Positions 1 through 64,000 of a stretch of 64,000 bases of DNA are shown here, piece after piece (within the stretch, counting starts at the first letter, position 1; the number at the start of each line of letters is the position of its first letter). The stretch is from the NCBI GenBank assembly GCA_021731085.1, contig JAKFYB010000003.1, positions 124,001 to 188,000 of the forward strand, given 5' to 3'. The notes below the pieces were generated by a model that worked only from the letters and a program-made list of their open reading frames with translations, was not told the DNA's origin and made no database searches. This stretch comes from Dehalococcoidia bacterium (GTDB lineage Bacteria > Chloroflexota > Dehalococcoidia > DSTF01 > JACRBR01). Made by a program: the position numbers and the translations under genes.

Positions 1-647
1 ACGCGCGTCCATGCCGCGAAGGCGATCTCGCCGACGGGAAGATCTGTGTCGCGGGCCATGACGACGCGGTCGCCTTCGTCGATGCGCTGGTTTACGACGT
101 CCTCGATCTGCTGGACGACGTCATCGCAGGCGGTGTCACCGCCAGCGCAGTGGTAGCCGACGAAGACGCCGGCGTGTTCGAGGATGTGGGGGATGGCGTC
201 TCGCGGGATCTCGACGTCTGGCGGGTAGACGTCGGGGTCGGGCGGGATGTTGATAAGGATGCCGGGCGGGATTTCGACGCTCCGCTGCACGCCGAGGTGC
301 TCGCCGGAGGATGGTGGATTCGAGTTGTAGCAGTCGGTCGGGATGACGGATGGCTGCTCCGGCGCCGGTGTAGCGACGGTGGCGGCATCTGCTTCGGCCG
401 AGCGCGGGACACCTTCACAGAATGGCGTCGGGTTGTGGCCGATTGCGCCGCCCTGGAAGTGCGAGCGGCCCTTATCGGGGTATTCGACGCCCGGAAGGTT
501 CTCGGGTGTTTCGTCATCGGGTGCATCTGAACCGCCACCGCATGCGGCTAATATCACGGCCAGGACACCAGCAACCAGCAGGAATGAGCGCAACAGGAAT
601 CTCCAGTCATAGAGTTTCGGCCTATGGTCGGTTTCTTCACCCGCCAT
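1..647 (-). CDS. DUF3105-type lipoprotein, C-terminus cut by window edge
   Basis: The frame is open from an ATG at 647 to the left edge, about 215 codons. Residues 16-33 are hydrophobic and end in a lipobox (L-A-A-C), so this should be a lipid-anchored extracytoplasmic protein. The mature part has features I associate with DUF3105: P-G-V-E-Y-P-D-K-G-R-S-H near the start, N-S-N-P-P-S-S-G-E-H in the middle, and H-I-L-E-H-A-G-V-F-V-G-Y-H later, followed by a helix and V-V-M-A-R-D. Compared with the usual V-H-x-L-E-H-G, the Gly is Ala. Two Cys (in Y-H-C and T-A-C) may form a disulfide. The function of DUF3105 is unknown to me; family assignment is from remembered motifs. Confidence 0.75.
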   Translation of the reverse strand, partial: MAGEETDHRPKLYDWRFLLRSFLLVAGVLAVILAACGGGSDAPDDETPENLPGVEYPDKGRSHFQGGAIGHNPTPFCEGVPRSAEADAATVATPAPEQPSVIPTDCYNSNPPSSGEHLGVQRSVEIPPGILINIPPDPDVYPPDVEIPRDAIPHILEHAGVFVGYHCAGGDTACDDVVQQIEDVVNQRIDEGDRVVMARDTDLPVGEIAFAAWTR

Positions 648-701
648 CAGACAGGCTCAGCAAAGATACGGGTGTCGCGCCCGCACAGATGCCCCCTACC
701 C

Positions 702-2054
702 TCACACCACATCCGGGAGGCGTTCGCGGAGGGCTTCCACTAAACCTTCGATTGGGACGCGGATCTGGGTCATGGTGTCGCGTTCGCGGATGGTGACGGC
801 GTTGTCTTCTTCGATCGTCTGGAAGTCGACGGTGACGCAGAGGGGTGTGCCGATCTCGTCCTGGCGACGGTAGCGGCGGCCGATGCTCTGGGCGTCGTCG
901 TACTGCGTGAGCCAGTGCTTGCGGACGAGAGCGTGCACTTCCTTCGCTTTCGGCGTGAGCTTTTCGTTGCGGGAGAGCGGGAGGATGGCGACCTTGATCG
1001 GCGCGAGAGCGGGGTGCAGGTGAAGGACGACGCGCTTCTCGCCCTTGTCGTCGACCTCTTCGTCGTAGGCGTCGGTCATGAAGGCGAGCATGCAGCGGCC
1101 GACCCCGACCGCGGGCTCGATGACGTGCGGGACGATGTGCTCCTTGCGCTCCTCGTCGTAGTACGAGAGCTGCTTTCCACTGCCCTTCGCGTGGGCCGTG
1201 AGGTCGAAATTGCCGCGATGGGCGACGCCTTCGAGCTCGCCCCAGCCCATCGGGAAGAGATACTCGAAGTCGGACGTCGCCTGCGAGTAGTGGGACAGCT
1301 CTTCGGTTGCATGGGCGCGAAGGCGGAGGTTCTCCATCTTGAGGCCGAAGCGCGCGTACCACGAGCGTCGGTTCTCGATCCACTCTGCGTGCTTTTCGAG
1401 CGACTGCTCGGGATAGCAGAAGTACTCCATCTCCATCTGCTCGAGCTCGCGGACGCGAAAGATGAAATTGCGCGGCGTGATCTCGTTGCGGAAGGACTTG
1501 CCGATCTGGGCGATGCCGAACGGTACCTTCCGGCGCATCGAATTGAGGACATTCTCGAAGTTCACAAACATGCCCGCTGCTGTTTCCGGACGCAGGTAGA
1601 CGGCCGCGGCGTCGTCCTGCACGGGACCGAGGAACGTGCGCAGCATGAGGTTGAACATACGGGGCTCGGTGAACTGCCCGCGCTGTCCACAGGTGGGGCA
1701 GACGTCGGACGTCAGCTCGTCCTCGCGGAAGCGGCCCTGACAGTTGCGGCAGTCGACCATGGGGTCAGTGAAGGTCTCGACGTGGCCGCTGGACTTCCAG
1801 ACGTCGGGGTGCATGAGGATCGACGCGTCGAGGCCGACGATGTCGTCGCGCTCTTGCACCATCGACCGCCACCAGACGCGCTTGATGTTGTTCGCCATCT
1901 CGACGCCGAGCGGTCCGTAGTCCCAGGCGCCCTGGAGGCCGCCGTAGATCTCGCTGGACTGGAAGATGAAACCGCGTCGCTTGCAGAGGGAAACGAGGGT
2001 CTCCATGTCGAGTTTGGCTTTTTGCTGTTCGGGCGCGTCTGCTGGGTCGCTCAC
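702..2054 (-). CDS. glyS: Glycyl-tRNA synthetase (dimeric class II type)
   Basis: This 450-residue enzyme charges tRNA-Gly in the cytoplasm and is of the single-chain alpha2 type. Motif 1 lies around G-A-W-D-Y-G-P-L-G. Motif 2 is F-R-N-E-I-T-P-R, followed by R-V-R-E-L-E-Q-M-E. Motif 3 is G-V-G-R. The anticodon-binding domain fills the last ~100 residues. A small Zn ribbon insert, C-R-N-C and C-P-T-C at about residues 102-123, is visible. The start is a GTG with GGGAGG 8 nt upstream, which supports it over internal starts. Length is normal for the family. The gene stands alone between a lipoprotein gene on the same strand and a divergent small gene. Confidence 0.97.
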   Translation of the reverse strand: MSDPADAPEQQKAKLDMETLVSLCKRRGFIFQSSEIYGGLQGAWDYGPLGVEMANNIKRVWWRSMVQERDDIVGLDASILMHPDVWKSSGHVETFTDPMVDCRNCQGRFREDELTSDVCPTCGQRGQFTEPRMFNLMLRTFLGPVQDDAAAVYLRPETAAGMFVNFENVLNSMRRKVPFGIAQIGKSFRNEITPRNFIFRVRELEQMEMEYFCYPEQSLEKHAEWIENRRSWYARFGLKMENLRLRAHATEELSHYSQATSDFEYLFPMGWGELEGVAHRGNFDLTAHAKGSGKQLSYYDEERKEHIVPHVIEPAVGVGRCMLAFMTDAYDEEVDDKGEKRVVLHLHPALAPIKVAILPLSRNEKLTPKAKEVHALVRKHWLTQYDDAQSIGRRYRRQDEIGTPLCVTVDFQTIEEDNAVTIRERDTMTQIRVPIEGLVEALRERLPDVV

Positions 2055-2193
2055 GACGTAACCTCCCGCCCCGGCTGGGCGATCTGTTGTTGGGCCGGGT
2101 ATAGGGCACAGGTTACAGGAGAAGGACGTGAGAGGCTGGAAGTGGGAGGTCAGCGAAGCAAATTCCTCTTACGCCGCATTGCAGTTCACGTGA

Positions 2194-2199
2194 TATAGT
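2194..2199 (+). promoter_or_regulatory. -10-like TATAGT 7 nt before an ATG (possible leaderless start)
   Basis: The hexamer TATAGT lies 7 nt upstream of the ATG at 2207, and no Shine-Dalgarno is present. This spacing would put the transcription start at or next to the start codon. The -35 is weak: TTACGC, 19 nt upstream. Confidence 0.4.
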
Positions 2200-2206
2200 C
2201 GCCCGC

Positions 2207-2521
2207 ATGTCGAAGGTATCGGAACGCAGGACTTATCGAGGCGACAATGCCGCTGTCCGCGAGGCGCTCCTGCGCGCGGGCGACGAGGCTGGGCTGAAGG
2301 TTTCGGCCGCGACTTCAGACAGCGCCGTGGTCATGGGCGAGTCGTTCCAGCTGCTGAGCTTCTCGTGGCCGGCGAAAGTCACCGCCCTGCTGTCGGGCGA
2401 AGGGGCGAACACGACCGTGGACTACACCGTGTCGAACTTCGGGTTCGGGCCCCTTCAGGCCAACAAGGTCAAGTCCGTGCTCGCGAAGGTCACGTCCGCG
2501 TTGTCGTCGCTTGAAGCCTAG
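2207..2521 (+). CDS. Small conserved-type protein of unknown function
   Basis: This is a 104-residue protein that I do not recognise. It has no signal peptide or membrane segment and looks cytoplasmic. The sequence suggests alternating strands and helices: a basic N-terminus, a helix around residues 15-30, strands containing V-V-M-G-E-S and T-V-D-Y-T-V-S-N, then a C-terminal helix rich in Lys/Ser/Val. The G-x-S-F-Q-L-L-S-F-S-W-P pattern resembles SRPBCC-like or DUF1499-like small folds, but this is only an impression. Codon use matches its neighbours. It may be leaderless. Confidence 0.6.
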   Translation: MSKVSERRTYRGDNAAVREALLRAGDEAGLKVSAATSDSAVVMGESFQLLSFSWPAKVTALLSGEGANTTVDYTVSNFGFGPLQANKVKSVLAKVTSALSSLEA

Positions 2522-2527
2522 GCGAGC

Positions 2528-2650
2528 ACCTCACCCCCCGGCCCCCTCTCCACGACGTGGCGAGGGGGAGCTTGGCTGACGCGCGGTTGCCTTCCGTGGT
2601 GCCTCTGGAGGTGACCGGAGGAGATTCCTCGCTACGTGCACGGAATTCCG
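2528..2650. repeat. Intergenic repeat elements (C-rich palindrome and REP-like unit)
   Basis: Two elements lie between the small gene and the c-di-AMP receptor gene. At 2528-2570 a C-rich block ends in an inverted repeat around CCACGACGTGG; a near copy lies at 16679-16722. At 2618-2650 a degenerate unit beginning GAGATTCCTCGCT resembles the unit at 4992-5024. No coding potential is seen. Confidence 0.6.
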
Positions 2651-2740
2651 GCCTCCGGCATCCTCACCCATGCGCATGCTCGTTTGACGCGCTGATCCGG
2701 CTTACATACCCTGCCCTCGAACGAATGGCCCGGAGGCGCT

Positions 2741-3082
2741 TTGCAGGAACACCTGAAGCTCGTGATTATCATCGCCGCGGACGCGGATGCTGAGAAGCTG
2801 ACGCGGAAGCTGGTCGAGCAGGGGTATCCAGCGACCAAGGTCTCGAGCACGGGGGGCTTCCTCCGCAAGGGCAACGCGACCATTCTCTCCGGCGTCGAGG
2901 CGTCGGAGGTGGACTCGATCATCGCGATGGTGCGGGCGGAGTGCTACGCGCGGACGGAGTTCGTGCCGGTGCAGACGCTGCCGTTCTTCGGCGAGGGCTC
3001 GGTGATGCAGGAGCCGATCGAGGTGCGGACGGGCGGGGCGATCGTGTTCGTGATGGACGTCGAGCGGTTTGAGAAGACGTAG
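2741..3082 (+). CDS. darA: PII-like cyclic-di-AMP receptor (DarA/CdaA-receptor family)
   Basis: This 113-residue protein matches the PII-like DarA (PstA, DUF970) family of trimeric cytosolic c-di-AMP receptors. The marker is T-G-G-F-L-R-K-G-N-A-T, the usual T-G-G-F-L-R-x-G-N-T-T loop that contacts the ligand, followed by I-L-S-G-V-E. The N-terminal strand L-V-I-I-I-A and the C-terminal G-G-A-I-V-F-V-M-D strand fit the ferredoxin-like fold. The start is a TTG with GGAGG 5-6 nt upstream (2732-2736 region); no ATG start is available in frame nearby. In known systems DarA-type proteins bind c-di-AMP; the partner is unclear. No diadenylate cyclase gene is in this window. Confidence 0.85.
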   Translation: MQEHLKLVIIIAADADAEKLTRKLVEQGYPATKVSSTGGFLRKGNATILSGVEASEVDSIIAMVRAECYARTEFVPVQTLPFFGEGSVMQEPIEVRTGGAIVFVMDVERFEKT

Positions 3083-3116
3083 GGCGAGCCAGTCAGCGCG
3101 GCAGCAGTTCAGCTTG

Positions 3117-3673
3117 TCAGACGAGACGCGCCTCGCAGCTTGTCACAGCCTCACGGAGTTCGTTCCAGCGGCAGCCGGTGTTCGTACCAGCTAATTGACG
3201 CAGACGGCCGAGCGAAAGAGTCTTCGGCCGCGGCTCCAAATTCTCAAGATCGCTGCGACCTAGTACATAGAAGCACCACTGCTCAAGCTGCATTGCATCT
3301 GCCTGGCTCCGCACTGGATCGTCCTTGCAAGCGAGGCCTGAGAACTTGGGAGAGGCAGGCGTACTGTGGTCGGAGTGCCACGCCTGCCAGTAGGCAGACG
3401 ACTTAACGGCGACCCTTCGTTCTCGATCCCCGAACACCTTCACAAGGTCCCAGTTCTTGTCGGGGCTTCCTGTCTGCTGCATGTCGCATCCGAGAAGCCT
3501 TGTGACGATGAACTCGGCCACTGTGGGCGTACGACGTCAGACGAGAGTTGTGAGTAACCCCATCTCCAGAACTCCCCTAACGTCATCGGCTCCGGGCCGT
3601 CCGGATATGGCCTATCGCCCGTCATGAACGGCTCGGCGGCGTTCCGACGCTCATCCTTCGTCGGCTGTGCCAT
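3117..3673 (-). pseudogene. Endonuclease-like conserved protein, interrupted by a single-base frameshift
   Basis: Two overlapping frames together encode one protein. The first starts at ATG 3673 and gives G-E-F-W-R-W-G-Y-S-Q-L-S-S-D-V-V-R-P; the second continues V-A-E-F-I-V-T-R-L-L-G and ends at 3117. Adding one C to the C-run at 3525-3527 (GGG on +) joins them as V-V-R-P-T-V-A-E-F. The middle contains W-D-L-V and V-K-S-S-A-Y-W-Q-A-W, resembling a widespread family with A-E-F-L-V and V-E-V-K-S-A-A-Y-L-Q-S-W that looks like a PD-(D/E)XK-type nuclease fold. The C-terminus (Q-L-E-Q-W-C-F-Y-V-L ... L-R-E-A-V) also fits. A segment usual before Q-W-x-F-Y-V-L seems missing. Decay or a sequencing error are both possible. 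Confidence 0.6.
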
Positions 3674-3687
3674 GGAAATGACTCCTC

Positions 3688-4143
3688 CTACTCAATGATC
3701 CAGGGGTCGGTGTCGCGCTTCCAGGCGATGGGGGGCATGTCGCCGAAGAAGAGGGCGATCTCGCGCTTGGCGCTGGCGGGAGAGTCGGAGCCGTGGGTGA
3801 GGTTGCGGCCCTTCTCGAGGCCGAAGTCGCCGCGGATGCTGCCGGTCTCGGCTTCGAGGGGGTTGGTCTTGCCCATGGTCTGGCGCATGGCGCCGATCGC
3901 GCCGGGGCCTTCGAGTACGGCGGCGATGATGGGCGATGACGTGATGTAGTCGACGAGGCCGGGGAAGAAGGGTTTGCCTTCGTGCTCGGCGTAGTGCTTC
4001 TTCGCGAGCTGCTTCGAGACCTTCACCAGGCGGATGCCGACGATCTTTAGGCCGCGCTTTTCCATGCGGGCGATGATCTCGCCTGCGAGGCCGCGCTGCA
4101 TCGCGTCGGGCTTGATGAGGAGCAGTGTTCGTTCGATGGCCAT
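3688..4143 (-). CDS. ndk: Nucleoside diphosphate kinase
   Basis: This 151-residue enzyme transfers the gamma phosphate between NTPs and NDPs through a phosphohistidine. The catalytic His is H117 in N-L-T-H-G-S-D-S. K11-P-D-A and the R-Q-T-M-G-K-T-N-P nucleotide-binding segment are all present, and the length is typical. The start has a good Shine-Dalgarno (GAAGGAAG). It lies downstream of tsaB on the same strand, 89 bp apart, and upstream of the frameshifted endonuclease-like gene. Confidence 0.97.
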   Translation of the reverse strand: MAIERTLLLIKPDAMQRGLAGEIIARMEKRGLKIVGIRLVKVSKQLAKKHYAEHEGKPFFPGLVDYITSSPIIAAVLEGPGAIGAMRQTMGKTNPLEAETGSIRGDFGLEKGRNLTHGSDSPASAKREIALFFGDMPPIAWKRDTDPWIIE

Positions 4144-4232
4144 GGGTTCTCTCTTCCTTCGTTACATGCAGAGCGCTCGCCGGTGGGCGAGCGCGTCGAG
4201 TGCGGTTCGTTCGCGGGCAGTATAGCCGCGAG

Positions 4233-4904
4233 TTATCGCTGTGGCCCTATCGCGGGGGCGCGGACGTAGAGCGGGATTAGGGTCATTGCGTCGTCGATGG
4301 CGCCTTCTGCCAGGCGGCGGTGGCCGACGGCGGCGAGAGCTGCTACGCGGTGCTCGGTGGGTGTGATGGTTGTGGCGCCGGCGGATGTGGCGATTGCTTC
4401 GAGATCCGCGTCTATGTCGCCGGTCAGCATGTCGCCGGTCGTCGGGATGGCGGCGAATGCGTCGGCTTTTGTGATCTGCGGTGGGTTGGTTTCGGTCCAC
4501 GCTACGCCCTTGCGCCCATATGCGGCCCAGGCGATCTCGCCGCGACCGGCGCGGTGGATGGCCATGATGCGCCCACTCGATACACGCGCGTCTCGTGCGG
4601 CGCTCCAGGCGTCGAGTTCGAGGCGGCCGACACCGACGATGGGGACGCCGAGGCCGTGTGCGAGGCCCTTCGCGATGCTGACGCCGACGCGGAGGGCAGC
4701 ATATCCGCCTGGGCCGAGATCGACGAAGACTGCGGTGATGTCAGCTTTCGTGTGGTCGGCTTCGGCGAGCACGCGGTCGATGTTGGGGAGAAGCTCGACG
4801 CTGTGGTTGCGTTCGGTCTTCCACGTCAGCACTGGTCCGACGACGCCATTGTCGGCTAGCGCGATGCCTGGCGAATCATCCGCCGCGTCGATACAGAGTT
4901 GCAT
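4233..4904 (-). CDS. tsaB: tRNA threonylcarbamoyladenosine biosynthesis protein TsaB
   Basis: This 223-residue protein has the ASKHA fold of TsaB, the scaffold partner of TsaD in making t6A37 on ANN-decoding tRNAs. The N-terminal L-C-I-D-A-A and the strongly conserved G-P-G-G-Y-A-A-L-R-V-G-V-S-I-A-K-G-L-A (usually G-P-G-S-F-T-G-L-R-I-G) are diagnostic. The Ser/Thr positions of the loop are replaced by Gly-Tyr and Ala-Ala. The final ~90 residues are divergent, as usual for TsaB. Neither tsaD nor tsaE is in the window, but rimI at 43.1 kb and trmO at 20.3 kb belong to related functions. Confidence 0.9.
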   Translation of the reverse strand: MQLCIDAADDSPGIALADNGVVGPVLTWKTERNHSVELLPNIDRVLAEADHTKADITAVFVDLGPGGYAALRVGVSIAKGLAHGLGVPIVGVGRLELDAWSAARDARVSSGRIMAIHRAGRGEIAWAAYGRKGVAWTETNPPQITKADAFAAIPTTGDMLTGDIDADLEAIATSAGATTITPTEHRVAALAAVGHRRLAEGAIDDAMTLIPLYVRAPAIGPQR

Positions 4905-4918
4905 CCCGCTAATTCCTT

Positions 4919-5024
4919 TTCACCGCAGAGGCGCAAAGAACACAGAGTCTCGAGCGACATGGTCAGGCCAACACTGCAGTGGTGGCATACAGGCAAGATT
5001 CTTCGCTGCGCTCAGAATGACGGA
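4919..5024. repeat. Two intergenic repeat units
   Basis: The unit 4919-4950 contains GCAGAGGCGCAAAG followed by CACAGAG; a close relative occurs at 16604-16640. The unit 4992-5024 contains AAGATTCTTCGCTGCGCTC followed by AGAATGACGGA, a REP-like sequence with a weaker relative at 2618-2650. The stretch 4905-5058 has no gene. Confidence 0.6.
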
Positions 5025-5058
5025 CTCCCACTTTCTCGCTGCATGTTCGCGGCTGGGA

Positions 5059-6108
5059 CTAGTAGCCGCGTCCGGGATCGACGATGTTGCGGAGGGGTTC
5101 ATCCGCTAGGTGATGGCGGAGGTTTTCGCAGAAGATCTCGACGGCGCGCTGGTTGTAGATTTCGGTGCCGCCGCTGATGTGGGGGGAGATGATGACGTTC
5201 TCCATGTCCCAGAGCGGGCTGTCGGCCGGGAGGGGTTCCTGGTCGAAGACGTCGAGGGCGGCGGCGGCGATCGTACCGTCGTTCAAGGCACGGATGAGAG
5301 CGCCTTCGTCGACGACGGGGCCGCGGGCGATGTTGATGAGGGCGGCGGTGGGCTTCATGGCTTTGAGTTCTGCTTCGCCGATCAGACCGCGGGTGTCCGG
5401 CGTGAGGGGCATGCTGAGGACGACGTAGTCGCTTTCGGCGAGGACGCTGTGCAGTTCGCTCGCGGGGCGGATCTCGTCGGCGTAGAGGGCGCGGTGGCTT
5501 TCAGTCGTCGAGCGCTTTGTGGCGATGACGCGGCAGCCGAACGACTTTGCGAGCCGGCCGACCTCAGCGCCGATATTGCCGAGACCGACGATTCCGACGG
5601 TCGCGCCGAACAGCTCGCGCGGCATGAATCGCGACCACTCATGACGGGCCTGCGCGCGCATGTATTGCGGCGCCTTCTTCGCGATCATCAGGATCGAACT
5701 GATCACGAACTCGCCGATCGGCGTGGCGTGGAGGCCGCTAACCGTCGTGACGGTGACGCCCTGCTGGATGAAGCCGCTGTTCAGGAGGCGATCCGCGCCG
5801 GCGCTGGTGAGCTGGATCCAGCGGAGGTTCGGTGCGACGTCGGCGAGGGAGCCAGCGCCCGTGAAGGCCTGGTGCAGTTCGGCGCCCCAGAATCCGAAGA
5901 CGACATCGGCCTTCTCGAATGCGCCGTGCAATCCCTCGGCGACGGCGGCACGCTCACGCTCGCTGGGGTACGAGAAGCCGCGGAGGAGTTTGCGCTGCTC
6001 GGAGCCGAGGACGTTGATCTCGATGCGTTCAGGATCTACAGCGCGGATCTGTTCGACGAGATCGGGTTCGAGAGCGAAGGAGATGAGGACGTGGAGCTTG
6101 TCCGTCAT
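5059..6108 (-). CDS. D-2-hydroxyacid dehydrogenase family protein
   Basis: This 349-residue NAD(P)-dependent oxidoreductase of the D-isomer-specific 2-hydroxyacid dehydrogenase family should interconvert a 2-oxoacid and a D-2-hydroxyacid. The Rossmann motif G-I-V-G-L-G-N-I-G lies near residue 172. The catalytic set is visible: Arg in N-I-A-R-G-P-V-V-D-E, Glu in F-D-Q-E-P-L-P, and His in S-P-H-I-S-G-G. The substrate cannot be told from sequence; the rather variable N-terminal catalytic domain does not look like SerA, and no ACT domain follows. Its start overlaps the lysA stop by 4 bp, so the two are translationally coupled. Confidence 0.9.
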   Translation of the reverse strand: MTDKLHVLISFALEPDLVEQIRAVDPERIEINVLGSEQRKLLRGFSYPSERERAAVAEGLHGAFEKADVVFGFWGAELHQAFTGAGSLADVAPNLRWIQLTSAGADRLLNSGFIQQGVTVTTVSGLHATPIGEFVISSILMIAKKAPQYMRAQARHEWSRFMPRELFGATVGIVGLGNIGAEVGRLAKSFGCRVIATKRSTTESHRALYADEIRPASELHSVLAESDYVVLSMPLTPDTRGLIGEAELKAMKPTAALINIARGPVVDEGALIRALNDGTIAAAALDVFDQEPLPADSPLWDMENVIISPHISGGTEIYNQRAVEIFCENLRHHLADEPLRNIVDPGRGY

Positions 6109-7433
6109 GCCGGCTCCCAGACGTCGGTAGCGAGGAGGTCTTCGTAGGTCTCGCGGCGGCGGATGAGGCGCGCCTTGCCGTCCTTCACGGCGACGACGGC
6201 GGGCTTGAGTGACATGTTGTAGTTGCTGGCCATCGTCAGGTTGTATGCGCCGGACGTCGGCAGTGCGATCACGTCGCCGGGCAGCGTCGCTGGCAGACGG
6301 GCGTCCTTAATCAGCATGTCGCCGGACTCGCAGTACTTGCCGGCGATGGTGACGGTCTCGACGGGCTCTTCGTCGGCGCGGTTGACGACGACGGCCTCGT
6401 ACTTCGCGTCATAGAGGGCGGGTCGGATGTTGTCGGCCATGCCGCCATCGATCGAGACCCACGTGCGCAGGCCCTCGATGTGCTTACGGGCGCCAACGGT
6501 GTAGAGCGCGACGCCGGCACGGGCGACGAGCGAGCGTCCCGGCTCGACGAAAAGATGCGGCGGGGCGAGGTTGTTCTCGGCGCAGCGCCGCTTGAACGAC
6601 GAGATGATCTCCTCGGCGTAGAGGTTGATGTCGGGCGCGGGACGGTCGCGCATGTACTGGGACGCGAAGCCGCCGCCGGGGCTGTACTCGCGGAAGTTCA
6701 TGTTGTGCTTGCTCACCATGTCGGCGGCGAAGGCGAGCATGACGGCGTTCGCTTCGTCATAGGGCTCGAGGTCGAACAGCGGCGAGCCGAGGTGGCAGTG
6801 CAGGCCGATGAGATCGACGCCGGCGAGACGCTGCGCATCGGCGACTGCCTGCTCGGCGTGTCCGGTCGAGATCGGCAGGCCGAACTTGTTGTCGAGTGTG
6901 CCGGTCGTCGTTTTGCCGTGCGTGTGCGCGTCGACCCCGGGTGACAGGCGCAGGATGATCGGTTGCACTTTCCCGGCGGCGCGGGCGATCACGTCGAGCA
7001 TCTCGAGTTCGTGGAAGTTGTCGACGATGATGCGCCCGATGCCGGCGTCGACCGCTTCGCGAAGCTCGCGCTCTTCCTTGTTGTTGCCGTGAAAGTGGCA
7101 GCGGGAAGCGGGGAAGCCCGCGGCCAGCGCGACGGCGAGTTCGCCGCCGGAGACGATGTCGAGACCGATGCCTTCTTCGTTGGCGATGTTGGCCATGAAG
7201 CGGCTTAGATAGGCCTTGGAGGCGTAGGTGACTTCGGTCTGGGGGTACCGTGACTCGAACGCCTGGCGATACTCGCGCATGCCTTCGCGTAGCTCGGTTT
7301 CGTCGAACACGTAGAGGGGCGAGCCGAATTCGCGCGTGAGCTCCTGCGCGTCGAGGCCGGCGATATTCAGACGGCCTGCGGCGATGTCGGTCGTGCGCGG
7401 GAATATCGCGTTGAACGCGGGATCGAAGGGCAT
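6105..7433 (-). CDS. lysA: Diaminopimelate decarboxylase
   Basis: This 442-residue fold-III PLP enzyme decarboxylates meso-diaminopimelate to L-lysine, the last step of lysine synthesis. PLP Lys is in T-Y-A-S-K-A-Y. H-L-G-S (in G-L-H-C-H-L-G-S), G-G-G-F-A, E-P-G-R-S-L-V and C-E-S-G-D are the cofactor and substrate sites of the family. S-I-D-G-G-M-A-D-N-I-R-P-A-L-Y is typical LysA rather than ornithine decarboxylase. A short N-terminal extension precedes the barrel. Start ATG follows TGGAG. It is coupled to the downstream 2-hydroxyacid dehydrogenase. asd, an earlier step of the same pathway, is at 44.8 kb. Confidence 0.96.
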   Translation of the reverse strand: MPFDPAFNAIFPRTTDIAAGRLNIAGLDAQELTREFGSPLYVFDETELREGMREYRQAFESRYPQTEVTYASKAYLSRFMANIANEEGIGLDIVSGGELAVALAAGFPASRCHFHGNNKEERELREAVDAGIGRIIVDNFHELEMLDVIARAAGKVQPIILRLSPGVDAHTHGKTTTGTLDNKFGLPISTGHAEQAVADAQRLAGVDLIGLHCHLGSPLFDLEPYDEANAVMLAFAADMVSKHNMNFREYSPGGGFASQYMRDRPAPDINLYAEEIISSFKRRCAENNLAPPHLFVEPGRSLVARAGVALYTVGARKHIEGLRTWVSIDGGMADNIRPALYDAKYEAVVVNRADEEPVETVTIAGKYCESGDMLIKDARLPATLPGDVIALPTSGAYNLTMASNYNMSLKPAVVAVKDGKARLIRRRETYEDLLATDVWEPA

Positions 7434-7549
7434 AAATGCTCCATCAAAGGCCGATGGGGAGGTCTGACCGATTATACGGAGAAGTGTGAATACGGGCGCG
7501 CACCTTTAGGCGGCGTCGTGCGACCGAAGCACTTCTCAGAACAGAACCT

Positions 7550-8641
7550 CTACGGGGTTTCGATCATTTCCTTCAGCGTCGGCACCATGTGCGCCTCGCG
7601 ACCCCGGTATGCAGCGGCTTCGAGCGCACCGATGTAGCGCTTGAACTGGCGCTGGCGGAGGTCCTTGAGCGCTTCCTTGCCGGCCGCGACGGTGTCGCCG
7701 CTGGCGAGGATGACGGCTTCGCGGAAGGGCTTGTCGCGCTTGAGGTCGGCGGCGAGCATGACTTCGCCGCGGTCGAGCCACGTGCGGATGTTTCGGCGCT
7801 TCTGCTCGCCCGCCTGCAGGCCGTAGTAGCGTAGGTGCTCGACACCGTAGACGAGGTGGCGGCGAAGATCGTTCGCTGTATTTTCGAACAGTTGGCGATC
7901 GGCCTGCGAACGCGCGAGCTTTTCTTGCCCGAACTCACACAGCCCTAGAAGGAACGTCGTCCGGATGATGTTGTTGTAGATCACGAACTCGGTGAACTTG
8001 AATGACGCGAAAACCGTGCGGTTAAAGAACCCCGGAGACTGCACACCGAGCCCACCGCCGTTCGCGAGCGCGCGCTTGCGGAACGCCTCGACGTGGCGTG
8101 CGTGGTCGAATGACTGCGTTGCGAGGTAGAGCTTCACTTCGTGGAAGCCGTACGAGATGTACTGCAGCCAGCCGAGCAGCACCGCGTTCGAGTTGTACGC
8201 CTGCTCCGAGATGTTCGAATATATCTGGTCGAGGGAGGCTTCGACGTGCTCTGCCAGTGGCTCGATGCCGCTCCAAGAGATCTCCGTCGCGGGCTTCCAC
8301 TGCTCGCGGATAGCGGCTTCGTACAGTTCGGCGCAGCTCTCCGCCCAGACGTCCAGCTTGTCGTAGATGGTGTAGGGTGCGGGCAGGCCGCGGTCGCGCG
8401 CGGGGACGGCGCCGCGCGGCGTGTCATTCTCGTACGGCCAGATGTCCGGCGCGAGGCCGTACGAGCCGTAGTCGGCCATGGCGAGCGTGAAGCCTTCGGG
8501 CCCGAGTTCACGGACGCGCGGCGGGCGCTCGGTCGCGGCGTTCATCCACTTGAGGTCGGGCGCGGGCGGGGCGATGACGCCGGGGATTTGCGGGCGCTGT
8601 GGCGCTTCGGCTGGCGCTGCTGGTGCGTCGTTCTCGGCCAT
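7550..8641 (-). CDS. Ferritin-like fold protein lacking the diiron ligands (paralog of the upstream gene)
   Basis: This 363-residue all-helical protein aligns along its length with the product of 8724-9806. Where the paralog has the metal-binding E-A-R-H and E-S-R-H, this one has H180-A-R-H183 and L259-R-R-H262. The helix glutamates E137 and E215 of the paralog align with Ala and Thr. So all four carboxylate ligands seem lost while both His remain. The surrounding A-F-R-K-R-A-L and N-D-L-R-R-H-L-V-Y-G-V-E-H-L-R-Y-Y are well kept, which argues against decay. A Pro/Ala-rich N-terminal tail (~30 residues) is present. It follows its paralog by 82 bp with a good GAGAGGA site, so it may be a non-catalytic partner subunit, as in beta subunits of soluble diiron monooxygenases. 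This role is inference. Confidence 0.7.
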   Translation of the reverse strand: MAENDAPAAPAEAPQRPQIPGVIAPPAPDLKWMNAATERPPRVRELGPEGFTLAMADYGSYGLAPDIWPYENDTPRGAVPARDRGLPAPYTIYDKLDVWAESCAELYEAAIREQWKPATEISWSGIEPLAEHVEASLDQIYSNISEQAYNSNAVLLGWLQYISYGFHEVKLYLATQSFDHARHVEAFRKRALANGGGLGVQSPGFFNRTVFASFKFTEFVIYNNIIRTTFLLGLCEFGQEKLARSQADRQLFENTANDLRRHLVYGVEHLRYYGLQAGEQKRRNIRTWLDRGEVMLAADLKRDKPFREAVILASGDTVAAGKEALKDLRQRQFKRYIGALEAAAYRGREAHMVPTLKEMIETP

Positions 8642-8723
8642 GGTCGTTTCCTCTCACGCGCTTGCTGCTGAAACAAAGGCACGCATCTCAGCGTGCCCCT
8701 GTCGTTTGTTGATCCCTGCTGTC

Positions 8724-9806
8724 CTAGTTCTTCGACGGGTCGAGGAGCATCTGCATCATTGGGTGCATCTTCTGACGACGGTCACCGAGACCGACGACGT
8801 CGAGACGGTGCATGTACTCGTTGACCTGGCGCTTGCGGATCGCCATGAGCTTCATGTAGCCCTCGTTGATCTGCGCCTCCGTGCTGCCGCCACCGAGGAG
8901 AATGGCGAGCGCTTCGGTGGTCTCGCCTCCGCCGGTGAGGCCAGCCTGCGCAGAGCCTGCGCCGAGAAGGCCTTCCATGCGGTCGAGGTAGCAATGGATT
9001 TCGTCGCGGCGCTCGGGCTCGGTTTCCATGACGTACTTCATGTGCATGACGCCGAAGGCCACGTGGCGGCTCTCGTCCTGCGCGGCGAGCCTGAACATGC
9101 GCTTGTCGACTTCGGTCTGGGCGAACATCTCGCCCATACGGAAGAGCGACTGCACGAACCCTTCGCCGACGAGGTGCAGTGTCGATGCCATTTCTGTGAA
9201 GTCCTGCGCAGTGAGCAAGTTAACGGCGCCCGGTCCCGCTTGCAGGAGGCCGATGCCGTTTACGAGCGCGCGCTTGCGGAACACGTCTAGGTGTCGCGCT
9301 TCGTCCATGATCTGCGACGCGAGGAAGAGTCCTACTTCGAAGAACTCACCACTGACGTTCGGCGCGTACTGGCCGGGGACGTCGCCGGCGATGAACTCGA
9401 CCTGCGTAAGGAATGTGCAGAGCTGCGACATTGCGTACTCGAGATCTTCCGGAAGGTCCGGCAGCTCCGCCCACGGCACGTCGGTCGCGCTCGACCACTG
9501 GCGTTGCACTGCTTCTTCATAAAGAAGCATCGCTGACTGAGACCATGACGACGATCGGAACGGCCACATTTGTTGTGTCTGCTGTGCGTCGCCGCGGGGA
9601 GCTGCGCCGCGCATGCGTCCGCTCTGGTTGCGTGACTGCATGGGGATGTCGCCGTAGGTGCCGGTGGAGATTTCCTCCAGCGTCAGGCCGCGCTTGCCGG
9701 GAGCGATGCGCAGGCCGCGCTCGGCCGCGGGTGCGTCCAACCAGGAAAGATCGAGGTCTTCACCTTCGCTGCGGAGTTCCGCGAGCATCTCTTGACTGAC
9801 GGCCAT
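8724..9806 (-). CDS. Ferritin-like diiron protein (R2-like / diiron oxygenase family)
   Basis: This 360-residue helical protein has a complete set of likely dinuclear metal ligands: E137 (Q-V-E-F-I-A), E169-A-R-H172, E215 (L-V-G-E-G-F) and E245-S-R-H248. This E, ExxH, E, ExxH pattern is that of ribonucleotide reductase R2, R2-like ligand-binding oxidases and related diiron oxygenases. It is not a nucleotide reductase beta chain that I can recognise, and no nrdA lies nearby. Start ATG has AAGGAGG 7 nt upstream. It is the first gene of a pair with 7550-8641. The substrate is unknown. The C-terminal G-G-G-E-T-T and H-P-M-M-Q-M segments are unassigned. Confidence 0.75.
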   Translation of the reverse strand: MAVSQEMLAELRSEGEDLDLSWLDAPAAERGLRIAPGKRGLTLEEISTGTYGDIPMQSRNQSGRMRGAAPRGDAQQTQQMWPFRSSSWSQSAMLLYEEAVQRQWSSATDVPWAELPDLPEDLEYAMSQLCTFLTQVEFIAGDVPGQYAPNVSGEFFEVGLFLASQIMDEARHLDVFRKRALVNGIGLLQAGPGAVNLLTAQDFTEMASTLHLVGEGFVQSLFRMGEMFAQTEVDKRMFRLAAQDESRHVAFGVMHMKYVMETEPERRDEIHCYLDRMEGLLGAGSAQAGLTGGGETTEALAILLGGGSTEAQINEGYMKLMAIRKRQVNEYMHRLDVVGLGDRRQKMHPMMQMLLDPSKN

Positions 9807-9952
9807 GAGCGCCTCCTTCGGCTTGTTCTAGCGTTCGCTAAGCTAAGTGTCGGTCGCCGCGCCGCAAAGCGCAACTGCCAATTGGCAGGGCCACAGCATA
9901 CGACTTCCGGCCCGCGCGAATCTACTGCGAAGTGATGTCAATTCCAGACGTT

Positions 9953-12900
9953 TCACACTGGGGCAGGCGCTTCCCGCAACAGGGCCTCCGCCTCCGCCAT
10001 GAACGCGGCGTCCACCTTGTACGAGAATGTGTGCGGGCCGCGTGCGAACAGGAAGGCGACTTCGCGGACGGGGACGGCCGTCGTCCGATGTGCCGCCCAT
10101 GCGTACACGAGCGCCTGGTTTCGGTACATCGCGGCGCGCTCCGGGGCCGTCGCTTCGCTCACCCTGTCCGTCTTGAAGTCGACGACGACGATGCCGCCGT
10201 CTTCTGCGAAGAGGAGGTCGATGCGGCCTTCGGCGAGACCGCCGTCGACAGCGTCTGGCAGCGGCGCGGTGAACGCGACCTCTCGCAACATGCGGGGCGA
10301 TGCGATCGCGCGCGCCATGATTTCGTGGCCGACAACGTTTTCGACACAGGCGACGATCTCTTCGACGCGGTGTGTCATGCCGTATTGCTTAGCAGCGGCG
10401 ACCGATCGTGTGCGAATGTCGTCTGGACGATCGAGATCGATGCGCTCGAGCACATCGTGGACGGCGGTGCCGAATTCCGTCGCGCGGCCGCGCTGCACTT
10501 CCTGGTCGCCGGACGACGCACCGTCCCACGCGCGCCACTCCGGCTTCAGGCCACTGGCCGTGTGTACGCGCAAGCCGGCGCTGCCAACATCGAAGATCGT
10601 CTGTCGCACTGCCTGCCACTCCTCGCGCCCCTCGACGATCGCTGCGATGTCAGGACCGTGGTCACCGTGGGTGGCGGGCGCACTCTCCACGCCGCGAACG
10701 GACGGCACGTCGCCGCTGATGCGCGGGAGTATCGATGCGTCGATCGCATCCTCGCGCTCGTCGGCATTCACTTGGCGCAGGTAGTCGTTCAAGCACTTGG
10801 GATCGCGGATGTTCGCTTGCGGTAGCGTGCCTACCCAGTGGAAGAACGGCACGATGAGATGGTCGCGGGCGCGCGTTGCCGCGACGTACAACAGACGCAA
10901 CTGCTCGGCCGTCGCGTGATCGTGCTCGACTTCCTCGGCTAGGGGATAGCCAGGAGTCCAGAAGCCGAGTTCCCGCTTCTTCTTCGATGTCTTGGGGCCG
11001 AGCCGCACGTGAAATGAACCGCCCGCACTTCCGCGCGTCACGATCGTGTTCATGCGGTCGTAGCGTTCCGTGCTCATATTGGCGAAGACAACGACTCCGA
11101 ACTCGAGGCCCTTGGACATGTGCACCGTCACGATGCGCACGGCGTCGTCGGTCTCCTCGGTGATCGATGCGTCGGTCTCATCTGAGGCGCGTGCGATGTT
11201 CTCCTTCAGCCAGCGAACGAACCCGCGAAGGCCACCGGCACGCCGTGCTTCCGAAAACGCGCGCGCCTGGTCGATGATTTTCAGAATGTTCGACGCAGCC
11301 TGCTCGCCCTGGTGCTGAAGCATCGCAAACTCGACGAGGCGGAACGCGTCGATGACTTCACGCACGTATTCAGGCAGCGTGCGGTCGTATCGCCGGCTCG
11401 ACATTTCTCGCAGCGCGGTGAGGGATTCTGCGACAACGCCGGTCGCTTCGCGGTTTGGCACGAGATAGTCAAACCTTCCGGTGGCCTTGTGCATGAACAG
11501 GTCTTCGTCTGAGCAGGCGAAGGCGGGAGAACGCAAAGCGGCGATGACGGCGACCTGATCGCCGGGGTCGTCTAGCGCGCGCAGGATGGCGATGAGTTCG
11601 CGCACTTCCTGGCGCTGGAAGAACGTGCGACCGCCCTCGTGCCTGTACGAGACGCCGGCGAGCGACAGCTGCTCCTCGTACACGGGCAGATCGGTGCGCG
11701 TCGGGATCAGGATGGCGATGTCACGAAAGGCGGCCGGGCGAAGGTCGCCGGTGCGAGTGTCGCGCACGATCCATGCGCCGGCCGCAACCTCTCGCTGGAT
11801 GAGGGAGGCGATGGCTTTTGCCTCCGCGATGCGCGTATCGAGCGCCTGCCGATTGTGCTCCTTCGGCGCTTCGCCCTCGACGATGGACGTACCACCATGC
11901 GTGTAGGCCGGGTGATGCTCAAGTCCGATGTAGGCGGGTTGGACGCCGGGCGTCTCTTCGATGAGACGTGAGAACGCATCGTTCACCCACTCGATGATGG
12001 GTTTGACGGAGCGGAAGTTCTGGGTGATTGCGACGACAGCGCCGCCAAACACATGCTGCTTCACGTCGTCGTACATCGTGATGTCGGCGCGGCGGAAGCG
12101 GTAGATGGACTGCTTGGGGTCACCGACGGCGAAGAGGCTGCCGGGGCGAAGCGTGGCTCGCCGCCAGTCGGGGCCGGGATCGTGCTCTGCGCAGAGCCGG
12201 ACGATTATTTCCGCCTGGAGTGGATCCGTGTCCTGAAACTCATCGACGAGGATGCAGCGGTACTTCGATTGGAAGTACTCACGGACTTCGGCGTTCTCCC
12301 GCAGGAGGTCGCGCGCCCACAGCAGGAGGTCGTCGAAGTCGGCTGTTCCGTCGGCCTTGCGACGTCCGGCGTAGTACCCGACGAAACCAACAACCCATTG
12401 CATGAGTTGCGCTGTTGCCGCCTGCTTGACGAGGGCCTGTGCCTCATCGAGTAGCCACTTTATCTCCTTCAACAGCTTCTTCGGCTCGCCCGATTTTCGT
12501 GGCCAGTCGGTCTGCGAGCCGCCCTGTGTGTTCGGCAGATCGGCCTCTACTATCAGTGACAGCGTCGAGTCTCCTCGCGAGTGGAGGGCGATGATCTGCC
12601 CATGCAGGTCGCGCATCCGGCGCATCCCGACGAGCGTCGTGTTCTCGTCGTTCGCGCAGTTGTATTCCCACTTCTCCTCGAACTCGGCGAAGACGCCGCG
12701 CATTTCTGCCAGGAGCAGATCGACATCGACGGGTTCGACGGCATAGGCTTCCAGGGGCAGGACATCGCGGTGGCTGTTGAGGCGCTGCGCCGCCTCGCGG
12801 ACGAGCCGCCACTCGAGGCCGAGGTTCAAGGCATCGACGAGCGCAGGTGGGGGTGGATCTTGCGCCATCTCGTCCGTCACCCACTCGTTCCACGCCGTCT

Positions 12901-13327
12901 CAAACGCGAGTTGCCGTGGCAGTTCATCAAGCACCTCGAAGCCGGGATCGAGCTTTGCCTCGATCGGTCGCTCACGGAGGAGGGATGCCGCAAAGGCGTG
13001 GATCGTTTCGATGTGCGCGCCGTTGAGTCCATGGATGGCGGCATCGAGCAGGGAGCGTTCGTCGTCGACCGTGCTCGCCGATCGTGCTTCTTCGAGGCCG
13101 CGCCGTACGCGGGCGGAGAGTTCAGCCGCCGCCTTTTCGGTGAAGGTGATCGCGACGATCTGATCGACGCTTGCGTGACCGGAGCGCAGGATCTCGACAA
13201 TGCGGTCGACGAGCACCGTCGTCTTCCCGGTGCCAGCGCCGGCCTCGACGCACATGTTCTCCTTGACCCCAGTTCTGATGCGGTCGCGCGCGGCGGCGTC
13301 TGCGGGTTGCCAATCGGTGTTCGTCAT
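9953..13327 (-). CDS. addA: UvrD/AddA-like helicase-nuclease subunit
   Basis: This 1124-residue protein is an SF1A helicase with a C-terminal nuclease, as in AddA (RecB-like), which processes double-strand breaks for RecA. Walker A is G-A-G-T-G-K-T-T at residues ~31-38. Motif Ia follows as T-F-T-E-K-A-A-A-E-L. Walker B/II is L-V-D-E-F-Q-D-T-D-P-L-Q, motif III is V-G-D-P-K-Q-S-I-Y-R-F-R-R-A-D, and motif V is T-V-H-M-S-K-G-L-E-F. Near the end V-V-V-D-F-K-T-D-R-V is the PD-(D/E)XK nuclease motif. Its start overlaps the addB stop by 4 bp (ATGA), so the subunits are co-translated. Confidence 0.9.
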   Translation of the reverse strand: MTNTDWQPADAAARDRIRTGVKENMCVEAGAGTGKTTVLVDRIVEILRSGHASVDQIVAITFTEKAAAELSARVRRGLEEARSASTVDDERSLLDAAIHGLNGAHIETIHAFAASLLRERPIEAKLDPGFEVLDELPRQLAFETAWNEWVTDEMAQDPPPPALVDALNLGLEWRLVREAAQRLNSHRDVLPLEAYAVEPVDVDLLLAEMRGVFAEFEEKWEYNCANDENTTLVGMRRMRDLHGQIIALHSRGDSTLSLIVEADLPNTQGGSQTDWPRKSGEPKKLLKEIKWLLDEAQALVKQAATAQLMQWVVGFVGYYAGRRKADGTADFDDLLLWARDLLRENAEVREYFQSKYRCILVDEFQDTDPLQAEIIVRLCAEHDPGPDWRRATLRPGSLFAVGDPKQSIYRFRRADITMYDDVKQHVFGGAVVAITQNFRSVKPIIEWVNDAFSRLIEETPGVQPAYIGLEHHPAYTHGGTSIVEGEAPKEHNRQALDTRIAEAKAIASLIQREVAAGAWIVRDTRTGDLRPAAFRDIAILIPTRTDLPVYEEQLSLAGVSYRHEGGRTFFQRQEVRELIAILRALDDPGDQVAVIAALRSPAFACSDEDLFMHKATGRFDYLVPNREATGVVAESLTALREMSSRRYDRTLPEYVREVIDAFRLVEFAMLQHQGEQAASNILKIIDQARAFSEARRAGGLRGFVRWLKENIARASDETDASITEETDDAVRIVTVHMSKGLEFGVVVFANMSTERYDRMNTIVTRGSAGGSFHVRLGPKTSKKKRELGFWTPGYPLAEEVEHDHATAEQLRLLYVAATRARDHLIVPFFHWVGTLPQANIRDPKCLNDYLRQVNADEREDAIDASILPRISGDVPSVRGVESAPATHGDHGPDIAAIVEGREEWQAVRQTIFDVGSAGLRVHTASGLKPEWRAWDGASSGDQEVQRGRATEFGTAVHDVLERIDLDRPDDIRTRSVAAAKQYGMTHRVEEIVACVENVVGHEIMARAIASPRMLREVAFTAPLPDAVDGGLAEGRIDLLFAEDGGIVVVDFKTDRVSEATAPERAAMYRNQALVYAWAAHRTTAVPVREVAFLFARGPHTFSYKVDAAFMAEAEALLREAPAPV

Positions 13328-16300
13328 GAGATGTCCTGCAGGGCGATGAAGGCCGCGCCGCGCGGGTCACTCGTCTTCAAGTTAGAGATGCGTTCGATGC
13401 GGCTGTCGCAGACGAGCTTGTAGTCGCACCACATGCAGTTCTGGGCGCCCTTGCCCGGGAACGGCGCGAAGTACCCACCATCGACACCATCGACGATGGT
13501 GGCGAGCACCTGATCGAAGTCCGCCTGGCGTGTGGTGAGGGTGTCGCCACTGATCGTTCTACGCTCAAAGCCACCTCGTGATGTGCAGTAGTAGTACTGC
13601 GCCTCACCGCTTTCTGGAGGAATGCCGAGGAGTTGCGCTGCGGCGCGCAAGTAGATGGGTAGTTGCAGCGCACGGCCACGGTCGAATGCCGTTTTCGGGC
13701 TCGACTTTCCCGTCTTGTAGTCGATCACACGGAAGCTGGTGTGGTCGTCGTCGAAATCGACACGATCGATGCGGCCCTGAAGCAGGACGCCGCGGTCGCC
13801 GATAGTCAGCTCGAGCGGGGCTTCGGACGAGATCGGGTCGGGTTTGCCGAAGCCATACGACACACCACCGAATCCTGCCTCGAACGCGCCCGGCTGAACG
13901 CGACCGTAGTCGCCATCTTCTATTTCCTTGTCGTACCAGCGCACGAGGTCTTCATTGATCTTTCGACGATCCAGCTCCCAGATCAGCGGGCGGCCTGTAA
14001 CGCCTCGGTCGTGGCGGTCCTTGCCAGCCTCTTCCGCGATCTTGAGCAAGAGGTCGAGGTGTTCGACTCGACGGTCCACATTGGGCAGGTCGTTGTGGCC
14101 GAGCTTCTTGAGGAATTGTTCGAGGATGTCGTGGATCATGCTGCCGCGTTCGAGGGCGTCAATCCGCTCCGTCGACTCGGGCTCATCGAGATCCTCAACG
14201 CCGAGGCCATACTTGAGGAAGTACCGGTAGGGACAGGCGGCGTACGTCTCGAGGCGGCTTGGGGAGATGGCCTTCTCACGCGCGAACGCGAGCGATGCCG
14301 CGCGGGCCACGGCCTCGGGCGCAATCATCACGCCGTCGAATCCGGTGAAGCCACGGCTCCAACGTTCGCGGCGGGCGACGACGGCGCGAGCGATCGCTCC
14401 CCGCGGGCGCATGGTGTTGTGCACGTCGAACTGGCTGAGCGCATCGATGACGCCAACAGCGCCGTCGTAGAGGGCGGACTTCACAAGTGCACGGTCGTAC
14501 TCCGCCGCCGTGACGCTGAGCATCGCATCATCGTGGGCGAGGCGGCCGGCGGCCATGCGGCGTACGCAGACGGCATCATCGACCTCGGCGACGCTCATCT
14601 CCCGTCCTTCGATTGTCTGGGCGAGGCTGCGGAAGAAGTAAGAGGGCAAGTGGCGACCGCTGCCGCCGGCTTCTGCTCGTGCATAGGACACGAAGAGGCG
14701 CTCGTCGGCAGCCTGTGCGGCGAGGTGGAAGGTCAGCGCTTCGTCATCGGGTTGGGTGCGAAGCGGGAGGGCGGCGCTGTCGCTCGCGGCAGCATTGATG
14801 GCGGTGCGTTCGTGTTCGAGGAGGAGGGGGTCTGGTCGCTTCGGCGGCGGCCATGCGCGTTCTGCAGCGCCGAGGAGGTAGACAGCGCGAAAGCGCATGT
14901 GTCGCAGCGAGGAAGCATCGAGGACGGCGATGCCGCGGCGGCCGAACTCGCGCTTGGGTTCGCCGAGCACGTCGGAGACGTCGCGCGTGTCGAGATCGTC
15001 GCGGACGGCCTGCAAGAACTGTTCGAACGTCACGGTCGGCGCGATCTCGCTGAGCGACGTGAGGTCCTTCAGGGCATCGAGGAGCGGGTCGAGATCTGCG
15101 GCGTACTCGGTCGCCATGCCGCGGACGTACGCCAGGTGCTCGTCCCACGTCGCCGTCGTTGGATGCTGTGACACGCGCGCGTGCAGGTCATCGGCGAAGG
15201 AGATGAGCGACGCGACGCGGCCAGCGTGTTGCTCGAGCCATTGGAAGCGCTCGTCCTTCGCCTTCTCGCGCATCTGGTTGGCGTGGTTGGTGAGGCGGGT
15301 GCGCCACTGGTCGATGCCCGCGAGGACGCCGGCTTCCCGGGTGAAGCCTTCCCACTCGGCGGGGCGGAAGCGCTCGTGGCGATCGCGGGTTACCTGCGGG
15401 ACACGAGTTTCGGTGACGAACTCCATGACGCGCTGGCGAGAGAACGTCGTGTCGGCGATCAGTTCGAGGAGGGCCAGCAGGCGGCGGCCGAGGGGATGCT
15501 CGCACATCGGACGGCCCTGGTGGATGTAGGAGTGCTCGTTGAGGCCGGCCTCCGTGAAAATCTCGGCGACGAGAGCGCGGTAGGGGTTGGCGTTTCGATA
15601 GACGACGGCCATCTCGTGGAAGGGGATGCCTTCGCGCGCCCACTGGAGGCAGGCTCGTGCGGCCTCCCAGACTTCGCGGACGGTGTCGGGTGCGGAGACG
15701 AGCGAGATGTTGCTGGCTTCGATTGGCCCTTGGGGCTGGCGGAACAGGGAAAAAGTGAGCGAGAAAAAAGTTTCCGAATAATAAGTCGTTAAGTGATCAA
15801 TTGATTGCTCCACCGCCTGTTCCGTGAATCCGTTGGAGGTGAGCCAGGTTCGGAAGTCGGCGTGCGCGCCGTCGATGTCGAGACCGGTGGCTGGCAGGAA
15901 GACGGTGCAGTCTTGTGTCGAGGCGATCCTTTGGATCAGGGTGCGCTGCGATGCGGCGGGATCCCAGAGGCCGTAGACGAGCAGCGGGCCCTCGAAGGTC
16001 GAGGTATCGACGCTGCCGTAGAAGTCGGATGTGCCCGCGAGTCCAGCGTCGGCGCGGCGTTGCACGTACTCGCTGAACATGGCGGCGAGGTCGGCGAACT
16101 TCTCGCTTTGGAGCGACGCCGCCGTCAGGGTCGATGCGAAGGTGTCGGGTGTGAAGCCGCCGCGCTCGAGATCGCGGAAGAGGCGGAGGAGTTCGCGCGT
16201 GAAGCCGTCACCGCGGGCGATGTCGTGGAAGTACGGGCGCGACATTGCGGCGGTGAGTCGCACCAGGAGGCGCTCCTGCGCGGGCGAGACGTGCCCGCTA

Positions 16301-16536
16301 CTGGTAACGCCGGTCGCTAGCTGCAACGCGAGTTGGTCGGGCATGACGAAGTTGACGTTGATGTGGGCGATGCCGCGCCGGGCGAGCATGCGCGGCAGGT
16401 AGCGCTTGAGCAGCGTCTGGCCGACGAGCACGGTCAGTGGCGCGAGCGGATCGCTGGGGCGCGCGGCGACGACGGCGTCCGCGAAGGCGTCTTCGATCGC
16501 GCGAAGGGGTCCGTGGATCGCGTGAGATTCGGGCAT
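13324..16536 (-). CDS. addB: AddB-like exonuclease subunit (PD-(D/E)XK, Fe-S)
   Basis: This 1070-residue protein is the likely partner of AddA. No Walker A is visible; the N-terminal half is a divergent, inactivated helicase fold, as in AddB. The C-terminus has the nuclease motif F-R-V-I-D-Y-K-T-G-K. The Fe-S Cys set is also there: one Cys in Y-A-A-C-P-Y-R-Y-F and three in N-C-M-W-C-D-Y-K-L-V-C. This pattern is typical of AddB and related nucleases. The frame stays open upstream to 16686, but the ATG at 16536 is preferred because the extension runs through repeat sequence and a -10 hexamer lies at 16545-16550. The downstream junction overlaps addA by 4 bp. Confidence 0.88.
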   Translation of the reverse strand: MPESHAIHGPLRAIEDAFADAVVAARPSDPLAPLTVLVGQTLLKRYLPRMLARRGIAHINVNFVMPDQLALQLATGVTSSGHVSPAQERLLVRLTAAMSRPYFHDIARGDGFTRELLRLFRDLERGGFTPDTFASTLTAASLQSEKFADLAAMFSEYVQRRADAGLAGTSDFYGSVDTSTFEGPLLVYGLWDPAASQRTLIQRIASTQDCTVFLPATGLDIDGAHADFRTWLTSNGFTEQAVEQSIDHLTTYYSETFFSLTFSLFRQPQGPIEASNISLVSAPDTVREVWEAARACLQWAREGIPFHEMAVVYRNANPYRALVAEIFTEAGLNEHSYIHQGRPMCEHPLGRRLLALLELIADTTFSRQRVMEFVTETRVPQVTRDRHERFRPAEWEGFTREAGVLAGIDQWRTRLTNHANQMREKAKDERFQWLEQHAGRVASLISFADDLHARVSQHPTTATWDEHLAYVRGMATEYAADLDPLLDALKDLTSLSEIAPTVTFEQFLQAVRDDLDTRDVSDVLGEPKREFGRRGIAVLDASSLRHMRFRAVYLLGAAERAWPPPKRPDPLLLEHERTAINAAASDSAALPLRTQPDDEALTFHLAAQAADERLFVSYARAEAGGSGRHLPSYFFRSLAQTIEGREMSVAEVDDAVCVRRMAAGRLAHDDAMLSVTAAEYDRALVKSALYDGAVGVIDALSQFDVHNTMRPRGAIARAVVARRERWSRGFTGFDGVMIAPEAVARAASLAFAREKAISPSRLETYAACPYRYFLKYGLGVEDLDEPESTERIDALERGSMIHDILEQFLKKLGHNDLPNVDRRVEHLDLLLKIAEEAGKDRHDRGVTGRPLIWELDRRKINEDLVRWYDKEIEDGDYGRVQPGAFEAGFGGVSYGFGKPDPISSEAPLELTIGDRGVLLQGRIDRVDFDDDHTSFRVIDYKTGKSSPKTAFDRGRALQLPIYLRAAAQLLGIPPESGEAQYYYCTSRGGFERRTISGDTLTTRQADFDQVLATIVDGVDGGYFAPFPGKGAQNCMWCDYKLVCDSRIERISNLKTSDPRGAAFIALQDIS

Positions 16537-16544
16537 GTTGGGCA

Positions 16545-16550
16545 AGTATA
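16545..16550 (-). promoter_or_regulatory. -10 TATACT 8 nt before the addB ATG
   Basis: On the minus strand TATACT is followed by 8 nt and then ATG, with no Shine-Dalgarno between. This suggests a leaderless addAB transcript. The -35 is not obvious. Confidence 0.45.
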
Positions 16551-16603
16551 CGAGGGTGTGTGCGTCAGGGAGTGTCGCGGCACGGTGGCTTTCGGGAGAT
16601 TGC

Positions 16604-16722
16604 TTTTTAACGCAGAGGCGCAGAGGGGCGCAGAGGATCGAGGGTTTAGTTAGGGTCTGGTGGCGCTGGCGCATGGGGCACCTCACCCCCGGCCCCTCTC
16701 CACGTCGTGGAGAGGGGTGACT
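16604..16722. repeat. Intergenic repeats between addB and the F420-type reductase gene
   Basis: 16604-16640 holds a GCAGAGGCGCAGAGG unit like that at 4919-4950. 16679-16722 holds the C-rich palindrome with CTCTCCACGTCGTGGAGAG at its core, a near copy of 2528-2570. The inverted repeat could form a hairpin in either direction. No gene is seen in 16537-16809. Confidence 0.65.
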
Positions 16723-16809
16723 CAGGCGGGGCGTCGGTGGCGGCCGAGCGCCTTTCGTTCTGATCTATGCTGCTGCTATCTCGGGTGCGGCAACCGGCAG
16801 GAGGCCATT

Positions 16810-17244
16810 GTGTATATCAAGCCTGACTTCCTTACGAAGCGCATCCTCAATCCGCTGCTGGAGCTGGGGATGAAGATGGGGATGAGCTTTCGAGGCTCGC
16901 AAATTCTGTCGGTGAAGGGGCGGAAGTCGGGGAATGTGTATACGACGCCGGTGAACCCGCTTTCGTTCAACGGCGAGCGGTACCTGGTGGCGCCGCGCGG
17001 CGAGACGGGCTGGGTCAAGAACATCCGCGCGTCCGGCGAGGGCGAGCTGCGACTGGGCGGCAAGCGCGAGCAGATCCGCGTCGTCGAGATCTCGGGCGAC
17101 GAGAAGGTGCCAGTGCTGAGGGAGTACCTGAAGTTCTGGAAGTCGGAGACGTCGAAGTTCTTCGGCGGAGTGACCGATGAGTCGCCGGAGGATGTCCTCC
17201 GCGCGACGGCGCCGAATCATCCGATGTTCCGGATTGTCAAGTAG
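16810..17244 (+). CDS. Nitroreductase/deazaflavin-dependent oxidoreductase family (F420-type)
   Basis: This 144-residue split-barrel protein resembles the DDN/PF04075 family, which uses reduced coenzyme F420 to reduce quinones or nitro compounds. Characteristic parts are S-V-K-G-R-K-S-G-N-V-Y-T-T-P-V near residue 36, Y-L-V-A-P-R-G-E-T-G-W-V-K-N-I-R-A-S-G, and a C-terminal H-P-M-F-R-I. The chosen start is GTG with AGGAGG 5-6 nt upstream; the longer frame to 16660 crosses the repeat. No F420 synthesis gene is in the window, so cofactor use is inferred from family only. Confidence 0.85.
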   Translation: MYIKPDFLTKRILNPLLELGMKMGMSFRGSQILSVKGRKSGNVYTTPVNPLSFNGERYLVAPRGETGWVKNIRASGEGELRLGGKREQIRVVEISGDEKVPVLREYLKFWKSETSKFFGGVTDESPEDVLRATAPNHPMFRIVK

Positions 17245-17257
17245 TAGAGTTTGATCA

Positions 17258-17644
17258 ATGGCTCGCTCGAACTCCGCAGCGCGATACCTACCACCGCTCC
17301 TCTTATGTTTCATCGCGATATCCGCTGCAGCAGCGTGTGAAGGTGAGAGCAACGAGTTCACCGAAGCGCGAGCAGTGAACATCGATCAGCGGGACGATGG
17401 ATGCACACCAGCCTCCTTTTCCATCGACGCGGGCGAAACGGTTCGTCTTCGAGTAACGAACCACACAAACGGCGACTACTTTCTCGGCGTGGAGGGCGAC
17501 CGCCCCAGCAGCCCGCGCCCGATGACCGTGCCCCCTGGCCAAACGAAGAACACATACTACGTCGGCCCTGAAGACCGCGATCCGGACTCGCTGCGCTGTT
17601 ACACAGAAGGCGGTCCATCGAGCACAATCGAGGTAGTTCAGTAG
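17258..17644 (+). CDS. Small secreted lipoprotein with a Cys-pair domain
   Basis: This 128-residue protein has a signal peptide ending in A-A-A-C-E (C27), fitting a lipoprotein or simple secretion. The mature part has G-C-T-P-A-S-F-S-I-D-A-G-E-T-V-R-L-R-V-T-N and later R-C-Y-T-E-G-G. The same layout occurs in the product of 20853-21581. It looks like a small beta sandwich of cupredoxin type, but I see no His/Met copper ligand set; the two Cys more likely make a disulfide. The function is unknown. It begins 14 bp after the F420-type reductase gene. Confidence 0.65.
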   Translation: MARSNSAARYLPPLLLCFIAISAAAACEGESNEFTEARAVNIDQRDDGCTPASFSIDAGETVRLRVTNHTNGDYFLGVEGDRPSSPRPMTVPPGQTKNTYYVGPEDRDPDSLRCYTEGGPSSTIEVVQ

Positions 17645-17659
17645 GGGCGCGCAACTGAA

Positions 17660-18112
17660 CTATTCCCTGATCGCTCCTAGTTCGAACTCGATTCGCTCGA
17701 CGGCACGGACGATGCGCCCATCGAGCCGGCGCTCGTACGAGATGGGCACGCCGAGGGCATCTCTAACGAAGACCTTTTCCTCGGCCGCGTCGGTCCTTGT
17801 GAGAACGATCGTGCCGTCGTCGTTTCTCGTCCAGCCGTCGTTTGTCTTGAGAAGATCCTCGGCCGACGCCGTTGGAGAACCCCATTCCTCGAGAGGCACG
17901 ACGCGTCTCGACGGAGAATCCTCCCGCTCCAACACCCCATAAGCGTCGAAGGATTCGACCGTATTCCCGTTATAAACAGCCCTTCTGCCCACTTGAGTCT
18001 TGTCGCTTGAATCGACGACCACCCGCTCAAAGTCATTGGAGTGCCTGTACGTCAACCGGAATTCTTCGAACCAGTGGGGTGGGGGTAGGTGCTGGGTGGC
18101 ACTCCATCGCAT
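17660..18112 (-). CDS. Hypothetical protein
   Basis: This is a frame of 150 residues from the ATG at 18112 (open to 18160). I do not recognise it. It seems rich in beta strands (F-R-L-T-Y-R, E-R-V-V-V-D, I-V-L-T-R-T, E-K-V-F-V-R-D), like small outer-surface or lipoprotein-carrier-like sheets, but no signal peptide is present in this reading. Its 5' end overlaps the divergent gene at 18089, so one of the two starts is probably wrong. Codon use is plausible for the genome. Confidence 0.5.
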   Translation of the reverse strand: MRWSATQHLPPPHWFEEFRLTYRHSNDFERVVVDSSDKTQVGRRAVYNGNTVESFDAYGVLEREDSPSRRVVPLEEWGSPTASAEDLLKTNDGWTRNDDGTIVLTRTDAAEEKVFVRDALGVPISYERRLDGRIVRAVERIEFELGAIRE

Positions 18113-18478
18113 TGGACCCCGCGCAGCCGCCTTCCTTGGCCGTGCGCGTATGATGAGCATCTGTCCGACTTCGCCTTGTTTGGCACTGCCGCGGTGGTGG
18201 CCCTCATCGGTGGCTTTGGGTGGCTCATGTTCGCGACGCTTCGCAACAAGGAAGCGCCCACTGACCCGCGCAATCCCGTGCCTGTCGCGGAACCTGCGGA
18301 CGACATGACGGCCGAACTCCTTCGCTCACAACTCGAAGCAGCCGGCATCGAGGCGTTGACTGCGCCAATTGGTCATCGCACCGCGGTTTGGGGTGCCCGA
18401 GGCCCTCTAGCCGTGTGGGTTCGCACCGAGGATGCTGAACGAGCACGCGCCCTCATCACGGGCACTGGCTACAGGTAA
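18089..18478 (+). CDS. Membrane-anchored DUF2007-like protein
   Basis: This 129-residue protein has one membrane segment (about residues 29-50: F-A-L-F-G-T-A-A-V-V-A-L-I-G-G-F-G-W-L-M). It is followed by a domain with A-E-L-L-R-S-Q-L-E-A-A-G-I-E-A and W-V-R-T-E-D-A-E-R-A-R-A-L-I, which fits DUF2007 (signal-transducing-like, GlnB-like fold). The GTG start is uncertain; translation could begin nearer the membrane segment, and this would remove the overlap with the divergent frame. Confidence 0.6.
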   Translation: MLGGTPSHWTPRSRLPWPCAYDEHLSDFALFGTAAVVALIGGFGWLMFATLRNKEAPTDPRNPVPVAEPADDMTAELLRSQLEAAGIEALTAPIGHRTAVWGARGPLAVWVRTEDAERARALITGTGYR

Positions 18479-18669
18479 TTCGGACTTCCAATTTGGGCGT
18501 CGCCATCGCAGCGGCGCGGCTTAGATTCAGAGTCGGGCTAAAGCCCCCGGTCGGTGGCCTCGTCGTCGGCGCGTTGGCGGTCGGATCGCGAACGGCAGCG
18601 GGTGCTTGCGATGGGGTGGGTGGCTCGTCCCTCTGTGCTGAGAGCGCAGTCCGGTGGATCTGACCGCGC
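18479..18669. other. Intergenic stretch with a REP-like fragment
   Basis: It contains GGGCTAAAGCCCCC near 18536, related to the GCGGGCTGAAAGCCCGC family. Nothing else is recognised. Confidence 0.35.
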
Positions 18670-19107
18670 TCAGGTGGAGGGTCTGCGCCAGCGCAGACCC
18701 GGAAAGCGTGCGTAGTCGCCGTCGAACGTGATCCACTCGCTCCCGGACTCGATCGCGAGCGCGGCGAAGTAGGCATCCGGCACGAGTTTTCCACGCACCC
18801 CGTTGGTTCGGCAGAGCTCGGTGAAGATGCCCCAGTGGCGTGCGCCTGGATTCAAGATTACGCAGTTCACATGGGTACGTATTTGATCGAGGAAGATGAT
18901 CGCATCATCCGTCGTGCTGGGCGGGTTGAAAATCTTTGGATGCGTGACAATGCGGAGAAAGCCGCTGCAGACGAGATCGGATAAGCCATACGACTCGTCT
19001 CCGTCGAGTAGGCCACGGAGCCATCGGCTAGCCTCGGCATGGCCAGAAGCATCTCCACGATATGCGTCGACCAACACGTTAACGTCGGGAAGCTGCATCG
19101 TACTCAT
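18670..19107 (-). CDS. vapC: PIN-domain ribonuclease toxin (VapC family)
   Basis: The protein starts M-S-T-M-Q-L-P-D-V-N-V-L-V-D and is about 145 residues, the usual size. PIN acidic residues are seen: the first D of P-D-V-N, D and E in the middle, then K-L-V-P-D-A-Y-F-A-A-L-A and W-I-T-F-D-G-D-Y-A-R-F at the end. These would chelate Mg for RNA cleavage. The start at 19107 or the inner ATG at 19098 (M-Q-L-P-D) fits the family better than the longer frame to 19137. It overlaps vapB by 20-29 nt, typical of toxin-antitoxin operons. Confidence 0.88.
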   Translation of the reverse strand: MSTMQLPDVNVLVDAYRGDASGHAEASRWLRGLLDGDESYGLSDLVCSGFLRIVTHPKIFNPPSTTDDAIIFLDQIRTHVNCVILNPGARHWGIFTELCRTNGVRGKLVPDAYFAALAIESGSEWITFDGDYARFPGLRWRRPST

Positions 19108-19339
19108 CCATGAGATCAAGCAGCCCGGCGCTGTCATGAAGGTCCACGCCCGGTTGGAGGCCGTTTCCAGTGAATGTGTGGAGAATCACGGGCTCGCGTT
19201 TCGCGTTCGCGTGCCGCCGCGCTAGGCGCTCGCGCAATGCGTCCGTGACCAGATCGGTGAACGTCTGGCCGGACTCGGCCGCTGCGCGTTGGGCGTCCTT
19301 CAGTAGTTGCTCATCAAGGCGTATGGTTGTGGCTTTCAT
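19079..19339 (-). CDS. vapB: Ribbon-helix-helix antitoxin (VapB type)
   Basis: This 86-residue protein begins M-K-A-T-T-I-R-L-D-E-Q-L-L, a ribbon-helix-helix DNA-binding strand and helix, with T-F-T-D-L-V-T-D-A-L-R-E-R-L. The C-terminal half is charged and would bind the PIN toxin encoded just downstream. Such antitoxins usually autorepress the operon. A short AT-richer stretch with TGATGTGCATCA (about 19353-19364), a perfect palindrome, lies upstream and could be its operator. Confidence 0.85.
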   Translation of the reverse strand: MKATTIRLDEQLLKDAQRAAAESGQTFTDLVTDALRERLARRHANAKREPVILHTFTGNGLQPGVDLHDSAGLLDLMDEYDAASRR

Positions 19340-19352
19340 GCATCAAAGCATA

Positions 19353-19364
19353 CATGATGTGCAT
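19353..19364. promoter_or_regulatory. Palindrome TGATGTGCATCA upstream of vapBC
   Basis: The run CATACATGATGTGCATCAAT precedes vapB. Its core TGATG-TG-CATCA is a 12-bp inverted repeat with 5-bp arms. A second CATGCATCA (19338-19346) lies next to the start codon. Autoregulation by the antitoxin is a reasonable inference. Confidence 0.45.
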
Positions 19365-19376
19365 CAATATGTCAGC

Positions 19377-19476
19377 GGAAGAGCGGGGCCGGAGCAGCGC
19401 CGCTTCGCAATGACTCCTCGCGATGCCGCATGAGCACCGTCAGCACACGACGACGCGGGCTGAAAGCCGGCGCTCG
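19377..19476. repeat. Composite intergenic repeat, copy 1
   Basis: It has GAGCGGGGCCGGAGCAGCGCC at the left and ACGACGCGGGCTGAAAGCC plus GGCGCTCGG at the right, with about 50 nt between. The same order occurs at 21692-21811 and 26278-26380. The copy is non-coding. Confidence 0.6.
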
Positions 19477-19504
19477 GGCACTCGTGGCCCTGAGTGGCGG
19501 CGCA

Positions 19505-20248
19505 CTAGAGGCCGACGTTGCGGGCGACTATGGTGGCGCGGGCCTGGGCGATGGGGCGGACTACCATCTCGTCGATGTTGACGTGGCGGGGGCGGGTTAT
19601 GGCCCAGGCGATGCAGTCGGCGATGTCGTCGGCGGTTAGCGGCGTCATGCCTTCGTAGACCTTCTTCGCGCGCTCTTCGTCGCCGTCGAATCGGACGATG
19701 CTGAACTCCGTCTCGACAAGGCCTGGATCGATCTCCGTGACGCGGACGGGTTTGCCTGACAGCTCGAGGCGGAGCGTGTGCGAGATGGCGCGGGCGGCGT
19801 GCTTCACGCTCGTGTAGCCGGCGCCTCCGGCGTACGTCTCGATGCCGGCGATGGAGCCGATGTTGACGATGTGGCCGTTGCCGTTGGCTTCGAGCTTCGG
19901 CAACAGCGCGCGCGTCATCAGCATCAGGCCGAAGACGTTCGACTCCCACATCGTGCGCCAGTGCTCATCGTCACTCTCGGCAATCAGTTCGACGCCGAGC
20001 GCGCCGCCGGCGTTGTTTACGAGCACGTCGCAGCGTGGCACCTGCTCGCAGAAGGCCTCGACGCTCGCGCGATCTGTGACGTCTAGTGCGATTGCCGTAG
20101 CGCCTGCGGACTCCGTGACTTCACGAAGCCTGTCGATGCGGCGGGCGCCTGCGACGATGGCGAAGCCTTCTGCTCGCAGGCGGCGGACGGTGGCGGCGCC
20201 GATGCCGCTGCTACCGCCTGTTACGACTGCTACGCGCTCTTCGGGCAT
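19505..20248 (-). CDS. Short-chain dehydrogenase/reductase
   Basis: This 247-residue classical SDR has the NAD(P) motif T-G-G-S-S-G-I-G, the N-N-A-G motif and the catalytic Y-T-S-V-K (YxxxK) preceded by I-V-N-I-G-S-I-A-G. A-G-A-R-R after strand 2 suggests NADP preference. The best-known relatives are YdfG-like serine/3-hydroxy acid dehydrogenases, judged by V-T-E-I-D-P-G-L-V-E-T-E-F and the C-terminal P-R-H-V-N-I-D-E-M-V-V. It is followed by the trmO gene only 3 bp upstream on the same strand, so they share an operon. Confidence 0.9.
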   Translation of the reverse strand: MPEERVAVVTGGSSGIGAATVRRLRAEGFAIVAGARRIDRLREVTESAGATAIALDVTDRASVEAFCEQVPRCDVLVNNAGGALGVELIAESDDEHWRTMWESNVFGLMLMTRALLPKLEANGNGHIVNIGSIAGIETYAGGAGYTSVKHAARAISHTLRLELSGKPVRVTEIDPGLVETEFSIVRFDGDEERAKKVYEGMTPLTADDIADCIAWAITRPRHVNIDEMVVRPIAQARATIVARNVGL

Positions 20249-20251
20249 GCG

Positions 20252-20776
20252 CTATCTCTCCCGTGTGATCTGCTGCGCCCACTCCGGCACACTGGCGTCG
20301 GCGACGGAGTCGTAGTGGGCGTAGTAGGGCTTGATGTCGAGCACTGGCGTCTCGTTGATCGCGTCGAGACCGGCGACCCAGAGGACGTTGCCACGGCGGC
20401 GCAATAGCTTGACGACGGACACGCCGATCGGGCTGGGGCGGCGCTGGCTGCGCGTCGCGAAGACGCCCTGCTCGGGGACGGCGGGCAGGCCGTGCATGGG
20501 TACGCGGAGACGTTGCTCGGACTCGGGGACTTTGTCGAAGGCGAAGATGACGATGATGTGTGAGTAGTCGTCGATGCCGTCGAGGCCCATCGCCAGATCT
20601 TCGCGCACGATGATGCTCGACCGGACTTGCTCCCAGCCGTCGGGGCGGGACTCGCGGACCTCGTTGCGGACGACGCCGATCGGGCGGATGCCGACGGGCT
20701 CGCGCGGGACGGGCGTGCGGGCGATGCCGAAGCGTCGCGAGAACCAGTCGAGGAACTTGAGCCAGAGCGCTTTCAC
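20252..20776 (-). CDS. trmO: TrmO-like tRNA t6A37 methyltransferase (TsaA/YaeB family)
   Basis: This 174-residue protein has the beta-barrel family marks: I-G-V-V-R-N-E near residue 34, I-D-D-Y-S-H-I-I-V-I-F-A-F (usually L-D-x-F-S-H-x-W), F-A-T-R-S-Q-R-R-P-S-P-I-G-V-S-V-V-K-L, and G-L-D-A-I-N-E-T-P-V-L-D-I-K-P-Y. TrmO uses S-adenosylmethionine to N6-methylate t6A37. The N-terminal 28 residues are an extension. The R-R-P-S-P-I-G sequence is the conserved binding loop. It precedes the SDR gene in an operon. Confidence 0.85.
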   Translation of the reverse strand: MKALWLKFLDWFSRRFGIARTPVPREPVGIRPIGVVRNEVRESRPDGWEQVRSSIIVREDLAMGLDGIDDYSHIIVIFAFDKVPESEQRLRVPMHGLPAVPEQGVFATRSQRRPSPIGVSVVKLLRRRGNVLWVAGLDAINETPVLDIKPYYAHYDSVADASVPEWAQQITRER

Positions 20777-20852
20777 GACGGCAAGGTAGCGCAGTGGCGG
20801 CGTTCGGCGTTAGGGGCGGCGGTGTTAGGCTTGGAGGCTGAGAGGAGATCCG

Positions 20853-21581
20853 ATGGTACGACTGGCCGCATGCGCGCTGACGCTCGTCCTGCTGGCTGCG
20901 GCGTGCAAGGACAGCAGCGACGTCCAGACGCTCGCGATCACCATCGATGGTGGCGGATGCGCGCCTACGTCGTTCGACGTCGATCCCGGGCGCAGCGTGA
21001 AGCTCGCAGTCGAGAACGAAAGTGACCTCGCGTACGTCGTTCGAGATGGTGACGGACGGCTGGAAGAGATGGAGATCGAGCCGGGCGAGTCGACGGAGGC
21101 GTTCTTCGATATGCCGGAGAACGACGCGACGTACACGCTTGTGTGCGAAGGTGAAGGCGGCGCATCGCGCGAGGTCACGTTGATCGCAGGCACGGGAATC
21201 GCCGACGGATCAACGAGCGATGTGACCGAGGCGCCAGGCGAGGAGACTGGCGACGGAACGCTGGCCGTGACCCTGCTGGATTTCGAGATGACGGCCAGCG
21301 CGGAGACGGTGCGACCAGGGCCGTTGACGATCATCGCCACGAACGTGAGCAGGACATCGACGCACGAACTCAACATCCTGGAGCTTCAGCCGGACGGCGG
21401 TCTCCTACGCGTTGCGGGGATTGAACCAATCTCGCCACAGCAGGGCGGCTCCGTCGTGGCAACGCTCGAGCCGGGGACGTATCGGCTTGCGTGTCAGATC
21501 GTGCCGGGCGAGTTCGGATCGACGGAGGACCACTACCAGCAGGGTATGTGGTTGGACATGGTCGTCGAGCCGGGGGAGTAA
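20853..21581 (+). CDS. Lipoprotein with Cys-pair N-terminal and cupredoxin-like C-terminal domains
   Basis: This 242-residue protein starts with a lipoprotein signal (L-L-A-A-A-C, C18). The first domain repeats the pattern of 17258-17644: G-G-C-A-P-T-S-F-D-V-D-P-G-R-S-V-K-L-A-V-E-N and later L-V-C-E-G-E-G. A Ser/Thr/Glu-rich linker (~residues 115-135) leads to a second domain with L-L-D-F-E-M-T-A and P-G-P-L-T-I-I-A-T-N, S-T-H-E-L-N-I, Y-R-L-A-C-Q-I, and W-L-D-M-V-V, like a cupredoxin fold of sulfocyanin or plastocyanin type. H-E and C are possible metal ligands, but the set is incomplete. Start ATG has GAGGAGA. Confidence 0.7.
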   Translation: MVRLAACALTLVLLAAACKDSSDVQTLAITIDGGGCAPTSFDVDPGRSVKLAVENESDLAYVVRDGDGRLEEMEIEPGESTEAFFDMPENDATYTLVCEGEGGASREVTLIAGTGIADGSTSDVTEAPGEETGDGTLAVTLLDFEMTASAETVRPGPLTIIATNVSRTSTHELNILELQPDGGLLRVAGIEPISPQQGGSVVATLEPGTYRLACQIVPGEFGSTEDHYQQGMWLDMVVEPGE

Positions 21582-21691
21582 GTCTCGTTGCGGGGCGAGC
21601 GGCGCCGCTCGCCGTGCCCGCGAGCGTGAACCAATTCGCGTTGAGCGCGATTAGGCATCGCTGTCGCATGCGCGTTCATCTTCATCTCGAT

Positions 21692-21811
21692 CGACGAGGG
21701 CGCCGGCAAAGGTCGCTTGAAGAGCGAGCGCCCCTACCCGGCGACCTTCTCGCTATCGCTTGTGGATCGCATCAATGACGACGACGTGGGCTGAACGCCC
21801 GCGCTCCGGAT
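21692..21811. repeat. Composite intergenic repeat, copy 2
   Basis: The left part is CGACGAGGGCGCC ... GAGCGCCCCTACC and the right part is ACGACGTGGGCTGAACGCCCGC. It resembles copies at 19377-19476 and 26278-26380. It fills the gap between two genes. Confidence 0.65.
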
Positions 21812-21817
21812 CAACGC

Positions 21818-22159
21818 TCACGCCTCGGTGCGGGTGAGCTGCATGCCGGGCGGGAGATCGGCGCCGGGGATCTGGCCGGACAGCGCGAAGAGGCCGTTGG
21901 CGATCTGGGCGATGCTGTACTTGCCATGGGTGCGGTGCGCCATCAGCTTGTCCACGTTGACCGTGTATTCGTTGCGGCGGCCGTCGCGGCGGCGGGAGAC
22001 GATGTCGTCCTCCTCCAAGGCACGCAGGAGCGAGAGCGCGGCGCGGTCGGTGATGCCGACAGCGTCGGCTATGTCACGAAGTGTGGAGCGGGGATGCTCT
22101 ATCACGTGGATGAGGACGAGCGCGTGGTTCGTGAGAAGGCCCCAGCGGTGGTTGGGCAT
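21818..22159 (-). CDS. Winged-helix transcriptional regulator (MarR-like)
   Basis: This 113-residue protein is a DNA-binding winged helix: H-A-L-V-L-I-H-V-I-E-H-P-R-S-T-L-R-D-I-A-D-A-V-G-I-T-D-R-A-A-L-S-L-L-R-A-L-E-E-D-D-I-V-S-R-R-R-D-G-R-R-N-E-Y. The last pair of Arg-rich segments forms the wing. It is shorter than typical MarR proteins and has no dimer helices beyond the C-terminal I-A-Q-I-A-N-G-L-F-A-L. It faces csrA across a 350-bp gap containing a palindrome (22288-22306), a candidate operator. Ligand and targets are unknown. Confidence 0.78.
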   Translation of the reverse strand: MPNHRWGLLTNHALVLIHVIEHPRSTLRDIADAVGITDRAALSLLRALEEDDIVSRRRDGRRNEYTVNVDKLMAHRTHGKYSIAQIANGLFALSGQIPGADLPPGMQLTRTEA

Positions 22160-22509
22160 AATGCACCTCGGACATAGCTTTCGAAGCTGCAGGGAACTTC
22201 TATTCGGCTCTTGCCGTAGATCTTGTAGCAGCCCGCGAATCTCTTTCCAGATTCAGCGGCGGAACAGTTGACGAATCGCCACAGTAGAATTACAATACTG
22301 GTAATTCGTTTCCGGAAACATGGGTGTGGCGACTTGTTTCCGGCTTCGTGGTTCCGACATTACTGTTCGACCCTAGTTAGCCCTAGTTTCGCCGCATTGT
22401 CAAGCAGTGTGTTTATCGCGATTCCGCGCAGGCTGGCCGTACCGGTCGGGGGGTGCGCAGAGTCGCAGCAAATGGTCTCCGCCGAGGAGAGAGGAATCGA
22501 GGCAGCAGG
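22160..22509. other. Regulatory stretch between the winged-helix regulator and csrA
   Basis: This 350-bp region holds a promoter toward csrA, a palindrome across its -10, a second palindrome GTTTCCGGAAAC at 22308-22319 with a half copy at 22336-22343, and GGA triplets before csrA. I see no credible gene. Confidence 0.6.
22268..22306 (+). promoter_or_regulatory. csrA promoter with an overlapping palindrome
   Basis: TTGACG (22268-22273), 17 nt, TACAAT (22291-22296) is a good sigma70-type promoter. The inverted repeat AATTAC-aatactg-GTAATT (22288-22306) overlaps the -10 and could be bound by the divergently encoded winged-helix regulator. The mRNA would have a leader of about 200 nt before csrA. 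Confidence 0.6.
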
Positions 22510-22510
22510 A
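22486..22510 (+). promoter_or_regulatory. Three GGA motifs at the csrA ribosome-binding region
   Basis: GGA occurs at 22486-22488, 22493-22495 and 22508-22510, the last overlapping the ATG. CsrA dimers bind such GGA motifs and block ribosome loading. Autorepression is therefore plausible. Confidence 0.45.
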
Positions 22511-22734
22511 TGCTGATCCTAATCAGGAAGGTCCAGCAGGGCGTCTGGATCGAGGGCGATATCTGGGTGAAGGTGCTGAGCGTCGAGCGCGATCGCGTGA
22601 AACTAGGCATCGAAGCCCCGAGCAATATCAAGGTCATGCGGCAAGAACTGGTCGTGGAAGTGCCAAACCCGGGCGTGTCTGATGACGAACTGACCCCAGC
22701 AGACACCGAGGACCAGCAACCGGTCGCATCGTAG
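22510..22734 (+). CDS. csrA: CsrA-type RNA-binding carbon storage regulator
   Basis: This 74-residue protein begins M-L-I-L-I-R-K-V and continues with five short strands and a helix. It has K-L-G-I-E-A-P-S-N-I-K-V-M-R44-Q-E-L, the equivalent of I-G-I-N-A-P-x-x-V-x-V-H-R-E-E-I. Both RNA-contacting positions, L4 and R44, are kept, and R6 is present. Residues ~49-74 form an acidic tail (S-D-D-E-L-T-P-A-D-T-E-D) not found in the short homologs. The ATG at 22510 is chosen because the upstream part of the frame to 22453 lacks family sequence. CsrA binds GGA-containing leaders of mRNAs. No flagellar genes are near. Confidence 0.85.
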   Translation: MLILIRKVQQGVWIEGDIWVKVLSVERDRVKLGIEAPSNIKVMRQELVVEVPNPGVSDDELTPADTEDQQPVAS

Positions 22735-22739
22735 CCCCA

Positions 22740-22799
22740 GGTTCGCGCGAGCCGGCGGGCGGTCAGGTCGCTCGCGACCCCCGCCGGCAGGCGCGAACC
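22740..22799 (+). terminator. Nested 60-nt palindrome downstream of csrA
   Basis: Arms GGTTCGCGC (22740-22748) / GCGCGAACC (22791-22799) enclose GCCGGCGGG (22751-22759) / CCCGCCGGC (22780-22788), and the loop contains GGTCGC-TC-GCGACC. It forms a very stable three-tier hairpin. No T-tract follows, so it may be an intrinsic-like terminator, an mRNA stabiliser or a repeat. Confidence 0.5.
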
Positions 22800-22850
22800 A
22801 ACAAGAAACCTTCACAACGCATCGGACGGACGGATTGGGCGCGGTGAGCG

Positions 22851-23430
22851 CTAATCGACGATGATCGTGCCCGCGCCGAGTTGCGCCGGCAGCGTGCGTT
22901 CAATTACCAGGTAGGACGAGCCGTCGTCAGGCATCAGTTCGACCGTGAACGTCTCGCCTGCCGCCACCTGGCATTTCGAACAGTCGACAGTCAGGTCTAG
23001 CGTGATGCTGAAGATCTCGCCAGCCTCAAGGACGAGATCATCATCTCCGGCGACGACCGCTGGTACGTAGTCCATTTGATCGATCCATTGATCACGAGCG
23101 ATGTATCCGACGGCGATCGGACTGCTGAGGCTGGCGTCCGAGAAATCGATAGGCGCTCCGTTGCTACTCAAGCCGAGCGGGATCCGAATCACTCGTAGCG
23201 GTAGTACCATCGCTCGTGATCTCGATGCTGCCGGAGAGTTCGATACCTCCTCGGCTCCTCGCCGCTCCTTGATAGATCGTTTCGACCACAGCAGTTTCAG
23301 CTCGTGTGGTCGTCTGAATTGTTGTGGGCTCAGACTGTTCGGATGGGGTGGCACCACAAGCAGCACTCGACAGGATCATGCCGGTTCCGATGACAGCAGT
23401 TGCGGCCCGACGGATGAAATCGCGCTTCAA
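22851..23430 (-). pseudogene. Archaellin-like surface protein, interrupted by a frameshift
   Basis: Frame one starts at ATG 23430 (R-R-A-A-T-A-V-I-G-T-G-M-I-L, then S-S-A-A-C25) and stops at 23164. Frame two continues to 22851. Joining them near 23185-23210 by removing one base gives about 190 residues. T-A-V-V-E-T-I-Y-Q-G-A-A-R-S-R-G-G-I-E-L-S-G-S-I resembles the archaellin E-T-I-Y-A-G-L-x-E-A-R-S-S-L-E-L-R-G-S-V. The C-terminus (L-E-A-G-E-I-F-S-I-T-L-D-L, E-T-F-T-V-E-L, Y-L-V-I-E-R-T-L-P-A) resembles the archaellin L-x-E-G-E-x-x-E-I-T-V-D-L, N-x-x-F-T-I-E-V and L-T-I-E-R-T-T-P-A. The leader looks lipoprotein- or Tat-like rather than class III. This is moderately certain, from remembered motifs. 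Confidence 0.5.
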
Positions 23431-23453
23431 TGGCTTCCCCTAAATCGTATGCC

Positions 23454-24245
23454 TTATGCGCGGGGGTTGGCGGTGCGTGGTGCCGAGGCGGCGGGAGTGG
23501 GCGCCAGCTCGATCTGCGACGCTGCGTCGTAGAACAGCAGCGACGACATCGCCGCCGCCAACGGCATCGCACCTACCAGGAAACACGTGATCAGGGCCCC
23601 TGTCACAGTATCCAGCGTTGTGATGAGCGCGAGGCCCGCCATGAGGACGGCCGGCGCGAGTACGATCGCCCACATCGCCCAGATGCGCTTGCCGCTCGAG
23701 CGGACGATGAAGCCGCTGAGCTGCTGCGCCTGCGACGGCGTGAACTGCTCGTCGAAGAGCGCGACCGTCGTGAGGGATCGCGGGTATGCGTACAAAAGCG
23801 CGAGCGCGGCAAGTCCGATGACCTGGACCCAGTCCGGGATGTGCGCTTTGTCGATGTAGTCCGCAAATCCCGCGAGCGCGTACGACGCCGCGCCGAGTCC
23901 GATCAGCAGCGGCAGCCACGGAAGCAGGATGACGGGCAGTCGCCGCAACATCGCGAGCGCGGCACCACCGGCGTCCGGCTGCATGTGGCTGTTCACGCAG
24001 CCGAAAGCCGCGGCGCATGTCGCGAGCGTGAGGATCATGCTGAGGGCAATGATGGGTCCGATAAGGGCGAGTGACACCGCGCTATCAATGACACCCAGGG
24101 CGAGAACAGCGAGACATGCGAGCACGGCGCCGACGAGCGCGATGAAGGAGTACTCCGACATCTCCTGCTGGAGCGTGCCAATGGCTTCCTCGAACACTTC
24201 CGAGAGCGGCCGCAGTTCAACATCCCCGACGGGTCTGTTCGGCAT
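23454..24245 (-). CDS. Multi-pass membrane protein of unknown function
   Basis: This 263-residue protein (ATG 24245; open to a TTG at 24266) has about six membrane segments: around residues 36-52, 62-82, 100-118, 135-150, 186-204 and 206-230. An amphipathic N-terminal ~30-residue part is cytoplasmic-looking. It resembles YciC/DUF4013-like envelope proteins in general shape, but I cannot name it. It ends 23 bp before the archaellin-like gene on the same strand, so they are probably co-transcribed. Confidence 0.6.
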   Translation of the reverse strand: MPNRPVGDVELRPLSEVFEEAIGTLQQEMSEYSFIALVGAVLACLAVLALGVIDSAVSLALIGPIIALSMILTLATCAAAFGCVNSHMQPDAGGAALAMLRRLPVILLPWLPLLIGLGAASYALAGFADYIDKAHIPDWVQVIGLAALALLYAYPRSLTTVALFDEQFTPSQAQQLSGFIVRSSGKRIWAMWAIVLAPAVLMAGLALITTLDTVTGALITCFLVGAMPLAAAMSSLLFYDAASQIELAPTPAASAPRTANPRA

Positions 24246-24341
24246 GTAACCCCACGCGCTCCGCAACCGGCGACAAGCCGCCGGACGTCAGGCGCGTCCC
24301 CTAGGGATAGTGTCGGCAGGGAGGGGGCGGGCTGTAGCGTT

Positions 24342-24403
24342 CACAGCCGGGGACTGCTGTGCCACATCCGGCGATCACAGGGCGGGGACGGCTCTGCCAC
24401 ATC
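24342..24403. repeat. Two tandem 27-28 nt repeat units
   Basis: Unit 1 at 24342-24368 begins CACAGCCGGGGACTGC and ends TGCCACATC. Unit 2 at 24376-24403 begins CACAGGGCGGGGACGGC and ends the same. These lie between csoR and the membrane-protein gene. Confidence 0.5.
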
Positions 24404-24422
24404 GACAATCTCACGTCCGAGC

Positions 24423-24749
24423 TCAGGACCTGATTGGCTCGGGTTCGGATTCGTAGGGGAGGGCCATCGCCGGGGCGGGCTGGCCGAACTTTGTCCAGAG
24501 CTTGAGGCTGTCGCGGAGGCGTTCGAGCTGGTCCGGCTGGCAGTCGAAGCCCTGGAGCAGGCAGCCATCGACGTGGTGCTCCATCAGCTTCGCGCCCACC
24601 TGGTCGACGGCGCTGCGGATGGCCATCGTCTGGGTGAGCATCTCCTCGCACTCGCGGCCTTCGTCGAGCATCTTCTGGATGCCACGCACCTGACCTTCGA
24701 TACGCCTGAGGCGGCGGTTGATATCGTCCTGCAAGCTGGATGTGACCAT
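24423..24749 (-). CDS. csoR: CsoR-family metal-sensing repressor
   Basis: This 108-residue protein (ATG 24749) is an all-helical CsoR/RcnR repressor. [16 protein letters not shown] is the DNA-binding start. The Cu(I) ligand triad C34-H59-C63 is present (E-C-E-E-M-L ... H-H-V-D-G-C), so copper-type CsoR is favoured; FrmR lacks the last Cys and CstR lacks the His. Two more Cys and a 30-residue C-terminal tail follow. It is divergent from trxA-trxB and shares with it a palindromic operator. Confidence 0.88.
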
Positions 24750-24753
24750 GATG

Positions 24754-24811
24754 TACTCCGTGGGGGCGGAAATGTGTCCTGTTGACATACCCCGTGGGGG
24801 TATCGTACAAT
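24754..24811 (+). promoter_or_regulatory. trxA promoter with a CsoR-type operator; second degenerate copy before csoR
   Basis: TTGACA (24782-24787), 18 nt, TACAAT (24806-24811) is near-consensus. The spacer carries ATACCCC-GTG-GGGGTAT (24787-24803), perfect 7-bp arms, the kind of G-C block palindrome CsoR binds. A second sequence, TACTCCGTGGGGGC (24754-24767), covers the csoR Shine-Dalgarno. Repression of both genes is likely. Confidence 0.75.
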
Positions 24812-24852
24812 GCACTCAACGACCTGTCAAACGAAGAGAAGGAGATAGCTCA

Positions 24853-25176
24853 GTGGCAAAGCCGACCGAAGTAACCGACGCGAACTTCGAGACCGAAGTG
24901 ATCAAGTCCGGGACCCCCGTCCTGGTGGACTTTTGGGCGCCGTGGTGTGGACCGTGCCGGATGGTCGCCCCGATCGTCGATGAGTTGTCGGACGAATACG
25001 ACGGCAAGGTGAAGTTCGTGAAGCTGAACACGGACGACAACGCGAAGACGGCGTCGGCGTACGGCATCCGCAGCATCCCGACACTGCTCGTGTTCAAAGA
25101 CGGCGAAGTGGCCGGCCAGATCGTCGGATTCCGCCCAAAGAGCGACCTGAAGCAGCGCCTCGACGCGGTCGTATAA
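24853..25176 (+). CDS. trxA: Thioredoxin
   Basis: This 107-residue thioredoxin has the redox motif W-A-P-W-C-G-P-C-R and the cis-Pro in R-S-I-P-T-L-L-V-F. It reduces protein disulfides and receives electrons from TrxB, encoded next. The GTG at 24853 is the start: it has AAGGAG upstream and begins V-A-K-P-T-E-V. The open frame extends to 24718 but through the promoter. A terminator hairpin follows before trxB. Control by CsoR is unusual and inferred from the operator. Confidence 0.97.
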
Positions 25177-25212
25177 AGCTGGGCTCATCGCCAACGCACA
25201 AACATGACGCGA

Positions 25213-25238
25213 GGGAGCCTGCGGGCTCCCTTGTTTGT
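25213..25238 (+). terminator. Hairpin and T-rich tract between trxA and trxB
   Basis: GGGAGCC-TGCG-GGCTCCC (25213-25230) followed by TTGTTTGT fits an intrinsic terminator. It would lower trxB relative to trxA. Confidence 0.7.
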
Positions 25239-25254
25239 TGAACGGATATCGAGA

Positions 25255-26238
25255 ATGGCAGAGATAGATACGGACGCGAAACAGTGCGACATCGTGATCA
25301 TCGGCGGTGGGCCGGCGGGCTTGGCCGCAGGTCTGTACGCCGCGCGCGCGCGACGATCGACGCTGCTGATCGAACGCAAGGTGACGGGCGGGCAAATCGC
25401 GCTCACCGCGGCTGTTGAGAACTATCCCGGCATCGACAGCATCAACGGCTTCGACCTCGCAGACGCCATGCACAAGCAAGCGTCGAAGTACGGCATGGAG
25501 ACGGCGGCGGGCGACGTCTCGGCGATCGAGCAGGCGGCTGACGGCACACATCTGGTGCAGAGCAACGAAGGTGCGTACGCGGCGCGGGCGGTGATCCTCA
25601 CGGGCGGCGCCGACTACGACAAGCTTGGCGTGCCGGGTGAGGAGCGGCTGACCGGGTTCGGCGTGTCGTACTGCGCGACGTGCGACGCGGCGTTCTACAA
25701 AGACCAGACTGTGGCTGTGATCGGCGGCGGTGACGCGGCGATGGACGAAGGGTTATTCGTGGCGCGGTACGCGAAGAAGGTGCTCGTGGTGCACCGGCGG
25801 GATGAACTACGGGCGAGCGCCATCTTGCAAGAGCGCGCGTTTGCCGAGCCGAAGATGGAGTTCGTGTGGAACACGGTCGTCGAAGAGATCGTCGGCGACA
25901 AGACCGTGACGGGGATCCGGACGAAGAACCTCGTGACCGGAGAACAGGGTTCGCTCGATGTCACGGGCGTGTTCATCTTCATTGGCATGACGCCGAACAC
26001 GTCCTACCTGCGTGAGAAGTTGCGGATGGATGGCGGCGGGCACGTTCTCGTGAACGAGTGGATGGAGACGGATGTGCCGGGGCTGTTCGCGGCGGGCGAC
26101 ATTCGCGCGAATTCGGCGCGGCAGGTGGTGACGGCGGCGGGCGACGGTGTGACGGCGTCGATTCGGGCGGATCATTACATCACGGACGCGTTCGGCACGA
26201 AGCCGACGATTGCGGCGGCGGCCGCGGTCTCAGCGTAG
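25255..26238 (+). CDS. trxB: Thioredoxin reductase (low molecular weight type)
   Basis: This 327-residue flavoprotein reduces thioredoxin with NAD(P)H. FAD motif G-G-G-P-A-G-L-A-A-G at the N-terminus, redox-active C-A-T-C-D, second nucleotide motif G-G-G-D-A-A-M-D-E-G, and C-terminal F-A-A-G-D-I-R. The catalytic pair C-A-T-C is intact. The start ATG at 25255 is preferred over one at 25204, which lies in the terminator. The second nucleotide site has V-V-H-R-R-D-E-L-R-A, typical for NADPH use. Confidence 0.96.
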   Translation: MAEIDTDAKQCDIVIIGGGPAGLAAGLYAARARRSTLLIERKVTGGQIALTAAVENYPGIDSINGFDLADAMHKQASKYGMETAAGDVSAIEQAADGTHLVQSNEGAYAARAVILTGGADYDKLGVPGEERLTGFGVSYCATCDAAFYKDQTVAVIGGGDAAMDEGLFVARYAKKVLVVHRRDELRASAILQERAFAEPKMEFVWNTVVEEIVGDKTVTGIRTKNLVTGEQGSLDVTGVFIFIGMTPNTSYLREKLRMDGGGHVLVNEWMETDVPGLFAAGDIRANSARQVVTAAGDGVTASIRADHYITDAFGTKPTIAAAAAVSA

Positions 26239-26277
26239 GCGCGCAACATCGGGACGCATCGATCGATCAATTTCCGC

Positions 26278-26380
26278 CGACGAGGGCGCGGCAGAGCAGC
26301 GCCCCTACTCGATGCCCTTTGGCGCTGTCGCAACAACAGCCACATGGACGACCACGCGGGCTGAAAGCCCGCGCTCCGAA
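26278..26380. repeat. Composite intergenic repeat, copy 3
   Basis: CGACGAGGGCGCGGCAGAGC ... AGCGCCCCTAC at the left and GACCACGCGGGCTGAAAGCC plus CGCGCTCCG at the right, with about 50 nt between. It lies in the gap 26239-26477. Confidence 0.65.
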
Positions 26381-26477
26381 TCCTTAAGGTCATCTCGGCC
26401 AAACACCTAAGGGCGGCGCCTACTGAGATTGCGGGTCTCCTGCCGATACTTCTCCTGATACGAGGAGGGTTCTCGCG

Positions 26478-27476
26478 ATGGATGACGCTACGCCTACACA
26501 ACCTGCTGACGGACGGCTTCTTTACCTTGTTGAGAACCTTGCGTCGCTGCACGGCGCGCCTGATCTGGCGTGGCTCGCGGGGCGCTTCGAGTTCCTCGGC
26601 GAGCATGCGCTTGGCGCTTCGCTGACGGCGCTGCTCCTCCCGGACGAAGGCGGGGTGTATCGGCCGGCCCGGACGAACGCGCCGCGGCCGGCGCTGGCCG
26701 AGACGCTGTGGGACGAACTTGGCCTGGACGGCGTGTCATCGTCGCCCGAAGCGGCGACGGTCTTCGCTGCGGCGGAAGGCAGTACGAAAGCTATTCGGCG
26801 TGAGCTCTCGGCGCTTGCTGGCGAGCGTGCGGACGGACATGACGAGGAAGTCGTCGCCGTACCGATCACATTCAATCGCGAATCGATCGGGCTGGGCCTG
26901 TTCCTGGTTCAAGAACCGGACGCGATGACGGACTCGATCGCGGACGTACTGGCGAGCCACGCTGCTGTGGCCGTGTTCCAGCTGCGCGAACGCGAGGACG
27001 CACGCCGCCTGCACTCCGTCGACCCTAAGCTATGGGTTCCGGACGAGGACTTCCTGCGCGCGCAACTGCAGCGCGAAGTTACGCGCGCCCGCCGGTACGG
27101 CCGCGAGCTAGGTGTCGCCTTGCTGCGGCTGGAGAACGAGCGCGAAGTGCGCGCCAAGTTCGGTGCGTTCTACGCCGATCACATGCTGCGGCGCATCGGC
27201 AGCCAACTGCTCGCGGGCCTGCGCGACACGGACATTCTGGGCGCACTCGATGGCGCGTACGCGGTGCTGCATACGGAGACCGGCCCGGAAGGCACGAACA
27301 TCTCCGCATACCGGCTGCGCGACAGCATCGTGAAGATGGTTACGCAGCGGTTCCCGGAAGCGCCGGAGCCCGACATCAGCGTCTGCGTTGCGTCCTACCC
27401 GGCGCACGGCAGCACCGTTGAGGCGCTGGTACGGCACTTACAGGAAGCCGTCGGTGGAGAGACCGCGGTCGCGTAA
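26478..27476 (+). CDS. GAF domain and degenerate GGDEF domain protein
   Basis: This 332-residue soluble protein has a GAF-like sensory part at residues ~15-170 and a diguanylate-cyclase-like fold at ~190-325 (R-E-V-T-R-A-R-R-Y-G-R-E-L-G-V-A-L-L-R-L-E). The GGDEF loop position reads L-D-G-A-Y-A-V-L, so cyclase activity is unlikely. F-x-x-P-D-E-D-F-L and S-I-V-K-M are usual helices of the fold. It may be a binding or partner protein. A GAGGAGG site precedes the ATG. It is convergent with rpoC across a strong terminator. Confidence 0.75.
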   Translation: MDDATPTQPADGRLLYLVENLASLHGAPDLAWLAGRFEFLGEHALGASLTALLLPDEGGVYRPARTNAPRPALAETLWDELGLDGVSSSPEAATVFAAAEGSTKAIRRELSALAGERADGHDEEVVAVPITFNRESIGLGLFLVQEPDAMTDSIADVLASHAAVAVFQLREREDARRLHSVDPKLWVPDEDFLRAQLQREVTRARRYGRELGVALLRLENEREVRAKFGAFYADHMLRRIGSQLLAGLRDTDILGALDGAYAVLHTETGPEGTNISAYRLRDSIVKMVTQRFPEAPEPDISVCVASYPAHGSTVEALVRHLQEAVGGETAVA

Positions 27477-27514
27477 AGGGCCGCGCCGTTTGGACAGTTC
27501 TCGGGAAAAGGCAG

Positions 27515-27543
27515 GAAGGGCGGTTCTAAATGAACCGCCCTTC
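27515..27543. terminator. Bidirectional intrinsic terminator
   Basis: GAAGGGCGGTTC (27515-27526) and GAACCGCCCTTC (27532-27543) form a perfect 12-bp stem with a 5-nt loop. T-rich sequence follows on both strands (TCTCTC on +, TGCCTTTTCC on -). It serves the GAF gene and rpoC. Confidence 0.85.
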
Positions 27544-27566
27544 TCTCTCGTCGAACTTTTCCGCAC

Positions 27567-36018
<8,452 letters not shown>

Positions 36019-36073
36019 ACTTGGCGCGCTCCTACAGTGCGATTAACGATGGCTACCTGCCGTAGATAGAAAT

Positions 36074-36088
36074 AGTCCCGATAGGGAC
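36074..36088. promoter_or_regulatory. Small hairpin in the rpoB leader
   Basis: GTCCC-GATA-GGGAC (36075-36088) lies in the untranslated leader about 60 nt from the rpoB start. It is short, so a role is only possible. Confidence 0.3.
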
Positions 36089-36135
36089 GAAGCATGGGGT
36101 TCCAAGGGCAAGGGGGTACTGTCTAGCCTAAAGCG

Positions 36136-36164
36136 AGTATACAAATAGGGGTCGTGGAAGTCAA
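36136..36164 (-). promoter_or_regulatory. Promoter of rpoBC
   Basis: On the minus strand TTGACT (36159-36164), 17 nt, TATACT (36136-36141) is a strong sigma70-type promoter. Transcription should start near 36129, giving a leader of about 110 nt. Confidence 0.8.
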
Positions 36165-36270
36165 CAGCGGAGAATATCCGACTGGCGCGCCCTTATGCAA
36201 GGCCCGCCTGTCACTCTCGGCCTGATTTTACAATTTTCAGATCCGGTATTCGCGTACTCCTCTTAGCAGT

Positions 36271-37074
36271 TTATCGCAACTCGATCTTTGGGCCCGCGAG
36301 GCGGTTTTCGATTGCCCACGCGAAGGAGTCCACCACGCCGGTCGAGGTTCCGGACAGCAGGCGCTCGCGCAGGCTCTTGTGGGGCTTGATGTAGGTGACC
36401 TTGCGCTCGGAAAGGCCGGCGAGGGACTGGGCGAGGTCGATGGCGTTGTCGAGGTCACCCAAGTCGTCGATGAGGCCCAAGTTCTTCGCCTGCTCGGCGA
36501 TGTAGATCTCGCCTGTCGCCAATTCACGCACCTTCTCGTTCGGGAGGTCGCGGGCGTTCGCCACCATGTCCACGAAGCGGTCGTAAATGGTGTCGAGCAG
36601 CGCCTGCTCCTTACCGCGCTCTTCGTCGGTAGGCTCGCGGAAGTTGCTGAACATGTCCTTCAGGCGGCCGGCCTTCGTGACGTCCATGCGGACGCCGATC
36701 TTCTCAAGCATGTCGTACAGCATGGGCCGCATGGAGATAACGCCGATCGAACCGACGATGCCCATCGGCAGCGAGATGATTTTCGTGCAGGCACAGGCGG
36801 CCATGTAGCCGCCGCTCGCCGCGGTGCCGCGTACGAAGGCAACAACGGGCTTCTCCTTGGCGACCTTCTTGATCGATGCGTGGATCTGCTCGGATGCGCC
36901 CGCTCCGCCACCGGGGGAGTCGATATCGATGACGAGCGCCTTCACGCGCTTGTTCTCTTCGATCGCCTTGAGCATCCGCACGAACGACGTCGTTTTCTCG
37001 GGCGAACCAATCGCGCCAAAGAACTCGGCAACAGCGATGCGCTCCGGATTGATGTTGAGGATCTTGTCCAGCAT
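36271..37074 (-). CDS. sppA: Signal peptide peptidase SppA-type serine protease
   Basis: This 267-residue S49 protease begins M-L-D-K-I-L-N-I-N-P-E-R-I-A-V. I-D-S-P-G-G-G-A-G-A-S-E, F-V-R-G-T-A-A-S-G-G-Y-M-A (catalytic Ser) and G-S-I-G-V-I-S-M-R followed by K-A-G-R-L-K-D-M (general-base Lys region) fit the short SppA type. No N-terminal membrane anchor is seen, which is unusual, so location is uncertain. The frame extends to 37698, but that part covers the opposite-strand GNAT gene; the ATG at 37074 is chosen. It lies upstream of rpoB on the same strand. Confidence 0.9.
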   Translation of the reverse strand: MLDKILNINPERIAVAEFFGAIGSPEKTTSFVRMLKAIEENKRVKALVIDIDSPGGGAGASEQIHASIKKVAKEKPVVAFVRGTAASGGYMAACACTKIISLPMGIVGSIGVISMRPMLYDMLEKIGVRMDVTKAGRLKDMFSNFREPTDEERGKEQALLDTIYDRFVDMVANARDLPNEKVRELATGEIYIAEQAKNLGLIDDLGDLDNAIDLAQSLAGLSERKVTYIKPHKSLRERLLSGTSTGVVDSFAWAIENRLAGPKIELR

Positions 37075-37178
37075 GGAGACTCCTGGCTCGCGAGGCGCGC
37101 GATGCAACGATGTTGAGTTGAGACGTTCCGAGTGTATCAGCCGCGCGAGCCGTGATCTGGCACTGATACCATCGTGTG

Positions 37179-37695
37179 ATGAGTAACAGCGGGCGGAGCA
37201 TCCGACCGTACGGCGAGGCAGACGGGCCACAAATTGAGTGGTTGTACAGCCGTACACCCCCTGCAGGGCAGATCTCCGCAAGGTCCGCAGGCACTCCCAT
37301 CGGACCTGCAACAGATCCCCGCGTACTACGCTCACTTCCTCGTGTCCACTGAGATCCAACACGGCGAGGAGGCCGTCGTCGGGATGGTTGGTGTCGAGGA
37401 GGTCGGGGCGCAACAGATCGCGCCGCTTGTGCCACCTCAGCTGCGGCTTCCAGCGAAGACGGCACGTCTGCGCCACGTCGCCGTCGCGCCCGAGCGGCAG
37501 CGCTCCGGCATCGGCCGGCTGTTGGTCGATGCCGCGGTGACTTGGTGCGCGGAACAACGGTATGAGTCGGTGATTCTCGAAACGACACCGCAGCAAGAAG
37601 CCGCAGTCAGCCTCTACCTTGCGCTGGGCTTTGCGGAGATCGCACGATCCAAGGTCGGATCTTACGACCTCGTATGGTTCGAGCGCAGGCTGTAG
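37179..37695 (+). pseudogene. GNAT acetyltransferase gene with a homopolymer frameshift
   Basis: Starting at ATG 37179 the frame reads S-I-R-P-Y-G-E-A-D-G-P-Q-I-E-W-L-Y-S-R-T-P and soon stops (37350). The next frame continues from L-Q-G-R-S-P-Q-G-P-Q-A-L-P-S-D-L-Q-Q-I-P-A-Y-Y-A-H-F to 37695. It has the acetyl-CoA motif A-V-A-P-E-R-Q-R-S-G-I-G-R-L-L and the C-terminal Y-L-A-L-G-F. Removing one C from the C5 run at 37257-37261 restores one 171-residue protein. The cause may be sequencing error. A -10-like TACCAT lies 6 nt before the ATG. Confidence 0.7.
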
Positions 37696-37779
37696 CACTA
37701 ACGCCGGTTAGCCGTCGCTACGGCGCGCAATCACCACGTCGAACTACACGCGTGCTTGTTGCGCGGCTATGATCGGTAC

Positions 37780-38925
37780 ATGGCCACTCCCGGCGATGCA
37801 CCGAAGGCTTCGCGATCAGAGATCAAGCGCATTCGCGAGAACTACCAGGGTGAGATCGACGGTGTCGAGATTTACCTTCTCCTGGCTGCGGCCGAACCCA
37901 ATCCCGAGCGCAAGCAAATCTTTCTCGAACTCTCGAAGACGGAGGAGCGTCACCTCGCGCGCTGGGCTGACAAGCTGCGTGACCTCGGCGTCGATCCGGG
38001 GGACGCCAAGCCGTCGGCGCGCGTTCGTATGATCGGCTTTCTGGCGAAGCGGTTTGGCGCGCGCGCGGTGCTGCCGATGGTCAGTGCGATGGAGTCGACG
38101 GGCTTCGACAACTACATGGCACAGGCAGATGCAGGCCCAGACATGGCGCGCGACGAACGTCAGCACGCCCGCACGCTCTCGACGATGTACGCGCCGGGTA
38201 GCGAGGGTGACATCGCCGGCATCGCCAAGCGCGAATCGTGGCACCGTGTCGATAGCGGCGGCTCGCTGCGGGCGGCGATCTTCGGAATCAGCGACGGGCT
38301 GTTGTCGAACCTGAGCCTGGTTATCGGCGTCGCCGGCGCGAATCCAGACGGCAGTTTCATCATCCTGACCGGCATAGCGGGACTCTTGGCCGGCGCGTTC
38401 TCTATGGGGGCGGGCGAGTGGGTGTCGGTGACGTCTCAGCGCGAGCTGTTCGAGCGGCAGATCGAGCTTGAGCGCGAGGAGCTGGAGTCTGATCCGGAGC
38501 AGGAGCGACAGGAACTCGCCCTCATCTACCGAGCCAAGGGGCTGCCGCGGGCTGACGCAGAGGCACTGTCAACACGCATCATCGCGAACCGTGGCGTCGC
38601 GCTGGAGACGCTGGCGCGCGAAGAACTGGGGCTCAATCCGGACGCGCTTGGCTCACCCTGGGGCGCGGCGTTGAGTTCGTTCTTCGCGTTTGCGGTGGGC
38701 GCGATCATTCCCGTAATCCCATGGTTCTTTGGCGACACGACGCCGTACCTCATCGCGTCGGTCGTCATGGGCCTTGCGGGCATGTTCGCCGTTGGCGCGG
38801 CCGTCTCCCTGTTCACGGGACGCAACGCGATCTTCGCCGGCACCCGGCAGATGCTTATCGGCGCCGGGGCGGCGGCGATCACGTACACGATCGGCAGCAT
38901 GATCGGCGTCAATACGGGTGGCTAG
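37780..38925 (+). CDS. mbfA: Ferritin-domain and VIT1/CCC1 fusion membrane protein (MbfA-like iron exporter)
   Basis: This 381-residue protein joins an N-terminal rubrerythrin/ferritin-like domain (residues ~12-135, with E25/E30, E55-x-x-H58 and E126-x-x-H129) to a VIT1/CCC1 transport domain. The latter has G-G-S-L-R-A-A-I-F-G-I-S-D-G-L-L-S-N and A-F-S-M-G-A-G-E-W-V-S-V-T-S-Q-R-E-L, then three further membrane segments. The layout is that of MbfA (erythrin-VIT1), which exports iron. The ATG at 37780 follows TATGAT by 6 nt, so it may be leaderless; the frame is open from 37756. Confidence 0.88.
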   Translation: MATPGDAPKASRSEIKRIRENYQGEIDGVEIYLLLAAAEPNPERKQIFLELSKTEERHLARWADKLRDLGVDPGDAKPSARVRMIGFLAKRFGARAVLPMVSAMESTGFDNYMAQADAGPDMARDERQHARTLSTMYAPGSEGDIAGIAKRESWHRVDSGGSLRAAIFGISDGLLSNLSLVIGVAGANPDGSFIILTGIAGLLAGAFSMGAGEWVSVTSQRELFERQIELEREELESDPEQERQELALIYRAKGLPRADAEALSTRIIANRGVALETLAREELGLNPDALGSPWGAALSSFFAFAVGAIIPVIPWFFGDTTPYLIASVVMGLAGMFAVGAAVSLFTGRNAIFAGTRQMLIGAGAAAITYTIGSMIGVNTGG

Positions 38926-38954
38926 CTCAGCGTCGCACTTGGCACCTTCATCCG

Positions 38955-38960
38955 CTACGA
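38955..38960 (+). promoter_or_regulatory. -10-like TACGAT before the DinB-like gene
   Basis: TACGAT lies 9 nt upstream of ATG 38970 without a Shine-Dalgarno, suggesting a leaderless start. Confidence 0.35.
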
Positions 38961-38969
38961 TCCTGAGCG

Positions 38970-39506
38970 ATGCCACAACAGACACCGAACGTCTTCACAT
39001 ACCCACGAATGGAGCCCGGCACGCTCGGCCACTTCGACCTCGTGGCCGCTTTGCGGACAATCCCGCGGGATGTCGCTGACGAGCTTGCAGGCCTGCTCCA
39101 GCCGCAGCTCACGTTCCGGCACCCCGACGATGGCGACGATGCCTGGTGTATTCAGGAGATCGTAGGGCACCTGGGTGACGCGGCGGAGGTCTACCACAAG
39201 CGGCTGTACATGATGAGCACGCAGACCGACCCCATCCTCGAGCCGTACGACCCGGACGAATTTGCGGCCCGGCACGGATACCTGGAGACGCCTGTTGAAG
39301 ACCTGCTGGAGAAGCTGCGCTACTGGCGGGCGGAAACGACGCAGTTGCTGACGACGCTCGTTAACTGGAACTGGGCGCGGACGGGACGGCACCTCGAAAA
39401 CGGCCGGGTCAGTATCCGGATGCTCGTCGAGCACATGATCGAGCACGAGCAGGAGCACCTGGAGAATATCCGGCGGCTCCGTTTGGCCGCGCCCCCCGCG
39501 TTCTGA
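38970..39506 (+). CDS. DinB-like four-helix protein
   Basis: This 178-residue protein fits the DinB/YfiT superfamily, metal-binding four-helix bundles often with thiol-linked reactions. Candidate metal His: G-H-L-G-D-A-A-E-V-Y-H and E-H-M-I-E-H-E-Q-E-H-L-E-N-I. The usual three-His layout is partly conserved. Function is not known; the window has three such proteins (others at 54986 and 57778), which share only the fold. Confidence 0.8.
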   Translation: MPQQTPNVFTYPRMEPGTLGHFDLVAALRTIPRDVADELAGLLQPQLTFRHPDDGDDAWCIQEIVGHLGDAAEVYHKRLYMMSTQTDPILEPYDPDEFAARHGYLETPVEDLLEKLRYWRAETTQLLTTLVNWNWARTGRHLENGRVSIRMLVEHMIEHEQEHLENIRRLRLAAPPAF

Positions 39507-39527
39507 CAACCACGGCCCACCTGAGTG

Positions 39528-39585
39528 GGGACGAAGCTTCAGCTCCGTCCGGAACACTGCTGGGACGGAGCTAAAGCTTCGTCCC
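39528..39585. repeat. Inverted 23-bp repeat of the GGACGGAGCT family
   Basis: The left arm is 39528-39550 and the right arm 39563-39585, matching in 22 of 23 positions with a 12-nt loop. Core GGACGGAGCT(A/G)AAGCTTCGTCCC-like. A third copy is at 50024-50049. It may also terminate the DinB-like gene. Confidence 0.65.
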
Positions 39586-39661
39586 TACAACTGCGTCACT
39601 CGCTCCCAACAATCTTTCTCCGTTGGCCAAAACTTTTCCGGTTACGAATCTGTGACGCCCG

Positions 39662-39688
39662 TTGACAGGATCGGGTTGGCCGTACTAT
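39662..39688 (+). promoter_or_regulatory. Possible promoter upstream of the leader peptide and SWIM gene
   Basis: TTGACA (39662-39667), 15 nt, TACTAT (39683-39688). The hexamers are good, but the spacing is short. Confidence 0.5.
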
Positions 39689-39719
39689 CGTGAATCTACA
39701 AGTAAAGGCGGCTGCCGTT

Positions 39720-39752
39720 ATGAGCCTGCTTCTTCCCCAGCGATATCCGTAG
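39720..39752 (+). CDS. Possible 10-residue leader peptide (M-S-L-L-L-P-Q-R-Y-P)
   Basis: ATG to TAG covers 33 nt, preceded by AAAGGCGG at a normal distance. It ends 5 nt before a terminator hairpin. Three consecutive Leu codons (CTG CTT CTT) could sense translation. This arrangement is inferred, and the peptide is too short to judge by composition. Confidence 0.35.
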   Translation: MSLLLPQRYP

Positions 39753-39757
39753 CGTTC

Positions 39758-39793
39758 AACGCCGCGCGCATCCACGCACGCGGCGTTTTGGTT
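39758..39793 (+). terminator. Hairpin with T-rich tail in the leader of the SWIM gene (possible attenuator)
   Basis: AACGCCGCG (39758-39766) pairs perfectly with CGCGGCGTT (39779-39787) around a 12-nt loop, then TTGGTTT. It lies before the SWIM-protein start and would act as an attenuator or terminator. Confidence 0.6.
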
Positions 39794-39825
39794 TCCCCCG
39801 CAAGGCAGTGAAAGGAACCAGCCCC

Positions 39826-40080
39826 ATGAACTCCGGACTCATCGGCAAGATCGACAAGGCCAAGAAGTACTCGACAGAACGTCATCGCATGCACGTTTCG
39901 TCGTTGCAGGTCGATTTTGACGGCGAGAACGATACGCATCATGTGGCGCTGGACGGCGACGCATGGCGCTGCTCTTGCGACTTCTTCGAAGGCTGGGGCG
40001 CTTGCGCGCACACGATGGCTCTCGAACGGGTGCTGGCCGGCATGATCCCGCAAGCAGCGCTCGCGCCGGCGTTCGCGTAA
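39826..40080 (+). CDS. Small SWIM zinc-finger protein
   Basis: This 84-residue protein has the SWIM signature C-S-C-D-F-F-E-G-W-G-A-C-A-H (CxC then CxH) near residue 47. The N-terminus, I-G-K-I-D-K-A-K-K-Y, is Lys-rich and probably helical, followed by two strands (H-V-S-S-L-Q-V-D-F, H-H-V-A-L-D). SWIM folds bind DNA or proteins. It is a stand-alone SWIM, much smaller than helicase or transposase types. The ATG at 39826 has AAAGGAA before it, preferred over GTG 39808. Confidence 0.85.
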   Translation: MNSGLIGKIDKAKKYSTERHRMHVSSLQVDFDGENDTHHVALDGDAWRCSCDFFEGWGACAHTMALERVLAGMIPQAALAPAFA

Positions 40081-40090
40081 GAAGCCTCAG

Positions 40091-40155
40091 CAAACAGCAG
40101 AGGACAAAGAGCTAAGCTGCCGAGAAGTCGGTCCGGCTTTGTTCTTTGCTGTTTG
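40091..40155. repeat. Long imperfect hairpin after the SWIM gene
   Basis: CAAACAGCAGAGGACAAAG (40091-40109) pairs with the sequence 40137-40155 over 19 positions with two G-T pairs; the loop is about 27 nt. It could be a terminator or a repeat element. Confidence 0.5.
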
Positions 40156-40173
40156 ACCTTTGCTCTTTCGTCC

Positions 40174-40728
40174 CTAAGGGACGAGAGACCACGTCTTCGG
40201 TAGGCGGTAGACATAGATGGCGCCGGTGTTTCGCTCGCCGTCGAAGATCTCGCCGCGGCCGTTTCGCGTCACGGTGGTCGTGCCGTCCTGTAGCGTTATG
40301 ATTCGCCGCGCCAGCAGGTTGATGACAACGCATCCTGCCTGAACGGGACGCAGGCTCGCTTCGCGCGTGAAGTCGTCGACGATCCGGAACACCGGCGTTT
40401 GGCCAGGCTTCAGCGTCCGCAGCGCGGCGTGGATGTGGCGATTGTTGTCGCGGCTGTTGTGCTCGTCGAAGACCGCGATGCCGTTGGCGACGCGGTCTCG
40501 CAGGCCGTGCCAGTACGGGTCGGCGCGTTCGAGCAGTTCGTCGCGCGTGTGAGGGTTGGTCGTGCAGGCTCGCATTAGCGCCGGCAGCGCGCTGCGCCGT
40601 GTGACGAAGCTGACGGCGCCTCGAAGTTCGACGACAGTGACGCGGATCAAGCTTGCGGTCTCAGTTGTCTGTCGGCCAGGATCCTCATTCTGATGCACGA
40701 TCCCACTCCCCGTTCGCGTCTGGCACAC
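40174..40728 (-). CDS. Hypothetical protein
   Basis: This is a 184-residue frame from GTG 40728 that I do not recognise. A GTG at 40698 (V-H-Q-N-E-D) is an alternative start. The central part contains D-P-Y-W-H-G-L-R-D-R-V-A-N-G-I-A-V-F-D-E-H-N and G-C-V-V-I-N-L-L-A-R-R-I-I-T-L-Q-D-G. The mix of strands and helices with no membrane segment suggests a cytoplasmic protein. It is divergent from the transglycosylase gene. Confidence 0.5.
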   Translation of the reverse strand: MCQTRTGSGIVHQNEDPGRQTTETASLIRVTVVELRGAVSFVTRRSALPALMRACTTNPHTRDELLERADPYWHGLRDRVANGIAVFDEHNSRDNNRHIHAALRTLKPGQTPVFRIVDDFTREASLRPVQAGCVVINLLARRIITLQDGTTTVTRNGRGEIFDGERNTGAIYVYRLPKTWSLVP

Positions 40729-40830
40729 TCTGCGCGCTCGCTACACTGATCGGGTCACTCCAGCACTCTTTCCGCGATCTGGAGCTGTGCATATGCCGGT
40801 GCAAATCGCGAGATTGATGACCCGAACCCG

Positions 40831-43077
40831 ATGCAACCTTCCCGACCTGCCGTCGCTTCGCTTTGCGCCGCGCTCGCTGTCATAGCGATCGCTGCGTGCG
40901 GTTGTTTTGGAGGAAGCGGCACCTCCGCCACGCCCACGGCAACTGTCGCGTCCGGCAGTCCACTGCCGTCTGCCACCCCTACGCCGCCTCCAGCAGATCC
41001 AACGCTTGCGGCCGACCTCCGTTACCGGGGCGAGTACGAAGCCGCGGCCGCCGTGTTCGGCGCGGTCGCGTCCGAGACTGAGGGCGAGGAGCGGCAGGAT
41101 GCTCGCTCAGCCCAGGCGGAGCTGCTTTTGCGAGCTGGAGCGCCTGCGGAGGCGCGGGTGGTGCTCGACGCCTACGCAGTCGACGCGGAGGCAGCGTTCG
41201 AGGGGAGCACGCAGCAGTTCATGCTCGCGTCGACTCTGGACGACCTGGGCGAGGACGCACCGGCGCTCGACCTCTACAGCCGGTACGTTCTGGCAAGCGG
41301 GACGCTGACGCCGTACGCGAGCATCGAGCGCGCCAAGCTGTTGGCATCGCTAGCGCGGGTCGCCGAGGCAGAGCCCGTGGCCGCGGGCGTGATGGCTGAC
41401 CCCGCCGTCGCGGACCTTCTCGGATCCTTCACGTTCAGCATGGGGCGCGGGTACGAAGGCGCAGGGCTTGATGCCGATGCGCTTCGCTGGTACGCGCTCG
41501 TCGAACCGAATGAAGGCGACATCGCGAGCACGCTCGCCGCGACAGGGGCAATCAAACAGCGGCTCGGCGATCCGGCATGGAGCGCGGACTACCTGCGGGC
41601 GATTGGGGAGTACCCATCGAGTGGCAGCGCTGCGGCGCTGCTGGCGGAACTCGATGCGGCGGCCGTTCCCGTGAGCGACTACGCGCGCGGCGTTGTGCTG
41701 TACCGGGCGTTCGAGAACGACCTCGCGCGCGTGTCGCTGGACGCGGCCGTTGCGGCGGGCGACAACGCAGCCGAGGCGCTGTATTACCTCGGCGCGCTCG
41801 ACGAACGCGCGGAGACAGACGACGCGGCGATTGTCCGGTACGAACAGTCGTACGCGACGAACCCGGCATCATCACTGGCGGACAGCAGCCTGTGGTGGCG
41901 CGGGCGCCTGCTCGAGAACGGCGGGCGCTACGACGAGGCGTTGCTTGTATACACCGTGCTCGCGACGGACTTCTCCGCGTCGGATTGGGCGGAGGGCGCG
42001 CGATTTCGTCGCGGCCTCGTGCAGTACAAGGCGGGCTCGTTGGTCGAAGCCGCCGAGACCTGGGGCGCGCTCGCTGATGTGGAGGGGACGGAAGGATTTC
42101 GCGCGCGTATGTGGCAGGGCAAGGCGCTCGACGAAGCCGAAGATCCGCGAGGCATGGATGAGCTGCAGCAGCTAGCTTCGGATCCGGACGCCCGTGGCGA
42201 CTACTACGCGATTCGCGCTGGCGAACTCGGTGGCATCGCGAACGACGTGAACTTCGACCGCAGAGACGTCGAAGCACTTGACCCCGATTGGGACAAGATC
42301 GCGACATCCCTCAAGACTCCGATAGCTGGAACAACCACCGCGACGGCAACCTCGACGCCGGTCCCCGTCGACCTGGATGCCGACGAACGCTGGGCGCAGA
42401 TCGCGGCCCTCGATGCGTCGGGCCTGCGTGGGCTCGCCGACAGCATGCGCTCGGACATCATCAGCGATGCTTCGTCGGACGAGCGCGAGACGCTCGCCGT
42501 GACGCGGAGGTTCTTCGAGCAAGGCGACGAGAGCTACGCAGCGCGCGCGGCTGCCACATTGCTCTCCGTGCTGGACGACGACGCTACACCGCACCCGGAC
42601 CTCATGCGCATCGCGTATCCGCCGGCATATGGCGGGATGGTGGTTGAAGCTGCGGACGAGCAAGGCATCGAACCGTTGCTGCTGTTCGCGCTGATGCGCC
42701 AGGAGTCGCTGTACGACCCCGACGCCGGTTCTGTGGCGGGGGCGCTGGGCCTCGTGCAGATCATTCCCACGACGGGAGAGGCCATCGCTGCGGAGCTTGG
42801 CGTCAGCGGTTTCGAGACGACCGACCTCTTCCAGCCAGAGACCAGCCTGCGATTTGGCGCGCACTATCTTGCCACGCAGCTCGCGGAGTTCGACGGCGAT
42901 GAGCGCCACGCACTGGCCGCGTACAACGGCGGGCCTGGCGCGACGCTCGATGCACGCGCACTGGCGGAGACGGATCCTGATCTCTTCGTTGAGGATCTGG
43001 AGTTCGACGAGACGAACCTGTACGTCCGGCGCGTGTACGAACACTGGTGGTGGTACCAGCAGTTGTACGACGAGTAA
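40831..43077 (+). CDS. Soluble lytic murein transglycosylase-like lipoprotein
   Basis: This 748-residue protein starts with a lipoprotein signal (I-A-I-A-A-C, C23), then a Pro/Thr-rich linker and a long alpha-helical superhelix of TPR-like repeats (~residues 55-600). The catalytic SLT domain is at ~605-730: A-L-M-R-Q-E-S-L-Y-D-P-D-A-G-S with E625, then G-A-L-G-L-V-Q-I-I-P-T-T-G and L-A-A-Y-N-G-G-P-G-A. It cuts peptidoglycan glycan strands with 1,6-anhydro ends, outside the membrane. The layout is that of Slt70/MltE-like enzymes. The organism therefore has peptidoglycan. Confidence 0.9.
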   Translation: MQPSRPAVASLCAALAVIAIAACGCFGGSGTSATPTATVASGSPLPSATPTPPPADPTLAADLRYRGEYEAAAAVFGAVASETEGEERQDARSAQAELLLRAGAPAEARVVLDAYAVDAEAAFEGSTQQFMLASTLDDLGEDAPALDLYSRYVLASGTLTPYASIERAKLLASLARVAEAEPVAAGVMADPAVADLLGSFTFSMGRGYEGAGLDADALRWYALVEPNEGDIASTLAATGAIKQRLGDPAWSADYLRAIGEYPSSGSAAALLAELDAAAVPVSDYARGVVLYRAFENDLARVSLDAAVAAGDNAAEALYYLGALDERAETDDAAIVRYEQSYATNPASSLADSSLWWRGRLLENGGRYDEALLVYTVLATDFSASDWAEGARFRRGLVQYKAGSLVEAAETWGALADVEGTEGFRARMWQGKALDEAEDPRGMDELQQLASDPDARGDYYAIRAGELGGIANDVNFDRRDVEALDPDWDKIATSLKTPIAGTTTATATSTPVPVDLDADERWAQIAALDASGLRGLADSMRSDIISDASSDERETLAVTRRFFEQGDESYAARAAATLLSVLDDDATPHPDLMRIAYPPAYGGMVVEAADEQGIEPLLLFALMRQESLYDPDAGSVAGALGLVQIIPTTGEAIAAELGVSGFETTDLFQPETSLRFGAHYLATQLAEFDGDERHALAAYNGGPGATLDARALAETDPDLFVEDLEFDETNLYVRRVYEHWWWYQQLYDE

Positions 43078-43118
43078 GTCTGGAAGGCGGCAACGCGATC
43101 CCGCTAGACTGACACCAC

Positions 43119-43745
43119 ATGATCCAGACGACGACACGCATCCAGCTTCGGCCGATGATCGACGCCGACATCGCACAGGTGCTCGACATCGAGCGCCAGT
43201 CGTTCCCGACGATGTGGCCGCAGACGGCGTACAAGCGTGAGCTGACCAACAAGATCGCGCGCTACTTAGTGATCGCCCGCCCGAGCGAGGAGGCTGCTCC
43301 TGAAGCATCGGGCTTGACGGGGATATGGGGCGCTGTGCGGCGGGCCGTCGGCGCAACGGACGCGACGCTTTCCGATGACTTCCTGATGGGCTTCATCGGC
43401 GTCTGGCTGATGGTCAACGAAGCGCACATCGTGACCATCGCGACACGGGAAGAGTGCCGGCGCCAGGGTGTCGGAGAGCGGCTCCTGATCGCGGCCATTG
43501 CGCTTGCGCAGGACGCCGACCAGGAAGTCGTGACGCTCGAAGTGCGGGCGTCGAACGTCTCCGCGCAGGCGATGTACGAGAAGTACGCGTTCGCAAAGGT
43601 CGGACTGCGCAAACACTACTACACCGACGATCGCGAAGACGCCGTGATCATGACGACGCCGGACATCTTTGTGCCGTCGTACAAGAAGCTGCTCGACGGT
43701 CTCCGCGACGAACACCGCGCTGCGCATCCAGAGCTATGGGCATAA
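43119..43745 (+). CDS. rimI: Ribosomal-protein-alanine N-acetyltransferase-like GNAT
   Basis: This 208-residue GNAT protein starts with R-P-M-I-D-A-D-I-A-Q-V-L-D-I-E-R-Q-S-F-P-T-M-W and has acetyl-CoA loop C-R-R-Q-G-V-G-E-R-L-L. It also has V-T-L-E-V-R-A-S-N-V-S-A-Q-A-M-Y-E-K-Y-A-F, the RimI mark. It is longer than usual (about 150), with an insert (residues ~50-85) and a C-terminal tail of ~35. RimI acetylates ribosomal protein S18. A -10-like TAGACT lies 9 nt before the ATG. The esterase gene overlaps its end by 10 bp. Confidence 0.88.
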   Translation: MIQTTTRIQLRPMIDADIAQVLDIERQSFPTMWPQTAYKRELTNKIARYLVIARPSEEAAPEASGLTGIWGAVRRAVGATDATLSDDFLMGFIGVWLMVNEAHIVTIATREECRRQGVGERLLIAAIALAQDADQEVVTLEVRASNVSAQAMYEKYAFAKVGLRKHYYTDDREDAVIMTTPDIFVPSYKKLLDGLRDEHRAAHPELWA

Positions 43746-44797
43746 CCAGACGACTGCTCATCGCTTTATCTGCGCTCTCACTGCTGGCCGTGGCGTGTCG
43801 TGCAGATAACACGGAGACCGATGTGCCGGACTGTGGTGATGACTGCACTCAGACGGCCGTCGCCACAACGAGAGCCAGCACTACCGACCTCACGGCAACT
43901 CCAGAGATATCTATTCCGACGACAGCGCCGTTCCAACCAATCGCAACCGCCGATGGTTCAGGCGGCGCCTGCACAGCAACGAACCCGCACGCTGCGGGAA
44001 ATAGCGACGGGGCTCTGGTTGCGGGCGGACTCGAACGTACGTATCTGTTGCACATCCCGCCCGCCTACGATGGCCGCGTGGCGATGCCGTTGGTCGTCAA
44101 CCTCCACGGATTTGGATCGAGCGCGAGCGATCAGACGCTGTACTCGAGGTTCAACCAACTCGCGGACAGCCAGGGGTTCATCGTGGTCGCGCCGAACGGC
44201 AGCGGCTATCCGGAACGGTGGACGTTCCCGGGCCTTGGCGGGGTCGACGATGTCGCCTTCATCGGCGAACTGATCGACGAACTGGCGGCGGCACTTTGCA
44301 TCGACGAGTCCCGGGTGTACGCCGCGGGCATGTCAAACGGCGCGGCGATCTCGACGTTCATCGCCTGCGGGCTTCCCGGCCGCATCGCGGCGATCGGAGC
44401 TGTTGGCGCGACGGCTGGACCTCGCACCTGCCCCGACGCCCTGACGGTGCCGGTGATCACATTTCGCGGGACCGAAGACGCGTGCGTGCCATACGAAGGC
44501 GGCACGTCCTCATGCGGCATGATGCTGCCGGTCGCTAGCGCTGAGGAGGTAGCGCGGCTTTGGGGCGAGCACAACGGCTGCGGCGCAATGCCGGTGACCG
44601 CGGATGTCAGCGAGCACGTCCGCACGACCGCATACGTGGACTGCGTGAATGATGCAGAAGCCATCCTCTATACGATCGAAGGTGGCGGGCACACTTGGCC
44701 AGGGTCGATCAACGTCCCGCGCCTCGGCCTGGTGACGAACGAGGTCGACGCGACAGCGCTGATCTGGGAGTTCTTCGAACGCCACTCGACGCCGTAA
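43736..44797 (+). CDS. PHB-depolymerase/LpqC-type esterase lipoprotein
   Basis: This 353-residue protein has a lipoprotein signal (L-A-V-A-C, C21) and a Thr-rich linker, then an alpha/beta hydrolase fold: V-V-N-L-H-G-F-G-S, nucleophile G-M-S-N-G (S200), and the His in G-G-G-H-T-W-P-G. This arrangement is typical of polyhydroxybutyrate depolymerase/feruloyl esterase relatives. Several Cys may form disulfides. The substrate is uncertain. The start ATG overlaps rimI by 10 bp; the open frame upstream to 43454 is inside rimI. Confidence 0.88.
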   Translation: MGITRRLLIALSALSLLAVACRADNTETDVPDCGDDCTQTAVATTRASTTDLTATPEISIPTTAPFQPIATADGSGGACTATNPHAAGNSDGALVAGGLERTYLLHIPPAYDGRVAMPLVVNLHGFGSSASDQTLYSRFNQLADSQGFIVVAPNGSGYPERWTFPGLGGVDDVAFIGELIDELAAALCIDESRVYAAGMSNGAAISTFIACGLPGRIAAIGAVGATAGPRTCPDALTVPVITFRGTEDACVPYEGGTSSCGMMLPVASAEEVARLWGEHNGCGAMPVTADVSEHVRTTAYVDCVNDAEAILYTIEGGGHTWPGSINVPRLGLVTNEVDATALIWEFFERHSTP

Positions 44798-44809
44798 CGG
44801 CAGTCGACC

Positions 44810-45832
44810 TTACACCAATCCGCGCTTCACCATCTCTTCCGCGATCTGGATCGCGTTGAGCGCGGCGCCCTTGCGGATGTTATCGGTCGAGATCCACATG
44901 GCAATGCTGTTTGCTTTCGAGCTGTCCTCGCGGATACGGCCGACGAAGACGGCGTCCTTGTGCGCAGAGGCGAGCGGCGTCGGGTAGCTGTTCGTCGCGG
45001 GGTCGTCCTGCACGATAACGCCCGGCGCGTCCTTGAGGATCGCTCGAACGTCCGCGGCCTTGATCGGCTTCTCGAACTCGATGTGCGCCGAGACACTGTG
45101 CGCGAAGAACACCGGCACCCGCACGCAGGTCGCCGACAGCGGCAGGTCTGGTTCGTGCATGATCTTGCGCGTTTCCGCCGTCATCTTCCATTCCTCTTTT
45201 GTGTAGCCGCTGTCGAGGAACGTATCTACATGCGGAAGCACGTTGAAGGCGATCTCCTGCGGATAGACGCTGGCGGGGCTCTTCTCGCCCTTCGCCCACG
45301 CTCGTGACTGCGCTTCGAGTTCAGCGACGGCCGCGGAGCCTGTGCCTGACACAGACTGATACGTGTCGGCGATGATGCGCGTGATGCGATTCTGCTTGTG
45401 CAACGGCCACGCGCACATGACGAGCGGCGTCGTCGAACAGTTGGGGATGGCGAGGATGTTCTTGTGCCACATCACGTCGTCCGGATTGACCTCCGGGATG
45501 ACGAGCGGCACGTCGGCCTCCTGGCGCCAGGCGCTGGAATCATCGATCGCGATCGCGCCGACGTCGCGCGACACCTCGCCGTACTCCTTCGAGATGGCGC
45601 CGGTCGCGGAGATGAATACGAAGTCCGCGCCCTTGATCGCGTCGTGGGTCGTCACTTCGACGGTGATCTCGCCCTCCCCGAAGGGAATGCGCTTGCCAGC
45701 AGAGCGTTCGGTCGCTAGCAGCCTCAGCGACTTCACGGGGAAGCGGCGCTCCTCCGCGATCTTGAGGAACTCGCGCCCGACGACGCCCGTGGCGCCGATG
45801 ACAGCGATGTTGAACTGCTTTTGCTGCGACAT
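44810..45832 (-). CDS. asd: Aspartate-semialdehyde dehydrogenase
   Basis: This 340-residue enzyme makes L-aspartate semialdehyde from aspartyl phosphate with NADPH, a common step toward lysine, threonine and methionine. N-terminal V-I-G-A-T-G-V-V-G-R-E-F, catalytic Cys in I-P-N-C-S-T-T-P, and the C-terminal R-V-P-V-F-F-A-H-S (substrate-binding R and His). The ATG at 45832 is selected (M-S-Q-Q-K-Q-F-N-I-A-V); the frame extends to 45997 without family sequence. It is convergent with the esterase gene. Confidence 0.97.
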   Translation of the reverse strand: MSQQKQFNIAVIGATGVVGREFLKIAEERRFPVKSLRLLATERSAGKRIPFGEGEITVEVTTHDAIKGADFVFISATGAISKEYGEVSRDVGAIAIDDSSAWRQEADVPLVIPEVNPDDVMWHKNILAIPNCSTTPLVMCAWPLHKQNRITRIIADTYQSVSGTGSAAVAELEAQSRAWAKGEKSPASVYPQEIAFNVLPHVDTFLDSGYTKEEWKMTAETRKIMHEPDLPLSATCVRVPVFFAHSVSAHIEFEKPIKAADVRAILKDAPGVIVQDDPATNSYPTPLASAHKDAVFVGRIREDSSKANSIAMWISTDNIRKGAALNAIQIAEEMVKRGLV

Positions 45833-45941
45833 GACCACTCCGATTGGGTACAGAATCGACGCCACAACTGGCGCCGTCAGCGTCATAATACGCGATCGCG
45901 AGCCGTCTCCGCTAAATCGCTGTAGGCCGGCCATCCGCCAC

Positions 45942-46397
45942 CTACATCCGCATCGCCTCGAGGCCGGCGAGCAAGAACGCGTCGCCATTTTGCTCATTCG
46001 TGCGTGATGTCGCGCTCATATGCCAGTTGAGCTGCCGCGTACCCGCGCTGCGCAGCGACAGCTCCGACCGGAGACGAAACGCTACGGCCGATCCCTGTTC
46101 GTCGTACGTCTCCGGCAGGACGGCGACGAAGACACTGTCGCCGGCCTCGCCGACGATATCCGAGCGCCGAAGGGACGCGCGCAAAGCATCAATCGCCATA
46201 CAGCGCTCGCCGTCCGTCAGCCGCTCGCCAGTGAGCATGCGCGGCGCCAGGCAGACGAGCACGAGCGGCCGGCCATAGCGTGCCGACCGCCATACCTCGT
46301 CATCGAGGTGGCGCATGACGGCTTCGCGCGCGAGCGGCGCGGCCGGCGCATCACGCTCACGCTCCGGGGCGCCGGCGCCTTTTCTAAACAGCGGCAT
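45942..46397 (-). CDS. Degenerate GGDEF-like domain protein
   Basis: This 151-residue protein is built from a single diguanylate-cyclase-like fold: W-R-S-A-R-Y-G-R-P-L-V-L-V-C-L-A, then D-I-V-G-E-A-G-D-S-V-F-V-A-V-L-P-E-T where D-I-V-x-R-x-G-G-D-E-F-x-x-L-L-P is usual. The GGDEF motif is E-A-G-D-S-V-F, so enzyme activity is unlikely. The N-terminal ~25 residues are charged and flexible. A strong AGGAGAGG site precedes the ATG at 46397. Confidence 0.65.
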   Translation of the reverse strand: MPLFRKGAGAPERERDAPAAPLAREAVMRHLDDEVWRSARYGRPLVLVCLAPRMLTGERLTDGERCMAIDALRASLRRSDIVGEAGDSVFVAVLPETYDEQGSAVAFRLRSELSLRSAGTRQLNWHMSATSRTNEQNGDAFLLAGLEAMRM

Positions 46398-46547
46398 CTC
46401 CCTCTCCTGTATATGGCTTCGGCCATCAGTGGGCGAGGAGAAGTGGGGCGCGCTGCATTCCGCATTACAATTTTGATTCCCTTGTAGAAGAGATTGATCG
46501 TTAGCAACACTAAACTCGACACCGCTGCGAGCGTTATCCTTGCATCC

Positions 46548-47408
46548 ATGCACGCATGGGAAACGGCAACGACAGAACTCGCGCCCGGGGTGTTTGCATA
46601 TGTGCAGGCGACGGGCGGCTTTTGCGTCGCCAATGCAGGCGTCATCTCAGGCGGCGGCGAAACGACCGTCATCGACGCGCTGTTTACGCCCAACATGACG
46701 CAAGCGCTTCTCGACGAAACGCGGCGCGTCGCTCCGTCGCCGATCAAGCGGCTGTTGAACACACACCACCATGTGGACCACACGCTCGGCAACGCGCTGT
46801 TCCCGCGCGAGACGGAGATCGTCGCGCATGAGCGCGCGAAGGCCGAGATGCAGCGCGCGGGGCTCGGCGTGCTCGGCATCATCCAGCGCATGGCGACGCA
46901 CTTCGCCGGGCAGCTCGATGACATCGAGGAACGGCTGCCGGACACCACGTTCGATGGCGCGGCACTCGAGCTAGAGGCAGGCGGACGAGCCATACGGCTG
47001 CTGCACTTCGGGACGGGCCACACGCGCGGCGATGTCCTGGTGCATCTGCCGGAAGAACGGGTCCTCTTTCTCGGTGACGTCGGGTTCTTTGGCGTGACGC
47101 CGATGTCGCATGAGGGTCACGTCGGCAACTGGATCAGGATCTGCGACCGCATCATCAATGAGGTCGATGCCGACGTGCTCGTCGCCGGCCACGGGCCTGT
47201 CGGCACGAAGGAAGACCTCGCGCGCTTCCGCGCCTACCTCCAGCTTGTGCACGACCGCTCCCGGCGCGCGTTCGATTCGGGTGTTTCGGTGCAGGAAGCG
47301 ACAGACAGCATCGATCTAGGCGAGTACGCGGAGTGGGGCGAGCCCGAGCGGCTGTCGATCAACATCAACCGCTGCTATCAAGAGTTCCGCGGGGAAATCG
47401 AGCTGTAG
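46548..47408 (+). CDS. MBL-fold metallo-hydrolase
   Basis: This 286-residue protein has the metallo-beta-lactamase-fold motif T-H-H-H-V-D-H-T-L-G-N, the second metal His in G-T-G-H-T-R-G-D (with D), the bridging Asp in F-L-G-D-V-G-F, and A-G-H-G-P-V-G, so the dinuclear site looks intact. The best guess is a quinoprotein-relay-SoxH-like or lactonase-like hydrolase; the substrate is unknown. The ATG at 46548 is chosen (M-H-A-W-E-T-A-T-T-E-L); upstream frame is open from 46494. TATCCT lies 7 nt before it. Confidence 0.88.
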   Translation: MHAWETATTELAPGVFAYVQATGGFCVANAGVISGGGETTVIDALFTPNMTQALLDETRRVAPSPIKRLLNTHHHVDHTLGNALFPRETEIVAHERAKAEMQRAGLGVLGIIQRMATHFAGQLDDIEERLPDTTFDGAALELEAGGRAIRLLHFGTGHTRGDVLVHLPEERVLFLGDVGFFGVTPMSHEGHVGNWIRICDRIINEVDADVLVAGHGPVGTKEDLARFRAYLQLVHDRSRRAFDSGVSVQEATDSIDLGEYAEWGEPERLSININRCYQEFRGEIEL

Positions 47409-47433
47409 ACGGGCGCGTACCTGCCGAGGTTGC

Positions 47434-47655
47434 ATGACGAACGAGTGGGACGAAGAGGTCGATGAGGAGCTGGTCGAGGACGAAGACGATCTCGGCCCTG
47501 GTTCGGCCGACTTCGACCTTTCCGAAGAGCACGGCTACACATGGGAGCCCGCGCGGATCGAGGTTATTCCGCGGTGGCTCGTCGTTTCGCTCAGCCTCGT
47601 GCTTGTCGCCGCGTTGATCATCCCGTCGATCTACATCGTCCTACGCTTCAGCTAG
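47434..47655 (+). CDS. Small single-pass membrane protein
   Basis: This 73-residue protein has a very acidic N-terminus (D-E-E-V-D-E-E-L-V-E-D-E-D-D-L), then a short polar segment, and one hydrophobic segment at residues ~49-70. The N-terminal part should face the cytoplasm, although the single Arg-Trp before the segment gives only weak topology evidence. The function is unknown. It starts 25 bp after the MBL gene with GAGG before the ATG and may be co-transcribed. Confidence 0.65.
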   Translation: MTNEWDEEVDEELVEDEDDLGPGSADFDLSEEHGYTWEPARIEVIPRWLVVSLSLVLVAALIIPSIYIVLRFS

Positions 47656-47690
47656 AACTCGTGGCGATGTAGCGCGGGTCTCGACACTGT

Positions 47691-47713
47691 AGCGCGGGCT
47701 TTTCAGCCAGCGC
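47691..47713. repeat. Partial copy of the GCGGGCTGAAAGCCCGC repeat, reverse orientation
   Basis: AGCGCGGGCTTTTCAGCC then AGCGC matches the inverse of the palindromic right part of the composite repeat. A shorter GTAGCGCGGG copy lies just before it at 47669-47678. Confidence 0.5.
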
Positions 47714-47778
47714 ACTGTCCGGGACGAGAAAACGCGCTCACGTGAGCGCGCCTTCTGCAATTCGTTGTCTTGGATCGC

Positions 47779-48156
47779 CTACCGAACGAGCGTCAGCTCC
47801 CGCTCCGGGCGGATCGAATTGATGCCCCACTCTTCGAGCTGGGTCGGCGCGGGATAGCGGCGCGGCGCAACGTATTGCGGCGGGATCTCGATCGAGTCGA
47901 CATCGATCGCCTGCTGCTGCACAAACTGCGTAACCGGAGTCTTGTTGCCTTCGTACATAGCGCGCACAGGCGGCGCCGCGACGAGCGACATCCAGCCGGA
48001 GACAGCTGCTGCCGCCATGTCGGCCAGCGGGCGGGCGAGCACATCGACAGTCTCGGGCCTCGCGAGCCCGAACGGATCAATCCAGGTGCGCACCTGGCTC
48101 CGAAGGTACGTCGTCCACAGGTCAGTGTTGCTGGCGGCCGGATCCGGCGTAGTCAT
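47779..48156 (-). CDS. Hypothetical protein
   Basis: This 125-residue protein (ATG 48156, with a GGGAGGG site) is unknown to me. It has N-T-D-L-W-T-T-Y-L-R-S-Q-V-R-T-W-I-D-P-F-G-L, then M-A-A-A-A-V-S-G-W-M-S-L-V-A-A-P-P-V, an amphipathic or weakly hydrophobic helix, and a C-terminal Pro-rich end. There is no signal peptide. The frame to 48273 would add a basic stretch without family support. Confidence 0.55.
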   Translation of the reverse strand: MTTPDPAASNTDLWTTYLRSQVRTWIDPFGLARPETVDVLARPLADMAAAAVSGWMSLVAAPPVRAMYEGNKTPVTQFVQQQAIDVDSIEIPPQYVAPRRYPAPTQLEEWGINSIRPERELTLVR

Positions 48157-48551
48157 GCTATCGCCCTCCCTGGAGCGAGGTCTGCGGCGCGGTGAACACC
48201 GCGCATTCACTTGTCGTGTGATTCTGTCCCGCGGCGGTGGTGACGGGGTGTCGCCTGCCGGGTCCTTCACCATGTCCGCATTGCGGAAGCTGATTCCGCT
48301 ACATCGGACTGGATCGAGCTCTTCGCTCCGTGCCGCACTATAACCGATTCGCTCGCCGATTGCACGCCTCGATTGCGACGATCGCGTTACGTCGCATGTG
48401 GCGCTGTTCGTGCGACGACTCCAGGATGTGAGGGCACCTGAGCGATGAGACAGATATCATCCGCGTACAGCCGCGTTAGAAGTATCATCAAATATACGTC
48501 CTGTGGATGTCATGTCCCGGGACGGCACAAATTCCAAAGAAAGCAGCCCTG
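48157..48551. other. Non-coding stretch before rfbC
   Basis: These 395 bp hold no credible ORF or known RNA that I can see. There is AT-richer sequence near 48480-48500 and a TATAGT on the minus strand (48340-48345 region) that may serve the divergent small gene. No promoter for rfbC is clear. Confidence 0.4.
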
Positions 48552-49109
48552 ATGAAAACCCATGTCACGGAGACCCCGCTCGCAGGTCTGGTCCGCGTCG
48601 ATATCGACTTCTTTTCCGACGAGCGCGGGTTCTTCATCGAGTCCTGGCACCAGCGCGACTTCGCTGATGCCGGACTCGATGTCACGAGCGTGCAAGAGGG
48701 CCACTCGCGGTCGGGCCGGAATGTGCTGCGGGGCCTGCACTACCAGGACATGACGGCGCCAATGGGCAAGCTCCTGCGCTGCACTGTCGGCGCGATCTTC
48801 GACGTCGCCGTCGACCTGCGGATGTCCTCGGCGACGTTCGGCCAGTGGTTCGGCATCGAGCTCTCGGCCGAGAACAAGACGCAGCTCTACGTGCCCGAAG
48901 GATTCGCGCACGGCTTCGCGACGATCTCGGATGTCGCAGAGGTGCAGTACAAGCAGACGGGCTTCTACACGCCGTCGTCGGAAGGGACGATATCGTGGAA
49001 CGACCCCGACGTTGGCGTTCAGTGGCCTATTGACGAGCCGATCCTGTCGCAGCGCGATCAGAACGGCATCAGCCTGCAGGAGTATCGTAAGAAGCCAGCA
49101 TTCCCTTAG
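48552..49109 (+). CDS. rfbC: dTDP-4-dehydrorhamnose 3,5-epimerase
   Basis: This 185-residue cupin-type epimerase converts dTDP-4-keto-6-deoxyglucose to dTDP-4-keto-L-rhamnose. Markers are D-E-R-G-F-F-I-E-S-W, Q-E-G-H-S-R-S-G-R-N-V-L-R-G-L-H-Y-Q (catalytic His 61-region), V-G-A-I-F-D-V-A-V-D-L-R, and Y-V-P-E-G-F-A-H-G-F with Tyr in V-Q-Y-K-Q-T-G-F-Y. The start at ATG 48552 is supported by the family start T-P-L-A-G-L; the frame extends to 48507. It is convergent with rfbD, 3 bp apart. rfbA and rfbB are not in the window. Confidence 0.95.
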   Translation: MKTHVTETPLAGLVRVDIDFFSDERGFFIESWHQRDFADAGLDVTSVQEGHSRSGRNVLRGLHYQDMTAPMGKLLRCTVGAIFDVAVDLRMSSATFGQWFGIELSAENKTQLYVPEGFAHGFATISDVAEVQYKQTGFYTPSSEGTISWNDPDVGVQWPIDEPILSQRDQNGISLQEYRKKPAFP

Positions 49110-49112
49110 CCG

Positions 49113-49991
49113 CTATCGACCCGTCGCGACGGGGGAGATATGTCCCTTGAGCGCGAGATAGTCGCGCAGCGCGTCACGCCAGTGGCGCATCGGCGCAATG
49201 CCGACGGTCGCAAGCGCGTCGTTCGCCAGCACCGAGTACTCCGGCCGGAGCGCTTTCGCGCCGAACGCGGCCGTCGTCGTCGGGCTGAGTTGGGGCGAGA
49301 GACCGCACTCCTCGAAAATTGCCGCTGCGAAGTCATGCCACGATGTCTCTCCGCTGCCGGTCACGTGGTACGTCCCGAACTGGTCCGTCGCGACCAGTTC
49401 GCGCAGCTTGAGCGCGAGATCCGCAGTGCTCGTTGGCGAGAGCGTTTGGTCGGCGACGACGGTGATCGGCTTGCCTTCGCGCCCGAGCCGCAGCATCGTC
49501 TCGATGAAGTTGCCGCCCTTGCCCGCCGCGCCCGCCACACCAAACAACCCCGATCCGCGCACGATGTAGTGCCGGTCGAGGCGCTGGCGGATGAGCTGCT
49601 CGCCGGCTGCTTTCGTCGCACCGTAGACGTTCGCGGGATCTGGCGCGTCCGTTTCCGTGTATGCCCGGCCTGCACGCCCACTGAAGACGTAGTCCGTGCT
49701 GAGATGCACCAGCGTTGCGTTGTGTTCGCGACAAGCGTCGGCAAGGTTGAGCGCGCCGATCGCGTTGACGGCGAACGCGGGCTCGGGTTCGTCTTCGCAT
49801 ACGTCTACGTTGTGGAACGCCGACGTGTTCAGAATGATGTCCGGCTTGTTCGCACCGATCGCCGCGTGGACGGCGGCGCGGTCGCGCACGTCGAAGTCAG
49901 CGCGCGTCGCTGGGACGATGTCGTGGTCGATCCAGGCGGCGGGGATGTCCGTGCCAAGCTGGCCGTTTGCGCCGATAAGCAAAACCTTCAT
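49113..49991 (-). CDS. rfbD: dTDP-4-dehydrorhamnose reductase
   Basis: This 292-residue extended SDR makes dTDP-L-rhamnose with NAD(P)H. Motifs: G-A-N-G-Q-L-G-T-D near the start, D-V-R-D-R-A-A-V, H-L-S-T-D-Y-V-F-S-G and Y-G-A-T-K-A-A-G-E (YxxxK). It completes the rhamnose step started by RfbC. It is the distal gene of a minus-strand polysaccharide block, 91 bp from the epimerase gene with an intervening repeat copy. Confidence 0.95.
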   Translation of the reverse strand: MKVLLIGANGQLGTDIPAAWIDHDIVPATRADFDVRDRAAVHAAIGANKPDIILNTSAFHNVDVCEDEPEPAFAVNAIGALNLADACREHNATLVHLSTDYVFSGRAGRAYTETDAPDPANVYGATKAAGEQLIRQRLDRHYIVRGSGLFGVAGAAGKGGNFIETMLRLGREGKPITVVADQTLSPTSTADLALKLRELVATDQFGTYHVTGSGETSWHDFAAAIFEECGLSPQLSPTTTAAFGAKALRPEYSVLANDALATVGIAPMRHWRDALRDYLALKGHISPVATGR

Positions 49992-50023
49992 GTGTGAGTC
50001 AGACCCCTGATCGCTCTTCCAAC

Positions 50024-50049
50024 GGACGGAGCTGAAGCATCGTCCCTAC
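50024..50049. repeat. Third copy of the GGACGGAGCT repeat
   Basis: GGACGGAGCTGAAGC then ATCGTCCCTAC, one mismatch from the arms at 39528-39585. It sits between rfbD and the epimerase gene. Confidence 0.6.
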
Positions 50050-50082
50050 GTTCTTCAACGGACCGATCCGCCGCGGCGTTAC

Positions 50083-51108
50083 TCAGAATACGGACGGGAA
50101 GCCCTCGAGATTGGCGTGCGCCTCTTCGAGTAGCGTCATCCATGCGATGTTGTAGTAGCGCGGGTGGTGGAAATCCACCGTGCCGTCGGACTCGATCTGC
50201 TTGAGCATGGTTTCGATCGACTCCAGCACGCTGACCTGCGGCTGGAAGCCGCCCATCTGCCGCAGCTTGTCGCCAGAGCACTTGTAGTCGCGCGCGATAG
50301 CCGGCATCGGCGCTTCGCTGAGTTCGACGTGAAACTTGCGCATCTGCGCCGAACCGGAGACGAGCATCGCCAGCTCGCGGATCTGGTAATTGTCGTGCAT
50401 GAGGTTGAAGATCTGGCCACCGACGTTCTCGATCGACGCTTCGAGGCAGTGGATGTGCGCGCGGGCGACGTCGGTGACATCGACAAGCGGCCGAAACATC
50501 CAGCCGCCGCCATGCAGGGAGAGTCGGCCCTTCGAGATCGCATCCTTGACGAACGTATTGACGACGAGGTCGTAGCGCATCCGCGGACTGTAGCCGTACA
50601 CGGTGCCCTGGCGCAGGATCACGGGTTGAAAAGTGTCATCGGCGAGCGCCATCAGCTCTTCTTCGCCGGCTTTCTTCGAAGTGGCGTAGGCGCCACGTGG
50701 GCGGACGTCGGTCGTCTCGTCGTAGATGGTGCCCGTCGGCAGGCCGTCGTAAATCGAGCAGCTTGAGCCGAAGGTCAGACGCTGAACGCCGTGACGCTTG
50801 CACGCTTCTGCCAGCGTCTTCGTGGCGACGGTGTTCATCTGCCAGTTGGCGCTGGGGTTGTACTCCGCGGTGGGGTCGTTCGAGAGGCCGGCCATGTGGA
50901 CGACGCCGTCGATGCCATCGAGCAAGCTGTCGGGCATGTCACGAACATCGCCGCGGATCACTTCGACGTTCTCGCGCAGTTTCGCGAGCGGACCTTCGCC
51001 CCAGTAGAGCCGGTCGATCACGCGGACGTCGTAGCCGCGCTCGATCAGCATTTCGCACAGGACGGCGCCGATGTAGCCGGCTCCGCCCGTCACCAGAATC
51101 CTCTTCAC
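50083..51108 (-). CDS. NAD-dependent nucleotide-sugar epimerase/dehydratase
   Basis: This 341-residue extended SDR has T-G-G-A-G-Y-I-G (NAD), S-S-C-S-I-Y-D-G and Y-A-T-S-K (catalytic Tyr/Lys). The N-terminal R-G-D-V-R-D-M and the middle A-G-L-S-N-D-P-T-A-E-Y-N-P fit a WcaG/GDP-fucose-synthase-like or UDP-hexose family. The C-terminal Y-Y-N-I-A-W-M-T-L-L-E-E is distinctive but I cannot name the product. It is in a polysaccharide block, so its sugar is part of a surface glycan. Confidence 0.88.
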   Translation of the reverse strand: MKRILVTGGAGYIGAVLCEMLIERGYDVRVIDRLYWGEGPLAKLRENVEVIRGDVRDMPDSLLDGIDGVVHMAGLSNDPTAEYNPSANWQMNTVATKTLAEACKRHGVQRLTFGSSCSIYDGLPTGTIYDETTDVRPRGAYATSKKAGEEELMALADDTFQPVILRQGTVYGYSPRMRYDLVVNTFVKDAISKGRLSLHGGGWMFRPLVDVTDVARAHIHCLEASIENVGGQIFNLMHDNYQIRELAMLVSGSAQMRKFHVELSEAPMPAIARDYKCSGDKLRQMGGFQPQVSVLESIETMLKQIESDGTVDFHHPRYYNIAWMTLLEEAHANLEGFPSVF

Positions 51109-51156
51109 CCAGCCCGTCCTTTCACGCCACCGCCTTGAACCCGCTCGATTGTAAAA

Positions 51157-52461
51157 CTACGACTTGTCGCCGATGCCTATGTATGTGAAGCCGCTCGCAC
51201 GCGCTGCGTCACCTGACACCACACCGCGGCCATCGATGATCGTCGTGCCACTCATTCGCTCCCGCACAACGGCGAGATCAGCCTCGCCGAACTCCTTGCA
51301 GTCCGTGAGCACCATCAGCGCGGCGGCCTCGCCCAATGGGTCGTAGATCTCGTCACAGAGCACGGCCGCGCCGATCAGCGGCGCCGCGTTCGGTTCGGCG
51401 AGCGGGTCGTACGCACGGACCTTCGCGCCGAGCGCCATCAGGCGGCGGACGACATTGATCGCTGGCGATTCGCGGACATCGTTCGTGCCGCCCTTAAAGG
51501 CAAGACCCCAGACGGCGATGTTGCGACCGTCGATGTCGCCGACGGCTTCACGCAACTGCTCGACGACGCGGTCGGCGCGCTGCTCGTTGACGGCCTCGAC
51601 CGCCTTCGCGACGTGCATCTCGACGCCCAGCGCTTCGGCTGTTCGCGTGAGGGCGCGCAGGTCCTTCGGCAGGCACGAACCACCGTAGCCAATGCCGGCA
51701 TTCAGGTAGGCGCGGTCGCCGACCCGCTTGTCGAGTTTGATGATTCGGCTAACGGAGTTGATGTCCGCGCCCGCAGCCGCGGCGAGATCAGCCATCTCGT
51801 TGATGAACGAGACTTGCGTCGAGAGATACGCGTTCGCGGCGTACTTCGCGAGCTCAGCAGTCGCAATGTCCGTAATGATCAGCGGCGCGTCGATGGCCGC
51901 GTAGAGCCTCCGCATCAGAGCCGCCGTTTCGTCATCCTCGACGCCCACGACGATGCGATCAGGATGCATGAAGGCTTCGTACGCCTTGCCTTCAACCAGA
52001 AACTCCGGGTTGGAGACGACGTGGATGCTGCCACCCCGCTCCTTCGCGACGATCTCGGCGATACGGAGTGTTGTGCCGAGGGGCGCCGTGCTGCGCAACA
52101 CGAACGTCGCCTCCGCGTGCAGGCGACGTGCCGTCTCGCGGGCCGCTTCTTCCACGAACGCAGTTCCTGTCTCTCCCGGCGTCTGCACGGCAATCATCAC
52201 GATCTGTGGACGGGTTTCGAGCGCCTCATCGAGGGCGGTCGTGACCGTGATCGCGTCCTTGTGCGCGGTCAGGGCCTCTTGCAAACCCGGCTCGTGCATG
52301 GGGACGAGACCCGCTTCGAGCGTGGCGACGCGGTCGCGGTCCACATCTACACCGGTGACGTGATGGCCGAGCGTCGTCAGACCTATAGCCGTCGTCAGGC
52401 CGACGTAGCCGAGTCCGATGACGGTGATCCGCAGGGGTTCGGGCGAGGTTTGGGGTGTCAT
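51157..52461 (-). CDS. UDP-glucose/UDP-sugar 6-dehydrogenase family
   Basis: This 434-residue enzyme oxidises a nucleotide sugar at C6 twice with NAD. N-terminal G-L-G-Y-V-G-L-T-T-A, middle A-E-L-A-K-Y-A-A-N-A-Y-L, and catalytic Cys in G-Y-G-G-S-C-L-P-K-D. The C-terminal A-V-W-G-L-A-F-K-G-G-T-N-D-V-R-E-S-P is normal. UDP-glucose is the usual substrate (UDP-glucuronate product), but UDP-ManNAc relatives look alike. It overlaps the downstream-encoded GT2 gene on the same strand by 4 bp. Confidence 0.93.
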   Translation of the reverse strand: MTPQTSPEPLRITVIGLGYVGLTTAIGLTTLGHHVTGVDVDRDRVATLEAGLVPMHEPGLQEALTAHKDAITVTTALDEALETRPQIVMIAVQTPGETGTAFVEEAARETARRLHAEATFVLRSTAPLGTTLRIAEIVAKERGGSIHVVSNPEFLVEGKAYEAFMHPDRIVVGVEDDETAALMRRLYAAIDAPLIITDIATAELAKYAANAYLSTQVSFINEMADLAAAAGADINSVSRIIKLDKRVGDRAYLNAGIGYGGSCLPKDLRALTRTAEALGVEMHVAKAVEAVNEQRADRVVEQLREAVGDIDGRNIAVWGLAFKGGTNDVRESPAINVVRRLMALGAKVRAYDPLAEPNAAPLIGAAVLCDEIYDPLGEAAALMVLTDCKEFGEADLAVVRERMSGTTIIDGRGVVSGDAARASGFTYIGIGDKS

Positions 52462-53492
52462 GGCAGCGCTTCTCGCTCGCGCATGTCGTCCGCGTAGTCA
52501 CGCCGGCGCTCGCGATAGAGCATCTCTTCGATCATGCGGCGGTTCCAGGAGAGCGCAGAGGCGATCAAGCTGAGTACGAAGATCTGTGCGCCGACGGTCA
52601 CCATCACACCGCCGATGATCAGCGACTGGATATGGCCTTGACCTTCGCCTTGCCAGTAGAAGTACACGAATCGCATCAGCGGGTACGTTCCGAGCAAGAC
52701 GAAGAAAATACCTAGCACCGAGAACGTGCGAATCGGCTGGTACACCGCGTAGCTGCGCAATATCACCGCCATCGCGCGGAAGATGTGACCGATGACGCCG
52801 CCCATCAGCCGCGATGGGCGCTGAACCTCGCGCGCCGGGATCGGCACGTCGACGATCGTCATGCCCTGTTCCATCGCGGCGATCAGCGTCTCATGCGTGT
52901 ACGTGTAGCCCGCGATGACGTTCATGCGCATCGCGGCCTCGCGGTCGTAGGCGCGAAAGCCGCTCGACACATCGATCTCGTCCGGGAGGCCGACGAGCTT
53001 GCGGACCATCGTCGAACCGGCCATGTTGCCGTACTTGTGCGAGGCCTTCATCTTCACCTGTGAGACGACACGAGAACCGACAACGATGTCCGCCTGCCCG
53101 GCAACGATCGGCGCGATCAGGTCGGGGATACGCGACTGGTCGTAGTGGTTGTCCGCGTCCGTATTCACGATGACGTCGGCGCCGCGGGAAAGCGCCGCAT
53201 CGACCGCATCACGGAACGTGCGCGCGAGACCGAGGCGGCGGTTGTGCGAGATCACGTAGTCTGCACCGGCGGCCCAGGCAGCAGTCACGGTGCCATCGCG
53301 CGAGCCATCGTCCAGCACGAGCACTTCGATGGAGGCGACGCCGGGTATCTCGCGCGGGATTTCGCGGATCACATCGCCGATGTTCTCTTCTTCGTCGTGC
53401 GCCGGGATCGTGACAATCAGCCTCAAGCGGGGACGCGTGTCGCCCTCAGCCGCCGCCGATCTGCGGATCTGCTCCGCTATCGAAGGATTCAT
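52458..53492 (-). CDS. Glycosyltransferase family 2, polyprenyl-phosphate type
   Basis: This 344-residue protein has a GT-A fold: V-T-I-P-A-H-D-E-E-E-N-I, V-L-D-D-G-S-R-D-G-T, and N-T-D-A-D-N-H-Y-D (D-x-D). The last ~110 residues hold two membrane segments (F-S-V-L-G-I-F-F-V-L-L-G and I-I-G-G-V-M-V-T-V-G). This matches DPM1/GtrB-like transfer of a sugar onto a polyprenyl phosphate at the membrane. It overlaps both neighbours by 4 bp, so it is translated with the UDP-sugar dehydrogenase and GT4 genes. Confidence 0.9.
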   Translation of the reverse strand: MNPSIAEQIRRSAAAEGDTRPRLRLIVTIPAHDEEENIGDVIREIPREIPGVASIEVLVLDDGSRDGTVTAAWAAGADYVISHNRRLGLARTFRDAVDAALSRGADVIVNTDADNHYDQSRIPDLIAPIVAGQADIVVGSRVVSQVKMKASHKYGNMAGSTMVRKLVGLPDEIDVSSGFRAYDREAAMRMNVIAGYTYTHETLIAAMEQGMTIVDVPIPAREVQRPSRLMGGVIGHIFRAMAVILRSYAVYQPIRTFSVLGIFFVLLGTYPLMRFVYFYWQGEGQGHIQSLIIGGVMVTVGAQIFVLSLIASALSWNRRMIEEMLYRERRRDYADDMREREALP

Positions 53493-54883
53493 CGCCGCCG
53501 TACCCCCGCATGCTCTTCCGCACCCTTTGCCTCAGCGGGAGTCCCTTCTTCGCCAAGCATGGAAGCATAGATCGCCACCGTCCGCTCCGCGATGGCCTCC
53601 CATCCCAGCGAAGCTGCGAGTGCAAGCGATTCCACCGCCATCCGGTCGCGAAGCTCCGGGTCGCGAAGGACGCGCAAGAGCGCCCGCGCGAGCGCGTCCG
53701 CATCGCCCGCAGGCACCACGGCCTCCTCATCAAGCACCAATTCCGGCAGGCCGCCAGTGTTCGTGACGACGAGCGGTCGTCCGAACGGTAGTGCCCGTGT
53801 ACCGACACCGGACTGCGCGTCAAAGTGCGTGTAGGGCAACGCAACGACATCGGCCGAGACGAAGTACTGCTCGATCTCGTCCGAAGGTATGTACTCCAAA
53901 CGGCGGCCGACGCGATCGGCGATGCCCAGCTCGTCCATCAGCTTCTGGTACGGTGCCCAATCGCCCCACGGCTGACCCGCGATGATTAGCAGCGCCTTCG
54001 GATCCTCGCGCGCAACCGTCGCGAACGCACGCAACAGCACGTCGACGCCCTTGTACGGCCGGATGTTGCCAAAGCAGAGAATCACGCGAGCATCGTCTGG
54101 AATCCCGACCTTGAGCCTCGCAGTCAGCCGGCTCATGCCCGTGCGCGGAGTCTCAAGCACGCCATGCGGCAACACACTGATGCGCGCAGGGTCGCAGCGA
54201 AGGAGCCGCTGTAGCGACGTCTTGTTGGCTTCGGAGTGCACGATAAAGTGATGCGCGAAGCGGAACACTTGGCGGTTGGCGAAGCGCTTGATGAATCCAC
54301 CCTCATGTGGCTCGACGTTGTGCACCGTCATCACGATGCGCTTACGCTTCAAGCGCGAGATGCCAAGCGTCGTCATGTACACGGGCGCGAGCGCGTAGCT
54401 CCACCACTGCGCGTGGACGACGCGCCCTCGCATGCGAAGGCCCGCCCACGCCCACGTCAGCGGGTTGTACCAGGAGAGCGGGCGGCGGTTGCGCACGCCC
54501 ATCAGCAGCGGGGTCTTCGCGTTTGGCTCAATCGGCTTGCCGCCGGGGTAGGCCCAGTGCGGGTAGATGCCACGGAAGCCAACGAAGTTGATCTCCAGCC
54601 GGCCATCTTCGTCGAGGGCTTCGAGCAGGCTCAGGGTGTACGCCGAGACTCCTTTAACGGGCGGAAGCGATCCGACGATCGACACACCGAAGCCCCGCCT
54701 GAGCTTGGGCGCGCGTACGCGTACCCGTTCGGGTACGGACGTGTCGGTATGCGCCGGTCGGTGATCGATCAAGGGCGTTGTGCTCCCGGGCTGTCTCAGG
54801 CCGGCGGGCGGGTCGCTGTATCTGAGGGACTGGTTGCCACCGATTGGGCCGTCAGCATATGACGCCTTCCCCAACCTCGTCAA
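53489..54883 (-). CDS. Glycosyltransferase family 4 (GT1-type fold)
   Basis: This is a 464-residue frame. The glycosyltransferase part begins at residue ~66 (G-V-S-I-V-G-S-L-P-P-V-K-G-V). It includes V-H-N-V-E-P-H-E, S-V-L-P-H-G-V, C-F-G-N-I-R-P-Y-K-G-V-D, and the nucleotide-sugar E-x7-E region S-G-V-G-T-R-A-L-P-F-G-R-P-L-V-V-T-N-T-G-G-L-P-E-L. The start is uncertain: TTG 54883 lies inside a promoter-like -35; GTG 54685 (with AGGCGGGG upstream) begins at the fold and may be the true start. It is first in a block with 4-bp overlaps. Confidence 0.88.
   Translation of the reverse strand: MTRLGKASYADGPIGGNQSLRYSDPPAGLRQPGSTTPLIDHRPAHTDTSVPERVRVRAPKLRRGFGVSIVGSLPPVKGVSAYTLSLLEALDEDGRLEINFVGFRGIYPHWAYPGGKPIEPNAKTPLLMGVRNRRPLSWYNPLTWAWAGLRMRGRVVHAQWWSYALAPVYMTTLGISRLKRKRIVMTVHNVEPHEGGFIKRFANRQVFRFAHHFIVHSEANKTSLQRLLRCDPARISVLPHGVLETPRTGMSRLTARLKVGIPDDARVILCFGNIRPYKGVDVLLRAFATVAREDPKALLIIAGQPWGDWAPYQKLMDELGIADRVGRRLEYIPSDEIEQYFVSADVVALPYTHFDAQSGVGTRALPFGRPLVVTNTGGLPELVLDEEAVVPAGDADALARALLRVLRDPELRDRMAVESLALAASLGWEAIAERTVAIYASMLGEEGTPAEAKGAEEHAGVRRR
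54854..54883 (-). promoter_or_regulatory. Promoter of the glycan-synthesis block
   Basis: On the minus strand TTGACG (54878-54883), 18 nt, TATGCT (54854-54859). It overlaps the far upstream TTG of the GT4 frame, which argues for a later start codon. Confidence 0.6.
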
Positions 54884-54985
54884 CGTAATGAACGCCGTTC
54901 ACGGCAAGCGCATTGCCCCAAAACGATTGACGGCGGCGAGAATACTCGCACGCGCATTGACAACTGCGCCGGATGGAGGCCGTTT

Positions 54986-55468
54986 TCAGTTGGAGGGCAT
55001 GCCGTCAAGCAACTGTCGCGTCAAACCCACGTGGCCGACGTGTTCCCGCAGGTGCTCGATCGCGTGCATTAGCGCCCACGCCGCAGTGACCTGCGTCGGC
55101 ATATCACCGCCTGGGCGCACGTGCGTCTCGCGCATGGCTGACCAGTCGATATCGCGCGCCTCGTCGAGCAGCCGCTGGCAATCAGCCTGCATCGACTCCA
55201 TAAAGGACAGGAGCGTCGCATCGTCCGGCATCGTGGCGACGAATTCGTCGGCGCGGTTGCGAGCGGGGCGCGGCGCTCCGACGGCGGCCGCGAGCCACGA
55301 GCGCGTGCTGTGCATCGCGTGCAAGGATAGCACCGTGATCGAGTTCGTGCCCTCGCCGCCGGGCCGCTCGTTCAGCATCTCCGGCGTCGCGCGAGAAATC
55401 GCCTCCCGAAACTCTTCCAGCACCAGGTCGAGGATTTCGCGCGCGGCTGCGAGAAATGGATCGCTCAT
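54986..55468 (-). CDS. DinB-like protein
   Basis: This 160-residue protein (ATG 55468) is a four-helix DinB/YfiT-type bundle. His ligands are candidates in V-L-S-L-H-A-M-H and A-L-M-H-A-I-E-H-L-R-E-H-V-G-H. The end L-T-R-Q-L-L is typical of the family. TAGAAT lies 7 nt before the ATG, suggesting a leaderless transcript. The frame to 55525 is not preferred. Substrate unknown. Confidence 0.82.
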   Translation of the reverse strand: MSDPFLAAAREILDLVLEEFREAISRATPEMLNERPGGEGTNSITVLSLHAMHSTRSWLAAAVGAPRPARNRADEFVATMPDDATLLSFMESMQADCQRLLDEARDIDWSAMRETHVRPGGDMPTQVTAAWALMHAIEHLREHVGHVGLTRQLLDGMPSN

Positions 55469-55539
55469 GGGCGAGATTCTAGCCGAATAGTGCATTCGCA
55501 CCAGAGCTATCGGCTCAACGAGCAAGTAGCCTGTCCGCC

Positions 55540-56967
55540 ATGACCGAACTCTGGAAGCTCGACGCGACGGCGCAGGCGGAACTCGTGCGGTCGCGGCAGG
55601 CGTCGCCCACGGAGCTTCTCGAAGCTGCGATCGCCCGCATCGAGCAGCTGAATCCCACGATCAACGCCGTCGTCACGCCGCTGTTCGAGCGAGCGCGTGC
55701 CCAGGCGCTCGGCTTTACGGCGTTCGACGCTCCATTCGCCGGCGTGCCGATGCTTGTGAAGGATGCGTCGCTGGAAAGCGAAGGCACGCCGTACTACATC
55801 GGCCTCGGCCCGCTCCGCGACATCAAACACACATCGACACGCACGACGGAGCTCGCACGGCGCTTCGAGCGCGCGGGCTTCATCATCGCCGGCAAGACCA
55901 ATTGCCCGGAGCTGTCGTCCGGCATCACGACGGAGCCGCGCGCATTCGGCCCAACGCGCAATCCCTGGGATCTCACGCGCACGACGAGCGGCTCCAGCGG
56001 TGGTTCGGCTGCCGCGGTCGCATCCGGCATGGTGTCGATCGCGCACGGCGGCGACGCGACAGGCTCGCTGCGGTACCCCGCCTCAGCGTGCGGCCTCGTG
56101 ACCCTCAAACCGACTCGCGGGCGCATGCCCCACGTCACGTGCGCGGGAGCACCGGATCCGCTCGGCGTCTGGTGTGAGTTCGTGCTCGCGCGATCAGTGC
56201 GTGATCTCGCGCGAACACTCGACTGCACGCACGGGGCGACGTCCAACAACCTGTTCGCGCTACCACCGCCAACGCGTCCATATGAGGACGCGTTGCGCGA
56301 GGCGCTGCCGCAACTCCGCGTAGGGCTCATGCTCGACGACCCGTTGATCCCGGTCGACCCTGCATGCACGGAGGCCGTCGAGCGCACTGGTCGCCTCCTC
56401 GAAGCTGCTGGCCACCACGTCGAGATCGCATATCCGTCCGCGCTCGACACGCTGTGGGCGAAGACGGCCGCGGCAATCAACATTCCGAACGTCATCCACC
56501 GCCGTGCTCAAGTCCGCTGGCTCTCGGACGTCCTTGGCCGCGAGGTCACGCAGGATATGGTCGATACGCCGCTCCCGACGCAGGAGCAGGCGGACGCGAT
56601 CTCGTCGACCGCGCTTGCCGAAGCCCAGCACACCATCATGCGCGAGATGCTCGCGATCAACCGCTGGTGGGACGACGACGGCTGGGACCTGCTCGTCACG
56701 CCGACGCTGCGTCAGCCCGCGTGGCCGCTCGGCGGCAAGGGGGACGTCACCGACTCCGGCGCTTTTCCGCCGCCGTACAGCTTCTCCGGCCAACCGGCGA
56801 TGTCAGTGCCGTTGCACCACACGTCGGACGGCGGCGAAGGGCTCCCTGTCGGCGTGCAGTTAGTGGCCGCCCGCAACCGCGACGATCTGTTGCTGCAGGT
56901 GGCGGCGCAGCTGGAGTCGGCGGCGCCGTGGGCGGATCGATGGCCGACGATTGCTCATTCGACTTGA
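55540..56967 (+). CDS. Amidase signature family enzyme
   Basis: This 475-residue enzyme has the Ser-cisSer-Lys triad: Lys in V-P-M-L-V-K-D-A (near 71), S-S in T-S-G-S-S-G-G-S-A-A-A-V-A-S-G, and Ser in G-D-A-T-G-S-L-R-Y-P-A-S. It hydrolyses amides and relates to GatA, but no gatB or gatC is nearby, so it is a stand-alone amidase. The substrate cannot be told. Its end overlaps the opposite-strand membrane-protein gene by 13 bp. Mid-sequence A-I-N-I-P-N-V-I-H-R-R suggests a 6-aminohexanoate-hydrolase-like enzyme, tentatively. Confidence 0.9.
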   Translation: MTELWKLDATAQAELVRSRQASPTELLEAAIARIEQLNPTINAVVTPLFERARAQALGFTAFDAPFAGVPMLVKDASLESEGTPYYIGLGPLRDIKHTSTRTTELARRFERAGFIIAGKTNCPELSSGITTEPRAFGPTRNPWDLTRTTSGSSGGSAAAVASGMVSIAHGGDATGSLRYPASACGLVTLKPTRGRMPHVTCAGAPDPLGVWCEFVLARSVRDLARTLDCTHGATSNNLFALPPPTRPYEDALREALPQLRVGLMLDDPLIPVDPACTEAVERTGRLLEAAGHHVEIAYPSALDTLWAKTAAAINIPNVIHRRAQVRWLSDVLGREVTQDMVDTPLPTQEQADAISSTALAEAQHTIMREMLAINRWWDDDGWDLLVTPTLRQPAWPLGGKGDVTDSGAFPPPYSFSGQPAMSVPLHHTSDGGEGLPVGVQLVAARNRDDLLLQVAAQLESAAPWADRWPTIAHST

Positions 56968-57686
56968 GGCGGCGAGAACGGAGACGTCTCACCTGGAGGC
57001 AGGGCCGGAGGCGGCGACACCGGTGGGTCGAGATAGCCCGGCTCAAATGAAAGCACGTCGCAGGATGGCCCGCCGTCGCTTAACACGAGGGGTTGCATGT
57101 TCTCTGCGACAGGCCACGCACATGTCCAAGTGCCACACACGAAGTCAACCTCGAACGTCTCGATGCCGACTCCCCAGCAGTCAAAGCCGAGAGTGTCTTG
57201 GGGCCGGAAATCCACCGCTACTGTTGTCATCGGGTCGACTAATTCGGACGTGTCGCACTCCTGCCGATCGACATCAAGGCGCAAGAGGAATGCGTATTCT
57301 GTTGGATTCTCCACGATGAGCTTGCCACCAGGGTGAAGATACGACCACATGAAAGCGAGTGGATAGACGATTGCGACAGCAAGTCCCGTCAAGCCAAGGA
57401 TCTGAATCCAGAAGATCGTACGGCTGAAGGCGGTCGACGGAACGAGCGCTCCGGTTCGGAGCCGGCGCAACCCGACAAACAAGAGCGGTATGGTTGGGAT
57501 CAGCGCGAGAGCTGCGATGAATCCCCAACCGCGCCATGGAATATCGCCGCGTGTGGCACTCGCGACGAACAATGTGCTGACGAAGACAAGGCCGCAGTAG
57601 ATGAACCACGCGCCGGCCAGGCTCAGCGCATAAAACGCTCCCTCGATCGGGCCGACGCCGGCTTTGCTCTCGGTGGGTGAGCTCAT
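56955..57686 (-). CDS. Membrane protein with a Cys-containing extracytoplasmic domain
   Basis: This 243-residue protein has three membrane segments at about residues 15-43, 52-72 and 90-114. A ~120-residue soluble end follows with four Cys (Q-E-C-D-T-S, F-D-C-W-G, F-V-C-G-T-W-T-C-A-W, S-C-D-V) and a Pro-rich tail. It resembles no family I know. The Cys pairs suggest an exported, disulfide-bonded domain. It is convergent with the amidase gene. Confidence 0.65.
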   Translation of the reverse strand: MSSPTESKAGVGPIEGAFYALSLAGAWFIYCGLVFVSTLFVASATRGDIPWRGWGFIAALALIPTIPLLFVGLRRLRTGALVPSTAFSRTIFWIQILGLTGLAVAIVYPLAFMWSYLHPGGKLIVENPTEYAFLLRLDVDRQECDTSELVDPMTTVAVDFRPQDTLGFDCWGVGIETFEVDFVCGTWTCAWPVAENMQPLVLSDGGPSCDVLSFEPGYLDPPVSPPPALPPGETSPFSPPQVE

Positions 57687-57777
57687 GCACGGAGACTACG
57701 CCGGGTGAAGCTGCCTGCACAGGTGCAGATGCACCATGCGACGTGGTGCCTAATCACCAATCACGAATCTCCAATAC

Positions 57778-58350
57778 CTACGACGTCATCCCCTGTAGTC
57801 CGACCAACGCGCGCCCGTGCTCGATCTCGCCCATGTGGCGGAGGCCGTGCTGATACACAAAGCACTCCAGCACTTCGAGCTTGCGCAGCGGCGCGTCGGG
57901 GCCGATGACGATGGCGCAGAAGATCTGCTGCATGTTTGGTGGGAGTTTGGGAATCATCACTTCCGAAAGCAGGTCTTCGGTCAGCGTCTCCAGCACACCA
58001 GCCGTCCGCACGATGACCTCCGACTGGTATGCCTTCCACGCGTCGATGTCCTTGAAGCGCAGGTGCTGCATCTCCCCGACCGTCGCCTCGCGGCCCAGGT
58101 CGTCGATGTTTACGCCGATCTTCTCCGCCCAACCGCCCGACTGCCAGAGAGTCGGCCCCTTCAGGAACGGGCCGCTGATCGACTGGTCCTGCGCGCGGAT
58201 GTAGTGGCTGAAGCTGAACGCCATCGGCAGCACGCCCTCGCGTTCGTGGTGGTTTATCTGCTCCAGCGTGAGGTCGCTGATCGCGCGCTCCCAAAGGATG
58301 TTCAGCGCACGAATGCGGTTGCGTAGCGAATCGACGAACATCTGCGACAT
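57778..58350 (-). CDS. DinB-like protein
   Basis: This 190-residue protein starts M-S-Q-M-F-V-D-S-L-R-N-R-I-R-A-L-N-I-L-W and contains F-S-F-S-H-Y-I-R-A-Q-D-Q-S-I and L-E-C-F-V-Y-Q-H-G-L-R-H-M-G-E-I-E-H-G-R-A. The His pattern (H, then H-x3-H-x4-H) fits the DinB metal site. Good Shine-Dalgarno (GAGGAG). It is the third DinB-like protein in the window. Function unknown. Confidence 0.82.
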   Translation of the reverse strand: MSQMFVDSLRNRIRALNILWERAISDLTLEQINHHEREGVLPMAFSFSHYIRAQDQSISGPFLKGPTLWQSGGWAEKIGVNIDDLGREATVGEMQHLRFKDIDAWKAYQSEVIVRTAGVLETLTEDLLSEVMIPKLPPNMQQIFCAIVIGPDAPLRKLEVLECFVYQHGLRHMGEIEHGRALVGLQGMTS

Positions 58351-58472
58351 CAGCGCGCTCCTCTTCAGACAGCCAGCGGACGCTCGATCATATCCGCAAC
58401 GCGTCGCACAGCGAATCTAGACGCGGCTGCCTGGCGCCGGTCGCCTGTGATTGGAGTTTGGAGCTTCGAGAG

Positions 58473-58787
58473 TCAGGCCGCCGAGTGATCTTCGGTCTCT
58501 GCGCCAGCGGCGGCAGTATCTGTCGTCGCCGGGTTCGCGGCCGCCGCCGGGGTCGGCGCCATGAAACCTTCAGTCTCGACATACACCTCATCGACCGCAC
58601 GCATCAGGTCGGCCTCGCTCTCGTACGGCCCGTCAGGGATGGCTTCTAACACGGTTTGCACGCCCCCATTAATGCCACCCTTGTCGGCCGCACTGCGTAG
58701 CACAGCATCTTTCGACGTCGGGTAGTCGATGCCTTCGAAGGCGCGATTGAAGTCGCGTGGGTCGATGTTCGTCGTGTTGTTGGTCAT
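58473..58787 (-). CDS. DUF2795 protein
   Basis: This 104-residue protein contains F-E-G-I-D-Y-P-T-S-K-D-A-V-L-R-S-A-A-D-K-G-G and V-L-E-A-I-P-D-G-P-Y-E-S-E-A-D-L-M-R-A-V, the DUF2795 pattern (Y-P-x-x-K near the start and L-P-D-x-x-Y-x-S-x-A-D near the end). A 30-residue Ala/Thr tail follows. These small proteins have no known role. It lies between the DinB-like and phosphatase genes on the same strand. Confidence 0.75.
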   Translation of the reverse strand: MTNNTTNIDPRDFNRAFEGIDYPTSKDAVLRSAADKGGINGGVQTVLEAIPDGPYESEADLMRAVDEVYVETEGFMAPTPAAAANPATTDTAAAGAETEDHSAA

Positions 58788-58876
58788 GGCGCTCGCCTCC
58801 TATCGCTGCATGGAGCGTAAGGGCGACCGCGTTGCGAACCTCGTCGCAGCGGCGAGTGATGCGTTGCAGATACGGA

Positions 58877-59497
58877 TCAGGCGAGGCCGCGTGCGCGCAG
58901 ATGCGACGTATCGTTCCAGTGCAGAAGCGTCGCGCCGCGTTCGCTGAAGTCGATGGTCGTCTTGCCTCCAACGCTGGTCTTCAGACCGCGAAACTGGTCG
59001 AGTTGCAGACCCATCGCCTTGCACGCGATCGTCAGGATCACGAAGTTGTGCGACACAGCCACCACGGTGGCGGTCGCGTGTGTCGACCGCGTGCGCTCGA
59101 CCCAGGCCCACGCGCGCCCTTGCACTTCCGCGAGAGTCTCTCCACCGGGCATGCGCGCGTTGGCGGGCGCGGACATCCACTCGCGCAGGAAGTCGCCGTA
59201 CTTTGCGCGCAGCTCGTCGTAGGCCAGGTGCTCCATCTCGCCAACGTCCATTTCGATCAGTTCCGTCACGACCTCGACGCGCGTGCCAGTCGCGGACGCA
59301 ATCGCGTTCGCCGTATCCGTGGCGCGTGACAAGGGGCTGCTGTACACAACGTCGGGCGGGACGTCGAAGGACGCTGCGGTTGCTCGCGCCTGCAAGCGGC
59401 CGCGTTCGTTCGGCGGCACATCGGCGCGGCCTAAGGTGACGCCGCCCTTGTTGTGCGCGGTTTCGCCGTGCCGAACAAGAATCAGCCGCATAGTCAT
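58877..59497 (-). CDS. Histidine phosphatase (phosphoglycerate mutase-like) protein
   Basis: This 206-residue protein begins M-T-M-R-L-I-L-V-R-H-G-E-T-A-H-N-K, the RHG motif with the catalytic His. It also has S-S-P-L-S-R-A-T-D-T-A, G-E-x-L-A-E-V, and V-S-H-N-F-V (second His). It may be a CobC- or PhoE-like phosphatase; the target is not evident. The ATG at 59497 overlaps the preceding DUF2344 stop by 4 bp (ATGA), so they are coupled. Confidence 0.9.
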   Translation of the reverse strand: MTMRLILVRHGETAHNKGGVTLGRADVPPNERGRLQARATAASFDVPPDVVYSSPLSRATDTANAIASATGTRVEVVTELIEMDVGEMEHLAYDELRAKYGDFLREWMSAPANARMPGGETLAEVQGRAWAWVERTRSTHATATVVAVSHNFVILTIACKAMGLQLDQFRGLKTSVGGKTTIDFSERGATLLHWNDTSHLRARGLA

Positions 59498-60195
59498 GCT
59501 TCCGGCCGTCCGCTCTTTCGCCACGCATCGAGCGCCTTCGTTTGTGACGCGAGGATCAACTTCGTGCGATGGACGCGCGTTGGCGACGGCAGGCCGAGCG
59601 CGGCGACGATCTGCTCCGGGCGTCCAGAGCCGGTGTTGTCGTTCTTGAGGCGCATCGCCAGCGTGATCGAGGCTTCGTTGCTCGCGGCGATGGCGATCGT
59701 CTCGACCTGCGCGCGAATGTCGTACGAACGTGTCTCATTTTCGCGCTTGTGCTCCCACGCGATCGTGTCGGCAGCCAGAAACGCATCAACGGCGGCTTGC
59801 ACAGATGTGACGCTGCGCGTGTCCGCCGTAGGCACCTCCACCGAGTACTCCGCGAACTGCATGTCGGCCTGCATCGACGGCAACGCGAGGCCGACTTCCT
59901 GGGCCGCACTAATCGCGATGCCCTCCGGGATCTGGTCGGAAAGCTGGCGAATGAATTCGCGTGGCTGCATCGGCTCTTCGAGGAAGACGTCCATCAGTTC
60001 CGCCTCCGATGTCATACCGACGGCGAGCGGCGCCGCGAGCGCGATCTGGGCGTGCGGCGAGAAGCCTTCGGAGTAGGCAACAGGAATCTGCGCGCGGCGC
60101 AACGCGCGCTCCCAGAAGCGCATCACGTCGAGATGCGAGATGTACTTCATCGCATCGCCGCGCGCGAAGGTGACTCGGAGGCGTTGGGCTTTCAT
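59494..60195 (-). CDS. DUF2344 / TIGR03936-type protein
   Basis: This 233-residue protein starts R-L-R-V-T-F-A-R-G-D-A-M-K-Y-I-S-H-L-D-V-M-R-F-W-E-R-A-L-R-R-A-Q-I-P-V-A-Y-S-E-G-F-S-P-H-A-Q-I-A-L-A-A-P-L, a well-conserved TIGR03936 block. Relatives are often fused or adjacent to radical SAM proteins of the elongator-like type, and no such gene is near here. The C-terminal V-H-R-T-K-L-I-L follows. Function is not established. Coupled to the phosphatase gene. Confidence 0.88.
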   Translation of the reverse strand: MKAQRLRVTFARGDAMKYISHLDVMRFWERALRRAQIPVAYSEGFSPHAQIALAAPLAVGMTSEAELMDVFLEEPMQPREFIRQLSDQIPEGIAISAAQEVGLALPSMQADMQFAEYSVEVPTADTRSVTSVQAAVDAFLAADTIAWEHKRENETRSYDIRAQVETIAIAASNEASITLAMRLKNDNTGSGRPEQIVAALGLPSPTRVHRTKLILASQTKALDAWRKSGRPEA

Positions 60196-60231
60196 CGCGA
60201 TGGACCGCGTTCCACGTGGACGAGTCCGCGT

Positions 60232-61527
60232 CTAGTCATCTTTCTCGTCCAACTTCGTGATGACCACGGACTCGATCTTTACGCCTTTCACGTCGCTCAC
60301 GGTGATGCGGTAGCCGTCCAGCGCGACGCTCTCCCCAGCGTGTGGGATGTGGCCGAGGCGACTCAGCACGAGTCCGGCGACCGTCTCGTACTCCCCTTCC
60401 GGCAGTTCAATCTCGAGCTCTTCCTTCACGTCGTAAATACTCATGCCGCCATCGACCCGCGTACGTTTTTCGTCGATCTCGTCGTACTCCTCTGAAGGCA
60501 CGCCGAGTTCGTCGACGACGCGCCCGACCATCTCTTCGAGCAGTATCTCGAGCGTGATGATGCCGGCGACGCCTCCGTACTCGTCGACGGCGACGGCCAT
60601 CTGCTGACGCTCATCCTGCATGTGCCAGAACAGCTCCGAGACCAGTTTCGTCTCCGGGATGAAGACGGGCGGTCGCAGGAGCGGCTCCAACGACGAGTCC
60701 GCGGATATCTCCCCAGCCGCGAGCGCGCGCAGGACATCCTTGATGCTGATAATGCCGACGACGTTGTCGACCGTGTCGTCGTAGACGGGAAAGCGTGAAT
60801 GTGGCGCACCTGTGAAGGCAGCGTAGAACTCCTGCACCGTCTCGTCCTTTTCGAGCCACACAACCTCATTGCGCGGGATCATGATTTCGTTCGCGCGGCG
60901 GTCGTGAAAATGGAAGACGCGGTCGAGCAGTTCCGCCTCATCCTCACCGACTGCACCTTCCTCCGCGCCGATGTCGATCAGCATGCGGAGCTCCGCCTCC
61001 GTCACGGTGGAGTCCACGCCGCCCTTCACGAACAGGTTCGGCAGTATGGCTAGTGCCCACGTCACAGGGCTTAGCAGCCAGACGAGCGCTTGCACGGGCA
61101 GGGCGACAATCAGCGCGATGCGTTCCGCAGACCGCGAGGCGATGACCTTGGGCGAGTATTCACCGAACTCTGTCGTGATCAGGGGGACCGCGATCAGTGA
61201 GAACAAGAACCCCCAGCTACCGAACAACTCGACCGCAAGCACCGTCCCCGCAGTGGACACGAGGAACACGAACACGTTTTGCAGAACGACGATAGCCCCG
61301 AAGAACTTGTCCTGGTTGGACTTCAATTTGTCGAGCGCAATGGCGCTGCGATGCCCGTCTTCTGCTGCCGCGCGGACGCGAATGCGGTTCGACGCGACGA
61401 CGGCAATCTCGATCGCGTTCACGGCCGCGTAGCCAATCAGGCCGACGACGAACAGCGTGATCGCGATCGGGGTCGGGAAGTTCAGGGATGCCCCTTCAGC
61501 GAGGAGCGGCAGGGGGATGTCTGGCAT
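60232..61527 (-). CDS. CNNM/HlyC-CorC family transporter-like protein
   Basis: This 431-residue membrane protein has an N-terminal DUF21 domain with about four membrane segments (residues ~15-175), two CBS domains at ~205-330 (M-I-P-R-N-E-V-V-W-L and D-V-L-R-A-L-A-A-G-E-I), and a C-terminal CorC/HlyC domain (~345-431: M-S-I-Y-D-V-K-E-E-L-E-I-E-L-P-E-G-E-Y-E-T-V-A-G-L-V-L). Such proteins move Mg/Co or act as regulators. Family assignment is strong. It starts at ATG 61527 after GGAGGGC. Confidence 0.93.
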   Translation of the reverse strand: MPDIPLPLLAEGASLNFPTPIAITLFVVGLIGYAAVNAIEIAVVASNRIRVRAAAEDGHRSAIALDKLKSNQDKFFGAIVVLQNVFVFLVSTAGTVLAVELFGSWGFLFSLIAVPLITTEFGEYSPKVIASRSAERIALIVALPVQALVWLLSPVTWALAILPNLFVKGGVDSTVTEAELRMLIDIGAEEGAVGEDEAELLDRVFHFHDRRANEIMIPRNEVVWLEKDETVQEFYAAFTGAPHSRFPVYDDTVDNVVGIISIKDVLRALAAGEISADSSLEPLLRPPVFIPETKLVSELFWHMQDERQQMAVAVDEYGGVAGIITLEILLEEMVGRVVDELGVPSEEYDEIDEKRTRVDGGMSIYDVKEELEIELPEGEYETVAGLVLSRLGHIPHAGESVALDGYRITVSDVKGVKIESVVITKLDEKDD

Positions 61528-61638
61528 CGAGTGTGGGCGATCGCCCTCCGTGCGGGACCGGGGGTCTCGCGAGTCGACGGAAGTGTAGCGGAAGAACCAG
61601 GCCGTTTGCGCCGACGCGGGCCGACGCTGTTGCGTCGC

Positions 61639-62253
61639 CTACACGACGCGCAGCTCGGGTTCACCATCAGAGAGGCGCTTCTCGATCGCCGTAGCGCCGC
61701 CTTCGAGCATGCTCTCTTCGAGCAGGTGCATCGACCGGTCACACCACTCAATGTATGCACGTCGGTACGCGTTCGCCATCTCCAGCGTCAGCGTCCAAAA
61801 CAGGCCCTGGCGGGGTGAGTGCAGCGCGTGGGAGCCGCCACGAATCTTCTCGCGCAGAACCGTCTCCGAGAAGGCGAGGATCTTCTGCTCCTCTTCCATC
61901 TGGCGGCGCAGGAGGATGAGCATGTCTTCGATTGGCAGTTCGGCGCCGAAGAAGACCTTGATCATGAATGGATCGCGCATGTCCGTCGCCGGCATCGGCT
62001 GGCGCACCCAGCGGGCGAATTCGTCTCGCCCGCCGTCGGTGAGCGCATAGATCTTCTTGTTGGGGCGGCTGTCCTGCACTTCGACGCTCTTGTCGACCCA
62101 GCCCTGTTCCTCCAACGTCTTCAGCGTCGGATAGATCTGGCTCAACTCGGCGTTCCAGAAGTGCTGAACACTGCTATCGAAGAACTGCTTGAGCTCGTAC
62201 CCCGTCATCGGTTTGACCGTGAGGATGCCGAGCAGTGCGTGCTTCAAGGACAT
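61639..62253 (-). CDS. PadR-family transcriptional regulator
   Basis: This 204-residue protein has the PadR N-terminal winged helix: A-L-L-G-I-L-T-V-K-P-M-T-G-Y-E-L-K-Q-F-F-D-S-S-V-Q-H-F-W-N-A-E-L-S-Q-I-Y-P-T-L-K-T-L-E-E-Q-G-W-V. The vinculin-like C-terminal dimer helices follow, with M-R-D-P-F-M-I-K-V-F-F-G. Size is typical for PadR-s1/AphA class. It is the third gene of an operon with two small ORFs and probably binds the AT-rich palindrome at 62744-62763. Inducer unknown. Confidence 0.92.
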   Translation of the reverse strand: MSLKHALLGILTVKPMTGYELKQFFDSSVQHFWNAELSQIYPTLKTLEEQGWVDKSVEVQDSRPNKKIYALTDGGRDEFARWVRQPMPATDMRDPFMIKVFFGAELPIEDMLILLRRQMEEEQKILAFSETVLREKIRGGSHALHSPRQGLFWTLTLEMANAYRRAYIEWCDRSMHLLEESMLEGGATAIEKRLSDGEPELRVV

Positions 62254-62261
62254 GCCGTAGC

Positions 62262-62462
62262 TTACCGGCCGGTCGCGATTGTGGCGCCTGGCTTGAAGAG
62301 CGACGGCTTCGCCACATATGGCAGTTCGCCGAGAAGGGTGAACGTCCAGAGACGATTGCCGCGCTGCGCCTTCCGGAGCTGGCTCAGCATGACGAGGTCT
62401 TCGGTCTCGAGCTCACGCTCGATCTGCATCGCCGCGTGGAGTTCATCTGTGTGGTCAAACAT
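62262..62462 (-). CDS. Small protein in the PadR operon
   Basis: This 66-residue protein starts M-F-D-H-T-D-E-L-H-A-A-M-Q-I-E-R-E-L-E-T-E-D-L-V-M-L and probably forms one helix, then has R-K-A-Q-R-G-N-R-L-W-T-F-T-L-L-G-E-L-P. No family is known to me. It ends 8 bp before padR, which suggests co-translation. Real status is supported by spacing and codon use only. Confidence 0.5.
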   Translation of the reverse strand: MFDHTDELHAAMQIERELETEDLVMLSQLRKAQRGNRLWTFTLLGELPYVAKPSLFKPGATIATGR

Positions 62463-62524
62463 CGCTGCTGCCTTTCAGCCGGCGCTTGTGAGTCGCCGCG
62501 GAGTAGTTGTGGGAGGTGGAGGCC

Positions 62525-62698
62525 CTATGCCGCCTTGGCTACGTCAGCCGATAGCTGTGGCGCCGACCTCGCCCTCGCATCGGCAGCTCGGCGCAGGTCT
62601 TGCCACAGGTACAGCCACTTGCGCTGCTTTTGCTCGTAGTCGCGTTGCGCCTGGATGGCGCCGACGAACTCGACGGCTGCGAAATTGGTGAAGTCCAT
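62525..62698 (-). CDS. Small protein at the head of the PadR operon
   Basis: This 57-residue protein (ATG 62698) has an excellent AGAGGAGGT site, the best in the region. It reads M-D-F-T-N-F-A-A-V-E-F-V-G-A-I-Q-A-Q-R-D-Y-E-Q-K-Q-R-K-W-L-Y-L-W-Q-D-L-R-R, an amphipathic helix rich in aromatic and basic residues. Function unknown. Its 5' region has CAGGGC-N7-GCCCTG (62723-62741) and an AT-rich palindrome. Confidence 0.55.
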   Translation of the reverse strand: MDFTNFAAVEFVGAIQAQRDYEQKQRKWLYLWQDLRRAADARARSAPQLSADVAKAA

Positions 62699-62743
62699 GC
62701 GGTACCTCCTCTTGTCGCATAGCAGGGCCTTTACCGCCCTGTG

Positions 62744-62763
62744 ATATATCGACACTTATATAT
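62744..62763. promoter_or_regulatory. AT-rich palindrome, candidate PadR operator
   Basis: ATATAT-CGACACTT-ATATAT is an inverted repeat with an 8-nt spacer, the layout used by several PadR proteins. It lies 46 bp upstream of the first small gene of the PadR operon, facing serS as well. Confidence 0.5.
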
Positions 62764-62939
62764 AACTCTTTACATATCCAGGTTGCAACATCTGCGGTCG
62801 TCCGGATCTCCTACACTCCATATAACGTCAAGTGAAGGGCAGAAGTGAACCCGATTTACGCAGATTGTGAAATCCTTAACAATCTGTTCATGTGGGTTTG
62901 AAGCTAGAACCTACACGCCGACCCAGATAACCTAGGCCC

Positions 62940-64000
62940 ATGCTGAATCTGCAGTTCATCCGTGAGCACCCGGACGCCGTCAAGAAAGCGCTCGCCGACC
63001 GCCACACAGAGGCGCCCATCGACGAGATTCTTGCGCTCGACGGGGAGCGGCGCGTGGTGCTCGGGCAGACGGAATCGCTGCGGGCGGAACAGAATGCCGC
63101 GAGCAAGAAGATCGGCGCCGCCAAGGATCCTGCTGCCCGCCAACAACTCATCGACGCCACGAAGGATCTCTCCACCCGTCTCGACGACCTGCAACCGCGG
63201 CTACGGGAACTGGACGAGAAGGTGACGTCGCTCCTCCTGGAGATCCCAAACATCCCGGACCCCGCAACGCCGCTGGGCGCCGGCGAGCACGAAAATGTCG
63301 TCATCCAGCAGCACGGCGAGGAATACACCGACGCGTGGCGCAAGCCGCACTATGACCTCGGTGAAGCGCTCGGCATCATCGACTTCGAGCGTGGCGTGCG
63401 GATATCGGGCAGCCGCTTCTATGTCTTGACGGGAGCCGGTGCGCGGCTTCAACGTGCTCTGATCTCATTCATGCTCGAATTGCACACCGACAAGCATGGC
63501 TACACGGAGCAGTACCTTCCCGCGATGGTGAAGGAAGAGACGATGTGGCACAGCGGCCAGCTGCCGAAGTTCCGCGACAATCTCTATCACGACGCCGAAG
63601 AGGACTTCTGGTTCGTGCCGACGGCCGAGGTGCCATTGACGAACCTGCACGGTGACGAGATCCTCGAAGCCGACCAGTTGCCGCTGCACTACACCGCCTA
63701 TACCCCGTGCTTTCGGCGCGAAAAGATGAGCGCCGGACGCGACGTGCGCGGCATCAAGCGCGGCCATCAGTTCGATAAGGTCGAGATGTACAAGTTCTGC
63801 ACGCCGGACACCTCTGGCGACGAACTGCAGTCGATGCTCGAGGATGCGCTCGACGTGTGTAGGGAACTGGGTTTCCGTTACCGCGTCGTCAGCCTGTGCA
63901 CGGGCGACCTCGGCTTTAACGCCGCACGCACATACGACGTTGAGATCTGGTCGCCAGCAATCGGCGAGTGGCTCGAAGTTTCGTCCGTAAGCAATTGCAC
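62940..64000 (+). CDS. serS: Seryl-tRNA synthetase, C-terminus cut by window edge
   Basis: The frame opens at ATG 62940 and runs off the end, covering 353 residues. The N-terminal M-L-N-L-Q-F-I-R-E-H-P-D-A-V-K-K-A-L and the long coiled-coil arm (~residues 30-95), which contacts tRNA-Ser, are typical. The class II part has motif 2 in T-P-C-F-R-R-E-K-M-S-A-G-R-D-V-R-G-I-K-R-G-H-Q-F-D-K-V-E and T-A-E-V-P-L-T-N-L-H. The end seen (E-V-S-S-V-S-N-C) is just before motif 3. It is divergent from the PadR operon. No T-box leader is visible. Confidence 0.95.
   Translation, partial: MLNLQFIREHPDAVKKALADRHTEAPIDEILALDGERRVVLGQTESLRAEQNAASKKIGAAKDPAARQQLIDATKDLSTRLDDLQPRLRELDEKVTSLLLEIPNIPDPATPLGAGEHENVVIQQHGEEYTDAWRKPHYDLGEALGIIDFERGVRISGSRFYVLTGAGARLQRALISFMLELHTDKHGYTEQYLPAMVKEETMWHSGQLPKFRDNLYHDAEEDFWFVPTAEVPLTNLHGDEILEADQLPLHYTAYTPCFRREKMSAGRDVRGIKRGHQFDKVEMYKFCTPDTSGDELQSMLEDALDVCRELGFRYRVVSLCTGDLGFNAARTYDVEIWSPAIGEWLEVSSVSNC

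Follow-up and report, generated by a model that had tools for sequence, protein, structure and literature searches.

The window, a 64,000-nucleotide stretch of a Dehalococcoidia bacterium genome (contig JAKFYB010000003.1, positions 124,001 to 188,000), carries on its minus strand two neighbouring paralogous genes, termed here A and B. Gene A (8724..9806), which has the higher coordinates and is therefore the upstream member of the pair, encodes a 360 aa dimetal-carboxylate protein with a predicted R2 fold and is the proposed catalytic subunit on the basis of its reading frame, the ligands conserved in its homologues, an AlphaFold2 model and Foldseek matches. Gene B (7550..8641) follows after a gap of 82 bp and encodes a 363 aa degenerate paralogue, the proposed metal-free structural subunit on the basis of its reading frame, its identity to A, its substitutions and the purifying selection seen in its relatives. 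An original prediction made from the letters of the sequence alone held that the two proteins align over most of their length, as they do (30% identity over 344 columns, E = 8e-45 by BLASTP), and the site residues that it listed proved exact in both. Alignment and model secondary structure place E137, E169xxH172, E215 and E245xxH248 of A (codons within 9063..9398, minus strand) as the full six-ligand set of a dimetal-carboxylate site of R2 type, and alignment to A places A148, H180xxH183, T228 and L259xxH262 of B (codons within 7856..8200, minus strand) in the same columns. RNA folding predicts a 13-bp GC-rich hairpin in the intergenic gap (8672..8703, minus strand), and the A–B gaps of five other loci also contain strong GC-rich hairpins of unlike sequence; such hairpins might tune the A : B expression ratio. 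The surrounding genes (lysA for diaminopimelate decarboxylase, a D-2-hydroxyacid dehydrogenase gene, tsaB and ndk downstream of B, and AddA/AddB-like genes upstream of A) were dropped as clues to a pathway because they do not lie beside A and B in other genomes.

The AlphaFold2 model of A, obtained with 33 homologues (pLDDT 83, pTM 0.79), sets the ligands on helices 120–150, 153–181, 203–223 and 232–262. Its closest structures in the PDB, as found by Foldseek, are R2lox (E 8e-4, probability 1.00) and RNR R2, with TM scores normalised to the target of about 0.5–0.64, and methane monooxygenase hydroxylase ranks lower. An R2 fold combined with four Glu/Asp and two His was found in A only. Sequence profiles for R2, R2lox, VlmB, DUF455 and AurF all matched A below threshold: Ribonuc_red_sm gave 14.1 bits against a cut-off of 33.6, and no match to B in the same profile search, and the NCBIfam R2lox models gave 32.5 bits against a cut-off of 194. 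R2 proteins other than those of class Ic bear their radical on a Tyr at the fourth position beyond the first ligand His; in A-type proteins this position is an invariant Phe (F176). Likewise, the Tyr of the Val–Tyr ether in R2lox, which we take to lie five residues before the third Glu, corresponds to L210 in A. PF02332 (Methane/Phenol/Alkene hydroxylase) recognised a remote 264-aa solo homologue but none of the A and B members, and the PaaA/PaaC family was absent from the Pfam matches of all A and B members. AurF-type PF11583 gave weak matches below its cut-off in 6 of 33 A members (best E 0.003) and 29.1 bits against a cut-off of 29.6 in a remote solo homologue, and the best match in the window's own genome to the MmoB/DmpM coupling protein (PF02406) had E = 0.8, also below cut-off. 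The A and B families are without a Pfam model, and membership in SDIMO, RNR R2, R2lox or PaaA/PaaC was dropped, since profile scores were under cut-off or nil. The likeness to SDIMO alpha/beta or R2–R2' pairs drawn in the original prediction thus survives for the paired arrangement, in which homologous catalytic and ligand-less subunits are encoded together as in SDIMO, and fails for class membership at the profile level.

The asymmetry of the pair extends across the family. Across 186 distinct aligned sequences, the set E/E/H/E/E/H was complete in 110/110 full-length A-type and 0/74 B-type homologues, and the ligand loss in the window's B is therefore not a matter of chance. In no sampled B homologue had the Glu ligands moved elsewhere, and the B positions that carry substitutions fall, in the alignment, on the four helices that form the site in A, so that neither of the two outcomes by which the prediction had proposed to be judged wrong was found. 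All 68 distinct linked A–B pairs are co-directional with A upstream. An A gene adjoins 64 of the 72 long B genes, B always being downstream and co-directional, and the other eight form a single unlinked group that always adjoins a third gene, C, described below; constant adjacency, which had been raised together with constant asymmetry, is consequently broken in these eight. A FastTree phylogeny groups 71 B proteins in one clade (support 1.0), and the grouping of A beside it, with solo ligand-complete homologues as outgroup, is weakly supported. B is ancient and essentially of single origin, with 71 proteins in its main clade. One divergent pair falls outside both groupings on a long branch, and may therefore reflect a second, independent loss of the metal site; it belongs to an A–B–C operon (L167:9092-12060, plus strand) whose B reads QYHNTH at the site. 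Median dN/dS was 0.05 for A and 0.11 for B over 38 close, mutually non-independent comparisons, and B is therefore under purifying selection and not a decaying gene. Pairwise distances in A and B are correlated (r = 0.90, part of which is shared ancestry), B having evolved about 1.35 times faster. These data bear out the idea of B as a conserved, intact, non-catalytic-looking partner that keeps the same order beside A whenever linked, as in alpha/beta pairs. Tandem A genes were seen at two loci, one of them with two A genes followed by one B (L094:5776-9979; the other is G463 contig C6:23951-26281), which suggests that one B may serve two A paralogues.

The B family preserves a clear record of how a dimetal site was dismantled, with Glu giving way to an apparent Asp/Lys ion pair. 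Nearly every B has replaced all four Glu, and likewise H211, invariant in A and one helical turn before E215, and the packing residues F138, A140, M167 and S246. His is kept at the H172 position in 46/71 and at the H248 position in 52/71 B proteins, and the three His of the window's B are no family feature, His occurring at the 180 position in 4/71. The prediction that just the carboxylates had gone is thus right for the window's B and wrong for the family, other members of which have lost His, H211 and site-packing residues as well. Among B proteins with Asp at the 215 position, 27/29 have Lys or Arg at the 245 position, the two residues probably forming an ion pair that substitutes for the metal, and another group has Lys at the positions of both H172 and E215; from these substitutions we infer that charged groups fill the former metal site. 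The acidic columns conserved in the site helices of B (E134, E168, D179, E185, E218, D248 and D258, B numbering) are those common to A, so that B shows no sign of another conserved metal site. The suggestion that B might be differently metallated found no support, because no B-specific conserved cluster of D, E, H or C was seen on the site helices of the 71 B proteins and many B lineages place Lys or Arg in the site.

Beyond the original prediction, the wider search added a third component, C, and extra unlinked A and B paralogues. Clustering of neighbouring reading frames, which is noisy owing to antisense frames, singled out only C, a protein of about 145 aa encoded directly downstream and always co-directionally: after the unlinked B in 8/8 cases, after many A–B pairs and after solo A in three outgroup loci. 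Luciferase-like monooxygenases, which we did not count, recur near the loci with no fixed strand or distance. Among 294 genomes of the window's class, A was found in 97 and C in 96 (both in 93, A only in 4, C only in 3, neither in 194); the corresponding Fisher value of 2e-67 overstates independence, related genomes being counted many times, and the exceptions are mostly incomplete genomes. A and C co-vary even inside the patchy families f3 and f5, and in families f23 and f36 C is present mostly elsewhere in the genome. No C is linked to the window pair; the one C of this genome is on contig C7 (40759-41193), beside an unlinked B, and contig C13 carries a second A, also unlinked. The unlinked B (L040:8237-9913, minus strand) has at its N terminus two short helical-looking repeats (GWPDDLLQQALAAGASPDQLISYMDRGISAEQARQVM and a second copy), similar to an N-terminal module of three solo A homologues, and a frame for a TetR-type regulator lies just upstream of unlinked A genes at eight loci in several genomes. 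The model of C is of high confidence (pLDDT 95, pTM 0.90) and its seven best PDB matches are all SCP2 folds, including UbiJ (probability 0.92–0.99, with E values of only 0.014–0.042). Evidence from sequence for SCP2 is weak: PF02036 matched 1/28 members below its cut-off (E = 0.18), and hhalign probability was 62% against a subset of local SCP2 proteins and 22% against all of them. We are nevertheless confident, from the model, that C has an SCP2 fold.

The A alignment used as a query of named genomes found homologues, whereas B alone matched nothing. Nearly all of the named homologues are from Chloroflexi, Chloroflexota or Dehalococcoidia records, including Tepidiforma; the scan confirmed 306 relatives, and of the best 80 none comes clearly from outside Chloroflexota. 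A homologue was present in 19 of 400 sampled genomes of the window's phylum, roughly one in three sampled Dehalococcoidia genomes has A, and plasmids contained no homologue. COX1 accompanies A in 90 of 97 genomes, the remaining seven all being less than 90% complete, and Tepidiforma is strictly aerobic (PMC10284905). Four remote ligand-complete solo homologues (L163, L165, L166 and L175) adjoin genes of sulfur type, with SsuA/SsuC-like sulfonate transporter genes near L175, a gene for an SsuE-like FMN reductase near L163 and one for a FadE16/SfnB-like acyl-CoA dehydrogenase near L166, and a weak TusA-like domain lies at the N terminus of both L163 and L166; to judge from these neighbours, the solo outgroup may act on organosulfur compounds.

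Our preferred reading, to which we assign a probability of roughly 0.6, is that of a dimetal oxygenase with A as its catalytic part, B as a structural subunit free of metal and C as the carrier of a hydrophobic substrate. A and B would together make up a dimetal-carboxylate enzyme (Fe/Fe or Mn/Fe) of an undescribed family, an oxygenase that would use O2 and occurs in aerobic Dehalococcoidia as well as in some other Chloroflexota. A would carry the cofactor on four helices and perform the chemistry, and B would keep the fold, with lysines, hydrophobic packing or an ion pair where the metal had been, and most likely stabilise A and shape the entry face for substrate or electrons. C, the third component, would probably bring a lipid, isoprenoid or acyl substrate, and in the present genome the sole C, beside the second B on contig C7, would be common to the pairs. 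We infer a physical A–B complex, activation of O2, a hydrophobic substrate and the sharing of C. O2 use is proposed because of the dimetal site, the presence of COX1 in most A-bearing genomes and the strictly aerobic Tepidiforma, the carrier role of C because of its modelled SCP2 fold, the match to UbiJ and the analogy with COQ7–COQ9, and the structural role of B because of the analogy with PaaC. B is not needed universally, since A and C occur without it in outgroup loci. Counting against this explanation, the window pair itself lies apart from C, and neither a ferredoxin nor a reductase, such as the dedicated NADH reductase expected of an SDIMO operon, is conserved among the genes neighbouring A and B. 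A bolder version, to which we would give somewhat less than even odds, is that of a class of multicomponent dimetal oxygenase that evolved separately, in which A would act together with its metal-free twin B and receive a water-insoluble substrate from the SCP2-fold carrier C, several A paralogues of one cell drawing on a single C and in some cases on a single unlinked B.

The structural matches allow a different function for the same site, namely that of an oxidase of R2 or R2lox type, ligand-binding or radical-generating, in which A would form a stable cofactor or protein radical without hydroxylating a released substrate and B would be an R2'-like assembly partner that helps to load metal into A. 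The nearest folds and best sequence matches of A are indeed R2 and R2lox, and yeast provides a precedent in the degenerate R2 protein Rnr4, which helps to load metal into Rnr2. However, the scores of A lie far under the cut-offs of these families, the positions taken as those of the radical and ether-forming Tyr have F176 and L210, no nrdA-like gene is a neighbour, and we know of no role for an SCP2 partner in RNR, so that we regard this explanation as unlikely. Slightly less probable again is an iron-handling, peroxide- or O2-scavenging ferritin-like pair, linked to C only indirectly as two traits of an aerobic lifestyle. The modelled four-helix ferritin-like fold and the distribution in COX1-bearing genomes would suit such a pair, but C adjoins A or B in many lineages, including directly after solo A, COX1 occurs in 80 genomes without A whereas C does so in only 3, and the R2-like architecture and 360-aa length are unlike ferritin or rubrerythrin. 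That B is a separate pseudoenzyme and no subunit of A, binding a hydrophobic ligand or C by itself, would fit the eight genomes, this one among them, in which an unlinked B directly precedes C, but is the least probable reading given the constant order, co-direction and correlated divergence of B beside A in 64 of 72 cases and the presence of an unlinked A in this same genome.

The proposed A–B–C oxygenase resembles several known systems. Like the alpha and beta subunits of bacterial multicomponent monooxygenases, A and B are a four-Glu/two-His catalytic subunit and a homologous ligand-less subunit encoded together, with a ferritin-like fold and a small extra protein (about 140 aa); unlike them, they lack a match to Phenol_Hydrox (PF02332), an MmoB-family protein over cut-off in the genome and an adjacent reductase, the small partner has an SCP2 fold, and A and B are of equal size. 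In phenylacetyl-CoA epoxidase, the catalytic PaaA and structural PaaC form a heterodimer and share one fold at only 17% identity (PMC4498308). A and B likewise would pair a catalytic with a structural subunit of the same fold, but their identity is 30%, neither matches a PaaA/PaaC family in Pfam, genes resembling PaaB or PaaE are absent from the neighbourhood and the third protein has an SCP2 fold. The pair would work like multicomponent-monooxygenase alpha/beta or PaaA/PaaC, yet it fails the profile tests of each. R2lox and RNR R2 share the ligand set of A and are its closest folds, but A is far under their family cut-offs, is without the radical and ether-forming Tyr and in most loci is paired with a ligand-less copy. 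For C, the SCP2 domain of UbiJ binds ubiquinone intermediates in the aerobic ubiquinone complex, with its O2-dependent hydroxylases (PMC6747719), and COQ9 increases the activity of the diiron hydroxylase COQ7 (PMC7615680). UbiJ is, as C probably is from its model and by analogy, a lipid-binding accessory protein for O2-dependent hydroxylases. However, UbiJ serves flavin hydroxylases, COQ9 is not known to have an SCP2 fold, and neither system includes a degenerate hydroxylase paralogue. Among open-licence papers we found no description of a diiron–SCP2 combination, which the present system, if correctly interpreted, would add, and the genes are carried by cultured Tepidiforma, so that their function can be tested. 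A and B would then be a further case of a dimetal enzyme that has a metal-free copy of itself as its partner, apart from SDIMO alpha/beta, PaaA/PaaC and Rnr2/Rnr4.
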